Assembly (NCBI GenBank): GCA_900110635.1
Contig: FOEK01000005.1
Span: forward strand, 62,001-126,000
Length of the DNA: 64,000 nt
Reading direction: 5' to 3'
DNA from: Lachnospiraceae bacterium NE2001
GTDB taxonomy: Bacteria > Bacillota > Clostridia > Lachnospirales > Lachnospiraceae
Of this stretch, positions 1 through 64,000 are shown one piece after another. Position 1 is the stretch's first letter. The number at the start of each line of letters is the position of its first letter. A program made the translations under genes and the position numbers. The notes under the pieces were generated by a model. That model searched no databases. It saw only the letters and a program-made list of their open reading frames with translations, and had not been told where the DNA came from.

Positions 1-2
1 GA

Positions 3-1064
3 GGACAGACACAGATCTGTGATATCGTAACACTTGCACCTCTTTCAGAGTCTCAGAAGATTGATGGCCTCGATGATTTTGTTACAGAGAAGAGATATAT
101 GCATCACTATAACTTCCCTTCATATTCTGTAGGTGAGACAAAGGTATCTCGTGGTCCTGGACGTCGTGAGATTGGACACGGAGCTCTTGCTGAGAGAGCA
201 CTTACTCCAGTTCTTCCATCCAAAGAGGATTTCCCTTATGCAATCCGTGCCGTATCTGAGACATTTGAATCAAATGGTTCAACATCCATGGGTTCAACCT
301 GTGCATCATGTATGTCACTTATGGCTGCTGGTGTACCTCTTAAGGCTCCTGTAGCTGGTATCAGCTGTGGTCTTGTAACAGGCGATACAGATGATGATTT
401 CGTTCTTCTTACAGATATCCAGGGCCTTGAGGACTTCTTCGGAGATATGGACTTTAAGGTAGCAGGTACTAAGGAAGGTATCACAGCAATCCAGATGGAT
501 ATTAAGATCCACGGTCTTACAGATGAGATCATTAAGGGTGCTATCGCTCGTACAAGAGAAGCTCGTTTCTTCATTCTTGATGAGTGTATGCTGAAGGCTA
601 TCCCAGCTCCACGTGAGACTGTAAATGAGTATGCTCCAAAGATCGTATCTATGCAGATCGACCCAGAGAAGATTGGTGATGTTATCGGTCAGAAGGGTAA
701 GATGATCAACCAGATCATTGAGGAAAATGATGTTAAGATCGATATCGATGATGAGGGTATGGTATCAGTTTGTGGTATCAACCAGGATGGTATCGACAAC
801 GCTATAAAGACAATCAAGCTTATCGTAGAGCCAATTGAGATTGGCAGAACCTACGAGGGTGAGGTTGTAAGAATCATGCCATTTGGCGCATTTGTTCAGA
901 TCACACCTATCAAGGACGGAATGATCCACATCTCAAAGCTTGCTAAGGAAAGAGTTGAGAAGGTTGAGGATGTTGTAAACATCGGTGACAAAGTTCGTGT
1001 TAAGGTTCTTGGTATCGAGATGGGTAAGGTTAGTCTTTCACTTAAGGATGCTGATCCAGAATAA
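3..1064 (+). CDS. pnp: polyribonucleotide nucleotidyltransferase (PNPase), 3' part only
   Basis: The frame is open from the first codon of the window and its 5' part lies outside it. PNPase is a trimeric phosphorolytic 3'-5' exoribonuclease for mRNA decay. Seen: the second RNase PH domain with the PNPase stretches RYMHHYNFPSYSVGE, RGPGRREIGHGALAERAL and GDMDFKVAGT. It is followed by a KH domain (IDPEKIGDVIGQKG) and a C-terminal S1 domain starting at YEGEVVRIMPFGAFV. The protein ends soon after the S1 fold (KDADPE), without the long acidic tail some homologues carry. The next gene starts about 60 nt later. Family assignment is secure; about half of the protein is missing. Confidence 0.96.
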   Translation, partial: GQTQICDIVTLAPLSESQKIDGLDDFVTEKRYMHHYNFPSYSVGETKVSRGPGRREIGHGALAERALTPVLPSKEDFPYAIRAVSETFESNGSTSMGSTCASCMSLMAAGVPLKAPVAGISCGLVTGDTDDDFVLLTDIQGLEDFFGDMDFKVAGTKEGITAIQMDIKIHGLTDEIIKGAIARTREARFFILDECMLKAIPAPRETVNEYAPKIVSMQIDPEKIGDVIGQKGKMINQIIEENDVKIDIDDEGMVSVCGINQDGIDNAIKTIKLIVEPIEIGRTYEGEVVRIMPFGAFVQITPIKDGMIHISKLAKERVEKVEDVVNIGDKVRVKVLGIEMGKVSLSLKDADPE

Positions 1065-1124
1065 ATAGAACATTTAAATGTATTTTAGGGGAACTATATA
1101 AAGACTTTGGAGGATATTATTAAT

Positions 1125-3536
1125 ATGCAGTATGGTTTTTTTGATGATATTAATAAGGAATATGTAATAACTAGACCTGATACTCCAGCACCATGGGCGA
1201 ACTATCTTGGTTCGCCTGAATATGGCGCTATTATATCTAACAATGCCGGCGGCTACAGCTTTGTTAAGTCTGGTGCCAATGGACGTGTACTTAGATATGT
1301 ATTTAACAGCTTCGATCAGCCTGGACGTTATATCTATTTAAGAGATAATGAGACAGGAGAGTTCTGGTCGAATTCCTGGATGCCTGTTGGTAAGTCTCTT
1401 GATACATTTAAGAGCGAGGTTAGACATGGTACTGCATATACAGTTATCAAGTCTGACTATGAAGGTATCCATACAGAGGCTTCATATTATGTTCCTCTTA
1501 ACAAAACATACGAGGTTTGGAGTGTAGAGGTTACCAATACTTCTGATAAGGCTAGAGACCTCACACTTACTGGTTTTGCTGAGTTTACTAATGAAGGAAA
1601 CTATGAGCAGGATCAGGTTAATCTTCAGTATACACTGTTTATTACTCGTACCTATTTTATGGGCAACCGTATTAAGCAGATAATAAATGAAAATGTTGTA
1701 AATTCCAGTGTTAATGGAAGTAAGGCAGCTTGCAGATTCCTTGGACTTGCAGGTGGAGATATATCTTCATACTGTGGTGATAAGGAAGCTTTCCTTGGTT
1801 CTTATCGTAACTATTCTAATCCTATTGGAGTTGAGTCAGGTGACCTTGGTGGCGGACTTAATTATAACTCTAATAGCTGTGGCGCTCTTTCATCCAAGCT
1901 TACACTTGCTCCTGGCGAGTCTAAGACTATATGCTTTATCGTTGGACAGAAGAACGACGAAGAGTGTGAGGAGATAATTGCAGGATACGCAGATGCTAAG
2001 GCTGCTACTGCTAAGGAATTAGACGAGCTTAAGACTTACTGGCATGGTAAGCTGGAGCATTTCCAGGTTAAGACACCATCTCCAGAGTTCGACTCAATGA
2101 TCAACACTTGGAATGCATTTAACTGCTTTATGACATTTATATGGTCCAGAGCTGCTTCATTCGTATATTGCGGTCTTCGTAATGGTTATGGCTACAGAGA
2201 TACAGTTCAGGATATTCAGGGTGTTATTCACCTTGATCCAGAGGCTGCTGCAGATAAGATCCGCTTTATGCTTTCTGCTCAAGTCGATAACGGTGGTGGA
2301 CTTCCACTTGTTAAGTTCACACATAACGCTGGGTCTGAGACCTGCCCAGATGAGAATGATGAGAATTCTGTATACGCTAAGGAAACAGGCCATCCGGCAT
2401 ATAGAGCTGATGATGCGCTGTGGTTATTCCCAACAGTTTATAAGTATATTTCAGAGTCAGGAAATCTTGACTTTATAGATGAAGTAATTGTTTATGCAAA
2501 TAAGGATGAGGGTACTGTATATGACCATCTTAAGAGAGCGATTGATTTCTCTCTCAACAGACTTGGTCCTCACGGTATGCCTGCAGGTCTTCATGCAGAC
2601 TGGAATGACTGCCTGAGACTTGGCAAGAAGGGTGAATCTACCTTCGTTGCATTCCAGCTTTATTATGCATTTACAATAATCAAGAAGTTTGCTGAATATA
2701 AAAATGATACTGATTATATAGCATATATCGATGCAGAGCAGGAGAAGCTTGGTAAGATTCTGAATGACTGCTGGAATGAGGATCGTTTCATTCGTGGATA
2801 TATGGAAAGTGGTCAGGTTATCGGTGAGAGAAATGATCCAGAAGCTAATATGTGGCTCAACCCACAGAGCTGGTCAGTTATTTCAGGACTTGCAACTGAA
2901 GATCAGGCAGATAAGGCTCTTGATTCTGTTAATAAGTACCTCAATACTGATTACGGTGTAATGCTTATGGCACCTGCTTATAAGGAGCATGCATTTGATG
3001 GAGCGCTTATGCTTCTCTTCAATGCTTCTACAAAGGAGAATGGTGGTATATTCTCGCAGCCACAGGGCTGGATAATCTTAGCTGAGTCTCTTCGTGGACA
3101 CGGTGACAGAGCATTCCAGTACTTTATGGAAAATGCACCAAGTGCTATGAATGATAAGGCTGAGATCAGAAAGCTGGAGCCATATTGCTATGGTCAGTTT
3201 ACTGAAGGAAAGGATAGCCCATTCCATGGAAGAAGCCACGTTCATTGGCTGACAGGTACAGCTTCAACTGTAATGGTTGGATGTGTTGAGGGTATCCTCG
3301 GTATGAGACCTGATTTCTATGGTCTGAAGATCGCACCTTCTATCTCATCAAAGTGGGATAAGGTTGAGATATCTAAGGACTTCAGAGGAAAGCATCTCTC
3401 AATTACTATTATGAATCCTAATGGAGCCGAGTCAGGCTTCAAGAGTATGACTGTAAATGGTGAGTCCTTTGATGCACCATATATTCCAGCAGATGCTCTT
3501 AAAGATGATAACGAAGTTATCATTTACATTTCTTAA
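1125..3536 (+). CDS. cellobiose phosphorylase, GH94 family
   Basis: Predicted intracellular enzyme splitting cellobiose with phosphate into glucose 1-phosphate and glucose, saving ATP on cellulose-derived sugars. Seen: 803 residues, close to clostridial cellobiose phosphorylases (about 810). The central motif HADWNDCLRLG lies at about residue 492, with Asp495 in the position of the GH94 general acid. GLRNGYGYRDTVQD and the C-terminal HGRSHVHWLTGTAS stretch are also typical. I chose the ATG at 1125 because TTGGAGG lies about 12 nt upstream; the TTG at 1107 lies in that ribosome binding site. There is no signal peptide. A terminator follows directly, so it is probably the last gene of its unit. 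Other GH94 specificities (diacetylchitobiose, longer cellodextrins) are less likely by motif and length. Confidence 0.9.
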   Translation: MQYGFFDDINKEYVITRPDTPAPWANYLGSPEYGAIISNNAGGYSFVKSGANGRVLRYVFNSFDQPGRYIYLRDNETGEFWSNSWMPVGKSLDTFKSEVRHGTAYTVIKSDYEGIHTEASYYVPLNKTYEVWSVEVTNTSDKARDLTLTGFAEFTNEGNYEQDQVNLQYTLFITRTYFMGNRIKQIINENVVNSSVNGSKAACRFLGLAGGDISSYCGDKEAFLGSYRNYSNPIGVESGDLGGGLNYNSNSCGALSSKLTLAPGESKTICFIVGQKNDEECEEIIAGYADAKAATAKELDELKTYWHGKLEHFQVKTPSPEFDSMINTWNAFNCFMTFIWSRAASFVYCGLRNGYGYRDTVQDIQGVIHLDPEAAADKIRFMLSAQVDNGGGLPLVKFTHNAGSETCPDENDENSVYAKETGHPAYRADDALWLFPTVYKYISESGNLDFIDEVIVYANKDEGTVYDHLKRAIDFSLNRLGPHGMPAGLHADWNDCLRLGKKGESTFVAFQLYYAFTIIKKFAEYKNDTDYIAYIDAEQEKLGKILNDCWNEDRFIRGYMESGQVIGERNDPEANMWLNPQSWSVISGLATEDQADKALDSVNKYLNTDYGVMLMAPAYKEHAFDGALMLLFNASTKENGGIFSQPQGWIILAESLRGHGDRAFQYFMENAPSAMNDKAEIRKLEPYCYGQFTEGKDSPFHGRSHVHWLTGTASTVMVGCVEGILGMRPDFYGLKIAPSISSKWDKVEISKDFRGKHLSITIMNPNGAESGFKSMTVNGESFDAPYIPADALKDDNEVIIYIS

Positions 3537-3552
3537 TAATCAAAAAACTAAT

Positions 3553-3580
3553 CCCCTCCATAGATAATATGGAGGGGTTT
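3553..3580 (+). terminator. intrinsic terminator after cellobiose phosphorylase
   Basis: A perfect 10-bp stem (CCCCTCCATA at 3553-3562 with TATGGAGGGG at 3568-3577), a 5-nt loop and a short T tract. The tract is only TTT, so efficiency may be moderate. Confidence 0.8.
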
Positions 3581-3595
3581 CAAGGTGGTTAGTAA

Positions 3596-6370
3596 ATGGC
3601 TACAAAGTCTACTGGCAAAACTACAAATAGAAGTTCCAGCTCTACCAGAAATGGCTCGAAAAATGGTTCCAGAAGTAATTCTGGTAGAAGCTCATCTAAT
3701 AACAGAACCCCTAATAAGAATACGAAGGCTTATGCCAAGATGAGGGAGGCTGAAAGGGCTGAGGCTGCAACACCTCCTGAAAATCTAAGAGAGATTTACA
3801 CTATTATATTCTTTGCTGTAAATCTCATTCTTGTTCTAGGCACATATGGTGTCTGTGGCAAGTTTGGCAAGATAATAAGTGGATTTTTCTTTGGGCTCTT
3901 TGGCGCAACGTTCTTTGTGCTGCCTCTCTTTTTCTTTGTTGCATTTATCTTTCTTATGGCAAATGGACCTAAACCTAAACTGATCAAGAAATTGATCTGG
4001 ATCATGGTTCTTTTTATGTCTGTCGGTTTTATCTGTCAGCTGGTTGTTGCAACCAAGGGAGTTGGAATCAAAGAGCTTTATTTTAATGGTTATTCAGATC
4101 ATAGGGGCGGAGGTATAATTTTTGGCGGAATTCTTGTTCTAATAGCTAAGGTACTCAGCCGAGTTGGAGCTGTAATTATAACCTGTCTTTTCACAATTAT
4201 TGCAATTATCGAGATTACAAATGTTCGTCTTCTTCAGCTTGTGAAGGCACTCTTTATGATGGCTGACAGAGTAGGTTATGATGACGATGAAGATGAGGAT
4301 GAATATGATGATTATGGTTATGACGATGATGTGGATGTTGAAGCTATAATCCGTAATTCCAGAGAATCAGAGGAACAAAAACTTATTGAGAAAAAGGCTG
4401 CTGAGAAACGAGCTAGTCTTAAGGCAAAGGAAAGAGCACTTTTAGGTGATTATAATCCTAGCCAGGCCAGTACCTCTGGTTTTGAACAGGATATCCTTTC
4501 GAATATTACTGTATTTGATACAGAAGAGAAGAAGCTTGAACGCGGTTCTGTACCAACAGATAAGACTATTACAAACAAGCCTGCTCGTAAGAAGACTAAG
4601 ATCGACGATGATGTTGTAGAGCTTAAGGTGGATCCTAGAACCTATGATGATCCATTTGATTCAGCATTTTCGTCTCAGCCTACAAATACAACTCTTACAG
4701 CGACACCTGCATCTCATCCTTCTTCGAATGCTTTTTCTGATGATAATTATGATATGAGTTCCAATGTACAATCCAGTACATCTTCGAGTGCTCCGGTTGA
4801 AGAGCCAGAGAAGGTTTCTTCAAAGGATAGACTTGAGGCTAAAGAAGAAATCTCAGAGCAGATAGACAAACAGGCTGAGCCTAAGAAGGTTTACAAGTTT
4901 CCACCTGTTAAGCTTCTTAAACAGGGCAGCAGATCTTCATTTGACAGATCTAATGATGCTACAGTAAGGGAAACAGCGCTTACCCTTAAGTCGGCTCTTG
5001 AAAGCTTTGGCGTTAATGTTACTATCACTAATTGTAGCGTGGGCCCGTCAATTACGAGATATGAGCTTCAGCCAGATCAGGGTGTAAGAGTAAATAAGAT
5101 TCTTTCACTTGAAAATGATATAAAGATGGCCCTTGCAGCTGCTGATATCCGTATAGAAGCACCAATCCCGGGAAAGGCTGCAATAGGTATCGAGATTCCT
5201 AACAAGAATAATCAGACTGTCTATTTCAGAGACCTGATCGATAATGATCTCTTTAAGAGATTTAAGTCAAATGTAGCCTTTGCTGTTGGTAAGGATATAA
5301 GTGGTCAGATCATAATCAGTGATATTGCTAAGATGCCACACCTCCTTGTGGCTGGTGCTACTGGTTCTGGTAAATCAGTTTGTATCAATACACTGATAAT
5401 GAGTATTCTCTATAAGTCATCGCCTGAGGATGTTCGTATGATCATGGTGGATCCGAAGATGGTTGAGCTTACCGCATATAACGGTATACCACATCTTCTT
5501 ATCCCTGTTGTTACAGATCCTAAGAAGGCAGCTGGTGCACTTAACTGGGCAGTAGATGAGATGACAAAGAGATATCAGCTCTTTGCAAATTATAATGTAC
5601 GAAATATCGAAGGCTTCAATAAGAAGGTGCAGGAACAGGGACCTAATGAGGATCCTCAGTTCAAGCATATGTATCAGCTTATTGTTATCGTAGATGAGCT
5701 GGCTGACCTTATGATGGTAGCTCACAAAGAGGTTGAAGACAGCATAGTTCGTCTGTCACAGCTTGCCAGAGCAGCAGGTATTCATCTGGTTATCGCAACA
5801 CAGCGTCCATCAGTTGATGTTATTACAGGTCTTATTAAGGCAAATGTACCATCACGAATTGCATTTTCTGTATCATCAGGTACTGATTCACGTACCATTA
5901 TCGATATGGTTGGTGCTGAAAAGCTTCTTGGAAAGGGCGATATGCTGTTTTATCCAACGGGTTATACGAAGCCTGTTCGTGTTCAGGGTGCATTTATCGA
6001 TGACGATGAAGTAATGAGCGTCGTTAACTTTATTAAGGATAATAGTGGCGAGACATCTTATGATGATGCTGTAACCCAGTCAATAGATAATTCATCTGTA
6101 GCAGGTGGAGATTCATCTGGTGGTTCTGGTAGCGATGATAATGATCGCTATGATGAGCTCTTTGAGGATGCAGCCCGCTATGTTATAGAAAAGGATAAGG
6201 CATCCATTGGTTATCTTCAGAGGATGCTAAGAATAGGCTTTAACAGAGCCGCGCGTATTATGGATCAGATGGAGGAGTTCGGTGTTGTTGGACCTGAGGA
6301 AGGCACAAAACCTAGACGAATCCTTATGAATATGACGGAGTTCGAAGAAAAGATGGACTCCCTCTCATAA
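3596..6370 (+). CDS. ftsK: FtsK/SpoIIIE family DNA translocase
   Basis: Membrane-anchored, ATP-driven double-stranded DNA pump acting at the septum in chromosome segregation (FtsK) or forespore DNA transfer (SpoIIIE). Seen, in order: a Ser/Asn/Lys-rich N-terminal tail; four hydrophobic segments between about residues 66 and 210; an acidic linker full of Asp, Glu and Tyr; a low-complexity Ser/Thr linker; the RecA-like motor with Walker A GATGSGKS at residues 587-594 and Walker B LIVIVDELADLMM; a short Gly/Ser/Asp linker; and a C-terminal gamma winged helix (DELFEDAARYV to the end) that would read polar DNA motifs. The length of 924 is usual for clostridia. ATG at 3596 follows AGGTGG. Sequence alone does not tell FtsK from SpoIIIE. 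Confidence 0.95.
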   Translation: MATKSTGKTTNRSSSSTRNGSKNGSRSNSGRSSSNNRTPNKNTKAYAKMREAERAEAATPPENLREIYTIIFFAVNLILVLGTYGVCGKFGKIISGFFFGLFGATFFVLPLFFFVAFIFLMANGPKPKLIKKLIWIMVLFMSVGFICQLVVATKGVGIKELYFNGYSDHRGGGIIFGGILVLIAKVLSRVGAVIITCLFTIIAIIEITNVRLLQLVKALFMMADRVGYDDDEDEDEYDDYGYDDDVDVEAIIRNSRESEEQKLIEKKAAEKRASLKAKERALLGDYNPSQASTSGFEQDILSNITVFDTEEKKLERGSVPTDKTITNKPARKKTKIDDDVVELKVDPRTYDDPFDSAFSSQPTNTTLTATPASHPSSNAFSDDNYDMSSNVQSSTSSSAPVEEPEKVSSKDRLEAKEEISEQIDKQAEPKKVYKFPPVKLLKQGSRSSFDRSNDATVRETALTLKSALESFGVNVTITNCSVGPSITRYELQPDQGVRVNKILSLENDIKMALAAADIRIEAPIPGKAAIGIEIPNKNNQTVYFRDLIDNDLFKRFKSNVAFAVGKDISGQIIISDIAKMPHLLVAGATGSGKSVCINTLIMSILYKSSPEDVRMIMVDPKMVELTAYNGIPHLLIPVVTDPKKAAGALNWAVDEMTKRYQLFANYNVRNIEGFNKKVQEQGPNEDPQFKHMYQLIVIVDELADLMMVAHKEVEDSIVRLSQLARAAGIHLVIATQRPSVDVITGLIKANVPSRIAFSVSSGTDSRTIIDMVGAEKLLGKGDMLFYPTGYTKPVRVQGAFIDDDEVMSVVNFIKDNSGETSYDDAVTQSIDNSSVAGGDSSGGSGSDDNDRYDELFEDAARYVIEKDKASIGYLQRMLRIGFNRAARIMDQMEEFGVVGPEEGTKPRRILMNMTEFEEKMDSLS

Positions 6371-6405
6371 AATAGACCACTGTAATTTAGATTAGGGAGG
6401 TAAAA

Positions 6406-8076
6406 ATGAAGACAGATATTCAGATTGCACAGGAAGCAACTATGAAGGATATCAGAATTATCGCTGAGAAGATAGGCGCTACTGAAGATGATATCGAAAT
6501 GTATGGAAAGAATATGGCTAAGCTTAGTGATGAGTTCATCCAGAAGCTTGAGTCAAAGGAGAATGGTAAGCTGGTTCTTGTAACAGCTATCAATCCAACT
6601 CCAGCTGGCGAAGGTAAGACCACAGTAACTCTTGGTCTTGGTGATGCCCTTAATAAAATGAATACTAATACAGTTGTGGCTATAAGAGAGCCATCTCTTG
6701 GCCCTTGCTTCGGTATAAAGGGTGGTGCTGCTGGTGGTGGATATGCTCAGGCAGTTCCTATGGATAAACTGAACTTACATTTTACAGGTGATTTCCATGC
6801 GATTACTTCTGCTAACAATCTGATGTGCGCTATGCTGGATAATCATCTTCTTCAGGGAAATGAGCTTCGTATTGATCCTAAGAGAATAGTAGTAAAGAGA
6901 TGTCTCGATATGAATGACCGTGCTCTTAGAAATATTACTGTTGGTCTTGGTAAGAGACTTGACGGTGTGGTTCGCGAGGATCATTTCTGCATAACTGTTG
7001 CAACAGAGGTTATGGCTATCCTTTGTCTTGCAGAGGATCTTGAGGATCTTAAAGCAAGACTTGGCAGAATCATTGTTGCATATAATTATGATAATGAGCC
7101 TGTTACAGCTGCTGACCTGAAGTGCGTTGGTGCTATGACAGTTCTTCTTAAGGATGCGATCAGACCTAACCTTATTCAGTCACTTGAGAATAATCCTGTA
7201 TTTGTACATGGTGGTCCATTTGCAAATATTGCTCATGGCTGTAACTCAGTTCGTGCTACAAAGCTTGCTCTTAAAGCTGCTGATTATGTAATCACAGAGG
7301 CTGGCTTCGGTGCTGACCTTGGTGCTGAGAAGTTCCTTGATATCAAATGTCGTATGGCCGGAATTAAGCCTGATGCAGTTGTACTTGTAGCAACAGCAAG
7401 AGCTATGAAGTATAACGGTGGTATTCCAAAGGACGAACTTAATAATGAAAATGTAGATGCTCTTAAGGCTGGACTTGTTAATCTTGGAAAGCATATCGAG
7501 AATCTTCAGAAGTATAACGTTCCTGTAGTTGTTACAATCAACAAGTTTGTAGCTGATACAGATGCAGAGGTAGCTGCAATTAAAGAGTTTGTAGAGTCTA
7601 AGGGCTGCCGTTTTGCTATATCAGAAGTATGGGCAAAGGGTGGCGAAGGTGGTCTTGCTCTTGCTGAGCAGGTGCTTGATGCTATCGAGGAAGGAAGTCC
7701 TGACTTCAAGTTCCTCTATGAAGACAGCCTTTCACTTAAAGAGAAGATTGAGACAATCTCAACTGAGATTTACGGTGCTGATGGTGTTGAGTATAGTCCG
7801 GAAGCAAACAATGCACTTAAGAAGCTGGAGTCACTTGGATTTGGAAATGTACCAGTTTGTATGGCTAAGACACAGTATTCTCTGTCTGATGATCAGAAGC
7901 TTCTTGGAAGACCAACAGGCTTCAAGGTAAATATCCGTGAGGTATATGTATCTGCTGGTGCAGGTTTCGTTGTAGCCATAGCTGGTCAGATTATGACAAT
8001 GCCAGGCCTTCCAAAGAGCCCGGCTGCAGAACGTATCGACGTTCTTGAAGATGGCGAGATCATCGGCCTCTTCTAA
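6406..8076 (+). CDS. fhs: formate-tetrahydrofolate ligase
   Basis: Makes 10-formyl-tetrahydrofolate from formate, tetrahydrofolate and ATP in the cytoplasm, feeding purine synthesis and the methyl branch of one-carbon metabolism. Seen: 556 residues, the usual length. The nucleotide-binding loop TPAGEGKT is at residues 65-72, followed by [22 protein letters not shown] in two adjoining blocks and a C-terminal [11 protein letters not shown]-type ending. It starts with ATG after GGGAGG. folD follows 25 nt downstream, giving a two-gene one-carbon unit whose products act in successive steps. No tetrahydrofolate riboswitch fits in the 35-nt gap upstream. Confidence 0.97.
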
Positions 8077-8101
8077 TAAAGACAGGGGAGAATTAATATA
8101 T

Positions 8102-8950
8102 ATGGCAGAAATAATTGATGGTAAGAAGATATCACAGGATTTAAAGGATGAGGTAAAAGCACAGGTTGCTGAATTGAAGTCCAAAGGAATAGAAGTAACA
8201 CTCGCTGTTATACTTGTTGGAAATGATCCTGCTTCAACAGTTTATGTTGGTAATAAAAAGAAGGCTTGTGAGTATACTGGAATTAATTCCCGTTCTTATG
8301 AGCTTCCAGAAGAAACCACACAGGAGGAGCTTCTTTCGCTTATAAAAGAGTTAAATGAAGACGATGCTGTTGATGGTATTCTGGTACAGCTTCCACTTCC
8401 AAAGCACATTGACGAGGATAAGGTTATCAGATCCATTTCACCAGATAAAGATGTTGATGGATTCCACCCTGAAAGTGTGGGTCGACTCAGCATCGGTGCA
8501 AAGGGCTTTGTATCCTGTACACCTGCTGGTGTTATTGAACTGCTTAAACGTAGTGGTACAGAAATGGATGGTGCAAATGCAGTAGTAGTTGGTCGTTCGA
8601 ATATAGTTGGTAAGCCAATGAGTGTCCTTCTTCTTCGTGAAAATGCAACTGTTACCATTTGTCATTCACACACAAAGAATCTTAAGGATATATGCAAGGC
8701 TGCTGATATCCTTGTGGTTGCTATCGGTCAGCCTAAGTTTATCGATGGCTCCTATATAAAGGAAGGCGCAACAGTTATTGATGTTGGTATTCATAGAATA
8801 GAGGGTACAAAGAAGCTTTGCGGAGATGTGGATTATGATAGCGCTTCAGAAGTAGCTGGCAAGATTACTCCAGTTCCTGGAGGAGTAGGTCCTATGACCA
8901 TAGCAGAACTTATGAACAATTGTCTTCAGTCCGCCCTTATGAAGCAATAA
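8102..8950 (+). CDS. folD: bifunctional methylenetetrahydrofolate dehydrogenase / methenyltetrahydrofolate cyclohydrolase
   Basis: Interconverts methylene-, methenyl- and 10-formyl-tetrahydrofolate in the cytoplasm and is coupled to the fhs product next door. Seen: 282 residues. The folate-site motif [12 protein letters not shown], the signature [13 protein letters not shown], the nucleotide-binding [16 protein letters not shown] and C-terminal [11 protein letters not shown] are all present. The ATG at 8102 is preferred over an upstream in-frame start that overlaps fhs, because family members begin with MAxIIDGKxI and an AGGGGAG ribosome binding site lies upstream. That site is part of AAAGACAGGGGA, which recurs before rimO. 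Confidence 0.97.
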
Positions 8951-8978
8951 TTTTTAAAGACAGGGGACGGTTCTCTGT

Positions 8979-10397
8979 ATGTTAAATATATTACTGGTCA
9001 CACTTGGTTGTGACAAGAATACAGCCGATAGCGAGCGTATGCTCGGTCTTATTGATAAATCTGAATATAATCTGGTATCAGATCCTGAAGTGGCAGATGT
9101 TGCAATAGTCAACACCTGCTGCTTTATTGAGTCTGCAACTCAGGAGAGTATTGATAAACTGCTTGAGCTTGCGGCATATAAAGAGGGACGGCTAAAATAT
9201 CTGATATGCACAGGCTGTATGGCGCAGAGATTTAAGGATCAAATAGTGAAGGAACTGCCTGAAGTTGATGCATTTGTCGGCACTATGAGTCTTGATTCCA
9301 TCGTAGAAGTTATTAGTGAATTAGAGCTAAGCAGGAAACAGGCGAATTCCATGGCTGATGAATCTGGAATTAACGGTGAAGTTGAAATAGCTTTAACCAA
9401 TAATGAAAATGATGGAGTAATATCACCAATTTTAAAGTTCGATGAACTGGATGCTCCATATCCGGACAGAACTCAGATAGAGCGTATCGTTACAGAACGT
9501 CCTTACTTAGAATATCTTAAGATTGCAGATGGTTGTGACAAGAGATGTACCTATTGTGCAATTCCATATTTTAAAGGCAAGTATAAGTCAGTTCCGATGG
9601 AGTCCGTAATAGAAGAAGCGAAAGTTCTTGCTGCTTCAGGTGTAAAGGAACTGATCCTTGTGGCTCAGGAAACCACCTGTTATGGTATTGATCTATACGG
9701 TGAGAAGAGACTTCATATATTGCTTAGAGAGCTTTCAAAAATAGATGGTATAGAATGGATAAGACTTCTTTATGCTTATCCAGAAGAGATATATCCTGAA
9801 CTTATTAGTGAAATGTCATCTAATCCTAAGGTTCTCCATTATATAGATATGCCAATTCAGCATACCGAAGACGACATTCTTAGACGTATGGGACGTCGTA
9901 TAGATAATGCGGGTATAAGAAGAGTGGTAAATGAACTTCGTATAAATATGCCTGATATTATTATAAGATCTACTATTATTACTGGTTTCCCTGGCGAAAC
10001 AATCGAAGAACACGAAAAGTTGCTTGATACTCTTGCAGAGCTTGGTCTTGACCATGTTGGTGTATTTACTTATTCCCAGGAGGATGGAACCCCAGCTGCA
10101 ACATTTGACGGACAAATTGATGAGGATACCAAGAATGAACGTTTAGAGGATATAATGCTTCTACAGCAGGATATTTCGGCCGAAAAGCTTTCTACTTATA
10201 TAGATAAAGCGTTTAATGTCATAATCGATGGATATCTTCCTGATGATGATGTCTATGTTGGCCGTTCATATATGGATGCGCCTGATATAGATGGGATGGT
10301 CTTTATTGATTCACCCCGCGAGCTTATTTCTGGCGAGATAGTTCGGGTTAAGATAACTGATTCGGATGTTTATGACCTGGAAGCCCGCTTAATCTAG
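8979..10397 (+). CDS. rimO: ribosomal protein S12 methylthiotransferase RimO
   Basis: Radical-SAM enzyme that adds a methylthio group to an Asp of ribosomal protein S12. Seen: an N-terminal UPF0004 domain starting LLVTLGCDKNTADSE with Cys11, further cysteines in VNTCCF and CTGCMAQR for the auxiliary cluster, the radical-SAM CxxxCxxC at Cys186, Cys190 and Cys193 (CDKRCTYC), and a C-terminal TRAM domain (about 410-472). GCDKN rather than GCxxN-x-VD separates it from the tRNA enzyme MiaB. At 472 residues it is longer than usual; the extra is a Glu/Asn-rich stretch at about 112-150 between the first two domains. The ribosome binding site is GGGGA of a GACAGGGGACGG sequence 28 nt after folD. Confidence 0.95.
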   Translation: MLNILLVTLGCDKNTADSERMLGLIDKSEYNLVSDPEVADVAIVNTCCFIESATQESIDKLLELAAYKEGRLKYLICTGCMAQRFKDQIVKELPEVDAFVGTMSLDSIVEVISELELSRKQANSMADESGINGEVEIALTNNENDGVISPILKFDELDAPYPDRTQIERIVTERPYLEYLKIADGCDKRCTYCAIPYFKGKYKSVPMESVIEEAKVLAASGVKELILVAQETTCYGIDLYGEKRLHILLRELSKIDGIEWIRLLYAYPEEIYPELISEMSSNPKVLHYIDMPIQHTEDDILRRMGRRIDNAGIRRVVNELRINMPDIIIRSTIITGFPGETIEEHEKLLDTLAELGLDHVGVFTYSQEDGTPAATFDGQIDEDTKNERLEDIMLLQQDISAEKLSTYIDKAFNVIIDGYLPDDDVYVGRSYMDAPDIDGMVFIDSPRELISGEIVRVKITDSDVYDLEARLI

Positions 10398-10485
10398 AAG
10401 AAAAAGAATTAGAAGTCAGCTTGTTTTATTTTTTTTATTATATCTACATATACTATCAAGCTTAATTTTAAGAGGAGATTTAGAC

Positions 10486-11043
10486 ATGAATTTACCTAAC
10501 AAGATAACAATATTTCGAGTAATCCTTATCCCGGTCTTTTTGGTGTTGTTATATGTAACAGCAATACCGGCAAATAAGTGGCTGGCACTTGCTGTATTCA
10601 TAATTGCATCCTTGTCTGATATGGTGGATGGTAAGATAGCAAGAAAATACAATCTTGTAACAGACTTTGGTAAGTTTATGGATCCCCTGGCGGACAAGCT
10701 TCTTGTAAGTGCTGCATTGATTGCTCTTATTGAATTGGGACGTATTCCTGCCTGGATAGTAATAGTGATAATTGCCCGTGAGTTTATTATTAGTGGTTTC
10801 AGGCTTGTAGCAGCAGATAATGGAATAGTTATAGCAGCAGGATGGTGGGGCAAGGTGAAAACTGCAGTTACAATGGTTATGCTCTGTGTTATGATTCCTG
10901 ATCTTGCAAGCATTTTCCCTAATGCTGCAACCCCTATTCATATCTTCGAGCAGGTGCTTATTTACGCTTCTCTCATTCTTACAGTAGTTTCTCTTATCGA
11001 TTATCTCGTAAAGAACAAAGACGTGATCAAGACCTACAAATAG
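10486..11043 (+). CDS. pgsA: CDP-diacylglycerol-glycerol-3-phosphate 3-phosphatidyltransferase
   Basis: Integral membrane enzyme making phosphatidylglycerol phosphate, the committed step to phosphatidylglycerol and cardiolipin. Seen: 185 residues, several hydrophobic segments, and the CDP-alcohol phosphotransferase signature D-x2-D-G-x2-A-R-x8-G-x3-D-x3-D starting at DMVDGKIAR and running to FMDPLADK. It starts NLPNKITIFRVILIP as most PgsA proteins do. ATG follows AAGAGGAG. In many Firmicutes pgsA directly follows rimO, as here, so the two are probably co-transcribed. Confidence 0.95.
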   Translation: MNLPNKITIFRVILIPVFLVLLYVTAIPANKWLALAVFIIASLSDMVDGKIARKYNLVTDFGKFMDPLADKLLVSAALIALIELGRIPAWIVIVIIAREFIISGFRLVAADNGIVIAAGWWGKVKTAVTMVMLCVMIPDLASIFPNAATPIHIFEQVLIYASLILTVVSLIDYLVKNKDVIKTYK

Positions 11044-11061
11044 AGTCATATCAGCAATATC

Positions 11062-11090
11062 TTTTAAATGATAGATTGTTGTATTATAAT
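11062..11090 (+). promoter_or_regulatory. putative promoter for the clostripain-family gene
   Basis: A perfect TATAAT at 11085-11090 lies about 37 nt before the start codon. The matching -35 is poor (TTTTAA at 11062-11067, 17-nt spacer), so only the -10 is well supported. Confidence 0.5.
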
Positions 11091-11126
11091 GTAAAAGTCA
11101 AATATGATTAATAGCAGGAGGGTGAA

Positions 11127-13601
11127 ATGGATCCAAGAAGTAGTAATAGACAGAAAACTACAACTGGCAACTCCAAAGGCGTTCAGCGCCGTGGAGAAGG
11201 TCTTGGTACTGGCCCAGTCGGTAGACAGGATGCTTATCAGGGAAGAAAGACAGGGTCTGCTGGAGGTGGCAATAGAGCTGCTAAGATAGGTGGAGGTTCT
11301 GGAACACTTGTTATCATTATTATCATAGTAATAATGCTTCTTAGAAGTGGTGGAGGTTCTGGAGTCGGAAGCGGCGGAACAGATACCAGCGGCCTGGGTT
11401 CAGGAATGACTGATTATACTTCTTCAAGCTCCAGTAATGTTGGCTCGGGTTCAAGTACGACCAGCTTTGGAGATGTGGGAAGTCTGTTTGGCGGATTCTC
11501 TGGTGCTTCAACTTCAAGTGGCTGGCAAAATGGACTTAATAACACCAGCAAGCTGAATACAGAGGTAGACAAGGCGGCTCGTGAGAAGTTTACTCAGATA
11601 CTTGGTGATGGAAAAGATACAGTTACTGTTATGGTATTTATGTGCGGTACTGATCTTGAGTCACGTTCTGGTATGGCTACAAACGATCTCTCCGAGATGG
11701 CAAAAGCCACAATTCCTGATAACCTCAACATCATAGTATATACTGGCGGCTGCAACGGATGGAAAACCTCCGGCATCAGCAATAAAACCAATCAGATATA
11801 TAGAGTTCGTTCTGGTAAGATAGAGCAGCTTTCAGCAGATGAAGGCGACGTGGCTATGACCAAAACAGATACTCTTATTGATTTTATTAATTATTGTACC
11901 GAAAACTATCCAGCTAATAGACAGGCGCTTATTTTCTGGGATCACGGTGGTGGTTCAATTACTGGATATGGTTACGATGAAAAACATAAAAATGAAGGTT
12001 CTATGGACCTTTCTGAAATCAACCGTGCACTTAAGGCTACAAACCAGAAGTTTGACTGGATAGGATTTGATGCTTGTCTTATGGCTACTCTTGAGACAGC
12101 TCAGATGTGTTCAAATTATGCTGATTATCTGATCGCTTCTGAAGAAACAGAGCCGGGTATTGGCTGGTATCACACAAAATGGGTTGATGCACTTGGAGCA
12201 AACACATCTATTCCTACACTCGAGCTTGGACAGATAATTGTAGATGGTTTCGTAGATGAATGTAACCGAGTTTGTGGTGGACAGAAGACAACTCTTTCTG
12301 TAATCGACCTTGCAGAGTTTTCTGCAACAGTTCCTGGAAAACTGAAGGATTTCTCTACTTCAACTACTGAGCTTATAAAGAGTAATAATTATAAGGCTGT
12401 TTCAGATGCCAGAGCTGGATCTAGAGAGTTTGCAACTTCTTCAAAGATTGATCAGATAGATCTTGTAAACTTTGCAAATTCTATCGGAACAAGTGAGGCT
12501 AAGGCTCTTTCAGATGCAATCCTCAGTGCTGTTAAGTACAACAGAACCTCTCGTTCTATGACAAATGCATACGGTGTATCGATGTATTTCCCATATAAGA
12601 AGGCTTCAAAGGTAAGTACTGTTGCATCTATCAATAACGAGATTGGTGTAGATAGTGAATATAATAAATGCATGCAGGCATTTGCTGGACTTGAAACAAC
12701 AGGCCAGGTTGCAGCAGGCGGACAGGGCTCTGCATTTAACTCACTTTTGGGAATGGCTGGAACAGGTACCTCCTCTGGTACAACCTCAGGTGGAGATGCA
12801 ATAGGTACTTTGTTAAATGCATTCCTGGGTGGTGGACGTAGTATCGAAGGACTTGATAGTGATGACGTTGATTTTATGAATGATACTTCAGTCTACGATG
12901 CTGATTCTGCATCATCTTATGTTGCTGATAATCAGTTTGATCCATCAAAGCTTGTTTGGACAGAGCAGAGCGATGGAACACACGTTCTTGATATGAGCAA
13001 GGATGACTGGGCATTGATCCAGAATCTTCAGGTAAATATGTTCGTTGACGACGGCGAAGGCTATATAGATATGGGTCTTGATAACCTATATTACTTTACT
13101 GAGGATGGAAAGCTTATTGGTGAGACAGATAATACCTGGTTCTCTATAGATGGACAGCCAGTAGCATTTTACTATGAAGATACAACAGAAACTGAGGACG
13201 GCGATACTGTTGTTCAGGCAAGAGTTCCAGCTTATGTTGATGGAGTAAGATGCAATCTGATCATAATCTTCGATAAGGATCATCCGGATGGATATATTGC
13301 TGGAGCAAGATACGATTATGTGGAAGAAGCAGATGATTTTGGTGAAAATGGTTCCGATAATTCGTTTATGCCAGTTGCAAAGGCTATGACTGAAATCGAA
13401 GACGGAGCAAAGATAGATTTTATCTGCGATTTCTATGATTATGATGGAAACTATCAGGACAGTTATTATCTTGGCGACCAGATAACCTATAACGATGATC
13501 TGGTACTAAGCTACGAGGATGTTGGTGCGAACAGTAAGATAACTTATCTGTTAACAGATATTTATAATAGTGAGTATTGGACACCAGCACTTGATCAATA
13601 A
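11127..13601 (+). CDS. membrane-anchored clostripain-family (C11) cysteine peptidase
   Basis: Seen: a Gly/Arg/Ser-rich cytoplasmic N-terminus, one short hydrophobic segment (about 60-72), a Gly/Ser/Thr-rich linker to about 140, then a C11 peptidase domain. This has the strand TVMVFMCGTDLES, the catalytic His in FWDHGGG (His273) and the catalytic Cys in GFDACLMA (Cys317). After about residue 530 comes a second Gly-rich linker and an acidic beta-rich C-terminal region of about 240 residues that I do not recognise. Known: C11 enzymes cut after Arg or Lys, often after self-processing. Inferred: type II single-pass orientation with the protease outside, in processing of surface proteins or peptides. 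ATG follows AGGAGGG. The next gene is beyond a strong terminator. Confidence 0.9.
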   Translation: MDPRSSNRQKTTTGNSKGVQRRGEGLGTGPVGRQDAYQGRKTGSAGGGNRAAKIGGGSGTLVIIIIIVIMLLRSGGGSGVGSGGTDTSGLGSGMTDYTSSSSSNVGSGSSTTSFGDVGSLFGGFSGASTSSGWQNGLNNTSKLNTEVDKAAREKFTQILGDGKDTVTVMVFMCGTDLESRSGMATNDLSEMAKATIPDNLNIIVYTGGCNGWKTSGISNKTNQIYRVRSGKIEQLSADEGDVAMTKTDTLIDFINYCTENYPANRQALIFWDHGGGSITGYGYDEKHKNEGSMDLSEINRALKATNQKFDWIGFDACLMATLETAQMCSNYADYLIASEETEPGIGWYHTKWVDALGANTSIPTLELGQIIVDGFVDECNRVCGGQKTTLSVIDLAEFSATVPGKLKDFSTSTTELIKSNNYKAVSDARAGSREFATSSKIDQIDLVNFANSIGTSEAKALSDAILSAVKYNRTSRSMTNAYGVSMYFPYKKASKVSTVASINNEIGVDSEYNKCMQAFAGLETTGQVAAGGQGSAFNSLLGMAGTGTSSGTTSGGDAIGTLLNAFLGGGRSIEGLDSDDVDFMNDTSVYDADSASSYVADNQFDPSKLVWTEQSDGTHVLDMSKDDWALIQNLQVNMFVDDGEGYIDMGLDNLYYFTEDGKLIGETDNTWFSIDGQPVAFYYEDTTETEDGDTVVQARVPAYVDGVRCNLIIIFDKDHPDGYIAGARYDYVEEADDFGENGSDNSFMPVAKAMTEIEDGAKIDFICDFYDYDGNYQDSYYLGDQITYNDDLVLSYEDVGANSKITYLLTDIYNSEYWTPALDQ

Positions 13602-13616
13602 TATGACAAATTAAGA

Positions 13617-13666
13617 GAAGCTGTCACCCGTTATTACTGTGTTAACGGGTGTCGGCTTCTTTTTTT
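13617..13666 (+). terminator. strong intrinsic terminator after the C11 peptidase
   Basis: A long stem (GAAGCTGTCACCCGTTA paired with TAACGGGTGTCGGCTTC, near perfect) followed by seven T residues. Confidence 0.93.
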
Positions 13667-13733
13667 ATATATGTTATTTTCAGGGATTTGATTTACGTTA
13701 AATATCTTATGTTTACAAGATGGAGATATCTTG

Positions 13734-13761
13734 TTGACATAACTTAAAAAAGTTGCATATT
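13734..13761 (+). promoter_or_regulatory. possible carB promoter in a 250-nt leader region
   Basis: The gap 13667-13920 has no convincing gene. It holds a perfect -35 TTGACA at 13734-13739 with a weak -10 (CATATT at 13756-13761, 16-nt spacer), giving a transcript leader of about 150 nt. Nearer the gene is a short hairpin, ATATTCT/AGAATAT at about 13858-13875. I saw no PyrR-type attenuator and no known riboswitch core. Confidence 0.4.
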
Positions 13762-13920
13762 TTGTATGTTTTTTGAAAATAATAGAAGAAATATCGAAGA
13801 TATTGTGATATAGTATTCCCAACTGGGCATTTTTCTAAGTGCTTTCTTTTGATGCAAATATTCTTAACAGAATATGATTAATAGAATAATCCCGGGGTAT
13901 ATAATTGGAGGAGATTTGAC

Positions 13921-16900
13921 ATGTCACAAAGAACAGATATCCACAAGGTTCTGATCATAGGTTCTGGTCCTATCATAATTGGACAGGCTTGTGAGTTCGA
14001 CTATTCAGGAACTCAGGCTTGTAAGGCTCTGAGGAATCTAGGTTATGAGATAGTGCTGGTTAATTCAAACCCTGCTACGATCATGACTGATCCGGAGATG
14101 GCTGATGTAACTTATATAGAGCCACTCAATGTAAAACGTCTTGAAGCTATTATTGCAAAAGAGCGTCCAGATGCACTGCTTCCTAATTTAGGTGGTCAGT
14201 CAGGACTTAATCTCTGTGCAGAGCTTGCAGAGGCTGGAGTATTAGATAAATATGATGTTAAAGTAATTGGTGTCCAAGTTGATGCTATCGAGCGAGGCGA
14301 AGACCGTATAGAGTTCAAGAATACTATGAATTCTCTTGGTATTGAGGTCGCTAGATCAGAGGTTGCTTATTCTGTTGATGAAGCGCTCTCTATAGCTGAT
14401 GAACTTGGATATCCTGTTGTTTTGAGACCTGCATACACCATGGGTGGTGCCGGTGGTGGTCTTGTATATAATAAAGAAGAACTTCAGGTTGTATGTGCAA
14501 GAGGACTTAAGGCTTCTCTTGTTGGACAGGTTCTTGTAGAAGAATGTGTCAGTGGATGGGAAGAACTGGAGCTTGAGGTTGTACGTGATAAAGAAGGAAA
14601 TATGATCACTGTATGCTTTATTGAGAACATTGATCCAATGGGCGTTCATACAGGTGATTCCTTCTGTTCAGCACCTATGCTTACAATTTCAGAGGAGGTT
14701 CAGCAGAGACTTCAGAAGCAGGCTTATGCAATAGTTGATGCTATTCAGGTTATTGGTGGAACTAATGTTCAGTTTGCTCACGATCCTGTAACAGACAGAA
14801 TAGTAGTAATTGAGATTAATCCTCGTACTTCACGTAGTTCTGCTCTTGCTTCAAAGGCAACTGGTTTCCCTATTGCTCTTGTATCTGCAATGCTTGCATC
14901 AGGACTTACACTTAGTGAGATTCCTTGTGGTAAATATGGAACACTTGATAAGTATGTTCCGGATGGTGACTATGTTGTTATCAAGTTTGCTCGTTGGGCA
15001 TTTGAGAAGTTCAAGGGCGTTGAGGATAAGCTTGGAACACAGATGCGTGCCGTTGGTGAAGTAATGTCCATTGGTAAGAATTATAAGGAAGCTTTCCAGA
15101 AGGCTATCCGTTCACTTGAGAAGGGACGTTATGGTCTTGGTCATGTTAAGAACTTCTATGATATGACTAAGGAACAGCTGCTTCAGGCACTTATTACTCC
15201 TTCAAGTGAGAGACATTTCCAGATGTATGAGGCTCTTCGTAAGGGCGCTACTATTGAAGAGATTCATGAGATTACTAAGGTTAAGACTTACTTCATCGAG
15301 CAGATGAAAGAGCTGGTTGAAGAGGAAGAAGCTCTTGTAGAAAAGTATTCAGGTTCTGTTCCTTCTGATGAGGACCTTACAAAGGCTAAGAAGGATGGAT
15401 TCTCAGATAAGTATCTTAGTGAGATTCTTTCAGTTCCTGAAGAGGATATCAGAAATAAGAGAGAAGAGATTGGCGTAGTAGAAGCTTGGCAGGGAGTTCA
15501 CGTAAGTGGTACTCAGGATGCAGCTTACTATTATTCAACATATTGTGATGTGGATAAAAATGATGTAAATACTGATAAGCCAAAGATTATGATCCTTGGT
15601 GGTGGTCCTAACAGAATTGGACAGGGTATCGAGTTCGATTACTGCTGCGTACATGCTGCTAAGTCACTCAAGAAGCTTGGCTTTGAGACAATCATTGTTA
15701 ACTGTAACCCTGAGACAGTATCTACTGACTATGATACATCAGATAAGCTTTACTTTGAGCCACTTACACTTGAGGATGTTCTTTCTATCTATAAGAAAGA
15801 AAAGCCAGTTGGTGTTATTGCTCAGTTTGGTGGTCAGACACCACTTAACCTTGCAAGTGACCTTCAGAAGAATGGCGTAAAGATTCTTGGTACAAGTCCT
15901 GAGGTTATTGATCTTGCTGAGGATAGAGACCAGTTCAGAGCTATGATGGATAAGCTGGGCATCCCTATGCCAGAGGCTGGTATGGCTACAACAGTTGAAG
16001 AGGCTATAGAGATTGCAAATCAGATTGGCTATCCAGTTATGGTTCGTCCTTCATACGTCCTTGGTGGACGTGGTATGGAGGTTGTTTACGATGACGAAAG
16101 CATGTCAGGATATATGGCAGCAGCAGTTGGAGTAACACCAGACAGACCTATTCTTATTGACAGATTCCTGCATCACGCTATGGAATGTGAGGCAGATGCT
16201 ATATCAGATGGTACACATGCATATGTTCCAGCTGTTATGGAGCATATCGAGCTGGCCGGAGTTCACTCAGGTGACTCTGCTTGTATCATTCCTTCAAAGC
16301 ATATTTCTGATGAGAACCTTGCAACGATCAAGGAATACACACGTAAGATTGCTGAGGAAATGCATGTAGTTGGACTTATGAATATGCAGTATGCAATAGA
16401 GGATGGCGTTGTTTATGTTCTTGAGGCTAACCCAAGAGCATCACGTACTGTACCTCTTGTATCAAAGGTTTGTGGTATCCGTATGGTTCCACTTGCTACA
16501 GATATTATTACAGGCGAACTTACAGGAAGACCTTCACCAGTTCCAGATCTTAAGGAAAGAGAGATTCCTTATTATGGAGTAAAGGAAGCAGTATTCCCAT
16601 TTAACATGTTCCCAGAGGTTGACCCAATCCTTGGACCTGAAATGAGATCTACAGGTGAGGTTCTTGGCTTGTCACAGTCAGCTGGTGGTGCTTACTTTAA
16701 GGCACAGGAGGCTGCTAAGGCTGAGATTCCACTTGAGGGCACAGTACTCATTTCACTTAATAAGAGTGAGAGACCAGAGGGACCAGAGGTTGCAAGAATT
16801 CTTCATGAGAATGGATTCAAGATCCTTGCTACTGGCAATACCTATGAGACTATTGTTGCTGCTGGTATTCCTGCTGAGAAGGTTAAGAAGATGTATGAGG

Positions 16901-17148
16901 GAAGACCTAATATCCTTGATCATATCTCAAATGGTGATATACAGCTGATCATTAATTCTCCAGCTGGTAAGGATTCTGTCCATGATGATACATATATAAG
17001 AAAGTCAGCAATCAAGTATAAGATTCCTTATATTACAACAATTGCTGCTGGTCACGCAGCTGCTGAGGGTATTGATCATATGAAGAAGAGACATCTTGGA
17101 AATATTCATTCACTTCAGGAGTGGCATACTTCTATTAAAGAAAAGTAA
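13921..17148 (+). CDS. carB: carbamoyl phosphate synthase, large subunit
   Basis: Makes carbamoyl phosphate from bicarbonate, ammonia (from the CarA glutaminase) and two ATP, for pyrimidines and arginine. Seen: 1075 residues, the full family length, with two homologous halves. Half one starts KVLIIGSGPIIIGQACEFDYSG; half two starts KIMILGGGPNRIGQGIEFDYC (about residue 554). Each has ATP-grasp motifs (EINPRTSRSSAL; EANPRASRTVP). The C-terminal MGS-like regulatory domain covers the last 140 residues or so. ATG follows TTGGAGGAG. No carA lies beside it in this window, so the small subunit must be encoded elsewhere. Confidence 0.97.
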   Translation: MSQRTDIHKVLIIGSGPIIIGQACEFDYSGTQACKALRNLGYEIVLVNSNPATIMTDPEMADVTYIEPLNVKRLEAIIAKERPDALLPNLGGQSGLNLCAELAEAGVLDKYDVKVIGVQVDAIERGEDRIEFKNTMNSLGIEVARSEVAYSVDEALSIADELGYPVVLRPAYTMGGAGGGLVYNKEELQVVCARGLKASLVGQVLVEECVSGWEELELEVVRDKEGNMITVCFIENIDPMGVHTGDSFCSAPMLTISEEVQQRLQKQAYAIVDAIQVIGGTNVQFAHDPVTDRIVVIEINPRTSRSSALASKATGFPIALVSAMLASGLTLSEIPCGKYGTLDKYVPDGDYVVIKFARWAFEKFKGVEDKLGTQMRAVGEVMSIGKNYKEAFQKAIRSLEKGRYGLGHVKNFYDMTKEQLLQALITPSSERHFQMYEALRKGATIEEIHEITKVKTYFIEQMKELVEEEEALVEKYSGSVPSDEDLTKAKKDGFSDKYLSEILSVPEEDIRNKREEIGVVEAWQGVHVSGTQDAAYYYSTYCDVDKNDVNTDKPKIMILGGGPNRIGQGIEFDYCCVHAAKSLKKLGFETIIVNCNPETVSTDYDTSDKLYFEPLTLEDVLSIYKKEKPVGVIAQFGGQTPLNLASDLQKNGVKILGTSPEVIDLAEDRDQFRAMMDKLGIPMPEAGMATTVEEAIEIANQIGYPVMVRPSYVLGGRGMEVVYDDESMSGYMAAAVGVTPDRPILIDRFLHHAMECEADAISDGTHAYVPAVMEHIELAGVHSGDSACIIPSKHISDENLATIKEYTRKIAEEMHVVGLMNMQYAIEDGVVYVLEANPRASRTVPLVSKVCGIRMVPLATDIITGELTGRPSPVPDLKEREIPYYGVKEAVFPFNMFPEVDPILGPEMRSTGEVLGLSQSAGGAYFKAQEAAKAEIPLEGTVLISLNKSERPEGPEVARILHENGFKILATGNTYETIVAAGIPAEKVKKMYEGRPNILDHISNGDIQLIINSPAGKDSVHDDTYIRKSAIKYKIPYITTIAAGHAAAEGIDHMKKRHLGNIHSLQEWHTSIKEK

Positions 17149-17165
17149 TAATATAGGAGCATAGT

Positions 17166-17876
17166 ATGATAGGTATTATAGGAGCGATGGATAAAGAGGT
17201 TGACGACCTTAAAGCTGTTATGAGTGGTGCTAATGGTGAAGATCAGCCTAAAGTAGAAAAGCATGCTGGCATGGAATTCTGGACAGGAACTCTTTCAGGA
17301 CATGAAGTTGTTCTTGTAAGAAGTGGTATTGGTAAGGTGAATGCTGCAGTTGCAGCAGAAGCTCTTGCTGCAATATATAAGGTTAGGGCTATCATAAATA
17401 CTGGTATTGCTGGAAGCCTTGATGCTCGTATTGATATCGGAGATATAGTTCTTTCAACTGATGCGCTTGAACATGATATGAATGTCAAAGGCCTTGGCTA
17501 TGAAAGAGGAATTATCCCTGATCAGGAAAATAGTATATATGAGGCTGATGCGAATCTTCGTGCTGTAGCAAAGGCTGCCTGTGAAAAGGTTTGTCCTGAT
17601 GTTAAGGTTTATGAAGGAAGAGTAGTATCAGGCGATATCTTCGTATCTGAGAAGGTTATGAAGGATAAGATGATCGAAAGCTTTAATGGAATGTGTACAG
17701 AGATGGAAGGCGCAGCCATAGCTCATACTGCCTGGCTGAACCAGATTCCATATCTTATCATCCGTTCTATATCAGATAAAGCTGATGATAGTGCTGAAAT
17801 GGATTATCCGACATTTCAGAAGAAGGCAATCGAGAATTCAGTTAAGCTGGTTTCTGAGATGATGAATATGCTATAA
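17166..17876 (+). CDS. mtnN: 5'-methylthioadenosine/S-adenosylhomocysteine nucleosidase
   Basis: Hydrolyses adenine from methylthioadenosine and S-adenosylhomocysteine. The product S-ribosylhomocysteine is the substrate of LuxS, encoded next. Seen: 236 residues starting MIGIIGAMDKEVD, with INTGIAGSLD, MEGAAIAHTAW (substrate-binding Glu) and IRSISDKADD (catalytic Asp). It starts 17 nt after carB with a modest GGAG ribosome binding site. The mtnN-luxS pair makes the activated methyl cycle detoxification route and AI-2 precursor in consecutive steps. Confidence 0.96.
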   Translation: MIGIIGAMDKEVDDLKAVMSGANGEDQPKVEKHAGMEFWTGTLSGHEVVLVRSGIGKVNAAVAAEALAAIYKVRAIINTGIAGSLDARIDIGDIVLSTDALEHDMNVKGLGYERGIIPDQENSIYEADANLRAVAKAACEKVCPDVKVYEGRVVSGDIFVSEKVMKDKMIESFNGMCTEMEGAAIAHTAWLNQIPYLIIRSISDKADDSAEMDYPTFQKKAIENSVKLVSEMMNML

Positions 17877-17946
17877 AAGCACTCAGTTTTCAAAATATAG
17901 ATTTTGATCTTGATACGATAATACAATATAGAAAGGACATATAGCT

Positions 17947-18471
17947 ATGGATTTAATACCAAGTTTTTCAGTTGATCATACAAAGATCGTTCCTGGCATA
18001 TTTACCAGTAGAGTAGATGTTGTTGCAGATGAGAAGGTAACAACCTATGATGTCAGAGTTACACATCCAAATATTGAACCTGCCATCGATGTGGCTGCTA
18101 TGCATTCACTTGAGCATTTAATAGCAACCTATCTTCGTAATGATCCGGATTGGAAGGATCAGGTTATTTACTGGGGACCTATGGGATGTCTTACAGGATT
18201 TTATCTTATTCTTAAAGGCAGCCTTCCTTCAAAGGATTTATGTGATCTTCTGATAAATGCTTTCGATTCAGTTAAGGATGCACAGGATGTTCCTGGTACA
18301 TCTCCAGAGAACTGCGGTAATTATCTGATGCACAACCTGAATATGGCAAAATGGTATGCTGCTCGTTTTGCTGAATATCTTAAGGCAAATAAAGATAAAT
18401 CAGAAACATTTGAATATCCTAAGTCTGAGAGACTGGTTACAGATGATGGAAGACAGTTCTTCGATTCATAA
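17947..18471 (+). CDS. luxS: S-ribosylhomocysteine lyase (LuxS)
   Basis: Cleaves S-ribosylhomocysteine to homocysteine and the AI-2 precursor DPD. Seen: 174 residues (B. subtilis about 157). Metal ligands are His53 and His57 in HSLEH and Cys123 in ENCGNYLMHN; catalytic Glu56 is present and catalytic Cys81 lies in GPMGCLTGFYL. All key residues are present. It is preceded by AAAGGA and ends 25 nt before a terminator. Whether AI-2 is used as a signal here cannot be told from sequence. Confidence 0.97.
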   Translation: MDLIPSFSVDHTKIVPGIFTSRVDVVADEKVTTYDVRVTHPNIEPAIDVAAMHSLEHLIATYLRNDPDWKDQVIYWGPMGCLTGFYLILKGSLPSKDLCDLLINAFDSVKDAQDVPGTSPENCGNYLMHNLNMAKWYAARFAEYLKANKDKSETFEYPKSERLVTDDGRQFFDS

Positions 18472-18496
18472 AAGTATCCTAAAATTATAAAAAATA

Positions 18497-18538
18497 TTAG
18501 AGTTAATGGCTTTTATCTCCATTGACTCTAATTTTTTT
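18497..18538 (+). terminator. intrinsic terminator after luxS
   Basis: A 13-bp stem with one G-T pair (TTAGAGTTAATGG at 18497-18509 with CCATTGACTCTAA at 18519-18531) followed by seven T. Its 3' arm contains the -35 box of the next promoter. Confidence 0.93.
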
Positions 18539-18550
18539 GTGTGGTATAAT
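18522..18550 (+). promoter_or_regulatory. tig promoter, embedded in the luxS terminator
   Basis: TTGACT at 18522-18527, a 17-nt spacer and TATAAT at 18545-18550 with an extended TG motif (TGG before TATAAT). The transcript would have a leader of about 95 nt. This leader contains pairable segments (GTTAG/CTAAC and AGCGCC/GGTGCT) and a small hairpin, GACC/GGTC, just before the ribosome binding site AAGGAGG. Confidence 0.88.
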
Positions 18551-18651
18551 TTCACGGTTAGCGCCCTTTAGTAATTTTAAACTAACAGTTTATTGCGGTG
18601 CTGAATAAAAAATGATATAACGACCATACGGTCATAAGGAGGAAATAAATC

Positions 18652-19938
18652 ATGAGTTTAACCTATGAAAAGCTTGAAGGAAATATGGCAGAGCTGACAA
18701 TTACAGTACCAGCAGAAGATTTTAAGAAGGCTTGTGTAGCCGTTTACAACAAGCAGAAGAACAAGTTCCAGTTTGATGGATTCCGTAAGGGACACGTTCC
18801 TATGGCATTTATCGAGAAGACTTATGGACCAGCTGTATTCTATGAGGATGCTGCAAATGACCTTATCAACAAGACATATTTCGAATCAATCAAGGATATT
18901 GATCTTGAGATAGTTTCTAATCCTGAGATTTCTGTGAGCCAGATCGAGAAGGGTAAGGATTTCATTTACAAGGCAAAGGTTGCTACTAAGCCACCTGTAG
19001 AGCTTGGTGATCTCTCTAAGATTGAGATTGAAAAGGTTGATACAGAAGTATCTGATGAGGATGTTCAGAAGGAAATTGACAGCAAGCTTAAGGCTAACTC
19101 AACTAAGCAGGATGTTACAGACAGAGCTGCACAGGACAAGGATGAAGCTACAATCAACTTCGAAGGTTTTGTAGATGGAGTTGCATTTGAAGGTGGTAAG
19201 GGTGAGAAGTATCCACTCGTACTTGGTTCAGGTTCTTTCATTCCTGGTTTTGAAGATCAGATCATTGGAAAGAATGTTGGTGACAGCTTTGATGTAAATG
19301 TTACATTCCCAGAGAATTATCAGGCAAAGGATCTTGCTGGTAAGGAAGCTGTATTTAAGTGTGAGCTTCTTGGACTTAAGGAGACAGTTCTTCCAACTCT
19401 TGATGATGAGTACATTTCAGATACTACTGATTTTGAGACAGTTGATGAGTGGAAAGAGGATATTAAGAAGCAGGTAACTGAGCGTAAGGAGAAGCAGGCT
19501 AAGCATGAGAGAGAAGAGAAGGCTATCGCTAAGCTTGTTGAGCTTTCATCTATGGAGCTTCCTGAACCTATGGTTGCTTATCAGCAGGAGAAGATGATCG
19601 ATCAATTCGGTCAGCAGCTTATGTATCAGGGAATGAAGCTTGAACAGTATCTTAATATGACAGGTCAGACTCGTGATGATATGAGGGATCAGGTTCGTCC
19701 TGAGGCTGAGAAGACAATAAAAAATAGTCTTGTTATTGAAGCTGTTGCTGATGCTCAGGGATTTGAGGCAACAGACGAGGAAGTAGAAGAAGAGATGAAC
19801 AAGATGGCTGAGCAGTATAAGATGGAGATCGAGAAGATTAAGGAGTTCATGGGTGAGGACCAGATGGACAGCCTTAAGCACGATATCAGAATGAACAAAG
19901 CTATCGAATACATCGCTTCTCAGGCAAAAGAGGTATAA
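18652..19938 (+). CDS. tig: trigger factor, ribosome-bound chaperone and peptidyl-prolyl isomerase
   Basis: Binds the ribosome exit tunnel and shields nascent chains. Seen: 428 residues. The ribosome-binding domain carries the signature GFRKGHVP at 43-50. An FKBP-type domain runs from about 150 to 245 (FEGFVDGVAFEGGKG, IPGFEDQIIG). A long helical, charged C-terminal chaperone domain follows. Upstream promoter and AAGGAGG are strong. clpP and clpX follow with small gaps, the usual tig-clpP-clpX order of Firmicutes. Confidence 0.96.
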   Translation: MSLTYEKLEGNMAELTITVPAEDFKKACVAVYNKQKNKFQFDGFRKGHVPMAFIEKTYGPAVFYEDAANDLINKTYFESIKDIDLEIVSNPEISVSQIEKGKDFIYKAKVATKPPVELGDLSKIEIEKVDTEVSDEDVQKEIDSKLKANSTKQDVTDRAAQDKDEATINFEGFVDGVAFEGGKGEKYPLVLGSGSFIPGFEDQIIGKNVGDSFDVNVTFPENYQAKDLAGKEAVFKCELLGLKETVLPTLDDEYISDTTDFETVDEWKEDIKKQVTERKEKQAKHEREEKAIAKLVELSSMELPEPMVAYQQEKMIDQFGQQLMYQGMKLEQYLNMTGQTRDDMRDQVRPEAEKTIKNSLVIEAVADAQGFEATDEEVEEEMNKMAEQYKMEIEKIKEFMGEDQMDSLKHDIRMNKAIEYIASQAKEV

Positions 19939-19965
19939 CTTTTAACATTTTGAGGAGGTTACAGT

Positions 19966-20550
19966 ATGGCATTAGTACCTACAGTCATTGAGACAACTAA
20001 TAGAGGCGAGAGAGCTTATGATATCTATTCAAGACTTTTGAAGGAGAGAATCATCTTTCTTGGAGATGAGGTGAATGATGTAACAGCAAGTCTTGTTGTT
20101 GCACAGCTTCTTTTCCTTGAGTCTGAGGATTCTAATAAGGATATTAATCTGTATATTAACAGCCCAGGTGGTTCTGTTACTGCAGGAATGGCAATCTATG
20201 ATACAATGAACTATATTAAGTGCGATGTATCTACAATCTGCGTAGGTATGGCAGCATCTATGGGAGCTTTCCTTCTTTCAGGTGGTGCTAAGGGTAAGAG
20301 ATATGCTCTTCCAAATGCTGAGATTATGATTCATCAGCCACTTGGTGGTACTCAGGGTCAGGCAACTGATATGGAGATAGAGGTTGAGCATATGCTTAGA
20401 ATCAAGAAGAACCTTATTTCTATTATGGCTGACAACTGCGGTAAGGAGTATGAGAAAGTTCTTGCTGACTGTGAGAGAAATAACTGGATGACAGCAGCAG
20501 AGGCTCTTGAATATGGCCTTATAGATAATGTTGTAGAAAATAGAAAGTAG
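19966..20550 (+). CDS. clpP: ATP-dependent Clp protease proteolytic subunit, with Asn at the triad Asp position
   Basis: Barrel-shaped serine protease fed by ClpX, ClpC or ClpA. Seen: 194 residues, starting [20 protein letters not shown] as vegetative ClpP does. The nucleophile is Ser98 in GMAASMGAF and the His is His123 in MIHQPLGG. By my alignment the third triad residue, normally Asp in a DRDNF-type motif, is Asn172 here ([12 protein letters not shown]). Listeria ClpP1 is known to carry Asn at this place and to be weakly active on its own. ATG follows TGAGGAGG, and clpX lies 48 nt downstream. I see no second clpP in the window. Confidence 0.95.
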
Positions 20551-20598
20551 TAAATTGATACTAAGTATTTGAATATTTTTAAGATAGGTAGATAAGTA

Positions 20599-21819
20599 AT
20601 GGCTAATCGTAAAGAGGAGAAGCTTAGATGCTCCTTCTGTAATAAGACACAGGATCAGGTAAGAAAGCTTATAGCTGGACCTGATGTATATATATGTGAT
20701 GAATGCGTGGGTATCTGCGCTGATATAATTGAGGATGAACTTGCCAATATGTCTGAGGAGGATGGCGAGCTTAACCTTCCAAAGCCTAAAGAGATTAAGG
20801 CCTTTCTTGATGACTATGTTATAGGTCAGGAAGAAGCAAAGAAAACACTCGCTGTTGCTGTATACAATCACTATAAGAGAGTTATGGCTGGCAAAAACTT
20901 TGATGTTGAGCTCCAGAAGAGTAACATTCTTATGATTGGTCCTACTGGTTCAGGAAAGACGTATATGGCTCAGACTCTGGCAAAGATGTTAAATGTTCCT
21001 TTTGCCATAGCTGATGCAACAACTCTTACTGAAGCTGGTTATGTTGGTGAGGATGTAGAGAATATCCTTCTTAAACTGATTCAGGCAGCAGACTATGATA
21101 TAGATAGAGCTGAGCGTGGTATTGTTTATCTTGATGAGATAGATAAGATATCAAAGAAGTCTGAAAATGTATCAATTACCAGAGATGTATCTGGAGAGGG
21201 TGTACAGCAGGCTCTGCTTAAGATTGTTGAGGGTACTATTGCTTCAGTTCCACCTCAGGGTGGCCGTAAGCATCCACAGCAGGAGTTTATTGAGATAGAT
21301 ACCTCAAATATTCTCTTTATCTGTGGTGGTGCATTTGATGGCCTTGACAAGATTATTGAAAATCGTGTTGGTAAGAAGTCAATCGGTTTCAATGCTGAGA
21401 TTCAGAAGGATAAAACTATAGTAGATTCAGAGCTGCTTCGCAAGGTTCAGCCTCAGGATCTTGTAAAGTTCGGTATTATTCCTGAGTTTGTTGGACGTGT
21501 TCCTGTGGTTGTAACACTTGATCAGCTTGATGAAGAGGCTCTTGTAAGTATTCTTACTGAACCAAAGTCATCTATTGTAAAACAGTATAAGAAGCTCTTT
21601 GAGTTTGATAATGTTGAACTTGAGTTTGAGCAGGATGCACTTCGTGAGGTTGCTAAAGAGGCAATGGAGAGAGCAACTGGTGCCAGAGGACTTAGAGCAA
21701 TACTTGAACATTCTATGATGAATGTTATGTATGAGATTCCTTCAAATGACGATATAAAGAAGGTTACTATTACAAAAGAGACTATTACTGAGGGCGCTGA
21801 GCCTATTACAGAAGAGTAG
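20599..21819 (+). CDS. clpX: ATP-dependent Clp protease ATP-binding subunit ClpX
   Basis: Hexameric AAA+ unfoldase that delivers substrates to ClpP. Seen: 406 residues. The N-terminal C4 zinc finger has Cys11, Cys14, Cys33 and Cys36. Walker A is GPTGSGKT at 114-121. Also present are the pore loop GYVGED, Walker [10 protein letters not shown], and the ClpP-docking IGF loop in KKSIGFNAE, so partnership with the ClpP next door is intact. The ribosome binding site (AGGTAG) is weak. engB follows only 6 nt after the stop. Confidence 0.97.
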
Positions 21820-21825
21820 TGTGTC

Positions 21826-22416
21826 ATGAAGATAAAAACATCAGAGCTTAGCGGGGTCTTTGGACCAACCTCTAAGCTTCCAGAAGAGAGTCTTCCTGAG
21901 ATAGCTTTTGCAGGAAGATCCAATGTTGGAAAATCATCTCTTATTAATTCTTTACTTAATCGTAAAAATCTTGCCAGGACTTCTTCAAGTCCGGGCAAGA
22001 CTGTAACAATTAATTTCTATGATGTAAATGGGGAATTCTTCCTCGTTGATTTACCCGGATATGGTTATGCTAAAGCTTCCCTTGCTGAAAGGGCGAAGTG
22101 GGGCAAAATGATAGAAAAGTACCTTGGGACTAGAGATAGTCTTAAGGCTGTTGTTTTATTGGTTGACATAAGACATGCACCAACCAAGGATGATGTAATG
22201 ATGTATAACTGGGTGGTTGAGACTGGCCTTACTCCGATAATTGTTGCTACAAAGCTTGACAAGATTAAGAGGAGTCAGAAGGATAAGCAGCTGAAGCTTC
22301 TTAGAGATACACTCGGAATAAAAGCTAATGGAGACATAATAATAGTCCCTTACTCCAGTGAAACGAAGCAGGGACGTGAAGAATTACTTGGAATAATAGA
22401 TGATCTTTTGGCTTAG
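21826..22416 (+). CDS. engB: ribosome biogenesis GTP-binding protein EngB (YsxC/YihA)
   Basis: Small GTPase for 50S subunit assembly. Seen: 196 residues. G1 is GRSNVGKSS (about 30-38), G2/G3 region is SPGKTVTINFY and DLPGYGYAK, and G4 is TKLDK at about 143. Position straight after clpX (6-nt gap) is common in Firmicutes. It is convergent with the DUF4364 gene, whose stop is 21 nt away; no clear terminator lies between them. Confidence 0.95.
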   Translation: MKIKTSELSGVFGPTSKLPEESLPEIAFAGRSNVGKSSLINSLLNRKNLARTSSSPGKTVTINFYDVNGEFFLVDLPGYGYAKASLAERAKWGKMIEKYLGTRDSLKAVVLLVDIRHAPTKDDVMMYNWVVETGLTPIIVATKLDKIKRSQKDKQLKLLRDTLGIKANGDIIIVPYSSETKQGREELLGIIDDLLA

Positions 22417-22437
22417 ATGTTTGATAACATTTCACCA

Positions 22438-22965
22438 TTATTCTTTAGACCATAATTCATTTACCAGGTACTGATATACATCGGTACTCTTTGAACGCCA
22501 GTTGTCGCATATTGATCTGGCCATATCCTTTGTAGGAACGTTGATCCTAATGTCTAGCAGCGTCTCACGACGTTCTTTTATAGCACATTTCACAGTATAT
22601 TCATTATGCTCATTAAATATGAAATCCGCTATGATCTCGGATTCATTTTTAAGATTAATTTTTTCCTCCTTGAAATATTCGCGGATTTCTTGTTTAATAT
22701 TATTGGAGATTCTGTTCTCGAAGTAGAGAAGTGCTTCTTCACCCAGATTTGTAATCTTATAATGCTTTGTGTTTCTAATGGTACTGACTGATATGAAGTC
22801 CTTGTCAATCAGTTCGCTGATAGATTCATGAACGTTAAAAAGATTAGTATATCCCTTATCCATAATGAAGTTAGTTATCTGTGCATTGGTGAGTGTATAT
22901 TCATCTATTCTATCAAGCATATATAGTATTATTAACTTATATAGCAAAAGATTTTGATTTTCCAT
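22438..22965 (-). CDS. DUF4364 family protein, winged-helix regulator-like
   Basis: Seen: 175 residues beginning MENQNLLLYKLIILYMLDRID. The N-terminal 80 residues read as a winged helix of the PadR/MarR style (YTLTNAQITNFI, then LIDKDFISVSTIRNTKHYKIT and a C-terminal wing). The rest is an alpha/beta region with KCAIKERRETLLDIRINVP. This matches my memory of DUF4364, a conserved Lachnospiraceae/clostridial family of unknown target. It is divergent from rho, which could be a target, though that is only position. There are no membrane segments. Confidence 0.8.
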   Translation of the reverse strand: MENQNLLLYKLIILYMLDRIDEYTLTNAQITNFIMDKGYTNLFNVHESISELIDKDFISVSTIRNTKHYKITNLGEEALLYFENRISNNIKQEIREYFKEEKINLKNESEIIADFIFNEHNEYTVKCAIKERRETLLDIRINVPTKDMARSICDNWRSKSTDVYQYLVNELWSKE

Positions 22966-23023
22966 CTATTATAACCCCGAAAAGTCTTCAAATAGTTTGT
23001 TTCACTGATAGTGTGTAAACAGT

Positions 23024-23052
23024 AGGATACTCCTCTTATAGAACATTTTCAA
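23024..23052 (-). promoter_or_regulatory. possible minus-strand promoter for the DUF4364 gene
   Basis: Read on the minus strand: TTGAAA (plus-strand 23047-23052), 17-nt spacer, TATCCT (plus-strand 23024-23029), in the divergent gap shared with rho. A good -35 with a moderate -10. I found no equally good plus-strand promoter for rho. Confidence 0.4.
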
Positions 23053-23086
23053 GTGAAAATAAATAGTTAAAAGAAAAGGAGAAACT

Positions 23087-24712
23087 ATGGATTTTGAAAA
23101 AATGAAAGTGTCTGAACTACGTGAATATGCTGAGTCAAAGGGGCTGCGTGGCTTGTCAGGACTAAAAAAGAGTGAACTTCTAGATATTGTAAAGAAGATG
23201 AACCAGAAGATGGCTGAGAATCAGCCTGAATCTGAGTATGAGCCAAAGCCTGAAAAACAGTCCGAAGAAAAAAAGAAACCTACAAAATCTTCAAAGGATA
23301 AATCCAAGCAGACAAAACCTGCAGAAGAAAAACCAAAGAAGTCAAAATCTGTAAAAGAAAAGCAGAAACAGACAAAGACAGCAGAAGAAAAGCAGAAACA
23401 GACAAAGACAGCAGAAGAAAAGCAGAAACAGACAAAGACAGCAGAAGAAAAGCAGAAGCAGACAAAGCCTTTAGAAGAAAGTAAAACTGCGGAAGAAAAG
23501 CCCGTTGCTCTGGAAAAGGATGAAGTTGAGAAAGAGATAGAGCTGGAAAAGAGTGAAGAGACTTCAGAACCTGAGACTCCTGTAAATGAAGTGGCTGAAG
23601 GAATACTGGAGGTTATGGCTGAGGGTTATGGCTTTATTCGTAGTGATAACTATATGCCTGGAGAGAGGGATATCTATGTGTCTCCTTCTCAGATAAGACG
23701 TTTCAGACTACGTACAGGAGATATAGTTAAGGGCCCTATCAGAAGAAAGCAAAATCCTAATGAAAAGTTCAGTGCACTTTTATATATTGAGTCTGTGAAT
23801 GGCTATAATCCTGAAGTCATTGTAAACAGAATGAGTTTTGAGAATATGACTCCGATATTCCCAAATGAACGACTTCATCTTGATTATCCTGGTGCACCGG
23901 TATCTCTTAGAATAGTGGATCTTTTCAGCCCTATTGGAAAAGGACAGCGTGGTATGATTGTTTCTCCGCCAAAAGCAGGAAAAACAACGCTGATCAAGCA
24001 GATAGCAAAGAGAATATCTAAGGCTTATCCTGAAATGAATCTGCTTGTTCTCCTAATTGATGAAAGACCTGAAGAGGTAACTGATATCAAGGAATCAATT
24101 GAGGGCGAGAATGCTGAGGTTATATATTCAACATTTGATGAACTTCCTGAACATCATAAGAGAGTATCTGAAATGGTTATCGAACGTGCCAAGAGACTCG
24201 TGGAAAGTGGCCAGGATGTTGTGATACTTATAGATTCTATAACCAGACTTTCAAGAGCATATAACCTGACAGTTACTCCAAGCGGAAGAACATTGTCTGG
24301 TGGTCTTGATCCTGCTGCACTTTATATGCCAAAGAAGTTCTTTGGTGCTGCCAGAAATATGCGTGAAGGTGGCTCACTTACGATTCTTGCAACAGCACTT
24401 ATCGATACAGGAAGTCGTCTTGACGATGTTGTATTTGAGGAGTTTAAGGGAACAGGTAATATGGAACTTGTACTTGATAGAAATCTTCAGGAGAAGAGGG
24501 TTTTTCCTGCAATTGACGTCTCCAAATCAGGTACAAGAAAGGATGACCTTCTTCTTGATGCCGATGAGAGGGAAATACTGGATATAATTCATAGAAGATT
24601 CCATTCACTTAAACCAGAAGAGGTGACAGAAGATTTGCTTAAGTTGTTTTCTCAGACTCGAGACAATAAGCAATTTATAGCGGTTGCAAATAAACTCTTT
24701 AATAAGAGATAA
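23087..24712 (+). CDS. rho: transcription termination factor Rho with a repeat-rich N-terminal insertion
   Basis: Hexameric RNA-dependent ATPase that ends transcription. Seen: 541 residues. A SAP-like helical N-terminus (1-40, [16 protein letters not shown]) comes first, then a lysine/glutamate-rich linker (about 41-168) holding four tandem 10-residue repeats ([10 protein letters not shown], residues 91-130). The cold-shock-type RNA-binding domain follows (about 171-245, [11 protein letters not shown]), then the RecA-like ATPase with [14 protein letters not shown] and [16 protein letters not shown]. The core is complete and should be active. Insertions of charged or prion-like sequence at this place are known in Rho of some Actinobacteria and Clostridia. 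ATG follows AAAAGGAG. Confidence 0.95.
23357..23476 (+). repeat. four tandem 30-nt repeats inside rho
   Basis: Four in-frame copies of a 30-nt unit coding [10 protein letters not shown]. The first three are almost identical in DNA, and the fourth has diverged at its end (TKPLE). The near-identity suggests recent slippage expansion. Confidence 0.95.
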
Positions 24713-24756
24713 ACTTCTTATGAATTAATAATCTTATGATAAGTCCAAATAAACTA

Positions 24757-24785
24757 TTTCTTAAAATATGGATTAGTGATATAAT
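24757..24785 (+). promoter_or_regulatory. putative promoter for the class A PBP gene
   Basis: An extended -10 (TGA then TATAAT at 24780-24785) about 43 nt before the start codon. The -35 region (TTTCTT at 24757-24762, 17-nt spacer) is weak. Confidence 0.55.
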
Positions 24786-24827
24786 ACATAAGTTGAGGTA
24801 AAAGTTTTATCGGAGGCTACTGATAAA

Positions 24828-27722
24828 TTGAATTTTAGTAAAGAAAATGTAAAGAAAAAACAGAAGAAGATAAGTGCAAAGTCACAGCGACTTGAGAGAA
24901 GAGCTCTGATTGCTCTCTTTAAGGTACTGCTCGTTGCATTTGTTTTTGTAGTACTAGTTATGGCAGGGGCTGGATTTGGTATGATGAAGGGTATTCTGGA
25001 TGATTCACCGGATATATCCAGTATCAGTATTAAACCAAAGGGCTTTAAGACTGTTATTTACGATCAGAATGAGAAGGAGAGAAATACTCTTTCTACAGTT
25101 AATTCAAACCGTATATATGTATATTATGACGATATACCTGATCAGGTTATCGATGCCTTTGTTGCAATCGAGGATGAAAGATTCTGGACTCATAATGGTA
25201 TCGATATGAAGGGTATCTTCAGAGCTTTGGTTAAGGACGTTATGGCCCGTAACTTTAATGAGGGTGCATCTACCATAACTCAGCAGCTTATTAAGAACAC
25301 CGTATTCAACGTTGGTATGAATGAGACTACGAAGATACAGAAGATAGAACGTAAGGTTCAGGAGCAGTATCTTGCGATAGACCTGGAGAAGTTATATACC
25401 AAGGAACAGATAATGGAGGCTTATATCAATACCATTTATCTGGGACAGGGATGTAACGGTATAGAGGCTGCTGCAAACAGATATTTTAATAAGTCCTGTG
25501 ATCAGCTGACACTTTCTGAAATATCTGTTATTGCAGGTATTACAAAGAACCCATATTCATTTGATCCTGTTATCTTCCCTACAAAGAATAGTTATCGTCG
25601 TGAGGACGTGCTGGATAAGATGCTTGAGCTGGAGTATATATCTCAGGCTGAGTATGATGCGGCTATGAGAGATAATGTATATGACCGCATCCAGCAGGTT
25701 AAGAAGACAAATGATGAGAATTTTGAATATAATTCATATTACACAGATGACCTGATGAGAGCTCTCTGTAAGGATTTCATGGATATGTATGACATGACAG
25801 AAGAGCAGGCCTATGACGAGATATATACAGGCGGTTATAGTGTATACTCAGTTCAGGACTATGATATTCAGGCAATAGTTGATGAGGTAATAAATGATGA
25901 GCAGTATTATCCATCCAGTTCATCAGTTGCACTTAATTATAAGCTGACGCTTCTTGCTAAGGATGGAATAACTACTTATAACTATGATACCAATACGCTT
26001 CTTACTTATTACAGAAAGCTTACTGAGAACTCTAAGTATAACAATATCTATCCTTCTGAGGAGGATGCCAAGGCAGCAGCTGAAACTTATAAAGAAGCTA
26101 TGCTGGATGAGACAGGGGCAACCTTCTTGAATGAGGAGTTTAAGACGGCTATACAGCCGCAGGCTTCGTTTTCAGTAATTGATCAGAAGACTGGATTTAT
26201 AAAGGCGATTGGTGGTGGTCGTGGAGAGAAGACTGAAAACCTTGGCTTTGACAGGGCGACAAATGCTATGAGACAGCCCGGTTCTACATTTAAGGTTCTT
26301 GCTGCATTTCTCCCATATATTGATACACAGGGAAGTCTTGCCCATGGCTTTGATGATAAGGCATATAACTTCGCAAATGGTACTCCAGTAAGAAACTGGT
26401 ATGGAAGCTACTGGGGACCTAGTTCAATAAGAAAAGCTATAGAACAGTCTATGAATATTATTGCTGTTCAGGCTATTACTGCAGTTACTCCTGCTGTTGC
26501 TTATGATTATCTTATTGATGAGGGATTTACCACTATCATTGATAAAGAGATAGGCGCTGATGGAAGCGTATATTCTGATATACAGCAGGCTACAGCTCTT
26601 GGTGGTCTTACCTATGGTGTAACTAATCTTGAGATTACCGCAGCTTATGCTGGTATTGCTAATATGGGTATGTATGTAAAGCCTGTATATTATGACAGAG
26701 TTTATGATCACGATGGTAATCTTGTTATTGATAACAGAGAGCCAGCTGAAAGATCTCATAGAATGTGTAAAGCAACAACAGCTTATCAGCTTATTGATGC
26801 TATGAAGGACGTTGTTAATCAGGGTACTGGTACCAGAGCTAAGATGACTACTGGCGTTAAATGTGCCGGCAAGACAGGTACAACATCTAACAGTTACGAT
26901 CTGTGGTTCTGCGGAATGACTCCATATTATACAGCATCTGTATGGTTTGGATATGATTCAAATGTTACGATAAACACAAATAATCATAAGGTTATGTGGC
27001 GTGACATTATGGATAAAATTGCAATTTTAGAGGATCAGAGTACTGAGCTTGACTGGACTCAGCCAGAAGGTCTTGTTAAGACTAGCGTATGTAAGATTAC
27101 TGGACTTGCTCCTGTAGGAGGATGTCCTACATCTTATGACTGGTGTGATGAGGATAATGTACCAAAGAAGATGTGTACTGGTCATATGAATACTATCAGA
27201 ATATGCCCAGAGTCGCATTATAAGGCAACTAATACTTGTCCAAATCCTGTTGAATATACCATTATCTATAATGATAATGGACAGAGAGAACTGGTTGGTG
27301 CTGATTTTGAGTATGATCAGTCTATATTTACAACCACCTGTCCTATACATCTTGAGTCAGAGGATGGTCTGACTATTACATCCTGGGCTGATACTGGTGG
27401 TGTAATATCAGATTCTGTTTCTGGTATAGAGCCTGGTTCAGACGTAACATTTTATATTACTCCATCTGCTGGTTATGCAATTAGTGATGTAACGGTTGAT
27501 GGTGTAAGTGTAGGACCTGTTGCGTCATATACCTTTAGTGCTGTTACATCTTCTCATACAATTTATGCATATTTCTATTCTACTGGAGAGACAACGGAAG
27601 CGTCAACAGAGGCGCCAACGGAGGCTCAGACAGAGGCGCCAACGGAGGCTCAGACAGAGGCACCAACGGAGGCACCTACTGATGCTGCACCGCCACCTGA
27701 TGAAACAGGAGGAGGAGAATAG
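24828..27722 (+). CDS. class A penicillin-binding protein (PBP1A-like) with a C-terminal beta domain and Thr/Glu/Pro tail
   Basis: Bifunctional peptidoglycan glycosyltransferase and transpeptidase. Seen: 964 residues. A basic cytoplasmic tail is followed by one membrane anchor (about 28-50). The GT51 domain has the catalytic Glu in IEDERFW (Glu115) and GASTITQQLIKN. The transpeptidase has the SxxK motif PGSTFK (Ser486, Lys489), SMN in EQSMNI, and KTGTT at 682-686. From about 855 comes a domain like the InlB B-repeat family (GYAISDVTVDGVSVG), then the low-complexity TEAPTEAQ repeats to the end. The start is TTG at 24828; no ATG in frame precedes the anchor and a GGAGG lies 11 nt upstream. Confidence 0.93.
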   Translation: MNFSKENVKKKQKKISAKSQRLERRALIALFKVLLVAFVFVVLVMAGAGFGMMKGILDDSPDISSISIKPKGFKTVIYDQNEKERNTLSTVNSNRIYVYYDDIPDQVIDAFVAIEDERFWTHNGIDMKGIFRALVKDVMARNFNEGASTITQQLIKNTVFNVGMNETTKIQKIERKVQEQYLAIDLEKLYTKEQIMEAYINTIYLGQGCNGIEAAANRYFNKSCDQLTLSEISVIAGITKNPYSFDPVIFPTKNSYRREDVLDKMLELEYISQAEYDAAMRDNVYDRIQQVKKTNDENFEYNSYYTDDLMRALCKDFMDMYDMTEEQAYDEIYTGGYSVYSVQDYDIQAIVDEVINDEQYYPSSSSVALNYKLTLLAKDGITTYNYDTNTLLTYYRKLTENSKYNNIYPSEEDAKAAAETYKEAMLDETGATFLNEEFKTAIQPQASFSVIDQKTGFIKAIGGGRGEKTENLGFDRATNAMRQPGSTFKVLAAFLPYIDTQGSLAHGFDDKAYNFANGTPVRNWYGSYWGPSSIRKAIEQSMNIIAVQAITAVTPAVAYDYLIDEGFTTIIDKEIGADGSVYSDIQQATALGGLTYGVTNLEITAAYAGIANMGMYVKPVYYDRVYDHDGNLVIDNREPAERSHRMCKATTAYQLIDAMKDVVNQGTGTRAKMTTGVKCAGKTGTTSNSYDLWFCGMTPYYTASVWFGYDSNVTINTNNHKVMWRDIMDKIAILEDQSTELDWTQPEGLVKTSVCKITGLAPVGGCPTSYDWCDEDNVPKKMCTGHMNTIRICPESHYKATNTCPNPVEYTIIYNDNGQRELVGADFEYDQSIFTTTCPIHLESEDGLTITSWADTGGVISDSVSGIEPGSDVTFYITPSAGYAISDVTVDGVSVGPVASYTFSAVTSSHTIYAYFYSTGETTEASTEAPTEAQTEAPTEAQTEAPTEAPTDAAPPPDETGGGE
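27606..27677 (+). repeat. three 24-nt tandem repeats at the end of the PBP gene
   Basis: Units coding TEAPTEAQ at 27606-27629 and 27630-27653, identical in DNA, with a third imperfect unit at 27654-27677. The repeats lengthen a Thr/Glu/Pro surface tail. Confidence 0.92.
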
Positions 27723-27729
27723 TAAACTA

Positions 27730-27759
27730 AACCACCTGGTTTAATACCGGGTGGTTTTT
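27730..27759 (+). terminator. intrinsic terminator after the PBP gene
   Basis: AACCACCTGGT at 27730-27740 pairs with ACCGGGTGGTT at 27746-27756 (one G-T pair), ending in five T. Confidence 0.88.
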
Positions 27760-27784
27760 CGTTTAAAGAACATGGTTGCGTATG

Positions 27785-27861
27785 TGACTATGTTTTTTGT
27801 TTTGTTTTTTCATGATGATAGTCATCCTGAATTATAGGGTTGTTAAAAAATTCAGGTTTTT
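27785..27861 (+). promoter_or_regulatory. two consecutive hairpins in the leader of the LytTR-like gene
   Basis: Hairpin 1: TGACTAT (27785-27791) with ATAGTCA (27818-27824) around a T-rich loop. Hairpin 2: CCTGAATT (27826-27833) with AATTCAGG (27849-27856), followed at once by five T, which makes it terminator-like. The ribosome binding site comes about 10 nt later, so hairpin 2 could act as an attenuator. Confidence 0.5.
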
Positions 27862-27889
27862 AATAATAATTAAGGAGGGTGATATTACT

Positions 27890-28294
27890 ATGGAAACCAT
27901 TACTTTTAATCCTGATAGTCTCGTAGATCTTGTGAGGGTGCTCAGATATATTCTGAGACGTATAATGCTGATCGACATATATGTATGTAGTTCAGACAGC
28001 TATATGACTCATGTCGTCAGTAATAAAAAGCTGATCAGATATGAGAAGGGGTCAAAGCATTATAAACTGGTCTATGAGAATAGCTATAGGATATTAGATT
28101 CAAGGACGGCAAAAAAACTACTGACCTCAAGGGATATGATCGGGTTTGTGACGCTTAATGAGAGGGACGTTGTTAATGTTAATTATATAGTGACCGTTGA
28201 TGGAAATGCTGTAAGGCTTGCTCCAGATGGGACAACAATACCTGTTTCGAGAAAAGGGCGTCAATCTCTTGAGAATTATATTCATTTTTGGTAA
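27890..28294 (+). CDS. short LytTR-domain-like DNA-binding protein without a receiver domain
   Basis: Seen: 134 residues. The second half resembles the LytTR fold: the spacing of GFVTLNERDVVNVNYI, VTVDGNAVRLAPDGTTIPVS and RKGRQSLENYI matches the family pattern in which a hydrophobic strand, a short turn and a final IPVSRK-type helix follow each other. The ORF is open further upstream, but ATG 27890 has TAAGGAGGG at the right distance. LytTR proteins usually bind direct repeats upstream of target genes; the free-standing form lacks a signal input. The assignment is by pattern only and is moderate. It lies between the PBP terminator and pyrF (36-nt gap), and may be co-transcribed with pyrF. Confidence 0.6.
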   Translation: METITFNPDSLVDLVRVLRYILRRIMLIDIYVCSSDSYMTHVVSNKKLIRYEKGSKHYKLVYENSYRILDSRTAKKLLTSRDMIGFVTLNERDVVNVNYIVTVDGNAVRLAPDGTTIPVSRKGRQSLENYIHFW

Positions 28295-28330
28295 AATATA
28301 GCGCGAATATAAAATAAAGAGGAGACCGCT

Positions 28331-29254
28331 ATGATTAATAATCTGATTAAACTAATTAAAGAAAAGAATGCACCAATAGTTGTAGGCCTTGACCCTCAGC
28401 TTGGTTTTATCCCAGAGCAGATTCTCAGTAAGTGGTATAAAGAATTGGGAAACAATCTGGAGGCTGTTGGAGAAGCAATCTTTGAATATAACGTGGGGTT
28501 ACTAGATGCTACTTATGATCTGATACCAGCGGTAAAACCACAGATTGCAATGTATGAGCAGTTTGGAATACCAGGGCTTGCTGCATTTAAAAAGACTGTT
28601 GATTATGCGCATGAAAAAGGTCTTGTTGTTATCGGAGATATAAAAAGAGGAGATATCGGATCGACATCAGAGGCATACGCCTTAGGTCATATAGGTACAG
28701 TATCTATTGGCGAGAATGAGTTTCAACCCTTTGATGAGGATATTGTAACTGTTAATCCTTATCTTGGATCTGACGGAGTTATGCCATTTGTAAAGGTTTG
28801 TGAACAGTGTAACCGCGGTATCTTCGTTCTGGTTAAGACATCGAATCCATCCTCGGGAGAGTTTCAGGACAGACTCATAGATGGTAAGCCTCTTTATGAA
28901 ATAGTTGCCGAAAAGGTTAACGAATGGGGAGCAACATCTGTTGATGATGAATATGGCTATAGCGAGGTTGGTGCAGTAGTAGGTGCCACCTATCCTGAAA
29001 TGGGTGCTAAACTTAGAAAGCTTATGCCAAAGTCTTATATACTGGTTCCAGGATATGGTGCTCAGGGGGGAAGTGGAAAAGATCTTAAGGGCTTCTTCAA
29101 TGAGGACGGACTTGGCGCTATAGTTAATTCGTCTCGTGGTATCATAGCTGCATACAAGAATGATAAATATAGCAGCTTTGGTGCTGCTGGATATGCGGAT
29201 GCTTCCAGAGCGGCTGTTGAAGATATGATTAAAGATATTCGCGAAAACATTTAA
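28331..29254 (+). CDS. pyrF: orotidine 5'-phosphate decarboxylase
   Basis: Last step of UMP synthesis. Seen: 307 residues, belonging to the longer subtype. The active-site motif VIGDIKRGDIGST contains Asp103 and Lys105. VGLDPQ near the start and C-terminal LVPGYGAQGG complete the barrel. ATG follows GAGGAG. pyrK and pyrD follow, forming a three-gene pyrimidine unit. carB at 13.9 kb belongs to the same pathway but is separate. No pyrE lies beside it in this window. Confidence 0.95.
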   Translation: MINNLIKLIKEKNAPIVVGLDPQLGFIPEQILSKWYKELGNNLEAVGEAIFEYNVGLLDATYDLIPAVKPQIAMYEQFGIPGLAAFKKTVDYAHEKGLVVIGDIKRGDIGSTSEAYALGHIGTVSIGENEFQPFDEDIVTVNPYLGSDGVMPFVKVCEQCNRGIFVLVKTSNPSSGEFQDRLIDGKPLYEIVAEKVNEWGATSVDDEYGYSEVGAVVGATYPEMGAKLRKLMPKSYILVPGYGAQGGSGKDLKGFFNEDGLGAIVNSSRGIIAAYKNDKYSSFGAAGYADASRAAVEDMIKDIRENI

Positions 29255-29337
29255 CCCCCTGTATTCAGGATGACTAAATACTGACAAAATGTGAACAGGG
29301 CATATTTTGTTACATTTTCTGAGGATTTGTAAATAAT

Positions 29338-30114
29338 ATGAAAAAATATATTGGTGATATTATAAAACAGGAAAATCTATCTGATGATATATATTCCATG
29401 TGGATAAAATGTCCATCTATAGCGGCAGAATCTCACAGTGGGCAATTTGTTTCTTTGTATTCAAATGATTCTTCAAGACTTCTTCCGCGACCTATAAGTA
29501 TATGTGAGGTAGATAAGAAGGGGGATTCACTTAGACTTGTATATCGTACTGTTGGTGCTGGAACAAAGGAGTTCAGTCTACTAAAGAAGGGCGATAGGAT
29601 CAGCATGGTTGGTCCTATTGGAAATGGTTATGAGTTATCAGCTTCCCGTCCTATATTGATGGGAGGGGGTATTGGTATACCGCCAATGCTTCAGCTTGCA
29701 AAAGAGTTTTCTGGCAAAGGTATTTCAAAAGAAAATATAGTTGTTATACTTGGTTACCGTGATAATACATTTTTACTTAATGAGTTTAAAAAGATTTCCA
29801 CGGTCTATATTTCCAGTGATACTGGAAGTGTGGGAATAAAGGGGAATGTTATAGATGCTGCCCGAGAGTATGGAGTAGAGGGTGATGCTATCTTTGCCTG
29901 CGGTCCTAAACCTATGTTGGCGGCAATTAAGGAGTATTCTTATGAAAAAGATATTCCGGCTTACATTTCACTTGAAGAAAGAATGGCCTGTGGTATTGGT
30001 GCCTGTCTTGCCTGTGTATGTAATACTGTAGAAAAGGATGAGCATTCACAGGTTAATAATGCCCGTATATGTGTTGATGGTCCTGTATTCAAAGCTGATG
30101 AGGTGCTGCTATGA
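29338..30114 (+). CDS. pyrK: dihydroorotate dehydrogenase B, electron transfer subunit
   Basis: FAD- and 2Fe-2S-containing subunit that lets PyrD pass electrons to NAD. Seen: 258 residues. The FAD-binding stretch is RLLPRPISICE (about 47-57), the NAD-binding region GGGIGIPPMLQLAKE lies at about 109-123, and the iron-sulfur cysteines are Cys218, Cys223, Cys226 and Cys245 in CGIGACLAC and ARIC. Its stop overlaps the pyrD start by 4 nt, typical of translational coupling of two subunits. A recognisable ribosome binding site (TGAGGAT) lies about 14 nt upstream. Confidence 0.95.
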   Translation: MKKYIGDIIKQENLSDDIYSMWIKCPSIAAESHSGQFVSLYSNDSSRLLPRPISICEVDKKGDSLRLVYRTVGAGTKEFSLLKKGDRISMVGPIGNGYELSASRPILMGGGIGIPPMLQLAKEFSGKGISKENIVVILGYRDNTFLLNEFKKISTVYISSDTGSVGIKGNVIDAAREYGVEGDAIFACGPKPMLAAIKEYSYEKDIPAYISLEERMACGIGACLACVCNTVEKDEHSQVNNARICVDGPVFKADEVLL

Positions 30115-31028
30115 GTAATATAGATATGTCCGTAGATTTTTGCGGAGTTAAAATGAAGAATCCAGTCACAGTAGCCTCGGGTACCTTTGGCTCTGGAATG
30201 GAATATAGCAATTTTGTTGATCTGTCTGTTCTTGGTGCAGTTACCACAAAGGGTGTTGCCATTACTCCCTGGGAAGGAAATCCTACACCAAGAGTGGCTG
30301 AGGTTTATGGAGGAATGTTAAATGCTATAGGCCTTCAGAATCCAGGCATTGATACATTTATTAGTCGTGATCTGACATTTCTACAGCGTTATGACACTTG
30401 TGTGATCGTAAATGTATGCGGTCACAGCGAGGAAGAGTATGTTTCCTGTGTGGAGCGTCTTGCTGATTGTGATAACGTGGATCTTCTGGAGATAAATGTT
30501 TCCTGTCCTAATGTTAAGGAGGGTGGTATAGCATTTGGCACTGATCCTAAATGTCTTAATAATATAACCAGGATGATCAAAGCTAAGGCAAAACAGCCTG
30601 TGATCATGAAACTTAGTCCAAATGTTACAGATATCACAGAGATGGCGAGGGCGGCTGTGGATGGTGGCGCTGATGCATTATCTCTTATCAATACACTTAC
30701 CGGAATGAAGATTGACATATATCGCAGAACCTATGCGCTTGCTAACAGAACAGGCGGTCTTTCTGGTCCTGCTGTAAAGCCTGTAGCGCTTAGAATGGTG
30801 AATCAGGTTGCATCTGCTGTGTCTGTTCCAATCATAGGAATGGGTGGAATTTCAACTGCGGAGGATGCTATTGAGTTTATTATGGCTGGTGCTACTATGG
30901 TTTCTGTAGGTACGGCAAACTTCCATAATCCTACTGTCACTGCTGAAATAGTAGATGGTATTGAAAAGTTTATGAGATCACAGAATATCTCGTCTTTAGA
31001 TGAGATTCGTGGCTGTGTTCGCTGGTAG
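30111..31028 (+). CDS. pyrD: dihydroorotate dehydrogenase B, catalytic subunit
   Basis: Oxidises dihydroorotate to orotate with FMN. Seen: 305 residues. The class 1B active-site Cys is in NVSCPNVKEGG (Cys132). FMN-binding segments are VASGTFGSGM and the C-terminal IGMGGISTAEDAIEF and AGATMVSVGTA. It forms a heterotetramer with PyrK, whose gene overlaps by 4 nt. Cytoplasmic. Confidence 0.96.
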   Translation: MSNIDMSVDFCGVKMKNPVTVASGTFGSGMEYSNFVDLSVLGAVTTKGVAITPWEGNPTPRVAEVYGGMLNAIGLQNPGIDTFISRDLTFLQRYDTCVIVNVCGHSEEEYVSCVERLADCDNVDLLEINVSCPNVKEGGIAFGTDPKCLNNITRMIKAKAKQPVIMKLSPNVTDITEMARAAVDGGADALSLINTLTGMKIDIYRRTYALANRTGGLSGPAVKPVALRMVNQVASAVSVPIIGMGGISTAEDAIEFIMAGATMVSVGTANFHNPTVTAEIVDGIEKFMRSQNISSLDEIRGCVRW

Positions 31029-31049
31029 CATACAAAAGGTGATATTTAT

Positions 31050-31364
31050 ATGGCTTTAAGAAAGAAAAAGGTGTACAAGTTTTCCGATGAGGTTATGGCG
31101 AAAGATGCGATAATTTCTCTTATATTTGGGGGACTTGGATTTATATCAATTATATTTGTTGTTGTGATGGGGATTGTTTTAAAGGGAGCAGTTCCGTTTG
31201 AGATAAGTGCATTTCTGCTGGTTGCGGCAATTATGGCTGTAACCGGCCTTATCTTTGCACTTCTTTCCCTTGGGGACTCAGATGGTGGCGTTCTTAGCAA
31301 ACGTACATCGTTCATCCTGTCCCTCATCGATATCGCAATACTTGTAGTATTATATATTGTTTAA
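31050..31364 (+). CDS. small membrane protein, DUF6142-like
   Basis: Seen: 104 residues with a basic start (MALRKKKVYKFSDEVMAKDA) and three hydrophobic segments (about 22-44, 48-70 and 85-104). The N-terminal pattern KFSDxxxxKDAIISLIFGGLG is what I associate with a clostridial family of small three-helix membrane proteins (DUF6142). No catalytic motif is visible. It starts 22 nt after pyrD with AAGGTG and could be co-transcribed with the pyr genes. A GC-rich palindromic element begins just after its stop. Confidence 0.72.
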   Translation: MALRKKKVYKFSDEVMAKDAIISLIFGGLGFISIIFVVVMGIVLKGAVPFEISAFLLVAAIMAVTGLIFALLSLGDSDGGVLSKRTSFILSLIDIAILVVLYIV

Positions 31365-31366
31365 TA

Positions 31367-31420
31367 ATGTGCGAGTGGGGTCTGTCCCCATTGCACATAG
31401 GTCTGTCCCTTTTTGCACAT
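31367..31420 (+). repeat. GC-rich palindromic (REP-like) element with a second half-copy
   Basis: A nested palindrome: ATGTGC (31367-31372) with GCACAT (31393-31398), enclosing TGGGG (31376-31380) and CCCCA (31386-31390) around TCTGT. A second half follows at once (GGTCTGTCCC, then GCACAT at 31415-31420), so the first arm can pair with either copy. It is unlike the AT-rich surroundings and resembles palindromes that I recall as dispersed in clostridial genomes. It forms the leader of the M29 peptidase gene. Confidence 0.7.
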
Positions 31421-31434
31421 TTTTAGGAGGATGT

Positions 31435-33573
31435 ATGAGTTTAGAAAATGGTAGTGAAGGTATAATGCAGGGAGATATTAAAGACAGGTTCGAGCTTGTT
31501 AAAGAAAGAATACGTGAGATTCCAGATGAGCTTCTTGGTGTGACTGAGGAGAAGTATGCTTATCTGGATTTTTTTAAAGTTAAGGCTCAGTATATAAGCT
31601 TTATGCTGGAAATCTTTGATAAGATTTCAGATGATGATCCGGATAGCTATAAGGTTTATGCGTGTAAAGATGTAAACTATAAAATGTATGAGGATATAAT
31701 TGGTGAAAATTATGAATACTCATATAGTAATCCGGATTATGCTGAGGAAAAACTGGGGGCGATGGGCTCTCTTTTTTCCTTTGTTTCTGCTGAGATAGCA
31801 GAGCTGCCCGGTCTTGTGTTCGATAATAAAATAGCAGAAATAACATATCTTCTTGAAACATACCTTGAACTATATTTTATGTTTAAAAGTGGTGATGAAG
31901 TAACTATTTCATCTGTATCGGATGTGGTTCGTTCTTATGCTGTTGATTATGCAGACTATCATAACAGTGAAAGAATGATGGATACATTTATTCCGGGAAG
32001 AGGTGTTGCCAGTAAACTGGTAGAAACCGCTGATCTTACAGATCTGACTTATCTTTATAGATATGGAGAATATATCTCTGAAACAGAGCTTCGTCTGGCT
32101 GAATACCTGAATAAACTTTCTCAGGATAGAATAGATGAGATAGCAAAGACCTTTACAGATGGATTCAGACGAGGCTACACAGTTATGGGTGTAGAGTTTG
32201 AAGGCAAGAAATATGTACAGGTCAGATATCATATAGGTCAGGAGAGGATTGTACGTTCAGTTTGCAATTTTTTTGGTGAAATGGGTCTTACACCGATACT
32301 TTTTAGAACAGCAGCTTCTCGAATGGTTAAAAGAGGCACTGTACGTCAGGGGTATGAATCCTCTTATCCAAATCAGCAGTTTTGTTATGACCATAGAAAT
32401 GATAATGCACTTTTTCTGACAAATGATTTTGTAGAAAGAAGAGTGAATTCAACGAGAAAAACCTATGAGGAATTGTCGCAATACTATATAGGAACTGATT
32501 TATACCATTTTACTGAAGGTTTTGCAGGTCCTGCGGTAATAGAAACATTTGGTGAAGAGTTATTCTCGCCATTACAGAAAGCCTCGGTGCCTTCACTTAC
32601 TGAACAGCAGCAGGAGCTTGAACGTAAAATGTATAGCGAGTTATCTCAGCTCTCAAATGAGTTTATTCCTGGTGACAGCTACAGCTTTTCTATTATAGCG
32701 TTTCCTATTCCTGATATAGGTGAAAAGTTTGAGGATATATTTGATGAGATCGTAGCTATAAATACTTTGGATAACGAGAAATATAAGGCTATACAGCAGA
32801 GCATAATTGATGTTCTTGATGTAAGTGATAAGGTCCGTATAGTTGGAATGAACGGCAATAAAACTGATATTACTGTTCAGATGAGATATCTTAATAATCC
32901 TGAAAAGGAGACTCAGTTTGAAAACTGTACAGCTGATGTAAATATTCCTCTTGGCGAAGTTTTTACGTCACCGGTGCTTAAGGGTACAAATGGTATATTA
33001 TATGTCAGCAGTACATATCTAAATGGTTATAACTTTAAGGATATTGAGATACATATTAAAGATGGTGTGGTATCTGATTATTATTGTTCTAATTTTTTAT
33101 CGGATGAAGATACTGAAACTAAAGGGGTTGAGAAGGGTAAACGCTATATTAAAGAGAATATCCTGTTTAATCACGAATTTCTTCCTTTGGGTGAGTTCGC
33201 AATTGGAACGAACACACTTGCTTATACCGTAGCAAGGCGTTATAACATTTTAGAAAAATTACCTATCCTGATAGTGGAAAAGACTGGTCCGCATTTTGCG
33301 CTGGGTGACACCTGTTATAGTCATATGGAAGATCATGCAGTCTTTAATCCGGATGGCAAGGAGATAATAAGCAGGGAAAATGATTTCTCGCTCCTGAGAG
33401 ATACAGAGCCAGATAAGGCATATTTTAACTGTCACACAGATATTACAATTCCTTATAATGAACTGGGAAGGCTTTATACCATTAGTGAAAATGGTGATGA
33501 AACAGATATTATAGTCGAAGGTCGCTTTGTTCTGCCTGGAACTGAGTCCCTTAACGAAGCTCTGGATGAATAA
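31435..33573 (+). CDS. M29-family aminopeptidase with an N-terminal extension
   Basis: Metal-dependent leucyl-type aminopeptidase, probably cytoplasmic. Seen: 712 residues. The C-terminal half shows M29 landmarks: ADVNIPLGEVFTSPVLKGTN, FNHEFLPLGEFAIGTN, KTGPHFALGDTCYSHMEDH (metal-binding Glu/His pattern) and FNCHTDITIPYN. The classical family is about 410 residues, so roughly the first 210-300 residues are an additional helical, acidic domain I do not recognise. I chose ATG 31435 after TAGGAGG; the ORF is open upstream through the palindromic repeat. The pyrimidine-nucleoside phosphorylase gene follows closely. Confidence 0.88.
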   Translation: MSLENGSEGIMQGDIKDRFELVKERIREIPDELLGVTEEKYAYLDFFKVKAQYISFMLEIFDKISDDDPDSYKVYACKDVNYKMYEDIIGENYEYSYSNPDYAEEKLGAMGSLFSFVSAEIAELPGLVFDNKIAEITYLLETYLELYFMFKSGDEVTISSVSDVVRSYAVDYADYHNSERMMDTFIPGRGVASKLVETADLTDLTYLYRYGEYISETELRLAEYLNKLSQDRIDEIAKTFTDGFRRGYTVMGVEFEGKKYVQVRYHIGQERIVRSVCNFFGEMGLTPILFRTAASRMVKRGTVRQGYESSYPNQQFCYDHRNDNALFLTNDFVERRVNSTRKTYEELSQYYIGTDLYHFTEGFAGPAVIETFGEELFSPLQKASVPSLTEQQQELERKMYSELSQLSNEFIPGDSYSFSIIAFPIPDIGEKFEDIFDEIVAINTLDNEKYKAIQQSIIDVLDVSDKVRIVGMNGNKTDITVQMRYLNNPEKETQFENCTADVNIPLGEVFTSPVLKGTNGILYVSSTYLNGYNFKDIEIHIKDGVVSDYYCSNFLSDEDTETKGVEKGKRYIKENILFNHEFLPLGEFAIGTNTLAYTVARRYNILEKLPILIVEKTGPHFALGDTCYSHMEDHAVFNPDGKEIISRENDFSLLRDTEPDKAYFNCHTDITIPYNELGRLYTISENGDETDIIVEGRFVLPGTESLNEALDE

Positions 33574-33589
33574 TGCTGTGGAGATTATT

Positions 33590-35005
33590 ATGAATATAGT
33601 TGAGATAATTGAGAAAAAGAAAAGGGGAGAAGAACTTAGCCTGGAGGAGATAAGTTTTGCCATAGAAGGCGTTTTGTCAGGCTCTGTAAAGGACTATCAG
33701 ATGTCAGCTCTTCTTATGGCAATATGTCTTAAGGGTATGACTCCTGAGGAAACTACAAGTCTTACCATGGTTATGCGAGATAGTGGCGATATACTTGATC
33801 TGTCTTCTATAGGAAAAACTGTAGTAGATAAGCATTCTACTGGTGGAGTTGGAGATAAAACTACGTTGATAGTTGGACCAATTATGGCGTCTCTTGGAAT
33901 ACCTGTTGCAAAGATGAGCGGTCGCGGCCTTGGAATAACAGGAGGAACTATCGATAAACTGGATTCTATACCTGGCTTTAGCTCGGATGTATCTGACGCG
34001 GCCTTTATACGTCAGGTAAAGGATGTGGGTATAGTTGATGCGGCCCAGAACCTGAATCTGGCCCCTGCTGATAAGGTGCTTTATGCTCTTCGTGATGTAA
34101 CAGGTACAGTGGATAGTGTGCCCCTTATTGCTTCGAGCATTATGAGCAAGAAACTGGCATCTGGAGCTGATGGTATAGTACTGGATGTGAAATGTGGCTC
34201 TGGAGCATTTATGACTGATGAATCATCCGCCTGTGAACTTGCAAATGCTATGCTGGAGATAGCCCATCTGGCTGGCAAGAAATGTACTGCTGTTATATCT
34301 GATATGAATCAGCCTCTTGGTTATACTGTTGGAAATCTTCTGGAGGTTATTGAAGCTGTCCGGTTTTTGACTGGTACAAAACAGGAACCACGCCTGTATA
34401 AGCTGGTTATTGAACTTTGTAAGCAGATGTATAAGCTGTCTGATGAATACATAAAGTTAAATAAGTCAAATGAATATTTAGATGAAAATGGTTCGAGAGA
34501 AAGTGATTCCATAGAAAGTGATTCCATAGAAAGTGATTCAATAGAAATCAATTCAAAGATAGAAGAGATTATCAAGGATGAGTTAGTGTCAGGAAAAGCA
34601 TATAACAAGTTTAAGGAGTTTATATCAGCTCAAAATGGAGATATCTCTTTTATCGAAAAACTTGAAGAAGATATAAAGGTTAAGCCGTTATTTGATGAAG
34701 AGCGTTCTTTAGATATCACAGCTGTTGAAGCTGGCTTTATTACGGGCATTAATGCTCATGAGATTGGACGGGCTTCACTTATGCTCGGTGCTGGACGAGA
34801 AACAAAGGACTCGAAGATTGATCTATATTCGGGAATTGTTTTCCGTAAAGTGGTTGGAGATAAGGTATCATCAGGAGATAGTATTGCCACTCTTTATAGT
34901 GCATCCTCTGATAAGTTAGAACAGGCGAAGAAGCTTGTTCAAGGCGCAATAACAGTATCTGATACATTTGACGAAAGAGATATTATTATCGATGTCTTAG
35001 CCTGA
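33590..35005 (+). CDS. pdp: pyrimidine-nucleoside phosphorylase with a Ser/Asp/Glu repeat insertion
   Basis: Phosphorolyses thymidine, uridine and deoxyuridine in pyrimidine salvage. Seen: 471 residues against about 433 usual. Phosphate-site motif DKHSTGGVGDKT (Lys81, His82) and R168/S183/K187 match the catalytic residues of E. coli thymidine phosphorylase. SGRGLGITGGTIDKL has Ile116 where I expect His, next to the phosphate-contacting Thr120. The extra length is an insertion at about 292-325 containing three ESDSI repeats, likely a surface loop in the alpha/beta domain. ATG 33590 was chosen because GTGGAG lies 6 nt upstream and family members begin MxxxxIIEKKxxG; earlier in-frame codons overlap the M29 gene. 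Confidence 0.93.
   Translation: MNIVEIIEKKKRGEELSLEEISFAIEGVLSGSVKDYQMSALLMAICLKGMTPEETTSLTMVMRDSGDILDLSSIGKTVVDKHSTGGVGDKTTLIVGPIMASLGIPVAKMSGRGLGITGGTIDKLDSIPGFSSDVSDAAFIRQVKDVGIVDAAQNLNLAPADKVLYALRDVTGTVDSVPLIASSIMSKKLASGADGIVLDVKCGSGAFMTDESSACELANAMLEIAHLAGKKCTAVISDMNQPLGYTVGNLLEVIEAVRFLTGTKQEPRLYKLVIELCKQMYKLSDEYIKLNKSNEYLDENGSRESDSIESDSIESDSIEINSKIEEIIKDELVSGKAYNKFKEFISAQNGDISFIEKLEEDIKVKPLFDEERSLDITAVEAGFITGINAHEIGRASLMLGAGRETKDSKIDLYSGIVFRKVVGDKVSSGDSIATLYSASSDKLEQAKKLVQGAITVSDTFDERDIIIDVLA
34499..34543 (+). repeat. three tandem 15-nt repeats inside pdp
   Basis: Units at 34499-34513, 34514-34528 and 34529-34543, each coding ESDSI. Two are identical and one differs by one base. In frame, so the gene stays intact. 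Confidence 0.93.
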
Positions 35006-35033
35006 AGGTATAAGAATACGGTTAAGGTTTTCA

Positions 35034-35062
35034 TTGAATAACTACTTCTTATACGTTATAAT
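35034..35062 (+). promoter_or_regulatory. pspA promoter overlapped by an inverted repeat
   Basis: TTGAAT (35034-35039), 17-nt spacer, TATAAT (35057-35062). A 9-bp inverted repeat (GTATAAGAA at 35008-35016, TTCTTATAC at 35046-35054) has one arm inside the spacer. This fits an operator, or a hairpin ending the upstream transcript. Confidence 0.82.
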
Positions 35063-35133
35063 ATTTTTTGTGGCTGAATACTTATTTGTATCAGTATGGC
35101 CGATATATAATACAAAATAGGGAGGTTTTAAAA

Positions 35134-35823
35134 GTGGGAATTTTACAGAGATTTAAGGATATCATGTCATCAAATATCAATGCATTGCTTGATAAGGCAG
35201 AGGATCCTGAGAAGATGGTTGATCAGACACTGCGTAACCTGAATTCAGATCTAGCTAAGGTTAAGGCTGAAACAGCTGGAGTTATGGCAGATGAACAGAA
35301 GGCTAAGCGTAATCTTGATGAGGTTAATCAGGAAATTGCCAGAATGCAGCAGTATGCTGAAAAGGCAGTTATGGCTGGAAACGATGCTGACGCTACCAGA
35401 TTTCTTGCAGAGAAGAATAAGCTTGTTGCTAAGCAGGCATCACTTCAGCAGATATATGATGTTGCGGCAGCTAACGCAATGAAGATGCGTCAGATGCACG
35501 ACAAGCTTGTTACGGATATAGCAGAGCTTGAGTCTCGTCGTGACCTTATTAAGTCTAAGGTTAAGCTGGCTAAGGCTCAGCAGCATATTAATCAGGCTAC
35601 TTCTAAGATTGATTCACAGTCTGGTTTTGCAGCATTCCAGAGAATTGAGGATAAGGCAGATGCTATGCTTGATATGGCTCAGGCTGAAGCACAGTTAAAT
35701 GCTACATCAGCTTCAAGTGAAGTAGATAATCTTACTGCTAAGTATGACGCTTCTCCTGATATGGCAGTTCAGGATGAGCTTGCTGCACTTAAGGCTAAGC
35801 TTGGTCAGACATCAGCTGAATAA
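35134..35823 (+). CDS. pspA: PspA/IM30 (Vipp1) family membrane-stress protein
   Basis: Coiled-coil protein that assembles on stressed membranes. Seen: 229 residues, starting with GTG and reading MGILQRFKDIMSSNINALLDKAEDPEKM in overlapping stretches, the hallmark amphipathic helix and first part of PspA. The rest is nearly all helix with heptad-like charged repeats. There are no membrane segments. AGGGAGG lies 9 nt before GTG. It has its own good promoter; no pspBC or PspF-type partner is nearby. pcrA starts 19 nt downstream and may be read from the same transcript. Confidence 0.93.
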   Translation: MGILQRFKDIMSSNINALLDKAEDPEKMVDQTLRNLNSDLAKVKAETAGVMADEQKAKRNLDEVNQEIARMQQYAEKAVMAGNDADATRFLAEKNKLVAKQASLQQIYDVAAANAMKMRQMHDKLVTDIAELESRRDLIKSKVKLAKAQQHINQATSKIDSQSGFAAFQRIEDKADAMLDMAQAEAQLNATSASSEVDNLTAKYDASPDMAVQDELAALKAKLGQTSAE

Positions 35824-35842
35824 GATAAAGGACAATAGTTTA

Positions 35843-38056
35843 ATGCTAGGACTTAATGACAAACAGTGGGAGGCCTGCTCATATACGGAGGGGCCTCTCC
35901 TTATTTTAGCAGGAGCAGGTTCGGGGAAGACTCGAGTTCTGGTCCATAGAATTGCATATTTGATCGAAGAGAAGGGTGTTGATCCATATAACATTCTTGC
36001 CATAACATTTACCAATAAAGCGGCAAATGAAATGAAGGAACGTGTGGAGGCGGCTATTGATGTGGAACCAGGCAGAATCTGGGTTAGTACATTTCACTCT
36101 ATGTGTGTAAAGATTCTTAGGCGTTTCTATTCACGGATTGGAGGCAATAACAATTTTGCTATCTATGATACAGATGATCAAAAGTCTGTATGTAAAGAGG
36201 TGCTGAAAACTCTTAATCTTGATCCGAAGACTTATAAGGAGAGTGCTTGTATAGCATTTATATCAAATGCTAAAGAATGCTGTAAGACTCCGGAAGATCT
36301 GGAGCTTGAGTATGCTGCGGATTATAGGAATTCACAGCTGGTCAGAGTGTACCGGGAATATCAGAATAGAATGAAGATGAACAATGCTCTTGATTTTGAT
36401 GATCTGATATTTAAAACCCTGGATCTCTTTACACAGGATCAGGAGGTTCTTGAGTATTATCAGGACCGCTTTAAGTATATAATGGTGGATGAGTATCAGG
36501 ATACAAATGAGTCTCAGTTCCAGCTGGTAAGATTTCTTGCTGGAAAATGGAGAAACCTTTGTGTTGTTGGTGATGATGACCAGTCTATCTATAAATTCCG
36601 TGGTGCAAATATCTACAATATCCTTAATTTTGAGGATGAATACACGGATGCTAAGGTGGTTAAGCTTGAACAGAATTATCGCTCTACACAGACGATTCTT
36701 GATGCGGCAAATGCAGTGATTGCTAATAATACAGGACGAAAGGTAAAACGCCTCTGGACTGAAAATGGTCAGGGAGAGAAAATCCACTATACTGTATTTG
36801 AGACTGAACATGAGGAAGCTCATGGCGCTGCTAATACCATAATGGATCTGTGTCTTTCTGGACGCGATTATTCAGATATCGCTATATTATATAGGACAAA
36901 TGCTCAGTCCCGTGCAATTGAGGAGAAACTGGTATATGCCAATATTCCATATAAGCTTGTGGGTGGTACTGGTTTCTATAATCGTAAAGAGATTCGTGAT
37001 ATCGTTGCTTATCTTAAGCTTCTTTCGAATACTTCAGATGAGATAGCATTTTCCAGAATAATAAATGTACCTAAGAGAGGCATAGGTGCTACAACAGTAT
37101 CTAAGATAAGGGAACAGAGTCTGTCAAATGGTCTCTCTATGTATGATTTTTGTAAAGATGATGCTTTTAGAGCTACACTTGGACGATCTAGTGATAAGAT
37201 CGGTGAGTTTATAGAAATGATGGAGAGCTTCAGGCCACTGGTAGATAGTGGCGAACTGGAAGAGCTTTTTGATGCTATAATGGAAAAAACGGGTTATGAG
37301 ATGGACCTTCGTGCTGAGGCTACGGATGAGGCGCGTGGTCGTCTGGAAAACCTGGAGGAGCTTCGTAATAAGATCGTAGGATATATGGAAGAGGATGAAC
37401 CGTCACTTATGGGTCTTCTTGAAGATATATCTCTGGTTGCTGATACAGATGACAAGGCAGAGGATTCAGATAACAAGGTTACACTTATGACTCTTCATAG
37501 TGCAAAAGGTCTGGAGTTTCCAGTTGTTTTTATTGTTGGTATGGAGGAACGTCTCTTTCCAAGTGGTATGGCTATGGATAGTGATGATCCGGATGCGGTT
37601 GAGGAAGAACGTCGACTGTGCTATGTTGGTATTACCAGGGCTAAAGAGCTTCTTTATCTCAGTTCCTGTACTACAAGGATGAGTTACGGTAACAGAGCTT
37701 ATAATGCCGAGTCCAGGTTTATTGAAGAGATACCAAAGGAATATATGACTAGAACGGGAGTGAAGGCAAATGTTATTAAGGCTGAGCCTTTTGCAAAGAA
37801 GCCTTCGGTATCTGGTTTTAACTTTGGTGTTACTAAACCAAAGACTGCTGCAGTGACGAAAACGAAAACATCCTCAGATGATTCATCAGTCAGTGTTAGT
37901 TATGGCGTTGGCGACAGAGTAAAACATATCAAGTTTGGCAAGGGTACTGTTACCGCCATGAATCCATCTGCTGGTGATTATGAGATAACAGTTAATTTTG
38001 ATACTGTTGGAGAAAAACATATGTTCGCCAAACTCGCGAAGCTGAAGAAAATCTAA
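35843..38056 (+). CDS. pcrA: ATP-dependent DNA helicase PcrA (UvrD/Rep family)
   Basis: 3'-5' superfamily 1 helicase for repair and replication restart. Seen: 737 residues. Motif I is AGAGSGKTRVL (about 23-33), Ia is ITFTNKAANEMKERV, motif II is MVDEYQDTN, III is VGDDDQSIYKFRGA, IV is EQNYRST, V is TLHSAKGLEFPVVF and VI is CYVGITRAKELL. The C-terminal tail has a Tudor-like part (VGDRVKHIKFGKGTV), as in Bacillus PcrA, for RNA polymerase contact. ATG 35843 matches the family start (LNDKQWEAC); its ribosome binding site (AAAGGA) is modest. Confidence 0.96.
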   Translation: MLGLNDKQWEACSYTEGPLLILAGAGSGKTRVLVHRIAYLIEEKGVDPYNILAITFTNKAANEMKERVEAAIDVEPGRIWVSTFHSMCVKILRRFYSRIGGNNNFAIYDTDDQKSVCKEVLKTLNLDPKTYKESACIAFISNAKECCKTPEDLELEYAADYRNSQLVRVYREYQNRMKMNNALDFDDLIFKTLDLFTQDQEVLEYYQDRFKYIMVDEYQDTNESQFQLVRFLAGKWRNLCVVGDDDQSIYKFRGANIYNILNFEDEYTDAKVVKLEQNYRSTQTILDAANAVIANNTGRKVKRLWTENGQGEKIHYTVFETEHEEAHGAANTIMDLCLSGRDYSDIAILYRTNAQSRAIEEKLVYANIPYKLVGGTGFYNRKEIRDIVAYLKLLSNTSDEIAFSRIINVPKRGIGATTVSKIREQSLSNGLSMYDFCKDDAFRATLGRSSDKIGEFIEMMESFRPLVDSGELEELFDAIMEKTGYEMDLRAEATDEARGRLENLEELRNKIVGYMEEDEPSLMGLLEDISLVADTDDKAEDSDNKVTLMTLHSAKGLEFPVVFIVGMEERLFPSGMAMDSDDPDAVEEERRLCYVGITRAKELLYLSSCTTRMSYGNRAYNAESRFIEEIPKEYMTRTGVKANVIKAEPFAKKPSVSGFNFGVTKPKTAAVTKTKTSSDDSSVSVSYGVGDRVKHIKFGKGTVTAMNPSAGDYEITVNFDTVGEKHMFAKLAKLKKI

Positions 38057-38070
38057 AGAAAGGCAAAAAT

Positions 38071-38676
38071 ATGCAGAATAAAAAGAATAAAGGTTTTTCT
38101 ATAGCTGAGATTATTATAGCTTTTGCTGTAATTATTATTATAGTGGCTGTATCAATTATTGCCGGCATAGTTATTCATAAGAAATGGGTAGAGAAAGAAG
38201 AAGAGATACCCAGGATTACCTCTTATCAGGTGACTGAAAGACTTGAAGGTGTTAGTGAACTTACAACACAGAAGATTATTTATCAGGGGTATATTCACTA
38301 TGAAGAGGGTAGTATTCCATTTATTGATAAGAAGAGCTACTCTATGACTTATACTGCAGAGATTGAAGCGGGTGTGGATATCAGCGATATTGAAGTGACT
38401 GACGCAGGTGACAGGATAATCGTAGAGATTCCAGATTCCACAGTTCAGAGCGTATATGTTGATCCTGATTCTATACAGTTCCACGATGAATCCTTTGCTA
38501 TATTTAATTGGGACTCAAAAGAAGATGGTGTTGAAGCGGTAAAAAATGCCGAAAATGACGCTAAGGAAAATGCTGATATTCAGACCTTAAAGGATGAAGC
38601 TGATAAGCATGCCAAGGAACTTATTGAAGAACTATTTCAGGATGCTATAGCTGATCAACAGCTTGAAGTCAGATAA
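38071..38676 (+). CDS. membrane-anchored DUF4230 family protein
   Basis: Seen: 201 residues, a basic start, one membrane segment at about 12-33 (strongly Ile/Val-rich), then an extracytoplasmic domain with alternating strands (ITSYQVTERLEGVSELTTQK, YTAEIEAGVDISDIEVTDAG) and a charged helical tail. The order of TEKLxxVSELTT-like and YxxxIxxGIDLSDI-like motifs is what I associate with DUF4230, of unknown function. The gene starts 14 nt after pcrA with AAAGAAAGG. Role unknown. Confidence 0.7.
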   Translation: MQNKKNKGFSIAEIIIAFAVIIIIVAVSIIAGIVIHKKWVEKEEEIPRITSYQVTERLEGVSELTTQKIIYQGYIHYEEGSIPFIDKKSYSMTYTAEIEAGVDISDIEVTDAGDRIIVEIPDSTVQSVYVDPDSIQFHDESFAIFNWDSKEDGVEAVKNAENDAKENADIQTLKDEADKHAKELIEELFQDAIADQQLEVR

Positions 38677-38718
38677 TGTCAGATGATGATTTTTTGATAC
38701 ATCAAAATGAAATAATCT

Positions 38719-38746
38719 TTGCATAGACAGATAATTATGTTATAAT
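38719..38746 (+). promoter_or_regulatory. promoter of the small acidic membrane protein gene
   Basis: TTGCAT (38719-38724), 16-nt spacer, TATAAT (38741-38746) with an extended TG motif. Just downstream, in the predicted leader, is the palindrome AGTGAC-AA-GTCACT (38761-38774), a possible operator or hairpin. Confidence 0.78.
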
Positions 38747-38810
38747 CTTTCTATGTGATGAGTGACAAGTCACTTGTAATGATTGAATACTAGAAAGGGG
38801 GTTTCTTGAT

Positions 38811-39047
38811 ATGAGAAACGATGTAGTAGTTAAGGATGATGCAGTTGAGACAGCTAAGAGTGCTATTATTGCAATATGTATAATTGTTGGTGTTATTACA
38901 CTTATTGCCGGTATTGCAGTAGCAGTATATAAGTATCTCACACCAGATTACCTCGATGATTTTGATGAGTTTGATGATGACTTTGATGATGATTTCTTTG
39001 AGGATGATGCAGACTTTACTGATGATGTTGCTCCAGCTGAGGCATAA
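38811..39047 (+). CDS. small acidic single-pass membrane protein, unknown function
   Basis: Seen: 78 residues. A short N-terminal part is followed by one membrane helix (about 16-38, Ile/Val/Ala-rich), a YKYLTPDYLDDF joint and a tail made almost only of Asp, Glu and Phe (DDDFDDDFFEDDADF). It has its own promoter, a strong AAAGGGGG ribosome binding site and its own terminator, so it is a deliberate single-gene unit. I do not recognise the family beyond seeing similar proteins in Lachnospiraceae. The tail could bind cations or basic partners; that is inference. Confidence 0.82.
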   Translation: MRNDVVVKDDAVETAKSAIIAICIIVGVITLIAGIAVAVYKYLTPDYLDDFDEFDDDFDDDFFEDDADFTDDVAPAEA

Positions 39048-39075
39048 GAGCAATTACATAGTAAGGACTTTTATT

Positions 39076-39104
39076 GTGACAGGGAATTTTTCCCTGTCAC
39101 TTTT
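39076..39104 (+). terminator. intrinsic terminator after the small acidic protein
   Basis: Perfect 10-bp stem GTGACAGGGA/TCCCTGTCAC (39076-39085, 39091-39100), then four T. Confidence 0.85.
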
Positions 39105-39257
39105 AATGTGAATAAATATTTTGATATAATTAATACATACATTTCATCTTAAATAATTCTTAATAATTTATTTTATTTCTTTTTAATAACTCTAATCTAA
39201 TATGATACCTGTAAAACGTTTTATGGATCTTTGGTGGTCCACTGTGGAGGGATAAAA

Positions 39258-39977
39258 ATGTATAAGGTGCTTGTTTGCGATGATGACAAGGATATAGTTG
39301 AAGCTATCAGTATCTATCTTGAGACGGCTGGCTATGAGGTAGTTAAGGCTTATGATGGATTTGAGGCTTTAAATATAATGAAGAACAATAGTGCTTCAGG
39401 AACTGAACAGATTCATCTTGTTATTATCGATATAATGATGCCAAATATGGATGGCATTATGGCTACTCGTAAGATAAGAGAGTTCAGCCAGGCACCTATT
39501 ATCTTTCTCACTGCGAAGTCTGAGGATGCAGATAAGATACTGGGTCTCGATATCGGAGCTGATGATTATGTGACGAAACCATTTAACCCACTGGAGCTTG
39601 TGGCAAGAGTAAAGTCGCAGATCAGACGATATACTAAGCTTGGAGCAATAACTGAAAAGGGTGTTGATGATGATAAGCTCATCGTGAATGGTGGGCTTGT
39701 GATTAACGATAGTGCGAAATCGGTTACAGTAGATGGTGATGAAGTGAAGCTTACCCCTATAGAGTATAGTATACTTCTGTTTCTTACTGAAAACAGAGGT
39801 AGAGTATATAACACCAGTCAGATATATGAAGCAGTATGGGATGAGGACGCAATTGCTTCGGATAATATCATAGCTGTTCATATCAGACATATCAGAGAGA
39901 AGATAGAGATTAACCCTAAAGAGCCCAGGTACCTCAAGGTTGTATGGGGGCAGGGTTACAAGGTTGAAAAACTCTGA
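39258..39977 (+). CDS. OmpR/PhoB-family response regulator
   Basis: Seen: 239 residues. The receiver has the acidic pocket DDD at 8-10, phospho-acceptor Asp58 (LVIIDIMMPNMDG) and the conserved Lys in LTAKSED. The C-terminal winged helix shows LTPIEYSILLFLTENRGRV and HIRHIREKIE. Start ATG 39258 follows GTGGAGGG; an upstream GTG in the same frame lacks this spacing. The partner kinase gene starts 22 nt downstream. Closest in style to VanR-type regulators of Firmicutes, but the target is unknown. Confidence 0.93.
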   Translation: MYKVLVCDDDKDIVEAISIYLETAGYEVVKAYDGFEALNIMKNNSASGTEQIHLVIIDIMMPNMDGIMATRKIREFSQAPIIFLTAKSEDADKILGLDIGADDYVTKPFNPLELVARVKSQIRRYTKLGAITEKGVDDDKLIVNGGLVINDSAKSVTVDGDEVKLTPIEYSILLFLTENRGRVYNTSQIYEAVWDEDAIASDNIIAVHIRHIREKIEINPKEPRYLKVVWGQGYKVEKL

Positions 39978-39999
39978 GAGATGGAAAGGAATTGTTTAG

Positions 40000-42720
40000 A
40001 TGAAGGTTATTAAAAATACAGCATTTAGAGTTGTGCTATATATTATTGGTTTTATAGCAGCTGTGCTGCTGATTACCAGTGCATTTGCAAGTTCGTTCAG
40101 GTATGGACATTTCTCTGAAGAGGAGGATTTCGATGGTCCTTTTGAGACGTCTGTATCAATAAAGGATTCAATATATAATGATCTGTCAAATCTTCAGAGT
40201 AAGGCTGCTGTCGAAAAGAAGCTTTATTATATGGACTTCGCAGATAATGAGCTTAAGATCTATGATTACTCGGCTATGATCGACACCATTGAAGGTCAGT
40301 CTGATTATAAAAAAACTGAAAAAACTACAGTTGGTGATCTCCTGGGTACAAAAAATGGTATTACTAAGCTGTCGGCGTATGTTGATGAAGATGGCGGAAG
40401 TGATACGGTGTATGCCGCATATCCCAATATGCCGCAGTCAGCTAATAATAGTTTCATTCGTATGACCTGGGGCGATTATAATGATATAGTTCGAGATAGA
40501 TGTATAAAGTATTGTTATAAGTATGACAATTTATATAATTACAACGATGATAGTGAAGCACATGATGTAGATGAATATGAGAAGTCTCAGTATAACAAGC
40601 TTCTTGAGGATTATCCTGAAATGGGCATTCAGGATGGAAACTATTTTACATATATAAATGATTATTTATATATGTATGATGTAAATAATAGTCTTCTTTA
40701 TTATGGGAAGTTTGGTTATGCTCAGACATTATCTGATCTAAATATGAATCAAAGCATTTATTTTCCTTATAAAGATGCTGATGATTTTAAAGATATATCT
40801 GAGTTTGAGGAATATATACTGTCATCATATATTTATAGAAGTGATATAGAACTCGCTTATTCGACGCTCAGTGATTATCAGAAGTCGCAGATTAAGCAGA
40901 ATACAGATTATTATAATTATTATTACGGCTGTAATACAGCATTTAGCATTGATGGCGAGAAAGTTAATCATGCCTGGATATATGATACGACAGGCCTTCA
41001 GAATGTAAATAAGAGTCCTGAGGATGGTTATAATGTTTCTTATCCTAATCTATGTGAGCTTTATAAGAATCATTCGGATATCTATGTCAGCTATAATGCA
41101 AAAACCGGAAATGTGGAACAGTGGTATAAAAATGATAAGGGCGAGATAGTATCTTTCGAGTATTTGGATGCTGAAAAGCTTAAGTCGCTTACTAGTGTCT
41201 GTAATGAGAATTTTGTTCTTGCGATAAATCTTTCTACATATGCTTCGTCAAGTGTTGGCGACAACTTGGTGTATTCATTTACAGGTATATATGATAATCC
41301 TCTTTGGGTCTTGGGCGTTAGCTTTGTGATATTTATAGCTGCTGTTGTTTTACTGATAATGGGCGAACCGAGGAGGATGTATCTGGTTGATAAGGCTCCA
41401 TATATTGTTTGGGCAGGAGTTTATTCCGTCGTATTATTATTGATGTCTGGACTAATAGTAGGTATAGCATATAATTCTTATGACCTTGTACAGTTTATAA
41501 ACAAAGAGAAATTGACGGTAATAATTTTCAGCATAGTTTTTCTTCTGCTGGCGTATATTTTTACAGCGGCTGTTATCATGAATGTTGTAAGAAGGATTAA
41601 ATGTCATGCCTTTCTAGGTGGTTTCGTTACTGTATGGCTTGTAAAGGAAGCGAAGAAGTTTCTTGATAAGAATGGTGATCGAATAACAGGTAGAAAAAAG
41701 ACTGTCATCTTTATGCTGTTCTTTATAATTGTAAATATACTTGGACTTGCTGTTTTATCTGATAATCCATATTATGATTCATCTGTATTAGTTGCTCTGT
41801 TCCTGATCGTATTGGATATTTTTGTAGGCATTGTTGTATTTAAATATCTTACTGATGTGGAGAAAATCCTAAAGGTCAGCAGACAAATTGAGGCGGGTGA
41901 ACTGAATGCTAAGGTTAACACTCAGGAGCTTAAGTTTAGTGCCAGGGAATTAGGTGAAAGTCTCAATAGTCTTGGTGATGGTTTATCAAAAGCTGTTGAT
42001 TCATCAATAAGAGATGAACGTACTAAAGCAGAGCTTATTACAAATGTATCGCACGATATCAAGACACCTCTTACATCGATTATCAATTACGTTGATTTAT
42101 TAAAAAAAGAGGAGATTAATAACGAGAAAGCAACAGAATATATAAATGTTCTTGATCAGAAGTCTCAGCGTTTAAAACAACTGATTCTGGATCTTATAGA
42201 AGCTTCAAAAACAAGTACTGGAAATATTGAACTTGAATGTATGAATCTTAATCTAGTAGAACTTCTGAATCAGGGGCTGGGAGAGTATGAAGATAAACTT
42301 GCAGAAGCGTCCCTTGAGCTTGTAAAAAGCTTTAGGACTGATAGTGCGGTTATATATGCAGATGGACGACGCGTATTCCGTATAATTGACAATATACTTA
42401 ATAACACTGTAAAATATGCACAGCCAGGAACAAGAGTTTTTGTTGATATGATGGTCGATAATTCTGTAAATCCTTCGGGGAATGTGGTTCTTAGCGTAAA
42501 GAATGTCAGCCGTGAAATGTTGAATATCACGGCAGAAGAACTGACTGAACGATTTGTGCGAGGAGATCGCTCACGTAATACAGAAGGTTCTGGACTTGGT
42601 CTTTCGATAGCCAAGAATCTTACTGAGTTACAAGGTGGAAGCTTTAATATTACAATAGATGGGGATTTCTTTAAGGTCGATATATCTTTTCCTCTTGTGA
42701 ACACTGAAAATAATAGTTAA
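40000..42720 (+). CDS. sensor histidine kinase with a very large N-terminal sensor region
   Basis: Seen: 906 residues. The first membrane helix is about 7-29. A Tyr/Asp/Asn-rich extracytoplasmic region of about 400 residues follows (30-435), unlike any sensor I know. Four to five further membrane helices (about 440-625) lead to a HAMP-like linker, HisKA with phospho-acceptor His685 in NVSHDIKTPLTS, and a HATPase domain with RIIDNILNNTVKYA and GSGLGLSIAKNL. The kinase core is of the VanS-like type that senses envelope stress or antibiotics; the ligand here is unknown. ATG follows GGAAAGG, and the gene is paired with the upstream regulator. Confidence 0.92.
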   Translation: MKVIKNTAFRVVLYIIGFIAAVLLITSAFASSFRYGHFSEEEDFDGPFETSVSIKDSIYNDLSNLQSKAAVEKKLYYMDFADNELKIYDYSAMIDTIEGQSDYKKTEKTTVGDLLGTKNGITKLSAYVDEDGGSDTVYAAYPNMPQSANNSFIRMTWGDYNDIVRDRCIKYCYKYDNLYNYNDDSEAHDVDEYEKSQYNKLLEDYPEMGIQDGNYFTYINDYLYMYDVNNSLLYYGKFGYAQTLSDLNMNQSIYFPYKDADDFKDISEFEEYILSSYIYRSDIELAYSTLSDYQKSQIKQNTDYYNYYYGCNTAFSIDGEKVNHAWIYDTTGLQNVNKSPEDGYNVSYPNLCELYKNHSDIYVSYNAKTGNVEQWYKNDKGEIVSFEYLDAEKLKSLTSVCNENFVLAINLSTYASSSVGDNLVYSFTGIYDNPLWVLGVSFVIFIAAVVLLIMGEPRRMYLVDKAPYIVWAGVYSVVLLLMSGLIVGIAYNSYDLVQFINKEKLTVIIFSIVFLLLAYIFTAAVIMNVVRRIKCHAFLGGFVTVWLVKEAKKFLDKNGDRITGRKKTVIFMLFFIIVNILGLAVLSDNPYYDSSVLVALFLIVLDIFVGIVVFKYLTDVEKILKVSRQIEAGELNAKVNTQELKFSARELGESLNSLGDGLSKAVDSSIRDERTKAELITNVSHDIKTPLTSIINYVDLLKKEEINNEKATEYINVLDQKSQRLKQLILDLIEASKTSTGNIELECMNLNLVELLNQGLGEYEDKLAEASLELVKSFRTDSAVIYADGRRVFRIIDNILNNTVKYAQPGTRVFVDMMVDNSVNPSGNVVLSVKNVSREMLNITAEELTERFVRGDRSRNTEGSGLGLSIAKNLTELQGGSFNITIDGDFFKVDISFPLVNTENNS

Positions 42721-42733
42721 TTTCTTTAAAATA

Positions 42734-42764
42734 TGAGTCATTTGGCGTAAAGTCAAATGACTCA
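42734..42764 (+). other. perfect 11-bp inverted repeat after the kinase gene
   Basis: TGAGTCATTTG (42734-42744) and CAAATGACTCA (42754-42764) around a 9-nt loop, followed by AAAATAAATA rather than T. It may still end transcription or protect the mRNA 3' end. It could also be an operator for the tRNA promoter 32 nt downstream. Confidence 0.6.
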
Positions 42765-42795
42765 AAATAAATATAATATTTGTTGAAAAAATTGC

Positions 42796-42824
42796 TTGAC
42801 AAAGTGGGGGCCCATCACTATAAT
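42796..42824 (+). promoter_or_regulatory. consensus promoter of the tRNA cluster
   Basis: TTGACA (42796-42801), 17-nt spacer, TATAAT (42819-42824): a perfect vegetative promoter 36 nt before the first tRNA. Confidence 0.95.
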
Positions 42825-42859
42825 AGGAAAAGTGCTGTTGAGAAACAACACAACTTGAT

Positions 42860-42932
42860 GGGGTCTTAGCTCAGCTGGGAGAGCATCTGCCTTACAAGCA
42901 GAGGGTCACAGGTTCGAGCCCTGTAGGCCCCA
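42860..42932 (+). tRNA. tRNA-Val (TAC)
   Basis: 73-nt cloverleaf: acceptor GGGGTCT/AGGCCCC, anticodon loop CTTACAA, T loop TTCGAGC. No CCA is encoded. Confidence 0.97.
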
Positions 42933-42937
42933 TATAT

Positions 42938-43011
42938 GGCGGGATAGCTCAGCTGGCTAGAGCATACGGTTCATACCCGTAGTGTCGAGGGTTCAAGTCC
43001 CCCTCCCGCTA
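42938..43011 (+). tRNA. tRNA-Met (CAT), elongator type
   Basis: 74-nt cloverleaf: acceptor GGCGGGA/TCCCGCT, anticodon loop TTCATAC. The anticodon stem TACGG/CCGTA lacks the three G-C pairs of initiator tRNA, so elongator is likely. A lysidine-modified Ile tRNA is the alternative. One A-C mismatch appears in the T stem. No encoded CCA. Confidence 0.93.
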
Positions 43012-43036
43012 CTTAAATATATTTAACACATCTTAA

Positions 43037-43111
43037 CGGGGTGTGGCTCAGCTTGGCTAGAGCGCTTGATTTGGGATCAAGAGGTCGCAGGTTCGAATCC
43101 TGTCACCCCGA
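43037..43111 (+). tRNA. tRNA-Pro (TGG)
   Basis: 75-nt cloverleaf: acceptor CGGGGTG/CACCCCG, anticodon loop TTTGGGA, T arm GCAGG/CCTGT. No encoded CCA. Confidence 0.96.
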
Positions 43112-43126
43112 CTCGGTTGTTGATAC

Positions 43127-43155
43127 TTGACAACCATTTCAAAATTATATATTAT
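43127..43155 (+). promoter_or_regulatory. second promoter inside the tRNA cluster
   Basis: TTGACA (43127-43132), 17-nt spacer, TATTAT (43150-43155), about 52 nt before tRNA-Gly. The -35 lies in the 3' arm of a hairpin (GGTTGT at 43115-43120 with ACAACC at 43130-43135), so the first three tRNAs may end there and the last six may be transcribed separately. Confidence 0.7.
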
Positions 43156-43206
43156 TTAGTAGCTGTAAGTCGCAGTTATTAGACATAACGATTGTTATGA
43201 GATTAT

Positions 43207-43277
43207 GCGGGTGTAGTTCAGTGGTAGAACACCAGCCTTCCAAGCTGGATATGTGGGTTCGATTCCCATCACCCGCT
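43207..43277 (+). tRNA. tRNA-Gly (TCC)
   Basis: 71-nt cloverleaf: acceptor GCGGGTG/CACCCGC, anticodon loop CTTCCAA, T arm GTGGG/CCCAT. No encoded CCA. Confidence 0.96.
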
Positions 43278-43307
43278 TTTAGACTGTCTAATAGATGGTC
43301 TTGAAAT

Positions 43308-43381
<74 letters not shown>

Positions 43382-43395
43382 TTTTATTTATTTAT

Positions 43396-43470
43396 GGTGG
43401 GTATGGCGCAGTTGGCTAGCGCGCCAGATTGTGGCTCTGGAGGCCGAGGGTTCAAGTCCCTCTACCCACC
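43396..43470 (+). tRNA. tRNA-His (GTG)
   Basis: 75 nt including the His-specific extra G at position -1 paired with C73. Anticodon loop ATTGTGG; acceptor GTGGGTA/TACCCAC. Confidence 0.96.
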
Positions 43471-43528
43471 CTTTTTTTTATAAATAGTATTTTTTGGCTG
43501 GATACACAGCGATATGCAGAAAATACAT

Positions 43529-43600
43529 TGGGCTATCGCCAAGTGGTAAGGCACAGCACTTTGACTGCTGCATTCGTTGGTTCGAATCCAACTAGCCCAG
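43529..43600 (+). tRNA. tRNA-Gln (TTG)
   Basis: 72-nt cloverleaf: acceptor TGGGCTA/TAGCCCA, anticodon loop CTTTGAC, T loop TTCGAAT. Confidence 0.96.
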
Positions 43601-43614
43601 ATTTTATTATTTTT

Positions 43615-43687
43615 GTGCCACTAGCTCAGTCGGTAGAGCACTTGACTTTTAATCAAGTTGTCGGGGGTTCGATTCCCCCGTGGCACA
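43615..43687 (+). tRNA. tRNA-Lys (TTT)
   Basis: 73-nt cloverleaf: acceptor GTGCCAC/GTGGCAC, anticodon loop CTTTTAA, T arm GGGGG/CCCCC. It lies 14 nt after tRNA-Gln. Confidence 0.97.
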
Positions 43688-43720
43688 CAAGTATGCATCT
43701 GTTGATGCAGGTATAAAAAA

Positions 43721-43802
43721 GCGGATATGGCGGAATTGGCAGACGCGCTAGATTTAGGTTCTAGTGGGGAATCCCGTGCAGGTTCAACTCCTGTTATCCG
43801 CA
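43721..43802 (+). tRNA. tRNA-Leu (TAG)
   Basis: 82 nt with the long variable arm of class II tRNAs. Acceptor GCGGATA/TATCCGC, anticodon loop TTTAGGT. Last tRNA of the cluster; a terminator follows. Confidence 0.95.
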
Positions 43803-43812
43803 CACGAATGTA

Positions 43813-43843
43813 AAGTTGTCTATTGTTGTAGATGACTTTTTTT
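43813..43843 (+). terminator. intrinsic terminator of the tRNA cluster
   Basis: A 10-bp stem with two G-T pairs (AAGTTGTCTA with TAGATGACTT) and a T tract of seven. Confidence 0.85.
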
Positions 43844-43903
43844 ATTTTTTGGTGTATTTTTTGTGAATTATTGTTAGATTTTGTTAAAAATGTTATATTT
43901 TTG

Positions 43904-43932
43904 TTGATATTATTATGAAATAGTGCTATATT
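43904..43932 (+). promoter_or_regulatory. promoter of the riboswitch-pilin transcript
   Basis: TTGATA (43904-43909), 17-nt spacer, TATATT (43927-43932) with an extended TG (TGC before the hexamer). The predicted start near 43940 lies just at the 5' edge of the aptamer, which supports both calls. Confidence 0.85.
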
Positions 43933-43942
43933 TTCCATATAT

Positions 43943-44033
43943 GGGCAAAGCAGGAGTGATTCTGTGACGCAAAGCTATAGGGCCTGGGTTTCATTGAGGG
44001 TGAGAGCTTAAGAACCAGAGGCAGCCAGTTGCA
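43943..44033 (+). promoter_or_regulatory. cyclic di-GMP-I (GEMM-I) riboswitch aptamer
   Basis: Seen: GGGCAAAG at 43943, a hairpin CAGGA/TTCTG closed by the GNRA tetraloop GTGA (43951-43964), then the conserved GACGCAAAGCTA, and a second stem GCCTGGGTT / AACCAGAGGC (43982-43990, 44013-44022) leading to CAGCCAGTTGC. These blocks, their order and the GNRA loop match the class I c-di-GMP aptamer (Vibrio Vc2 type). Known: this class senses the second messenger c-di-GMP and often controls pili, motility and adhesion. Inferred: it controls the prepilin gene downstream, in line with that role. Exact ends are approximate. Confidence 0.9.
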
Positions 44034-44038
44034 AAGTT

Positions 44039-44122
44039 ACTACTGTTAGCGTGCTTATCGTAGTGTGTTTTTTATGGCCTTGCGGCCAGATGATAAGCTT
44101 AACGTTTAATGGTAGTTTTTTT
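44039..44122 (+). terminator. expression platform of the riboswitch: long terminator-like stem
   Basis: ACTACT (44039-44044) with GGTAGT (44111-44116), GTTA with TAAC, and GCTTATC with GATAAGC form a long interrupted stem capped by the hairpin TGGCC/GGCCA, ending in seven T. A shorter alternative (ACTAC with GTAGT at 44060-44064, then six T) is also possible. The pilin ribosome binding site is some 80 nt further down, so control by termination is more likely than by site masking. Confidence 0.7.
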
Positions 44123-44208
44123 CATGGAGAGAGTTTTTTTCACAGAATTCTTTTATCTCTATTCACTTACCGTTTGCGCGGTAATACACTATTCAAGAGG
44201 ATATCATT

Positions 44209-44820
44209 ATGAAGATTAAGAGATTTGTTCCTGGCTACCCTAAGAACAGGGGTTTTTCGCTTGTTGAGCTTATTATTGTAATTGCAATTATGGCAATTCT
44301 TGCTGCGGCTATTGCCCCGGCTTTGATAAGATATATTGAGAAGTCGCGTCGTGCTTCAGATGTTGAAACAGCTGGAGTAATTCTTAGGGCTGCTCAATAT
44401 GCTTATAGTGAAGGATATTCATTTGAGGGTTTTGTAGGAACTGTAGAACAAAATGCGGATGTTGTTTGTGAAGATAATGTTGTTGAACAAATTACTGGTG
44501 ATGATGGGGAAACCCCATATGATCTTGAAATAATAGCGGTTGCATCAAATGGAGGCGTTTTTACCAATACTGTTAATGAACAACAGCATTTTCTAGATCT
44601 GTTTAGAAAAACATTAGGAAAAGATAGTAATAATAACTCTAAAGAGTTTTCGGATCCAAAGTTTAGAAAAAATATTGGAAATGGAATGCCTGATGGTTTT
44701 TTGCTGGGTAGAAGACTTAATGATAGTGGTCAGGCTGAAGGTTTTGAGGTTTGGATAGCAGATGCTCAACGCAATCCTGCATATAGATTACAACCTGATT
44801 GCTGTTCAGAGTATAAATAA
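44209..44820 (+). CDS. type IV prepilin / major pilin-like protein under c-di-GMP riboswitch control
   Basis: Seen: 203 residues. A short basic leader ends KNRG, then [19 protein letters not shown]: the prepilin peptidase site is Gly15-Phe16 with Glu at position +5 of the mature protein (Glu20), followed by the N-terminal hydrophobic assembly helix. The rest is a globular Asn/Asp-rich domain with two cysteines next to each other near the end (PDCCSE). ATG follows AAGAGGAT. It stands alone: no pilus ATPase, platform protein or prepilin peptidase is in the window, so the assembly machine must be encoded elsewhere. It could be a major or minor pilin. Competence pseudopilin is less likely given the riboswitch. 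Confidence 0.93.
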
Positions 44821-44910
44821 ATAATTATTTATTGATGCATATCAATAATTTTGTTAGCTTAAGTTGTTTTATAAGTTTATTGCTTTATTTTCACATTTTT
44901 GATAATATTT

Positions 44911-44941
44911 GTCTGGTGCGCTCCGGTGCACCAGACTTTTT
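44911..44941 (+). terminator. terminator between the pilin gene and potA
   Basis: GTCTGGTGC (44911-44919) pairs with GCACCAGAC (44928-44936), followed by five T. It ends only about 17 nt before the potA start codon and I see no promoter between, so it may also act as an attenuator of the pot operon. Confidence 0.9.
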
Positions 44942-44957
44942 GTTTTGGAGAAATAAG

Positions 44958-46016
44958 ATGAGTGAATTAGAAAAGAAAGTCCCCCTTATAGAACTTAAAG
45001 GCCTCACAAAAAACTTTGAGGATCAGCAGGTTCTGAAGGGTATTGATTTAACGATATATGAGAATGAGTTTTTGACTCTGCTTGGTCCGTCTGGTTGTGG
45101 AAAGACAACAACTCTTAGGATACTGGCTGGTTTTGAGGAACCTTCAGGTGGAGAGGTTCTCTTTAATGGAATAGATATAACGAAGGTTCCGGCATATAAG
45201 AGAGAGGTAAATACTATCTTTCAGAAGTATGCACTTTTTCCGTTTTTAAATGTTTATGACAATGTTGCATTTGGCCTTAAGATAAAAAAGATGGAGAAAT
45301 CTGTCATTGATCAAAAGGTTACAAATATGCTTAAACTTATTGGACTTGAGGAGTTCGCGAAGAGAGATGTTTCCAGTCTTTCTGGTGGACAGCAGCAGCG
45401 TGTAGCGATAGCACGTGCACTTGTAAATGAACCTAAGGTTCTGCTTCTTGATGAGCCTCTTGGAGCTCTTGATGCAAAGCTGCGTAAAGGAATGCAGGCT
45501 GAGCTTAAGAGAATCCAGAAGGAAGTAGGTATTACATTTATCTTTGTAACTCACGATCAGGAAGAGGCACTGTCAATGTCTGACACCGTGGTTGTAATGA
45601 ATGAAGGAATCATTCAGCAGGTTGGAACTCCTGAGGATATATATAATGAGCCGGAAAACCGTTTTGTTGCCGACTTTATTGGTGAGTCAAATATCATCGA
45701 GGCTGTAATGAAGAAGGATCTTCTTGTTTCATTTGATGGTGAAGATTTTGTCTGCGTAGATAAAGGATTTAAGCTAAATGAAAACGTTGAGGTTGTTATT
45801 CGACCGGAGGATATAGATATAGTGAAGCCTAAAGAGGCTAAGGTAAAAGGTGTTGTGAAGTCAATCATATTTAAGGGCGTACATCATGAAATTGTTGTTG
45901 AGACTGAACATAGAGATTATCTGATACATACAACGGACTATTATGAACCGGGTCTAAAGGTTGGTCTTACATTTGGACCAGATGAAATACACGTTATGTA
46001 TCCAATGGAATGGTAG
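44958..46016 (+). CDS. potA: spermidine/putrescine ABC transporter ATP-binding protein PotA
   Basis: ATPase of a polyamine importer. Seen: 352 residues. Walker A is GPSGCGKTT (43-51), the ABC signature [15 protein letters not shown], Walker [14 protein letters not shown] and the switch His in [12 protein letters not shown]-terminal TOBE-type domain follows (about 240-352) with [11 protein letters not shown]. The ATG at 44958 matches the usual PotA start and has TTGGAG upstream; the longer ORF would read through the terminator hairpin. The genes potB and potCD follow after an unusual 178-nt hairpin element. Confidence 0.95.
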
Positions 46017-46017
46017 C

Positions 46018-46195
46018 CTTGCAAAATTCAATAAAAAACTTATAGTTTCGAGCTTGCTTGCAAGCGGAGAAACTAGAAAGTTTTTTATTGATGCATCGGA
46101 GATGCTACTTCGAAGGTATGAGGAAAGTGTCTGCGAAGCAGACGATAGAGCACGAAGTGCGGACTTTCCGAATATCCTTTGAAGTACTTTGCAAG
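46018..46195 (+). repeat. 178-nt nested inverted-repeat element between potA and potB
   Basis: Seen, outside in: terminal inverted repeat CTTGCAAA (46018-46025) / TTTGCAAG (46188-46195). Branch 1: a 13-bp stem, 46029-46041 with 46078-46090, extended by AGTTTC/GAAACT and capped by GCTTG-CTTG-CAAGC. Branch 2: GCATC-GGA-GATGC (46093-46105). Branch 3: ACTTCGAAGG/CCTTTGAAGT (46107-46116, 46176-46185) then GGAAAGT/ACTTTCC. Branch 3 ends in two small hairpins, GTCTGC-GAA-GCAGAC (46129-46143) and GCAC-GAA-GTGC (46150-46160). The GCGAAGC core is a known ultra-stable DNA mini-hairpin. No credible ORF lies inside. It looks like a miniature repeat element or a structured RNA. Confidence 0.85.
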
Positions 46196-46217
46196 AAAAT
46201 ATAATGAGGAAATAAAA

Positions 46218-47054
46218 ATGAAACACTTTAACAAGCTTGTCCGTCCATATCTTATATGGTCGATACTTATTGTGCTGGTTCCTCTGTTGATGATAATCCT
46301 GTATTCGATAACAACAGGCGGAAACACACTTGTAAATATAAGGTTTACTCTTGAAAACTTTAAAAAAATAGGAGAGCCTATCTATCTTGATGTATTAAAG
46401 AAGTCTTTTTATCTGGGCTTTATTTCTGTCCTTTTTTGTCTTGTGATCGGCTATATTCTGGCGTATTTTATAACAAGATTTAAGGATTCTACTCAGGATA
46501 TTCTGATACTTCTTGTTACGATCCCTATGTGGATCAATACGCTTCTTCGTACCTATGCATGGATCAGCCTGCTTTCTGACAATGGCGTTATTAATAGCTT
46601 CCTTCAGCTTTTTGGGCTTACGCCAAAGACATTTATGTATACAGATTTTGCGGTGGTGATAGGTCTGATAAGCGATATTCTTCCGTTTATGGTTATTCCT
46701 ATTCATACATCAATAAGAAAGATTGATCCATCACTGATAGAAGCATCTCAGGATCTTGGGGCAAATACATTTCAGACTTTTACACATGTGATCCTTAAGA
46801 TGTCTATTCCTGGTGTTATAAATGGAGTGATGATGACATTTCTCCTTTCTATATCTACGTTCGTTATACCAAAGCTGCTAGGCGGTGGACAGTATATGCT
46901 GATTGGAAATCTTATTGAGAATCAGTTTATCTCGGTTGGTAACTGGAACTTTGGTTCTGCTATATCGATCATTCTTACCGTGATAATCCTTATTGGCCTT
47001 TCGGTTATGAAGAAGTTTGACCGTGAGGAGAAGGAGGAACGCGATGAGAGATAA
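46218..47054 (+). CDS. potB: spermidine/putrescine ABC transporter permease PotB
   Basis: Seen: 278 residues with six membrane segments and the permease EAA-loop motif EASQDLGANTFQTFTHVILK (about 175-195) that docks on PotA. The ATG at 46218 follows TGAGGAAA; an in-frame start 39 nt upstream falls in the hairpin element and lacks a ribosome binding site. Its end overlaps the start of potCD by 11 nt, indicating coupled translation of the two permease partners. Confidence 0.94.
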   Translation: MKHFNKLVRPYLIWSILIVLVPLLMIILYSITTGGNTLVNIRFTLENFKKIGEPIYLDVLKKSFYLGFISVLFCLVIGYILAYFITRFKDSTQDILILLVTIPMWINTLLRTYAWISLLSDNGVINSFLQLFGLTPKTFMYTDFAVVIGLISDILPFMVIPIHTSIRKIDPSLIEASQDLGANTFQTFTHVILKMSIPGVINGVMMTFLLSISTFVIPKLLGGGQYMLIGNLIENQFISVGNWNFGSAISIILTVIILIGLSVMKKFDREEKEERDER

Positions 47055-48870
47055 GAAAAGCAGCAGAGTAGTGTACTTAATATATATAACACTCCTCTTT
47101 ATATTCTTTTACCTTCCTATTGTTGTTATGATGGTGTTCTCATTTAACTCGTCGAAGAGTCTTACAAATATGACGGGATTTTCTCTGAGATGGTATTCTA
47201 GGCTTATATCTGACGGTTCTATAATGAGGGCTGTATATGTATCCCTTACGATAGCCATATTTGCCACCATTATTTCTGTGATACTTGGTACTATTACAGC
47301 TATTGGCCTTTCTAAATCCAGAAGGGTTATGAAGGAAACTATATTAAATATAAATAATCTCCCAATAATGAATCCGGATATTGTTACGGCTATAGGTCTT
47401 ATGATCTTGTTTTCTTCTGCCATGATAGCAAAGGGATATATGACCATGCTTCTGGCTCATATAGCATTTTGTACGCCTTATGTTATTACTTCGGTATATC
47501 CAAAGGTGAGACAGCTTGATCCTTCTCTGGCTGATGCTGCTATGGATCTGGGAGCAACACCTTTTGAAGCTTTGACGAAGGTGATTATTCCGATGCTTAG
47601 AGATGGTATATATGCGGGTATTCTTCTTGCGTTTACCATGAGCTTTGATGATTTTGTAATTTCTTATTTTGTTACAGGAAATGGTGTAGAGAATATATCG
47701 ATTACAGTATATAATATGACAAAGCGTACAAATCCGACAATAAATGCTCTGTCAACTATTGTTATTCTCGTAATTGCTATTCTTCTTATAGTTTCCAGAT
47801 TGCTTCCGGCTATGCTAAAAGCGACTATGAAGAAGATAATGGCTGTTGCGCTTGCTCTCTTGATTGGTTTTACCACATTTGCTGGAATAAAAAGTAATGG
47901 CAGGACTCTTAGAATCTTTATATCTGGAGAGTATCTTGATCCTGAAATTGTTGAAGATTTTGAAAAGAAGTACGATTGCGATATTATCTTAGAAACATTT
48001 GATTCAAATGAATCAATGTACACAAAGCTTATGAGTGGCTCGGAGTATGATATACTAGTTACAAGTGACTATATGATAGAGAGACTTATCAAAGAAAAAG
48101 AACTTCAGCCTCTTAATTGGGATAATATTCCAAATAAAGACAGCCTGGACCCGGCGAATATGGGGTATCCATTTGATCCGGATAATACATATTCCGTACC
48201 GTACTTCGTTGGAACGGTTGGCATATTGTATGACACAAATGTTGTGGATGAGGCGGACCTTGAAGAAGGCTGGGAACTGCTTCGTAATCCGAAATATGCT
48301 GGCGATATCTATATGTATGATTCGGAACGAGACAGCTTTATGATAGCTCTTAAATCTCTTGGTTATTCTATGAATACCACGGATAAAGAAGAGATAAAGG
48401 AAGCTTATGACTGGCTTATAGATCAGCGCGAAACAATGGATGTTGTATATGTTGGCGATGATGTAATGGACAATATGATATCTGGAAATAAGAGCATCGC
48501 TGTTGTATATTCTGGTGATGGAGCCTATATAATGGCTGAAAATGAGGATCTTGACTATTTTGATCCTGAAGAAGGTACAAACGAGTGGTGCGATGCTATG
48601 GTTATGACCAAGGATTGTCTGGATACTGAGCTGGCTGAAGAGTTTATGAATTATATGCTGGAATATGATGTGGTTTATCAGAATTCTATCTTTGTAGGCT
48701 ATACTACACCAGTTGCTGAGGTAAGAGATGATTTTAAGGTGGAAGAGTATGATGGAATAGAGTCGTATACACCTGTTTTTGGTGCTCCTAATAATGAGAT
48801 ATTCAGATATCAGGATGAGGAACTTAGAGCTTATTATTCGGATCTGTGGACCAAGGTAAAAGCGTATTAA
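47044..48870 (+). CDS. potC: PotC-PotD fusion: polyamine permease joined to the substrate-binding protein
   Basis: Seen: one uninterrupted frame of 608 residues. Residues 1-260 are a PotC permease with six membrane segments and EAA motif DAAMDLGATPFEALTK. Residues 262-283 (MKKIMAVALALLIGFTTFAG) look like an old signal peptide, now an extra membrane anchor. Residues 288-608 are a PotD-type binding protein (SGEYLDPEIVEDFEKK, YSVPYFVGTVGILYD, NYMLEYDVVYQNSIFVGYTT). The binding domain would be tethered outside the cell, with no separate lipoprotein needed. Similar permease-binding protein fusions are known for other ABC importers such as OpuA-type. The substrate may be spermidine or putrescine; specificity cannot be read. 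Confidence 0.93.
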   Translation: MRDKKSSRVVYLIYITLLFIFFYLPIVVMMVFSFNSSKSLTNMTGFSLRWYSRLISDGSIMRAVYVSLTIAIFATIISVILGTITAIGLSKSRRVMKETILNINNLPIMNPDIVTAIGLMILFSSAMIAKGYMTMLLAHIAFCTPYVITSVYPKVRQLDPSLADAAMDLGATPFEALTKVIIPMLRDGIYAGILLAFTMSFDDFVISYFVTGNGVENISITVYNMTKRTNPTINALSTIVILVIAILLIVSRLLPAMLKATMKKIMAVALALLIGFTTFAGIKSNGRTLRIFISGEYLDPEIVEDFEKKYDCDIILETFDSNESMYTKLMSGSEYDILVTSDYMIERLIKEKELQPLNWDNIPNKDSLDPANMGYPFDPDNTYSVPYFVGTVGILYDTNVVDEADLEEGWELLRNPKYAGDIYMYDSERDSFMIALKSLGYSMNTTDKEEIKEAYDWLIDQRETMDVVYVGDDVMDNMISGNKSIAVVYSGDGAYIMAENEDLDYFDPEEGTNEWCDAMVMTKDCLDTELAEEFMNYMLEYDVVYQNSIFVGYTTPVAEVRDDFKVEEYDGIESYTPVFGAPNNEIFRYQDEELRAYYSDLWTKVKAY

Positions 48871-48914
48871 ATAGTTAGCCAATTATAACAATGCGTAATT
48901 GAAGAGGGAAAACT

Positions 48915-49745
48915 ATGCTGTATATTGCGATAGTGATGTACAATAAAAAGATGTCAGATGTGTTGTCCAGATATTCTGCAGGAAGACTTCTGGAAAGACA
49001 TGGCGTAGATAAGACAAGGATTATTGTGGTAGATAATTCTGATCCTTCTTTTGATGCGGAAGATAATGATGAATTAAATAGTTTTATATCGATACACGGT
49101 ATAGCCTATATAAAGTCAGGAGAGAACATCGGTCTTTCCAAGGCTTATAATAAAGCGCTTGAATATGCTCTTCATCAAAGTGAGAATCCTAATAAGGATT
49201 TTCTGATGCTTTTGGATGATGATACAGAGCTAACCTATGATTATATGCATGAGATATATAAAGCTTATAAATATGCCAGTTCATTAGAAGATGAGATAAA
49301 TGTTATCACTGGTCTTATTGAAAGTGAAGGCCGTCCTATGTCTCCGTTATATAGATTTGCATTTTCATATAGTGAGAAGAATTGCATAAAAACCCCTGGG
49401 GCATACAAGGATGTCTGCTGCATAAGTAGTGGTATGGCAGTCAGACTTAGTGCACTTGAGAAGGTTGGAGGCTTTGAAGAGAGTTTATTTCTGGATATGA
49501 TAGATTATACACTTATGTATGAGCTTAGTCGTCACGATCTTAATCGGATGATGGTTGTGGATGCCCATATTGAACAGAGCTTTTCTGGCAGACAAACTAA
49601 GGATAGAAGGGCTCTTATGAATAGGTACAAGATATATAATAAGGATTTTACCAGGTTTTGTGAGATAACTGGAAGGGGTGTGCTATATGCTAAGCTTCAT
49701 CTGATCAAAAGACGCATTTCACTGGAAAGAAGTATTAAAAGATGA
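48915..49745 (+). CDS. family 2 glycosyltransferase
   Basis: Seen: 276 residues with a GT-A fold pattern: the start YIAIVMYNKK, nucleotide-sugar site VVDNSDPSF, GENIGLSKAYNKALEYA, the metal-binding acidic triplet LLDDDTEL (101-103), and an acceptor region CCISSGMAVRLSALEKVGGFEESLFLDMIDY typical of rhamnosyltransferase-like GT2 enzymes. No membrane segments. Probably acts on a cell-surface glycan; donor and acceptor are unknown. It starts 44 nt after potCD with AGAGGG. It is the only such enzyme here, so no polysaccharide cluster. Confidence 0.88.
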   Translation: MLYIAIVMYNKKMSDVLSRYSAGRLLERHGVDKTRIIVVDNSDPSFDAEDNDELNSFISIHGIAYIKSGENIGLSKAYNKALEYALHQSENPNKDFLMLLDDDTELTYDYMHEIYKAYKYASSLEDEINVITGLIESEGRPMSPLYRFAFSYSEKNCIKTPGAYKDVCCISSGMAVRLSALEKVGGFEESLFLDMIDYTLMYELSRHDLNRMMVVDAHIEQSFSGRQTKDRRALMNRYKIYNKDFTRFCEITGRGVLYAKLHLIKRRISLERSIKR

Positions 49746-49751
49746 TATAAT
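49746..49751 (+). promoter_or_regulatory. extended -10 promoter for the AI-2E-family gene
   Basis: TATAAT with an extended TG whose letters form part of the preceding stop codon (TGA at 49743-49745). The -35 is weak (TGGAAA at 49723-49728). Confidence 0.58.
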
Positions 49752-49790
49752 ACATATTTGATTTTTGTTCTAAAATGTGGAGGTTAGAAC

Positions 49791-51224
49791 TTGAACGACG
49801 AGGAGAAAAAAAAGAAGAGACTTGATCTGGTTGATGTGAGGATGATGTTTACTCTGGCGGGGGCTGGATGCATTGTTGTGCTCTTCTTTTTATTTATTGG
49901 AAAATTCGCCTCTGTAATAGAGGTTATTCAAAAACTATTCTCGGCTATGACTCCGATCATTATCGGTTTTGTTATAGCATTTCTTCTTAATCCGCTTGTG
50001 AATCATCTTAGATGGGCTATCAAGAGAGATTTTAAAAGGATGTTTAAGAAGGCTGATGAGAAGAGGCTGACATCTGTGGCTGATGCTTTGGCGGTTACGC
50101 TTTCGGTGCTGTTCCTGCTTCTTATCATAACAGCACTTTTATGGATTCTGATCCCTCAGTTATATGAGAGCGTGCAGAATCTTTATAACAATTTTGATCA
50201 GTATGTTACAAATGTTGAGAATATGGTCAACAAGCTTATAAAGGATTATCCTGACCTTGAAGGCATGGTCAATAACTATATGGATGACCTTGAGGAGACT
50301 ATTAAGAAGATCCTTACAGATAAACTGCTGCCAAATATGAATAATATTGTGGTGGCGATATCTAACGGTGTAGTTGGTGGTCTTAAAATGATACTGAACT
50401 TTGTTATTGGTATCATAGCTGCTATTTATATTCTTGCAAGCAAGGATAAGTTTTCAGCACAGGCAAAGAAGATTATATATTCTATCTTCGATAAGGAGAA
50501 AGGCAATAAGATCCTTAGCACTATTGATTATGTAGATGGTGTTTTTAGTGGTTTTATCGGTGGAAAGCTTCTGGATTCATTTATAATAGGTGCTATCTGT
50601 TTTATATTCTGTACTATAGTGAATATGCCTTATGCTATGCTTATAAGCGTTATCATAGGTGTAACTAACATTATTCCATTCTTTGGACCATTTATTGGTG
50701 CGATTCCCTCGGCACTTCTTGTGCTGGTTGAATCACCGAAGATGTGTGTTGTATTTATTATTTTTATCATAGTATTACAACAGGTTGATGGAAATATAAT
50801 TGGACCGCTTATTCTGGCTGATTCAACAGGCCTTAGCAGCTTCTGGGTTCTTTTTGCAATCCTTGTAGGTGGAAACCTCTTCGGTTTCTTTGGAATGGTG
50901 CTGGGCGTTCCAACATTTGCCTGCATCTATGCTCTTCTTACACATCAGCTTAGAAATAATCTGAATAAAAGAGGGCTGAAAAACGATACCGAATACTTTG
51001 TTGCTCTTAGAGGGTTTGATGAGAATGGCAATCCTGTCAGGGGTCCTAAGAAGAAGTTTGAATCTGCATCTAATAAGCGTAAGAGAGAAAGGCAGATGAG
51101 ACAGCTGCAGCAGTCTAAGCAGTTTATTGATAAGGTTACACGTCACGAAAAAAAGGGTGATACTGAAAATCTAAAATCTGAAGTAAAAACAGAAGATATA
51201 AATAAAGATAATAAAGATTCTTAG
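49791..51224 (+). CDS. AI-2E family membrane protein (PF01594)
   Basis: Seen: 477 residues, about eight membrane segments. Family landmarks are the loop with LYNNFDQYVTNVENM and LIKDYPDLEGMVNNY, then GGKLLDSFIIGAICF, GVTNIIPFFGPFIGAIPS and QQVDGNIIGPLILADSTGLS. A charged C-terminal tail (about 400-477) follows. The start is TTG at 49791 with GGAGG 7 nt upstream. Despite the family name, most members are not AI-2 exporters; some are Na+/H+ antiporters. The luxS gene elsewhere in the window is not evidence of a link. Confidence 0.92.
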   Translation: MNDEEKKKKRLDLVDVRMMFTLAGAGCIVVLFFLFIGKFASVIEVIQKLFSAMTPIIIGFVIAFLLNPLVNHLRWAIKRDFKRMFKKADEKRLTSVADALAVTLSVLFLLLIITALLWILIPQLYESVQNLYNNFDQYVTNVENMVNKLIKDYPDLEGMVNNYMDDLEETIKKILTDKLLPNMNNIVVAISNGVVGGLKMILNFVIGIIAAIYILASKDKFSAQAKKIIYSIFDKEKGNKILSTIDYVDGVFSGFIGGKLLDSFIIGAICFIFCTIVNMPYAMLISVIIGVTNIIPFFGPFIGAIPSALLVLVESPKMCVVFIIFIIVLQQVDGNIIGPLILADSTGLSSFWVLFAILVGGNLFGFFGMVLGVPTFACIYALLTHQLRNNLNKRGLKNDTEYFVALRGFDENGNPVRGPKKKFESASNKRKRERQMRQLQQSKQFIDKVTRHEKKGDTENLKSEVKTEDINKDNKDS

Positions 51225-51269
51225 GATTGGGATTGATCGAAGAATCTTGAGTATATGGAGGAAAAACAA

Positions 51270-53705
51270 ATGGCTAGATTTGATCACAAAATGATAGAGG
51301 CTAAATGGAATAAAAAGTGGGAGGAGAGTCCGGTTAATGTTAATGACGGCAAGAAGCCTAAGTATTACTGTCTGGATATGTTCCCTTATCCATCGGGAAA
51401 TGGTCTTCATGTAGGACATTGGAGAGGATATGTTATCTCTGATGTATGGAGCCGTTATCAGATGATGCATGGAAAGTATGTTATCCACCCTATGGGATGG
51501 GATGCATTTGGTCTTCCTGCAGAAAATTATGCTATAAAGAATGGAGTTCATCCTTCTATTTCAACTGCAAAGAATATTGCATCTATTAAGAATCAGATTA
51601 AGCAGATCTCAGCTATCTATGATTGGGATATGGAGGTTAATACAACTGATCCGGATTACTTCAAGTGGACTCAGTGGATCTTTGTTCAGATGTTCAAGAA
51701 GGGTCTTGCGTATGAAAAGGAGATGCCAATTAACTGGTGTCCATCTTGTAAGACTGGTCTTGCTAACGAAGAGGTTAAAGATGGTAAATGTGAGCGTTGC
51801 GGCGCTGACGTAACTAAGAAGAACCTTCGTCAGTGGATGCTTAAGATTACTGCTTATGCTGAGAGACTTCTTGCTGATCTTGATAAGCTTGACTGGCCTG
51901 AGAAGGTTAAGAAGATGCAGTCAGAGTGGATTGGTAAGTCTAAAGGTGCTGAGGTTAACTTCCCTGTAGATGGACGCGATGAAGTAATAACAGTTTACAC
52001 TACAAGACCTGATACTCTTTACGGAGCTACATTTATGGTTCTTGCTCCAGAGTCTGAGCTTGCTTCAAAGCTTTATACTCCAGAGACAGAGGCTGCTGTA
52101 AAGGATTATATCTATCAGACATCTCTGAAGTCATCTATTGATCGTATGGCTGATAAGGAGAAGACTGGTGTATTTACTGGTTGCTACGCAATTAATCCAC
52201 TTAACGGTGCTAAGACACCTATCTGGCTTTCTGACTATGTTCTTGCTGATTATGGTACAGGAGCTATCATGTGTGTTCCTGCTCATGATGACAGAGACTT
52301 TGAGTTTGCTAAGAAGTTTGATCTTCCTATCATTCAGGTTATCGCTCCAACTCTTGATGATGTTCAGGATGGAAATGAAATGACTGAGGCTTATACAGCT
52401 GCATCAGGAGTTATGGTTAATTCTGGTGAGTGGAATGGTATGGAGTCAGCTGAACTTAAAGAGAAGGCTCCACAGATTATAGAAGAAAAAGGCTATGGAA
52501 AGGCTACAACTAATTACAAGCTTCGTGACTGGGTATTCTCACGTCAGAGATATTGGGGTGAGCCAATTCCTATTGTTCATTGTGAGAAGTGTGGCTGTGT
52601 AGCTGTTCCTGAAGAAGAACTTCCTCTTAGACTTCCTGATGTAGAGAAGTATGAGCCAACTGGTACAGGTGAATCTCCACTTGCAGCAATCGAGGATTGG
52701 GTAAATTGTACCTGCCCTCAGTGTGGTGGTCCAGCTAAGAGAGAAACTAATACTATGCCTCAGTGGGCAGGTTCATCCTGGTATTTCCTTAGATATGTTG
52801 ATGTTCATAATGAGAATGAACTTATATCTAAAGAGAAGGCTGATAAGTATCTTCCTGTAGATATGTATATTGGTGGTGTTGAGCATGCTGTTCTTCATCT
52901 GCTTTATTCAAGATTCTGGACTAAGTTCCTTTATGATATTGGTGTTGTAAGCTTTGATGAGCCATTTAAGAAGCTTTTTAATCAGGGTATGATCTGTGGC
53001 CGTGACAGAGAGACAGGAAAGCCAACCAAGATGAGTAAGTCTCTTGGAAATATAGTTTCTCCTGATGATATTGTTCGTGACTATGGATGTGATACTCTTA
53101 GACTTTATGAGCTCTTCGTTGGACCACCTGAAGCTGATGCAATCTGGGACGATGCTGGTATCGATGGTATATATAGATTTATCAAGAGATTCTATACAGT
53201 TGTTATGGATAACATTGAGAAGGATGCTCCTGAGACTGAAGAGACACTTAGACTTCGTAATGGCCTTGTAAAGGCTGTAACAGAGCGTCTTGAAGCGTTT
53301 AACCTTAATACTGTTGTTTCTGCTTTCATGGAGTTTAACAACAAGTTTGTAGATCTTACAAAGACTACGGGCGTTGATAAAGAGACACTTAGAGTTGCTG
53401 TTAGACTTATTGCTCCATTTGCTCCTCATCTTGGCGAGGAACTTTGGGAGGTACTTGGTGGTACAGCTTCTGTTTTTGAAGAAGAGTGGCCATCATTTGA
53501 TGAGAAGCACCTGGCAACAAATGAGATAACTCTTCCTGTTCAGGTTTCTGGAAAGACAAGATTAACTATAAATGTTCCAGCTGATGCTTCTAAGGAAGAT
53601 ATTCTTGCTGCTGCTAAGGATGCTCTTGGAAATAGACTTGAGGGCAAGACGATAATCAAGGAAATCTATGTTCCTGGAAAGATTATTAACATAGTTGCTA
53701 AATAA
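51270..53705 (+). CDS. leuS: leucyl-tRNA synthetase
   Basis: Charges tRNA-Leu. Seen: 811 residues. The HIGH-type motif is HVGH at 47-50 (PYPSGNGLHVGHWRGY). There is a zinc-knuckle region (CPSCKTGLANEE...CERCG), and a CP1 editing domain with TTRPDTLYGATF and GTGAIMCVPAHDDRDFEFA in separate blocks. KMSKS is at 587-591 and a C-terminal LeuRS-specific domain ends the protein. ATG 51270 is used because ATGGAGG just upstream is the ribosome binding site, not a start. The gap from the previous gene is too short for a T-box leader. A tRNA-Leu gene sits at 43.7 kb. Confidence 0.97.
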   Translation: MARFDHKMIEAKWNKKWEESPVNVNDGKKPKYYCLDMFPYPSGNGLHVGHWRGYVISDVWSRYQMMHGKYVIHPMGWDAFGLPAENYAIKNGVHPSISTAKNIASIKNQIKQISAIYDWDMEVNTTDPDYFKWTQWIFVQMFKKGLAYEKEMPINWCPSCKTGLANEEVKDGKCERCGADVTKKNLRQWMLKITAYAERLLADLDKLDWPEKVKKMQSEWIGKSKGAEVNFPVDGRDEVITVYTTRPDTLYGATFMVLAPESELASKLYTPETEAAVKDYIYQTSLKSSIDRMADKEKTGVFTGCYAINPLNGAKTPIWLSDYVLADYGTGAIMCVPAHDDRDFEFAKKFDLPIIQVIAPTLDDVQDGNEMTEAYTAASGVMVNSGEWNGMESAELKEKAPQIIEEKGYGKATTNYKLRDWVFSRQRYWGEPIPIVHCEKCGCVAVPEEELPLRLPDVEKYEPTGTGESPLAAIEDWVNCTCPQCGGPAKRETNTMPQWAGSSWYFLRYVDVHNENELISKEKADKYLPVDMYIGGVEHAVLHLLYSRFWTKFLYDIGVVSFDEPFKKLFNQGMICGRDRETGKPTKMSKSLGNIVSPDDIVRDYGCDTLRLYELFVGPPEADAIWDDAGIDGIYRFIKRFYTVVMDNIEKDAPETEETLRLRNGLVKAVTERLEAFNLNTVVSAFMEFNNKFVDLTKTTGVDKETLRVAVRLIAPFAPHLGEELWEVLGGTASVFEEEWPSFDEKHLATNEITLPVQVSGKTRLTINVPADASKEDILAAAKDALGNRLEGKTIIKEIYVPGKIINIVAK

Positions 53706-53716
53706 AGAGGCGGTGC

Positions 53717-54478
53717 ATGTTTACCAGGCTTCTTCGTAGAAACTTAATAATGATGCTGCTTCCTATACTTGTGATGGAGGCCCTGATCATATTTATGGTT
53801 ATGCAGCTGGGCCTTCTTCCTGAGTATTCATCCAAGAGAGTTAACAATATCACCAGTGTTGATACGCTCTATAAGGAGGGAGTGAAGAATATATCGTTCG
53901 TATATGATGCTTCTTCCTTAAATGACCAGATACCGCAGTATGCTGGATTTGATGAGACAGTCAGCGGCGAGAGAGTGGCGGGGTATTACTATATATTTGA
54001 AGGTGATGTAATAAGACTTCTTGTGCTTAGTGATGAAACTGAGAAACGCCTTTCTTCTGGAGAAAAGATAACTATAGATGCCAGTATTGAAAAGGATGAA
54101 GTGAAGGCTAGGTATATTGAAGGTGCCTTATCTGAAAGGCTCGATATGGATGGCAGTGTGTTCGAAGGCTTTGTGCAGCCTGTGGTGATCAATGAAACCA
54201 CCTTTCCCAGACTGAAGCTTGCCATAACAAATCACGCAATAGGTGTTTTTGTTATAATTGTTATTGTAACGGTATTATATGGTATAACTGCTTTTGTGTG
54301 TCCTTGGCTGATATTTGGTCTGAATAAGAAAGGCATTGCTAAGAGTCGGTCTGAGCTTATTGATATGATGAACGAAGAACTTGGAGAAAGACTGGAAGAG
54401 AAGTCTGGAAATGAATATATTACGGAGAACTATACTATTTACGCATATATATCACATATAGAAATAATAAAAAGGTGA
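53717..54478 (+). CDS. membrane protein of unknown function with an extracytoplasmic domain
   Basis: Seen: 253 residues. Basic start, membrane helix at about 9-31, an external domain of about 140 residues with alternating strands (YYYIFEGDVIRLLVLSDETE, DASIEKDEVKARYIEG), a second helix at about 174-200, and a cytoplasmic tail with a charged amphipathic stretch. I do not recognise a family. It starts 11 nt after leuS (GAGGCGG) and is probably co-transcribed. The stop codon lies inside the terminator stem. Confidence 0.82.
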   Translation: MFTRLLRRNLIMMLLPILVMEALIIFMVMQLGLLPEYSSKRVNNITSVDTLYKEGVKNISFVYDASSLNDQIPQYAGFDETVSGERVAGYYYIFEGDVIRLLVLSDETEKRLSSGEKITIDASIEKDEVKARYIEGALSERLDMDGSVFEGFVQPVVINETTFPRLKLAITNHAIGVFVIIVIVTVLYGITAFVCPWLIFGLNKKGIAKSRSELIDMMNEELGERLEEKSGNEYITENYTIYAYISHIEIIKR

Positions 54479-54498
54479 GGATTTTCTCCTCACCTTTT
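54470..54498. terminator. bidirectional terminator between convergent genes
   Basis: AAAAGGTGAGGA (54470-54481) with TCCTCACCTTTT (54487-54498), perfect 12 bp. A tract on one side and T tract on the other lets it work on both strands. It contains the stop codon of the plus-strand gene. Confidence 0.9.
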
Positions 54499-54531
54499 AC
54501 TTTGTTATTCCTAATATAAGAAATATATAGA

Positions 54532-55113
54532 TTAATCTATGTTGATTTCCTCAACTATATTACTTGCAGCGTCTTTTACTGCGTCAACTGCATCCTTAGC
54601 CTTATCCTTAGCATCCTCAGCCACATCTTTAGCTGCGTCAACTGCATCCTCAGCCTTATCCTTAGCTTCTTCGGCCACATCCTTGGCAGCATCAACGGCA
54701 TCTTCGTCAACGTTTTCTACTGCTTCCTGAACAGCGTCAGCGGCTTCCTGTACTGACTCAGTAGTATCCTCTGTTTTTATGGATACATAATCTCTATCCT
54801 CAGAGAAATCAGCGTCATTGATGATTATCTCATCATCCTCAAAGATATCATCTTCCTGAGCAGCTTTCCACTCATCGGCTTTAGCTTTGATATCCTTAGC
54901 AGCTACCTTAGCCTTGTCCTTAAGATCATAAGCTGTATCCTTTGCCTTCACTGAATATTCCTTGATCTTTCTGTCAACATCGTATTTGTCATTAAGATCC
55001 TTGTAGGTTTTGGTTTCTCTGATTTCCTCTTTAAAAAGATAGGCTACGCCTGCAACAGCAGCTGCTGCTGCTGTAACTGTGAAAAGGCTGCCTATAAGTC
55101 CCTTTCTTGCCAT
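54532..55113 (-). CDS. YtxH/LEA-like repeat protein with one membrane segment
   Basis: Seen: 193 residues. The start MARKGLIGSLFTVTAAAAAV gives one membrane helix at about 8-26, as in YtxH-type stress proteins. Then come charged helical segments with many AKD, KDKA and DAA motifs, an acidic middle (DDIFEDDEIIINDADFSED), and two and a half 18-residue repeats of the DAVDAAKDVAEEAKDKAE type. This resembles late-embryogenesis-abundant and apolipoprotein-like amphipathic repeats. Function is unknown; membrane or stress protection is inference. Ribosome binding site AAAGGGGA precedes the ATG. The gene has its own promoter. Confidence 0.82.
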   Translation of the reverse strand: MARKGLIGSLFTVTAAAAAVAGVAYLFKEEIRETKTYKDLNDKYDVDRKIKEYSVKAKDTAYDLKDKAKVAAKDIKAKADEWKAAQEDDIFEDDEIIINDADFSEDRDYVSIKTEDTTESVQEAADAVQEAVENVDEDAVDAAKDVAEEAKDKAEDAVDAAKDVAEDAKDKAKDAVDAVKDAASNIVEEINID

Positions 55114-55154
55114 TTGTAATCCCCTTTCTGATAAAACAAGTTTTGATAAATGAT

Positions 55155-55183
55155 ATTGTATAGTATTGATGGTTAAAAATCAA
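55155..55183 (-). promoter_or_regulatory. minus-strand promoter for the YtxH/LEA-like gene
   Basis: Read on the minus strand: TTGATT (55178-55183), 17-nt spacer, TACAAT (55155-55160), about 42 nt before the start codon. Confidence 0.7.
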
Positions 55184-55193
55184 TGTCGAATTC

Positions 55194-55222
55194 TTGAAAG
55201 AGAGTTATCTTTGTGTTACTCT
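55194..55222 (+). promoter_or_regulatory. possible promoter for the MutS-like gene
   Basis: TTGAAA (55194-55199), 17-nt spacer, TACTCT (55217-55222) with an extended TG. The -10 overlaps a small palindrome, ACTCT-ATT-AGAGT (55218-55230). Confidence 0.5.
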
Positions 55223-55249
55223 ATTAGAGTTTGATGGAGGCATATTTAT

Positions 55250-57097
55250 ATGGATGAAAAGATTATAGAAAGTAAGAAAACTCTGGAAAAAAGAAGCTTG
55301 GAATTGGATAAAGTTTCTTCCAAGATTGCACTTCTTAGACTGGCTGTTTTTCTTGCTGCGATGATAATACTGTATCTTGGTTTCAAGGGGCATAACCTAG
55401 GTCTTATTATTCTGGCTGTATTACTTATAGCTGGATTTGTTTTGCTTGTCAGATACCATGGGTCTATTGATGAAGAGGTTCTTGATCTAAAAACGAAGTC
55501 AGGAGTCATTAATCGATATATACAAAGACGTTCTGGTGAATGGAAAAGTTTTAAGGAGGACGGCTCAGAGTTTCTTTCTGCTGAGGATCATTTGTCGAGA
55601 GATCTGGATCTTCTCGGGAAAGGATCATTGTTTCAGTTTATATCTATTGCTCATACACCTGGTGGTAAAAAGAGGCTTGCTGATACCATTTCACTAAAAG
55701 AATACAGGTTTGATGATATTGCTGATAGATATGAATCGATAAATGAACTGGCATCCAGAGCAGATTTTCTTATAGATTTTGAGTCTTTATCTGAGAGGAT
55801 ACTTGAGAAGAAAGAAAAGGATGAGAAAAGGATCAGTCTCTTTGAGTCTGATGATGAAAATAACGAATTGCCTCAGGAATTAGCTGGTGCTGATAAAAAG
55901 TCCACAAAAAAACAGGGGGACAGCTTCCCTGGCTGGATGTATCTTGCTATGCTTTTTGTTCCTGCCTTCAATATAATAACTATAATACTTGTTCTTATGG
56001 GTAAGTTTGGGGCTGGAAAGGTACTGATAGCATATATTGCGGGTCTTATATTAACCTGGGGGCCTATTGCTATTCATAATGCTATAATTGCACCTCTTAG
56101 AGAATATGGTTCGGGTGCTGGAGATTATTATAAGATATTAAAGCTTATAGCTGACAATTCTTTTGATTCAAAGCTGCTTAATTCGATTCATGACAGAACA
56201 GTCAGCAAGGATGGTCTTCTTGAGGCGATTAAATCTCTTGGAACGATAAATGCCTGTGATAATATAGCATTTAATCCGCTTGTGCATATGGTTTTATCTG
56301 GATTTTTTGGATGGGATTATTTTATATCCTTTGCAGTATACAGGTGGACCAAGAAAAATGGTGATGTATTTGAGGAGTGTATAGATATTGTTTCGGGTAT
56401 AGAGGAACTTGGATCCCTTGCTGTTCTTTCACTTGTCAGGGATACTGTTAAACCGGAGATCATACAGGAAAATGCTCTTGATATAAAGTCCGTCTATCAT
56501 CCGCTTCTTAATATGAACACGGTGGTTTCTAATGATGCTGATATCAGAGACAGGCTTACGATAATAACTGGTTCCAATATGTCTGGTAAAACTACATATA
56601 TGAGAACTATAGCTATAAATATGGTGCTTGCTTATGTTGGTGCAGGAGTTTGTGCCAAGAACTTCAATGTTCCGAGAATGAGACTTTTTACATCCATGAG
56701 GATTATGGATGATGTATCAGGCGGTATTTCGACATTTTATGCTGAAATTCTTAGAATAAAAGAAATGGCTGAGTATGCTAAGCATAGTAATGAAGAGGGT
56801 AGTGTTCCGGCTCTTTGTCTTATAGATGAGATATTTAAGGGTACTAATTCTGCTGACAGGATAGTTGGAGCAACAGAAGCATTGAAGAAACTGTCTTCAG
56901 GAAATGCAATCGTAATGGTTACCACACATGATTTTGAACTTTGTGAGCTTACTACATCTGATGGAACTCCAGCTGCAAATTATCATTTTGAGGAATATTA
57001 CGAGAATGGAGAACTGAAGTTTGATTATACGTTAAAGCAGGGAAGATGTACTACAAGAAATGCGATGGCGCTTCTTGAAATGGCGGGTCTGGTTTAG
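55250..57097 (+). CDS. membrane-anchored MutS-family ATPase
   Basis: Seen: 615 residues. Two membrane helices lie near the start (about 27-45 and 49-67) and two more in the middle (about 226-275). The C-terminal third is a MutS domain V ATPase: Walker A GSNMSGKTT (Lys447), YVGAGVCAKNF, SMRIMDDVSGGISTFYAEI, Walker B LCLIDEIFKGTNSADR and the switch MVTTHDFELCEL. The MutS mismatch-binding domain I (Phe-x-Glu) is absent. Such proteins are annotated as MutS-family but are not classical mismatch repair proteins; the membrane link is unexplained. ATG follows GATGGAGG. No mutL is near. Confidence 0.88.
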   Translation: MDEKIIESKKTLEKRSLELDKVSSKIALLRLAVFLAAMIILYLGFKGHNLGLIILAVLLIAGFVLLVRYHGSIDEEVLDLKTKSGVINRYIQRRSGEWKSFKEDGSEFLSAEDHLSRDLDLLGKGSLFQFISIAHTPGGKKRLADTISLKEYRFDDIADRYESINELASRADFLIDFESLSERILEKKEKDEKRISLFESDDENNELPQELAGADKKSTKKQGDSFPGWMYLAMLFVPAFNIITIILVLMGKFGAGKVLIAYIAGLILTWGPIAIHNAIIAPLREYGSGAGDYYKILKLIADNSFDSKLLNSIHDRTVSKDGLLEAIKSLGTINACDNIAFNPLVHMVLSGFFGWDYFISFAVYRWTKKNGDVFEECIDIVSGIEELGSLAVLSLVRDTVKPEIIQENALDIKSVYHPLLNMNTVVSNDADIRDRLTIITGSNMSGKTTYMRTIAINMVLAYVGAGVCAKNFNVPRMRLFTSMRIMDDVSGGISTFYAEILRIKEMAEYAKHSNEEGSVPALCLIDEIFKGTNSADRIVGATEALKKLSSGNAIVMVTTHDFELCELTTSDGTPAANYHFEEYYENGELKFDYTLKQGRCTTRNAMALLEMAGLV

Positions 57098-57159
57098 TGA
57101 ATTCGCCCTTGATTGTGCAATTTTACTAAATAAATTAGTGAAATATTGACGAAATGACG

Positions 57160-57188
57160 TTGACACTAAAAGCCATTTTAAGTAAAAT
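57160..57188 (+). promoter_or_regulatory. strong promoter for the 698-residue unknown gene
   Basis: TTGACA (57160-57165), 17-nt spacer, TAAAAT (57183-57188). The leader of about 75 nt has a very good ribosome binding site, GAGGAGG. Confidence 0.85.
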
Positions 57189-57268
57189 AAAACTGTTAAC
57201 GAACTATGTGATTTTGTTTACATAATCGTTATCATCTAGTGTTATTTTTTTATGAGGAGGAATGGAAT

Positions 57269-59365
57269 ATGGCATTACCAGCTAATATTACGGGCAGCGA
57301 TAATAATGTTCTATCCATAGCAGCTTCAAATAACAAAGGATTACTTATCAGATTCCTGAATGAGCAGGTTGAGGATGGTTTCTATGCCTTAGTTATTGAT
57401 TATCTTAAGGATAGTAATTTTGATCTTAAGACAATGAACGTTGATGATGATGTAAAGTCACAATGTGTAAAGCTGTATGAACTGGGTGAGTTTGTCGACG
57501 AGAATATCAAGGCAAAGGGTAGATACGAAATAGATGAGTGGATTGAACCACTTTTTAAGTTCGTATATGGTGATATTGATCCTAGTGATATTGATGCACC
57601 TATCAATACTACAGGTATCTATCGTTACAGTGTATGGCTTATATATCTGTATCAGAGAGAGAAGTTTGGCGAGGCTATGAGACTCATTGGCGAGAGAATA
57701 GCTCCCCTTCTTATAAATGTCAGCTATCAGATCTTAGAGGATGATGACAGACCTAAGAATTTCGATAAGGGACTTCTTGGATATCTGGATCTCATCAATG
57801 TAGTAATGGATATGGGACTTCCTACATCTCTTGCTAATTCTGATGCTTATCTCAGCAACCTTGAGGTTCTTTATGATTATGTAGTTGAGGATCCACATGT
57901 AGGTAATGATTATAAGACTCAGTTATCTATAGGACTTTTCAATACATTTATTGCTAATAAGGATTATAACAAGGCGTTTGAGTTCTATGGACTTAATGCA
58001 GAGTTTATTCCTATCGATAATATGGCTGTTTATGAGAGCTTTAAGGAGCTTATCAGAAATGTCAATACTACTCAGGATACAAGTGTTCTTAGTAGAAATG
58101 TTCTTACAGCTATTTCTAAGCAGGAGCTGTATAACAAGAGAATTGATACTCTTATCAGTGAGGTATCTGCATTTGTTAAGAAGGTTTATCTCTATATTGA
58201 GAATGAACCAGATATGAAGAAGAATCTTCAGATTCTTGGTGCAGGTGCACAGCTTACAGGTAAGACCAATATCTTTGAAGGTCTCTATGAATACAATCTT
58301 GTATTTTATGAGTGCGGAATCAAGGAGCTTGTTAATTCAGAAGTTACTGGCCGTCCTTGGGAAGAAAAGTACGAGATACTTGAAAAGCTTTATACAACAC
58401 TTAATGTTGTATTTGATGGATACAATGTATATGAGCTTTCCAACAAGATTGAGCATCAGTATGTTGAGATTACCTGGATTAATGACTATGTAAATGCTAA
58501 TCCTTCACTTCTGAAGATGTTCTTCAGTATCAAAGAGAAGATTAAGGCATTTAAGGTTCGTAAGAATGCTATCCTTGAGAAGTCTAAGACTAATTATGAA
58601 ATCAAGCAGATGATCGATGATCGTCAGAAGACTCTTGTATTTATGGCAGCTGAGGATATGATCGTTAATGGTCTTAACGGTGGAAGAATCAATATCATTA
58701 ATAGTGAGTATGATCCTAAGACAGCTGAAAAGTATCTTGTTAAGACTTATGACAATGTTGTAGTTCCTTCAAGATATAGAAAGGGTGAGTCATCACCTAG
58801 TAAGGGTGGTGGTCTCTTTGGTAGAGGCGCATCTTCACCATCTATGGATAATGATCTTAAGCATCTTCTTGATGATTCTAAGATTGAAGAGATGCTTCTT
58901 AAGTCAGAGTGGCTGTGGCATCAGCATAATACAAAGGGACAGTCTGAGCCTAGTGCACAGGAAGCAACATATTCCGTTGTATGTCTTATAAAGGCTGCTG
59001 AGAAGCTTCTTGATAAGAAGACTGCTGGAACAACAGTTAAGCCAGAGTCTACTCCTAACAAGAAGGTTATCATTACAAAGACTGGTAAGGTTATTGAACT
59101 TTCTGATGAGGGAAGCCAGACACCTTCAGGTTCTAATGGTACTGTTTCTCCTTCAGTAGTTGATAATATCAATAACATACAGCTGATCCTTAAGGATAAG
59201 TCTGAGGAGAATGTTGAGTACGTAAAGGATTACGTTAATGACTGGCTTGATACTTTAATGAAGTCTAAGTTCGATATGGATACCATGCTTTCATTATTTG
59301 AGGCAGAAGAGCTTAGAACAAAGACTTTCCAGGTTATTAAGAAGCTTAGGGCTGATATTCTTTAA
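57269..59365 (+). CDS. uncharacterised 698-residue soluble helical protein
   Basis: I do not recognise this protein. Seen: no signal peptide or membrane segment. It is almost all helical by composition, with many Leu/Ile/Tyr/Asp/Glu-rich stretches of TPR-like length (about 100-400). A Gly/Ser-rich linker sits at about 510-530 (GGGLFGRGASSPS), and a Thr/Ser/Pro-rich linker at about 590-630 separates a last helical domain. It is a single-gene unit: strong promoter, ideal ribosome binding site, terminator directly behind. Codons look like those of highly expressed neighbours (pnp, tig, leuS), suggesting abundance. The start ATG 57269 is set by GAGGAGG; an upstream in-frame start overlaps the ribosome binding site. 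Confidence 0.9.
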   Translation: MALPANITGSDNNVLSIAASNNKGLLIRFLNEQVEDGFYALVIDYLKDSNFDLKTMNVDDDVKSQCVKLYELGEFVDENIKAKGRYEIDEWIEPLFKFVYGDIDPSDIDAPINTTGIYRYSVWLIYLYQREKFGEAMRLIGERIAPLLINVSYQILEDDDRPKNFDKGLLGYLDLINVVMDMGLPTSLANSDAYLSNLEVLYDYVVEDPHVGNDYKTQLSIGLFNTFIANKDYNKAFEFYGLNAEFIPIDNMAVYESFKELIRNVNTTQDTSVLSRNVLTAISKQELYNKRIDTLISEVSAFVKKVYLYIENEPDMKKNLQILGAGAQLTGKTNIFEGLYEYNLVFYECGIKELVNSEVTGRPWEEKYEILEKLYTTLNVVFDGYNVYELSNKIEHQYVEITWINDYVNANPSLLKMFFSIKEKIKAFKVRKNAILEKSKTNYEIKQMIDDRQKTLVFMAAEDMIVNGLNGGRINIINSEYDPKTAEKYLVKTYDNVVVPSRYRKGESSPSKGGGLFGRGASSPSMDNDLKHLLDDSKIEEMLLKSEWLWHQHNTKGQSEPSAQEATYSVVCLIKAAEKLLDKKTAGTTVKPESTPNKKVIITKTGKVIELSDEGSQTPSGSNGTVSPSVVDNINNIQLILKDKSEENVEYVKDYVNDWLDTLMKSKFDMDTMLSLFEAEELRTKTFQVIKKLRADIL

Positions 59366-59407
59366 AAAAAAGTTGCGGCAAACGAATTAACTTCGTTTGC
59401 CGCTTTT
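59364..59407. terminator. bidirectional terminator between convergent genes
   Basis: Perfect 12-bp stem GCGGCAAACGAA/TTCGTTTGCCGC (59375-59386, 59392-59403) with eight A before and four T after. It serves the plus-strand gene and, on the minus strand, yqeG, whose stop codon lies in the loop. Confidence 0.92.
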
Positions 59408-59893
59408 CTTTAAGTATAGTTTTATAATTGGTTTCTCCAATATTCTTTTAAGCACTATCTGTATTTCTTCTTTTTTGTCAATCTGTTTTACGAGTATACA
59501 GTGTATTCGGGCGTTATTTGCTCCCCATATATCTGTAAACAGTTGATCGCCTACAAAGAAAGTGTTTTTTCGGTTTGTTTTCATTTTTCTCATGGCTTCA
59601 TAGAACCCGCTGGCCTTTGGCTTTCCTGCCTTGTATACGTACTGGCAGTTAATTTCATCATTGAACTTCTTTACTCTAGGTTCCTTGTTATTTGATACAA
59701 AACAAACTCTGAAACCTATTTCTTTTAATCTTTTGAATAGTGCTCTGGACTTGTCATCATGCATAGCATTGTGCGGTACGAGAGTATTATCTATATCAAA
59801 TATTATTCCTCTATATCCTTTTTTATAGTAATCCTCAAAGTTTATGCTGTAAGTAGAATCGTAATATTCATCTGGAAAAAGAAACTTACCCAT
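59387..59893 (-). CDS. YqeG family HAD phosphatase
   Basis: Seen: 168 residues. HAD motif I is IFDIDNTLVPH (Asp33 and Asp35), motif II is FVSNNKE, the Lys motif is AGKPKASGF and motif III is VGDQLFTDIWGANN. This is the YqeG subfamily (HAD subclass IIIA, no cap domain), related to phosphatidylglycerophosphate phosphatase in other lineages. That is of note because pgsA lies at 10.5 kb, but the link is only suggestive. The start is 18 nt after uvrC on the same strand, so the two are co-transcribed. Confidence 0.92.
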   Translation of the reverse strand: MGKFLFPDEYYDSTYSINFEDYYKKGYRGIIFDIDNTLVPHNAMHDDKSRALFKRLKEIGFRVCFVSNNKEPRVKKFNDEINCQYVYKAGKPKASGFYEAMRKMKTNRKNTFFVGDQLFTDIWGANNARIHCILVKQIDKKEEIQIVLKRILEKPIIKLYLKKSGKRS

Positions 59894-59911
59894 AGTTTTC
59901 CTTTCTTTGTG

Positions 59912-61744
59912 TCAGTTGAAAAAATTATACACGGCTTCGGCTGCCTTCTGATTCATTCCGTCGACAGCCTCCAGCTCATCTATAGTTGCATTTTTGATGG
60001 CTTCGATATCTTTAAAATGTAATAGGAGTGCTTTACGTCTTTTAGGACCGATTCCCTGAATATCATCCAGTATAGAGTGAGTCTGTCCTTCGCTTCGAAG
60101 CTGTTTGTGATAGGTTATGGCAAATCTGTGGGTTTCGTCCTGAAGAGCTGTGATCATATGTATAGCTTCACTGCCAGTTGGAAATTCCAGCTCTTTGTCT
60201 TTGTAGTATAAGCCTCTTGTTCGATGGTTGTCATCCTTTACCATACCACAGACAGGGATATCGAGACCTAAAGAATCCATTATCATTTCAGCGACGTGAA
60301 CCTGTCCTTTGCCGCCATCCATCATTATAATATCAGGAAGTTCTCCGATTCTTTCATCTGTATAACGGCGGGAGAGTACTTCCTTCATTGAGGCGTAATC
60401 ATCTGGCCCTTCAACGGTTCGGAGTTTGAACTTTCTATAAGCGTTACGCCTGGGCTTTCCATTTTCAAATACGACCATAGAAGCGACAGAATGATAGCCG
60501 GATATGTTGGATATATCAAAGGCTTCCATACGACTTGCTTTTTCAACACCTATAAGATCTGCGATATCCTGACACGCGCCTATTGTTCTTTTTTCGGCAC
60601 GTTTTATTCTCTCTATATCTTGTTCGAGAACAAGTCGGGCGTTGTCCTGGGCCAGTTTGATGAGTCCCTTTTTATCTCCCTTTTGGGGTACAAGAATAAG
60701 TACCTTCTGGCCCTTTCTTTCTGATAGATAGTTGGTCAGAAGCTCCTCCTCGTTGATAGGTGTGACAGTTAGTATTTCTTTAGGGATAAATGGAGTTCCC
60801 ATATAGTACTGCTTGATGAACTCGGTTATTATATCGGCATCAGTATCATTTTCGTCAGAGGACATATGGTGGTTTTCGCGTCCCAGTAATGTACCGTCTC
60901 TTACAAAGAAGATGGCGATTACGGAGTCACTGGCGTTTCTTGCGATTGCAATAATATCTCGATCTTCTGAACCATTGTTATCAACTCGTTGTTTTTCTGA
61001 GATTTTTGAAATACTATCTAAAAGATCTCTGGTTTCTGCGGCTTTTTCAAACTCCATATTTTCAGCCTGCTTTAACATTTTATCTTTTAGTTCTTTTGTG
61101 ATTTCCTTGGTGTCACCATTTAAAAATCGAACAGCCTTGTCTATCTTTTTTTTGTAATCCTCTTTGCTTATCTGTCCTGCGCAAGGGGCGTCACATTGAC
61201 CAATCTGGTGATATAGACAAGGACGGTCATCCAGCTTTCCGTAATTCAGATCTTTATTGCAGTTTCTGATGGAAAAGAGCTTTTTTATTAATTGAATAGT
61301 ACTGTGTACCGCGCCTCTGTCTGTGTAAGGGCCAAAATAGAGAGCCCGGTCACGTCCCATACGATGGCTCATCATAATCCTTGGGTAGTCTTCGGTAATG
61401 GTTATCTTGATATATGGGTAACCCTTATCATCGGTCATAAGAGTATTGTATTTTGGTCGATGTTCTTTGATAAGGTTACATTCAAGTACCAGAGCTTCCA
61501 TCTCGGAAGCGGTGATAATATATTCAAAGTATGAAATCTGAGATACCATTTTAGCAATCTTTGGAGAATTGTTGTGACCGTGTCCGGCGCGAAAATACTG
61601 GCGAACCCTATTGTGGAGGTTTGTGGCCTTTCCTACATAGAGTATCGCCTCGTTTTCGTCGTGCATTATATATACTCCCGGCTTCTGAGGGAGCTTGCCG
61701 AGTTCTTCTTCGATATCAAAGATTTCATTTCTTGTTGTTTTCAT
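59912..61744 (-). CDS. uvrC: UvrABC system protein C
   Basis: Makes both incisions in nucleotide excision repair. Seen: 610 residues. The N-terminal GIY-YIG domain is KPGVYIMHDENEAILYVGKATNL. There is the UVR motif in the middle (KEITKELKDKMLKQAENMEFEKAAETRD in adjoining parts), an RNase H-like nuclease domain with AFDISNISGYHSVASMVVFE and MMDGGKGQV, and a C-terminal helix-hairpin-helix pair (LDDIQGIGPKRRKALL, ELEAVDGMNQKAAEAVY). Complete. I see no ribosome binding site before its ATG, but a TATAAT 7 nt upstream, so it may be leaderless. Confidence 0.96.
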   Translation of the reverse strand: MKTTRNEIFDIEEELGKLPQKPGVYIMHDENEAILYVGKATNLHNRVRQYFRAGHGHNNSPKIAKMVSQISYFEYIITASEMEALVLECNLIKEHRPKYNTLMTDDKGYPYIKITITEDYPRIMMSHRMGRDRALYFGPYTDRGAVHSTIQLIKKLFSIRNCNKDLNYGKLDDRPCLYHQIGQCDAPCAGQISKEDYKKKIDKAVRFLNGDTKEITKELKDKMLKQAENMEFEKAAETRDLLDSISKISEKQRVDNNGSEDRDIIAIARNASDSVIAIFFVRDGTLLGRENHHMSSDENDTDADIITEFIKQYYMGTPFIPKEILTVTPINEEELLTNYLSERKGQKVLILVPQKGDKKGLIKLAQDNARLVLEQDIERIKRAEKRTIGACQDIADLIGVEKASRMEAFDISNISGYHSVASMVVFENGKPRRNAYRKFKLRTVEGPDDYASMKEVLSRRYTDERIGELPDIIMMDGGKGQVHVAEMIMDSLGLDIPVCGMVKDDNHRTRGLYYKDKELEFPTGSEAIHMITALQDETHRFAITYHKQLRSEGQTHSILDDIQGIGPKRRKALLLHFKDIEAIKNATIDELEAVDGMNQKAAEAVYNFFN

Positions 61745-61793
61745 ACAAATGATTATACACGCTACAGCTCTTTTTAGATAGCATAATTTATTA

Positions 61794-61822
61794 GTGAAAA
61801 TAAACCTGAGTTATTGTATAAT
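61794..61822 (+). promoter_or_regulatory. putative hprK promoter
   Basis: TATAAT at 61817-61822 with a weak -35 (GTGAAA at 61794-61799, 17-nt spacer), about 55 nt before the hprK start codon, in the divergent gap with uvrC. Confidence 0.55.
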
Positions 61823-61877
61823 ACAGATACTTGTTGTTTGTTCGTTCAAAACATATAGATTATTTGGGAGGATTATA

Positions 61878-62810
61878 ATGCAAGAGGAATATTCAGTTTC
61901 CATGTCTCAGTTCATTGATAAGATGAATCTGAAGAATCATACTCCGGAAATAGATACGGACAAGATATTTATTACTGATCCGGATATTAACAGGCCGGCA
62001 CTTCAGCTGGCTGGTTTTTTTGAACATTTCGATAATACTCGTATTCAGATATGTGGAAATGTAGAGCATGCCTATCTTGCTGATATGCATACAAGAGAGG
62101 AGAATATTGAAATCTTCGATAAGCTGTTTAGCCACGGCATTCCTTGTCTTGTTTTTTGCCGTGATATAGAGCCTTATGATTTTATAATCGATGCAGGCAA
62201 TAGACACGGTATTCCTGTTCTGACAAGTAGTGCCACGACATCATCATTTGTCCATGAAACAGTTAGATATCTTCACGAGGAGCTTGCTCCAAGGATATCT
62301 ATGCACGCTGTTCTGGTCGATGTCTTTGGTGAAGGTCTGCTAATTATGGGAGATAGTGGCATTGGTAAAAGTGAGGCGGCGCTAGAACTTATTAAGAGAG
62401 GTCATCGTCTGGTTGCAGATGATGTGGTGGAGATAAAAAGAATCAGTGATGAACAGCTGATAGGTCAGTCTCCAGAGATTACAAGACATTTTATAGAGCT
62501 AAGAGGTATTGGTATCATAGATGTTAAGACCATGTTTGGTGTAGAATGTGTTAAGATATCTCAGCAGATCGATCTTGTAATTAAACTTGAAGAGTGGAAT
62601 AAAGATGCTAATTATGATAGACTAGGTCTCTCTGATAATTATACAGAGATTCTAGGTACCAAGATAGTATCTCATTCGATTCCTATAAGACCAGGTCGAA
62701 ATCTGGCTATTATTCTGGAATCGGCTGCGGTTAACCACAGACAAAAGAAGATGGGCTATAATGCGGCTCAGGAAATGTATAATAGAGTCACAAAAGGACT
62801 TAAAGCATAA
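61878..62810 (+). CDS. hprK: HPr kinase/phosphorylase
   Basis: Phosphorylates and dephosphorylates Ser46 of HPr, the switch for carbon catabolite repression in Firmicutes. Seen: 310 residues. Walker A is GDSGIGKSEAALELI (158-172). The following RGHRLVADDVVEI and the family signature ELRGIGIIDVKTMFG are present. ATG 61878 follows GGGAGGA; a longer frame upstream has no ribosome binding site. A ROK glucokinase follows after 10 nt, so sugar signalling and glucose phosphorylation share one unit. The uvrC-hprK-murB neighbourhood is common in clostridia. Confidence 0.96.
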   Translation: MQEEYSVSMSQFIDKMNLKNHTPEIDTDKIFITDPDINRPALQLAGFFEHFDNTRIQICGNVEHAYLADMHTREENIEIFDKLFSHGIPCLVFCRDIEPYDFIIDAGNRHGIPVLTSSATTSSFVHETVRYLHEELAPRISMHAVLVDVFGEGLLIMGDSGIGKSEAALELIKRGHRLVADDVVEIKRISDEQLIGQSPEITRHFIELRGIGIIDVKTMFGVECVKISQQIDLVIKLEEWNKDANYDRLGLSDNYTEILGTKIVSHSIPIRPGRNLAIILESAAVNHRQKKMGYNAAQEMYNRVTKGLKA

Positions 62811-62820
62811 GGAGGAAGAT

Positions 62821-63759
62821 ATGGCAGAATATGTATTTGGAGTTGATATTGGAGGAACTACAGTAAAGCTGGGACTTTTTACCAGTGATGGAGAACTGTT
62901 AGATAAATGGGAGATCACCACCAGAAAGGATGATGGTGGAGCGTACATCCTTAAGGATATAGCTGAGTCTGTAACAAATAAGATGACAGAAAAGAACATT
63001 GATAAGTCTGATGTTAAAGGCGTAGGAATGGGTGTTCCTGGTCCTGTAAAGGAAGATGGCACTGTTATGAAATGTGTAAATCTCGGCTGGGGTATGTTTA
63101 ATGCAGCTGAGGAATTATCCGGACTTCTTTCTCTACCTGTCAAGGCAGGAAATGATGCAAATGTTGCAGCTCTTGGCGAATACTGGCAGGGCGGTGGAAA
63201 GGATTACAAATGCGTAATCATGGTAACACTTGGAACAGGCGTTGGTGGTGGTATCATAAATGAAGGCAAGATTGTTGCTGGTGTAAATGGAGCTGGCGGT
63301 GAGATTGGACATATGACTATAGATCTTGATGAGCAGGATACTTGTAACTGCGGCAAGAAGGGATGTCTGGAGCAGTATGCCTCGGCTACTGGAATAGTTC
63401 GTCTGGCAAATCGTGGTCTTAATGCGACAGATAAACCTTCAAAGCTTAGAGATATTGAGTCTATCACTGCAAAGGATATCTTTGATGCGGCTAAGGAAGG
63501 TGATGAAGTTGCTCAGAGTCTTGTTGAGGAACACGGAAAGCGTCTGGGTTATGCACTTGCAAATGTAGCTTGTGTTGTAGATCCTGAGGTTTTTGTTATT
63601 GGTGGCGGAGTGTCAAAGGCAGGTTCTATTCTTATTGAAACAACTAAGAAATACTATCAGGAGTATGCATTCCATGCTTGTAGATCAGCGGCTTTCGAGC
63701 TTGCTACATTGGGGAATGATGCGGGCATATATGGTGCGGCTGCTTCTGTGATTTTGTAA
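62821..63759 (+). CDS. glk: ROK-family glucokinase
   Basis: Phosphorylates glucose with ATP in the cytoplasm, for example the glucose released by cellobiose phosphorylase encoded at 1.1 kb. Seen: 312 residues. N-terminal phosphate loop FGVDIGGTTVKLGLF, VGMGVPGPV, sugar-binding GAGGEIGHMTID with the catalytic Asp in AGNDANVAALGE, and the zinc-binding CNCGKKGCLEQYAS of the ROK family. It starts 10 nt after hprK (AAGGAGG). All key residues are present. The exact sugar is inferred. Confidence 0.93.
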   Translation: MAEYVFGVDIGGTTVKLGLFTSDGELLDKWEITTRKDDGGAYILKDIAESVTNKMTEKNIDKSDVKGVGMGVPGPVKEDGTVMKCVNLGWGMFNAAEELSGLLSLPVKAGNDANVAALGEYWQGGGKDYKCVIMVTLGTGVGGGIINEGKIVAGVNGAGGEIGHMTIDLDEQDTCNCGKKGCLEQYASATGIVRLANRGLNATDKPSKLRDIESITAKDIFDAAKEGDEVAQSLVEEHGKRLGYALANVACVVDPEVFVIGGGVSKAGSILIETTKKYYQEYAFHACRSAAFELATLGNDAGIYGAAASVIL

Positions 63760-63822
63760 TCTAGTATAAATTAACATATAAACCTACTAAACCGAATATT
63801 TTTTAACCATTTTTACGAATTG

Positions 63823-63867
63823 AAAAAAAAGACTCTATAATGTACTATTATATGGAGTCTTTTTTTT
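63823..63867 (+). terminator. intrinsic terminator after glk
   Basis: A8 plus GACTC and ATAAT arms pair with ATTAT, GAGTC and T8 (2-nt bulge); ends in eight T. Confidence 0.9.
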
Positions 63868-63895
63868 ATGCGTTTTGGCGCGTATGGAGAAATGA

Positions 63896-64000
63896 ATGGA
63901 TTATATATATTTGGAAAACGAAAGCATGTCTCGTCACTCTACCTTTAAGGCTGGTGGAAATGTGGCTGAGATGTATATTGTTTCGTCTATAGATGGACTT
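63896..64000 (+). CDS. murB: start of UDP-N-acetylenolpyruvoylglucosamine reductase MurB (cut by window end)
   Basis: Seen: 35 residues, running off the end. The stretch MSRHSTFKAGGNVAEMYIV matches the MurB N-terminal pattern (MSKHTTFRIGG followed by a hydrophobic strand), the FAD-binding start of this peptidoglycan precursor enzyme. ATG 63896 follows GGAG at 6 nt; a TGA directly upstream in frame rules out an earlier start. Only 10 residues precede the motif, shorter than in many MurB. Genomic order uvrC-hprK-(glk)-murB is usual for clostridia and supports the call. Confidence 0.82.
   Translation, partial: MDYIYLENESMSRHSTFKAGGNVAEMYIVSSIDGL

Follow-up and report, generated by a model that had tools for sequence, protein, structure and literature searches.

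A dispersed RNA fold related to the orphan Clostridiales-1 RNA at the potA-potB junction of Lachnospiraceae bacterium NE2001, a candidate intercistronic protector of the potA mRNA 3' end

Intercistronic palindromes such as the REP sequences and the puf intercistronic hairpin stabilise the mRNA upstream of them, although the structure described here differs from both in sequence and fold and no link to a RAYT was found for it. In Clostridium cellulolyticum, a stem-loop accompanies a 3' processing site of the F-ATPase c-subunit gene, the transcript of which is three to five times as abundant as those of the neighboring genes, and the energy of stem-loops correlates with abundance in this organism (PMC4423207). 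Operons of this type, termed SRPS, are predicted by SLOFE also for ATP synthases and ABC transporters (PMC8219983), and stem-loops past genes encoding binding proteins can be leaky terminators (PMC9045158). Another class of sequence, the MITEs, comprises short, geneless units with terminal inverted repeats, as reviewed in PMC10969869, whose text contains none of the strings "clostridi", "IS1182" and "stoichiometry". The orphan motif Clostridiales-1 RNA (RF01699) was obtained from Clostridiales and the human gut by Weinberg et al. (2010; PMC2864571), whose score "y n n" denotes a probable RNA that is probably neither cis-regulatory nor a switch. The word "mobile" is absent from the main text of that study, none of the papers listed for Clostridiales-1 RNA or RF01699 deals in its title or abstract opening with a function or mobility of this RNA, and Rfam types the family as "Gene; sRNA".

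We analyzed a window of 64,000 nucleotides from Lachnospiraceae bacterium NE2001 (contig FOEK01000005.1, positions 62,001 to 126,000), in which a 178-nt element lies between potA and potB, starting 1 nt past the potA stop codon (TAG, 46014-46016) and leaving 22 nt between its end and the ATG of potB (Table 1). The element is predicted to form a four-way junction in which an outer stem closes three arms. The RNA folding energy of the interval 46010-46220 amounts to -78.9 kcal/mol, against -42.7 +/- 3.7 kcal/mol for 200 shuffles, none of which was as low (z = -9.78), and folding of 46018-46195 as DNA gives a z of -10.49. The initial annotation had described a branched palindromic element of this very extent, with GAA-capped tips and free of open reading frames, and its description is borne out: both capped hairpins are present, no sense-strand gene lies within 46018-46195, and a TTG-started extension of potB and two antisense ORFs (80 and 90 aa) overlap the element mechanically. 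The form of arm 1 is common to copies at potA-potB and at two ATPase junctions considered below, ntpK-ntpE and atpE-atpF, while arm 3 resembles the middle arm of the RF01699 copies of the genus. Nine tRNA genes, all on the forward strand, are clustered at 42859-43803 of the window.

Table 1. Features at and around the potA-potB junction, in window positions.
Feature	Position	Strand	Basis or remark
Hairpin and T-tract resembling an intrinsic terminator, upstream of potA	44911-44946	+	consensus match only
potA, ABC transporter ATPase (PF00005, TOBE_2)	44958-46016	+	
Whole structured element, window-type Clostridiales-1 RNA relative	46018-46195	+	fold z, RF01699 match, model R1
Outer stem, 5' side, CTTGCAAA	46018-46025	+	fold; double changes in all 7 modelled pairs, 97.1% of cells paired
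Arm 1, long hairpin with 2x3 internal loop, 5-bp tip helix and TGCTTGCA-type tip	46028-46091	+	fold and covariation
Arm 2, short hairpin with three-base loop	46093-46105	+	fold and covariation
Arm 3, forked, with facing GA/GA at 46120-46121 / 46170-46171	46106-46186	+	fold and covariation
44-nt distal core of arm 3	46124-46167	+	91-100% identity at six further loci in NE2001
Hairpin 3a, GAA-capped, CTGCGAAGCAG core	46129-46143	+	fold; helix 8 in the alignment, 100% of cells paired
Hairpin 3b, GAA-capped, GCACGAAGTGC	46150-46160	+	fold; helix 9 in the alignment, 100% of cells paired
Outer stem, 3' side, TTTGCAAG	46188-46195	+	fold and covariation
potB, permease (PF00528)	46218-47054	+	
potC-potD fusion, 608 aa, permease (PF00528) and solute-binding protein (PF13416)	47044-48870	+	overlaps the end of potB

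Initially the element was thought to match no named family, a view that no longer holds, since its best Rfam match, at 46023-46176, is RF01699 (40.5 bits, E = 1.3e-7). The element is a divergent relative of this orphan RNA, a related variant whose own score falls short of the gathering cut-off of 48 bits. It shares with RF01699 the outer stem, an arm 1 with a CUUGC tip and an arm with facing GA/GA flanked by GGAAA/UUUCC, and differs from it by the extra short arm 2, by the forking of arm 3 and by the lack of the GGAUUGC arm, the first three of the four consensus arms being present in a rearranged form. The NE2001 genome also contains RF01699 copies above the cut-off, scoring 61.2 (L009), 58.8 (L006) and 49.1 bits (L005). 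Across the genus, a match at an E value of 0.01 is found in 50 of 61 genomes and one above the cut-off in 46 of 61, with up to 25 copies per genome; in a family-wide sample of 200 genomes, of which two belong to the genus, 109 match at an E value of 1e-4 and 87 above the cut-off, the copies per genome being lower bounds as no more than 13 candidates were scored in each.

As MAFFT did not align arm 1 properly across the divergent copies, a covariance model, R1, was adopted, which was built from four potA-potB copies including that of the window. In the NE2001 genome R1 finds eight window-type copies, the window copy among them, the weakest with an E value of 4e-10. Among the seven others, the outer stem TTCAG(C/T)AGGT and its matching partner recur in four, whereas each of the remaining three has a different stem. 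The tip of arm 3 is near-constant across the window-type copies of this genome, with the exception of L336. Over its distal 44 nt the arm is near-identical within the genome (L002-L007), the stems below it vary, and the tips at the potA-potB junctions of relatives differ. Gene conversion and a trans-acting reader are suggested as alternative causes of this uniformity.

An alignment of 20 copies was obtained with R1, consisting of eight from NE2001 (the window copy included), five from the potA-potB junctions of relatives, five from ntpK-ntpE and two from atpE-atpF. Paired cells make up 94.4% of 1308, and in 66 of the 68 pairs both partners have changed, with a covariation score of 0.858 against 0.216 +/- 0.013 for shuffled and 0.087-0.125 for slid controls, although the counts lean towards the model, to whose structure the alignment had been fitted. 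Single copies folded without the alignment mostly agree in architecture, the exceptions including L068, L270 and L281, in which the entire intergenic part is closed by other pairings. By these comparisons the fold is conserved and evidently under selection. A second copy and covariation, on which the initial annotation had made its reading depend, were thus both found. In the aligned pairs G-U combinations outnumber A-C by 34 to 5, so it seems to be one strand that counts. Of the elements flanked by co-oriented genes, 38 share the strand of the genes and seven have the opposite one (74 loci, heuristic ORF rules). Purely DNA-level upkeep of the palindromes was rejected on account of these two ratios, the first of which comes from the structure-fitted alignment, and of the conserved loops, even though the stems are almost purely Watson-Crick and G-U pairs are equally rare on both strands of 30 RF01699 copies of the genus (34 of 1907 and 31 of 1916 pairs), the pattern expected of a palindrome maintained purely at the DNA level. 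In an ordinary RNA, G-U would be expected to be far commoner than in those copies, and upkeep at the DNA level may contribute to the maintenance of the stems.

With terminal inverted repeats CTTGCAAA/TTTGCAAG and no sense gene, the window element has the general form of a MITE, and a sister subfamily displays further properties of this class. In two genomes, G029 and G056, near-identical copies start with TGACATAAG past unrelated flanks and many finish with GGTGTCAAAAGGTACTTTTGACACCCACATC; the 18-mer GATGTGGGTGTCAAAAGT occurs 33 and 41 times, respectively, when up to two mismatches are allowed, while the reversed control gives no occurrence. In G056 two inverted GATGTGGGTGTCAAAAGT copies flank a 1.87-kb element with a transposase ORF of 534 aa (PF13751, PF05598), whose nearest NCBIfam model is IS1182 (E = 1.8e-33, under the cut-off of that model), and hence this TGACAT subfamily shares its ends with an IS1182-like insertion sequence encoding a DDE transposase. 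Direct duplications of at least 5 nt border 12 of 16 distinct TGACAT-ended copies with both ends, from six genomes and including one 38-nt short form, whereas 2000 shuffled pairings gave 1.5 such copies on average and never more than 6. On this evidence the TGACAT subfamily moves in a MITE-like manner; as in the MITEs described in the review PMC10969869, it combines duplications with ends shared with an insertion sequence, but the family here differs from MITEs in an internal three-arm fold kept through heavy covariation.

The mobile subfamily has two main lengths, about 202 and 310 nt, the longer with an extra hairpin cluster nested in an arm. Such a cluster, of 108 nt and made of small hairpins, is found in five G029 copies (L155-L159), four of which have both ends and measure 309-310 nt, and the ntpK-ntpE copy of NE2001 (L009/L225) carries an insert similar to it. 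Reduced units also occur: the 38-nt form (L185) retains little beyond the two MITE ends, and a 106-nt unit of the NE2001 genome (L188) is a deletion derivative with the outer stem and arm 1 but without arm 3.

The proposal in the initial annotation of a non-autonomous mobile repeat thus stands for the sister subfamily, whereas no target duplication was seen by eye at the window copy and neither a partner insertion sequence nor duplications were found for its subfamily, which would be mobile judging from its scattered copies. An IS1182-like element of the NE2001 genome, interrupted by a stop, was rejected as partner because its ends do not match. The ends of the window subfamily, ACTGTTCAGCAGGT, were likewise rejected as ends of an insertion sequence: with up to two mismatches they match 52 times against 18 for the reversed form, and no pair at the spacing of an insertion sequence was seen by eye. 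The REP/RAYT route, also put forward initially, finds no support, as the only one of seven PF01797 matches in this genome to span the model (L125) is flanked by an unrelated repeat. The partner of the mobile form is a DDE transposase of the IS1182-like kind. This RAYT-like gene (L125:1459-2205, contig C41) has GTGCAGTGGGGACGGACCCCGCTGCAC-type palindromes on both sides and may possibly constitute with them a REP-like family of its own. The six remaining Y1-transposase fragments (L123, L124, L126-L129) all lie at contig ends and probably belong to an IS200-like element whose multiple copies interrupt the assembly; beyond a 12-nt match they have no similarity to the potA-potB element.

The mobility of the sister subfamily, with its target duplications and its ends common to the IS1182-like element, is compatible with a selfish non-autonomous repeat devoid of host function, which would survive where it is harmless, past stop codons and on the transcribed strand, and whose shared sites would be old inherited insertions. 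We regard this explanation as rather unlikely on the evidence of placement given below, although the distribution of the element at potA-potB also speaks in its favor.

At this junction 80 loci with PotB were found, 78 of them with potA upstream. Besides the window, an element is present in L047, L050, L063, L067, L068 and L078, always on the operon strand and cut short in L067, and the gaps of L057 and L066 are read as remnants. Three more distant relatives (L058, L074, L077) have a different branched palindromic repeat, CACCCACAAACGC...GCGTTTGTGC, doubled in L077, at this site, which seems to collect such elements; L120 has a tandem repeat and the remaining gaps are 0-84 nt long. Filled and empty junctions occur in sister species, with gaps of 12 nt in L045 against 241 nt in L050 and of 18 nt in L062 against 207 nt in L078, and near the window species, with 4 nt in L043 and 27 nt in L044 against 201 nt in the window. 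Since the element is absent in its nearest relatives, L043, L044 and L045, it is dispensable at this site there. On a tree of 39 loci the seven element-bearing ones require at least seven changes and no two filled loci are nearest sisters, a patchiness expected of a selfish repeat. The potA-potB copies share, however, arm-2 and arm-3 sequence that the paralogues of the NE2001 genome lack, and thus a single ancient insertion that was lost repeatedly may be a likelier history than seven separate ones. They keep one architecture while their stem sequences differ, which argues against a selfish repeat, and five of six folded singly agree, L068 closing differently and yet aligning to R1. The next junction of the operon, potB-potC, is overlapping or closed in all 36 resolved loci of the 39 examined (three unresolved).

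Both PotA and the c-ring subunits of ATPases are needed in excess of the other products of their operons. In the genus a structured insert, defined as a gap of at least 100 nt with an energy below -0.25 kcal/mol per nt, is found in V-type ATPase operons directly past the c-ring gene, at ntpK-ntpE (15/32), and at neither flanking junction (ntpI-ntpK 0/31, ntpE-ntpC 0/32). Likewise, F-type operons have it at atpE-atpF (14/55) and neither at atpB-atpE (0/54) nor between atpF and the following gene (0/79, loci that include the 55 of atpE-atpF). Fisher tests give p values of 5e-9 and 5e-5 for the V-type and F-type, respectively, which ignore shared ancestry and concern an enrichment noticed in the placement outputs and then tested, i.e. 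post hoc. The gaps at atpB-atpE reach 160 nt, many being near 50, and seven are of at least 100 nt, none of which passes the fold threshold; these gaps are comparable in size to the empty ones at atpE-atpF, and a selfish repeat settling wherever it is harmless would not be expected to avoid them.

When 20 of the 29 first-round insert loci were run against Rfam, 14 matched RF01699, 13 of them above the cut-off, once per locus and at the junction past the c gene only. The six others (L269, L270, L271, L281, L291, L323) look window-type, and R1 finds L271 (E = 4e-14), L269 (3e-10) and L270 (3e-4) while missing L281, L291 and L323. At ntpK-ntpE ten inserts are of the RF01699 type and five of the window type, in different parts of the tree, and therefore this site has probably been occupied more than once; atpE-atpF divides into eight and six, with both element types present. 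Of 80 F-type loci, 55 (from 55 genomes) have the c-b junction, three are unresolved and 22 (L247-L268) form a second F-type operon, in which RF01699 scores above the cut-off directly past the c gene in two (L260, L261); three of the 22 pass the gap and energy rule, the third (L268) having no element. The c subunit of this second operon is a different one, ending in ETTGLYGLVV...LLLMFVKPFD (read in 21 genomes, the upstream gene of L265 being misread). The use of c-ring genes of V-type and two F-type operons by two element types is a further argument against a selfish repeat, which, on the other hand, would agree with the six presence changes that parsimony requires at ntpK-ntpE (eight when element type is counted; L233, L234 and L328 are read as three further remnants) and with the absence of the element from this junction in other genera. 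There, none of 28 resolved loci, out of 29 taken from 50 genomes with a match, has it, although several of these genomes contain many RF01699 copies, and this counts against a family-wide rule.

Placement past other genes is varied. In G056 a copy lies between a putative livF (ABC ATPase) and livH (permease), an arrangement like that of potA-potB, and one copy of the NE2001 genome is located between two ABC-transporter-like genes, all named by reading. Many copies, however, follow genes without an obvious need for excess product, such as gatB, the fumarase gene and purD, according to their translations. A stable structure directly past a gene whose product is needed in excess, as in SRPS operons including that of the F-ATPase c subunit (PMC4423207, PMC8219983), is found at potA-potB and, within the family, at ntpK-ntpE and atpE-atpF. 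In contrast to those SRPS stem-loops that lie near mapped processing sites, which range from -6.6 to -31.8 kcal/mol (PMC4423207), the inserts described here belong to a dispersed repeat family, are known from sequence alone and show much larger gaps and energies (143-323 nt and -62 to -153 kcal/mol at the ATPase junctions, with one partial copy at -49).

This placement suggests that the element may help to set a protein ratio from one shared message. We hypothesize, with about as much reason for as against, that the dispersed fold is kept as an intercistronic protector of mRNA 3' ends which raises the upstream gene, here potA. The interval would be one locally retained copy of the Clostridiales-1-related family, giving the pot mRNA a very stable branched structure directly past the potA stop codon; after cleavage or 3'-end decay downstream, the element would block 3'-to-5' exonucleases, and the potA segment would outlive potB-potCD, so that PotA, of which each transporter takes two, would be made in greater amount than PotB and PotCD, of which it takes one each. 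As the transporter joins a PotA dimer to single copies of PotB and PotC, more potA RNA would make sense. We infer the protection of the 3' end, the direction in which it works and any advantage for the cell. Several observations stand against a protector: the motif was scored as "probably not" cis-regulatory (PMC2864571), and the element is missing from the junctions of L043, L044 and L045, from ntpK-ntpE in all 28 resolved loci of other genera and from all but 2 of the 22 second F-type operons. The almost purely Watson-Crick stems, and the many copies past genes without evident stoichiometric demand, also count against it.

Three further explanations concern the transcript itself. An internal leaky transcription terminator, in which arm 1, with its U-rich 3' side, would release part of the polymerases past potA, is quite unlikely. 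In cellulolytic Clostridia internal terminators, some with paired U-tracts, do set the ratios of ABC importers (PMC9045158), and arm 1 of the window copy has a paired GTTTTTT tract; nevertheless, many relatives lack such U-richness in arm 1, as judged by eye, and a scan of 46018-46195 called no terminator-like site, i.e. a G+C-rich hairpin followed by a T-run, for which reason 3'-end protection is favored. Very unlikely, in our view, is a processing site at which RNase III, RNase Y or another endonuclease would cut the element and uncouple potA from potB with no net stabilization or with faster decay. Correia and ERIC repeats within mRNAs are cut or alter decay (reviewed in PMC10969869) and each copy of the potA-potB and NE2001 set offers 61-79 pairs, but such a site would not predict the placement past c-ring genes, and the loops and internal loops are conserved beyond what a plain duplex requires. 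Least credible is a trans-acting small RNA excised from the mRNA and acting elsewhere: the near-identical arm-3 tip within a genome whose stems differ, the Rfam label "sRNA" and the scoring of the motif as "probably" RNA and "probably not" cis-regulatory (PMC2864571) would agree with it, whereas no unpaired conserved stretch long enough for target pairing was seen by eye, and the orientation and the position past stop codons fit a role in cis.

Returning to 3'-end protection, the mobile-repeat and stoichiometry-device readings, which the initial annotation had offered as alternatives, each have support and taken together fit the observations best, the effect on stoichiometry being putative; we consider such a role plausible and the chances for and against it evenly balanced. 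A wider proposal, which we advance tentatively, is that a mobile family of RNA folds serves as a plug-in device of operons, spreading as MITEs do, with copies kept after genes for high-stoichiometry subunits (c-ring proteolipids, ABC ATPases), their stems rewritten pair by pair and their arm-3 tips read by a genome-specific protein or RNase, which would explain why these tips are uniform within a genome.

With 3'-end protection an orphan Rfam RNA would gain a concrete and testable role, and part of its family is mobile. The filled and empty sister species at potA-potB constitute a natural experiment. If the stoichiometry reading is true, it would join the literature on MITE spread with that on SRPS, as unequal output of an operon would be gained by inserting a prefabricated 3'-protecting structure past the gene whose product is needed in excess; and if the plug-in device reading is also true, the subunit ratios of operons would evolve through the transposition of cis elements that come ready-made.
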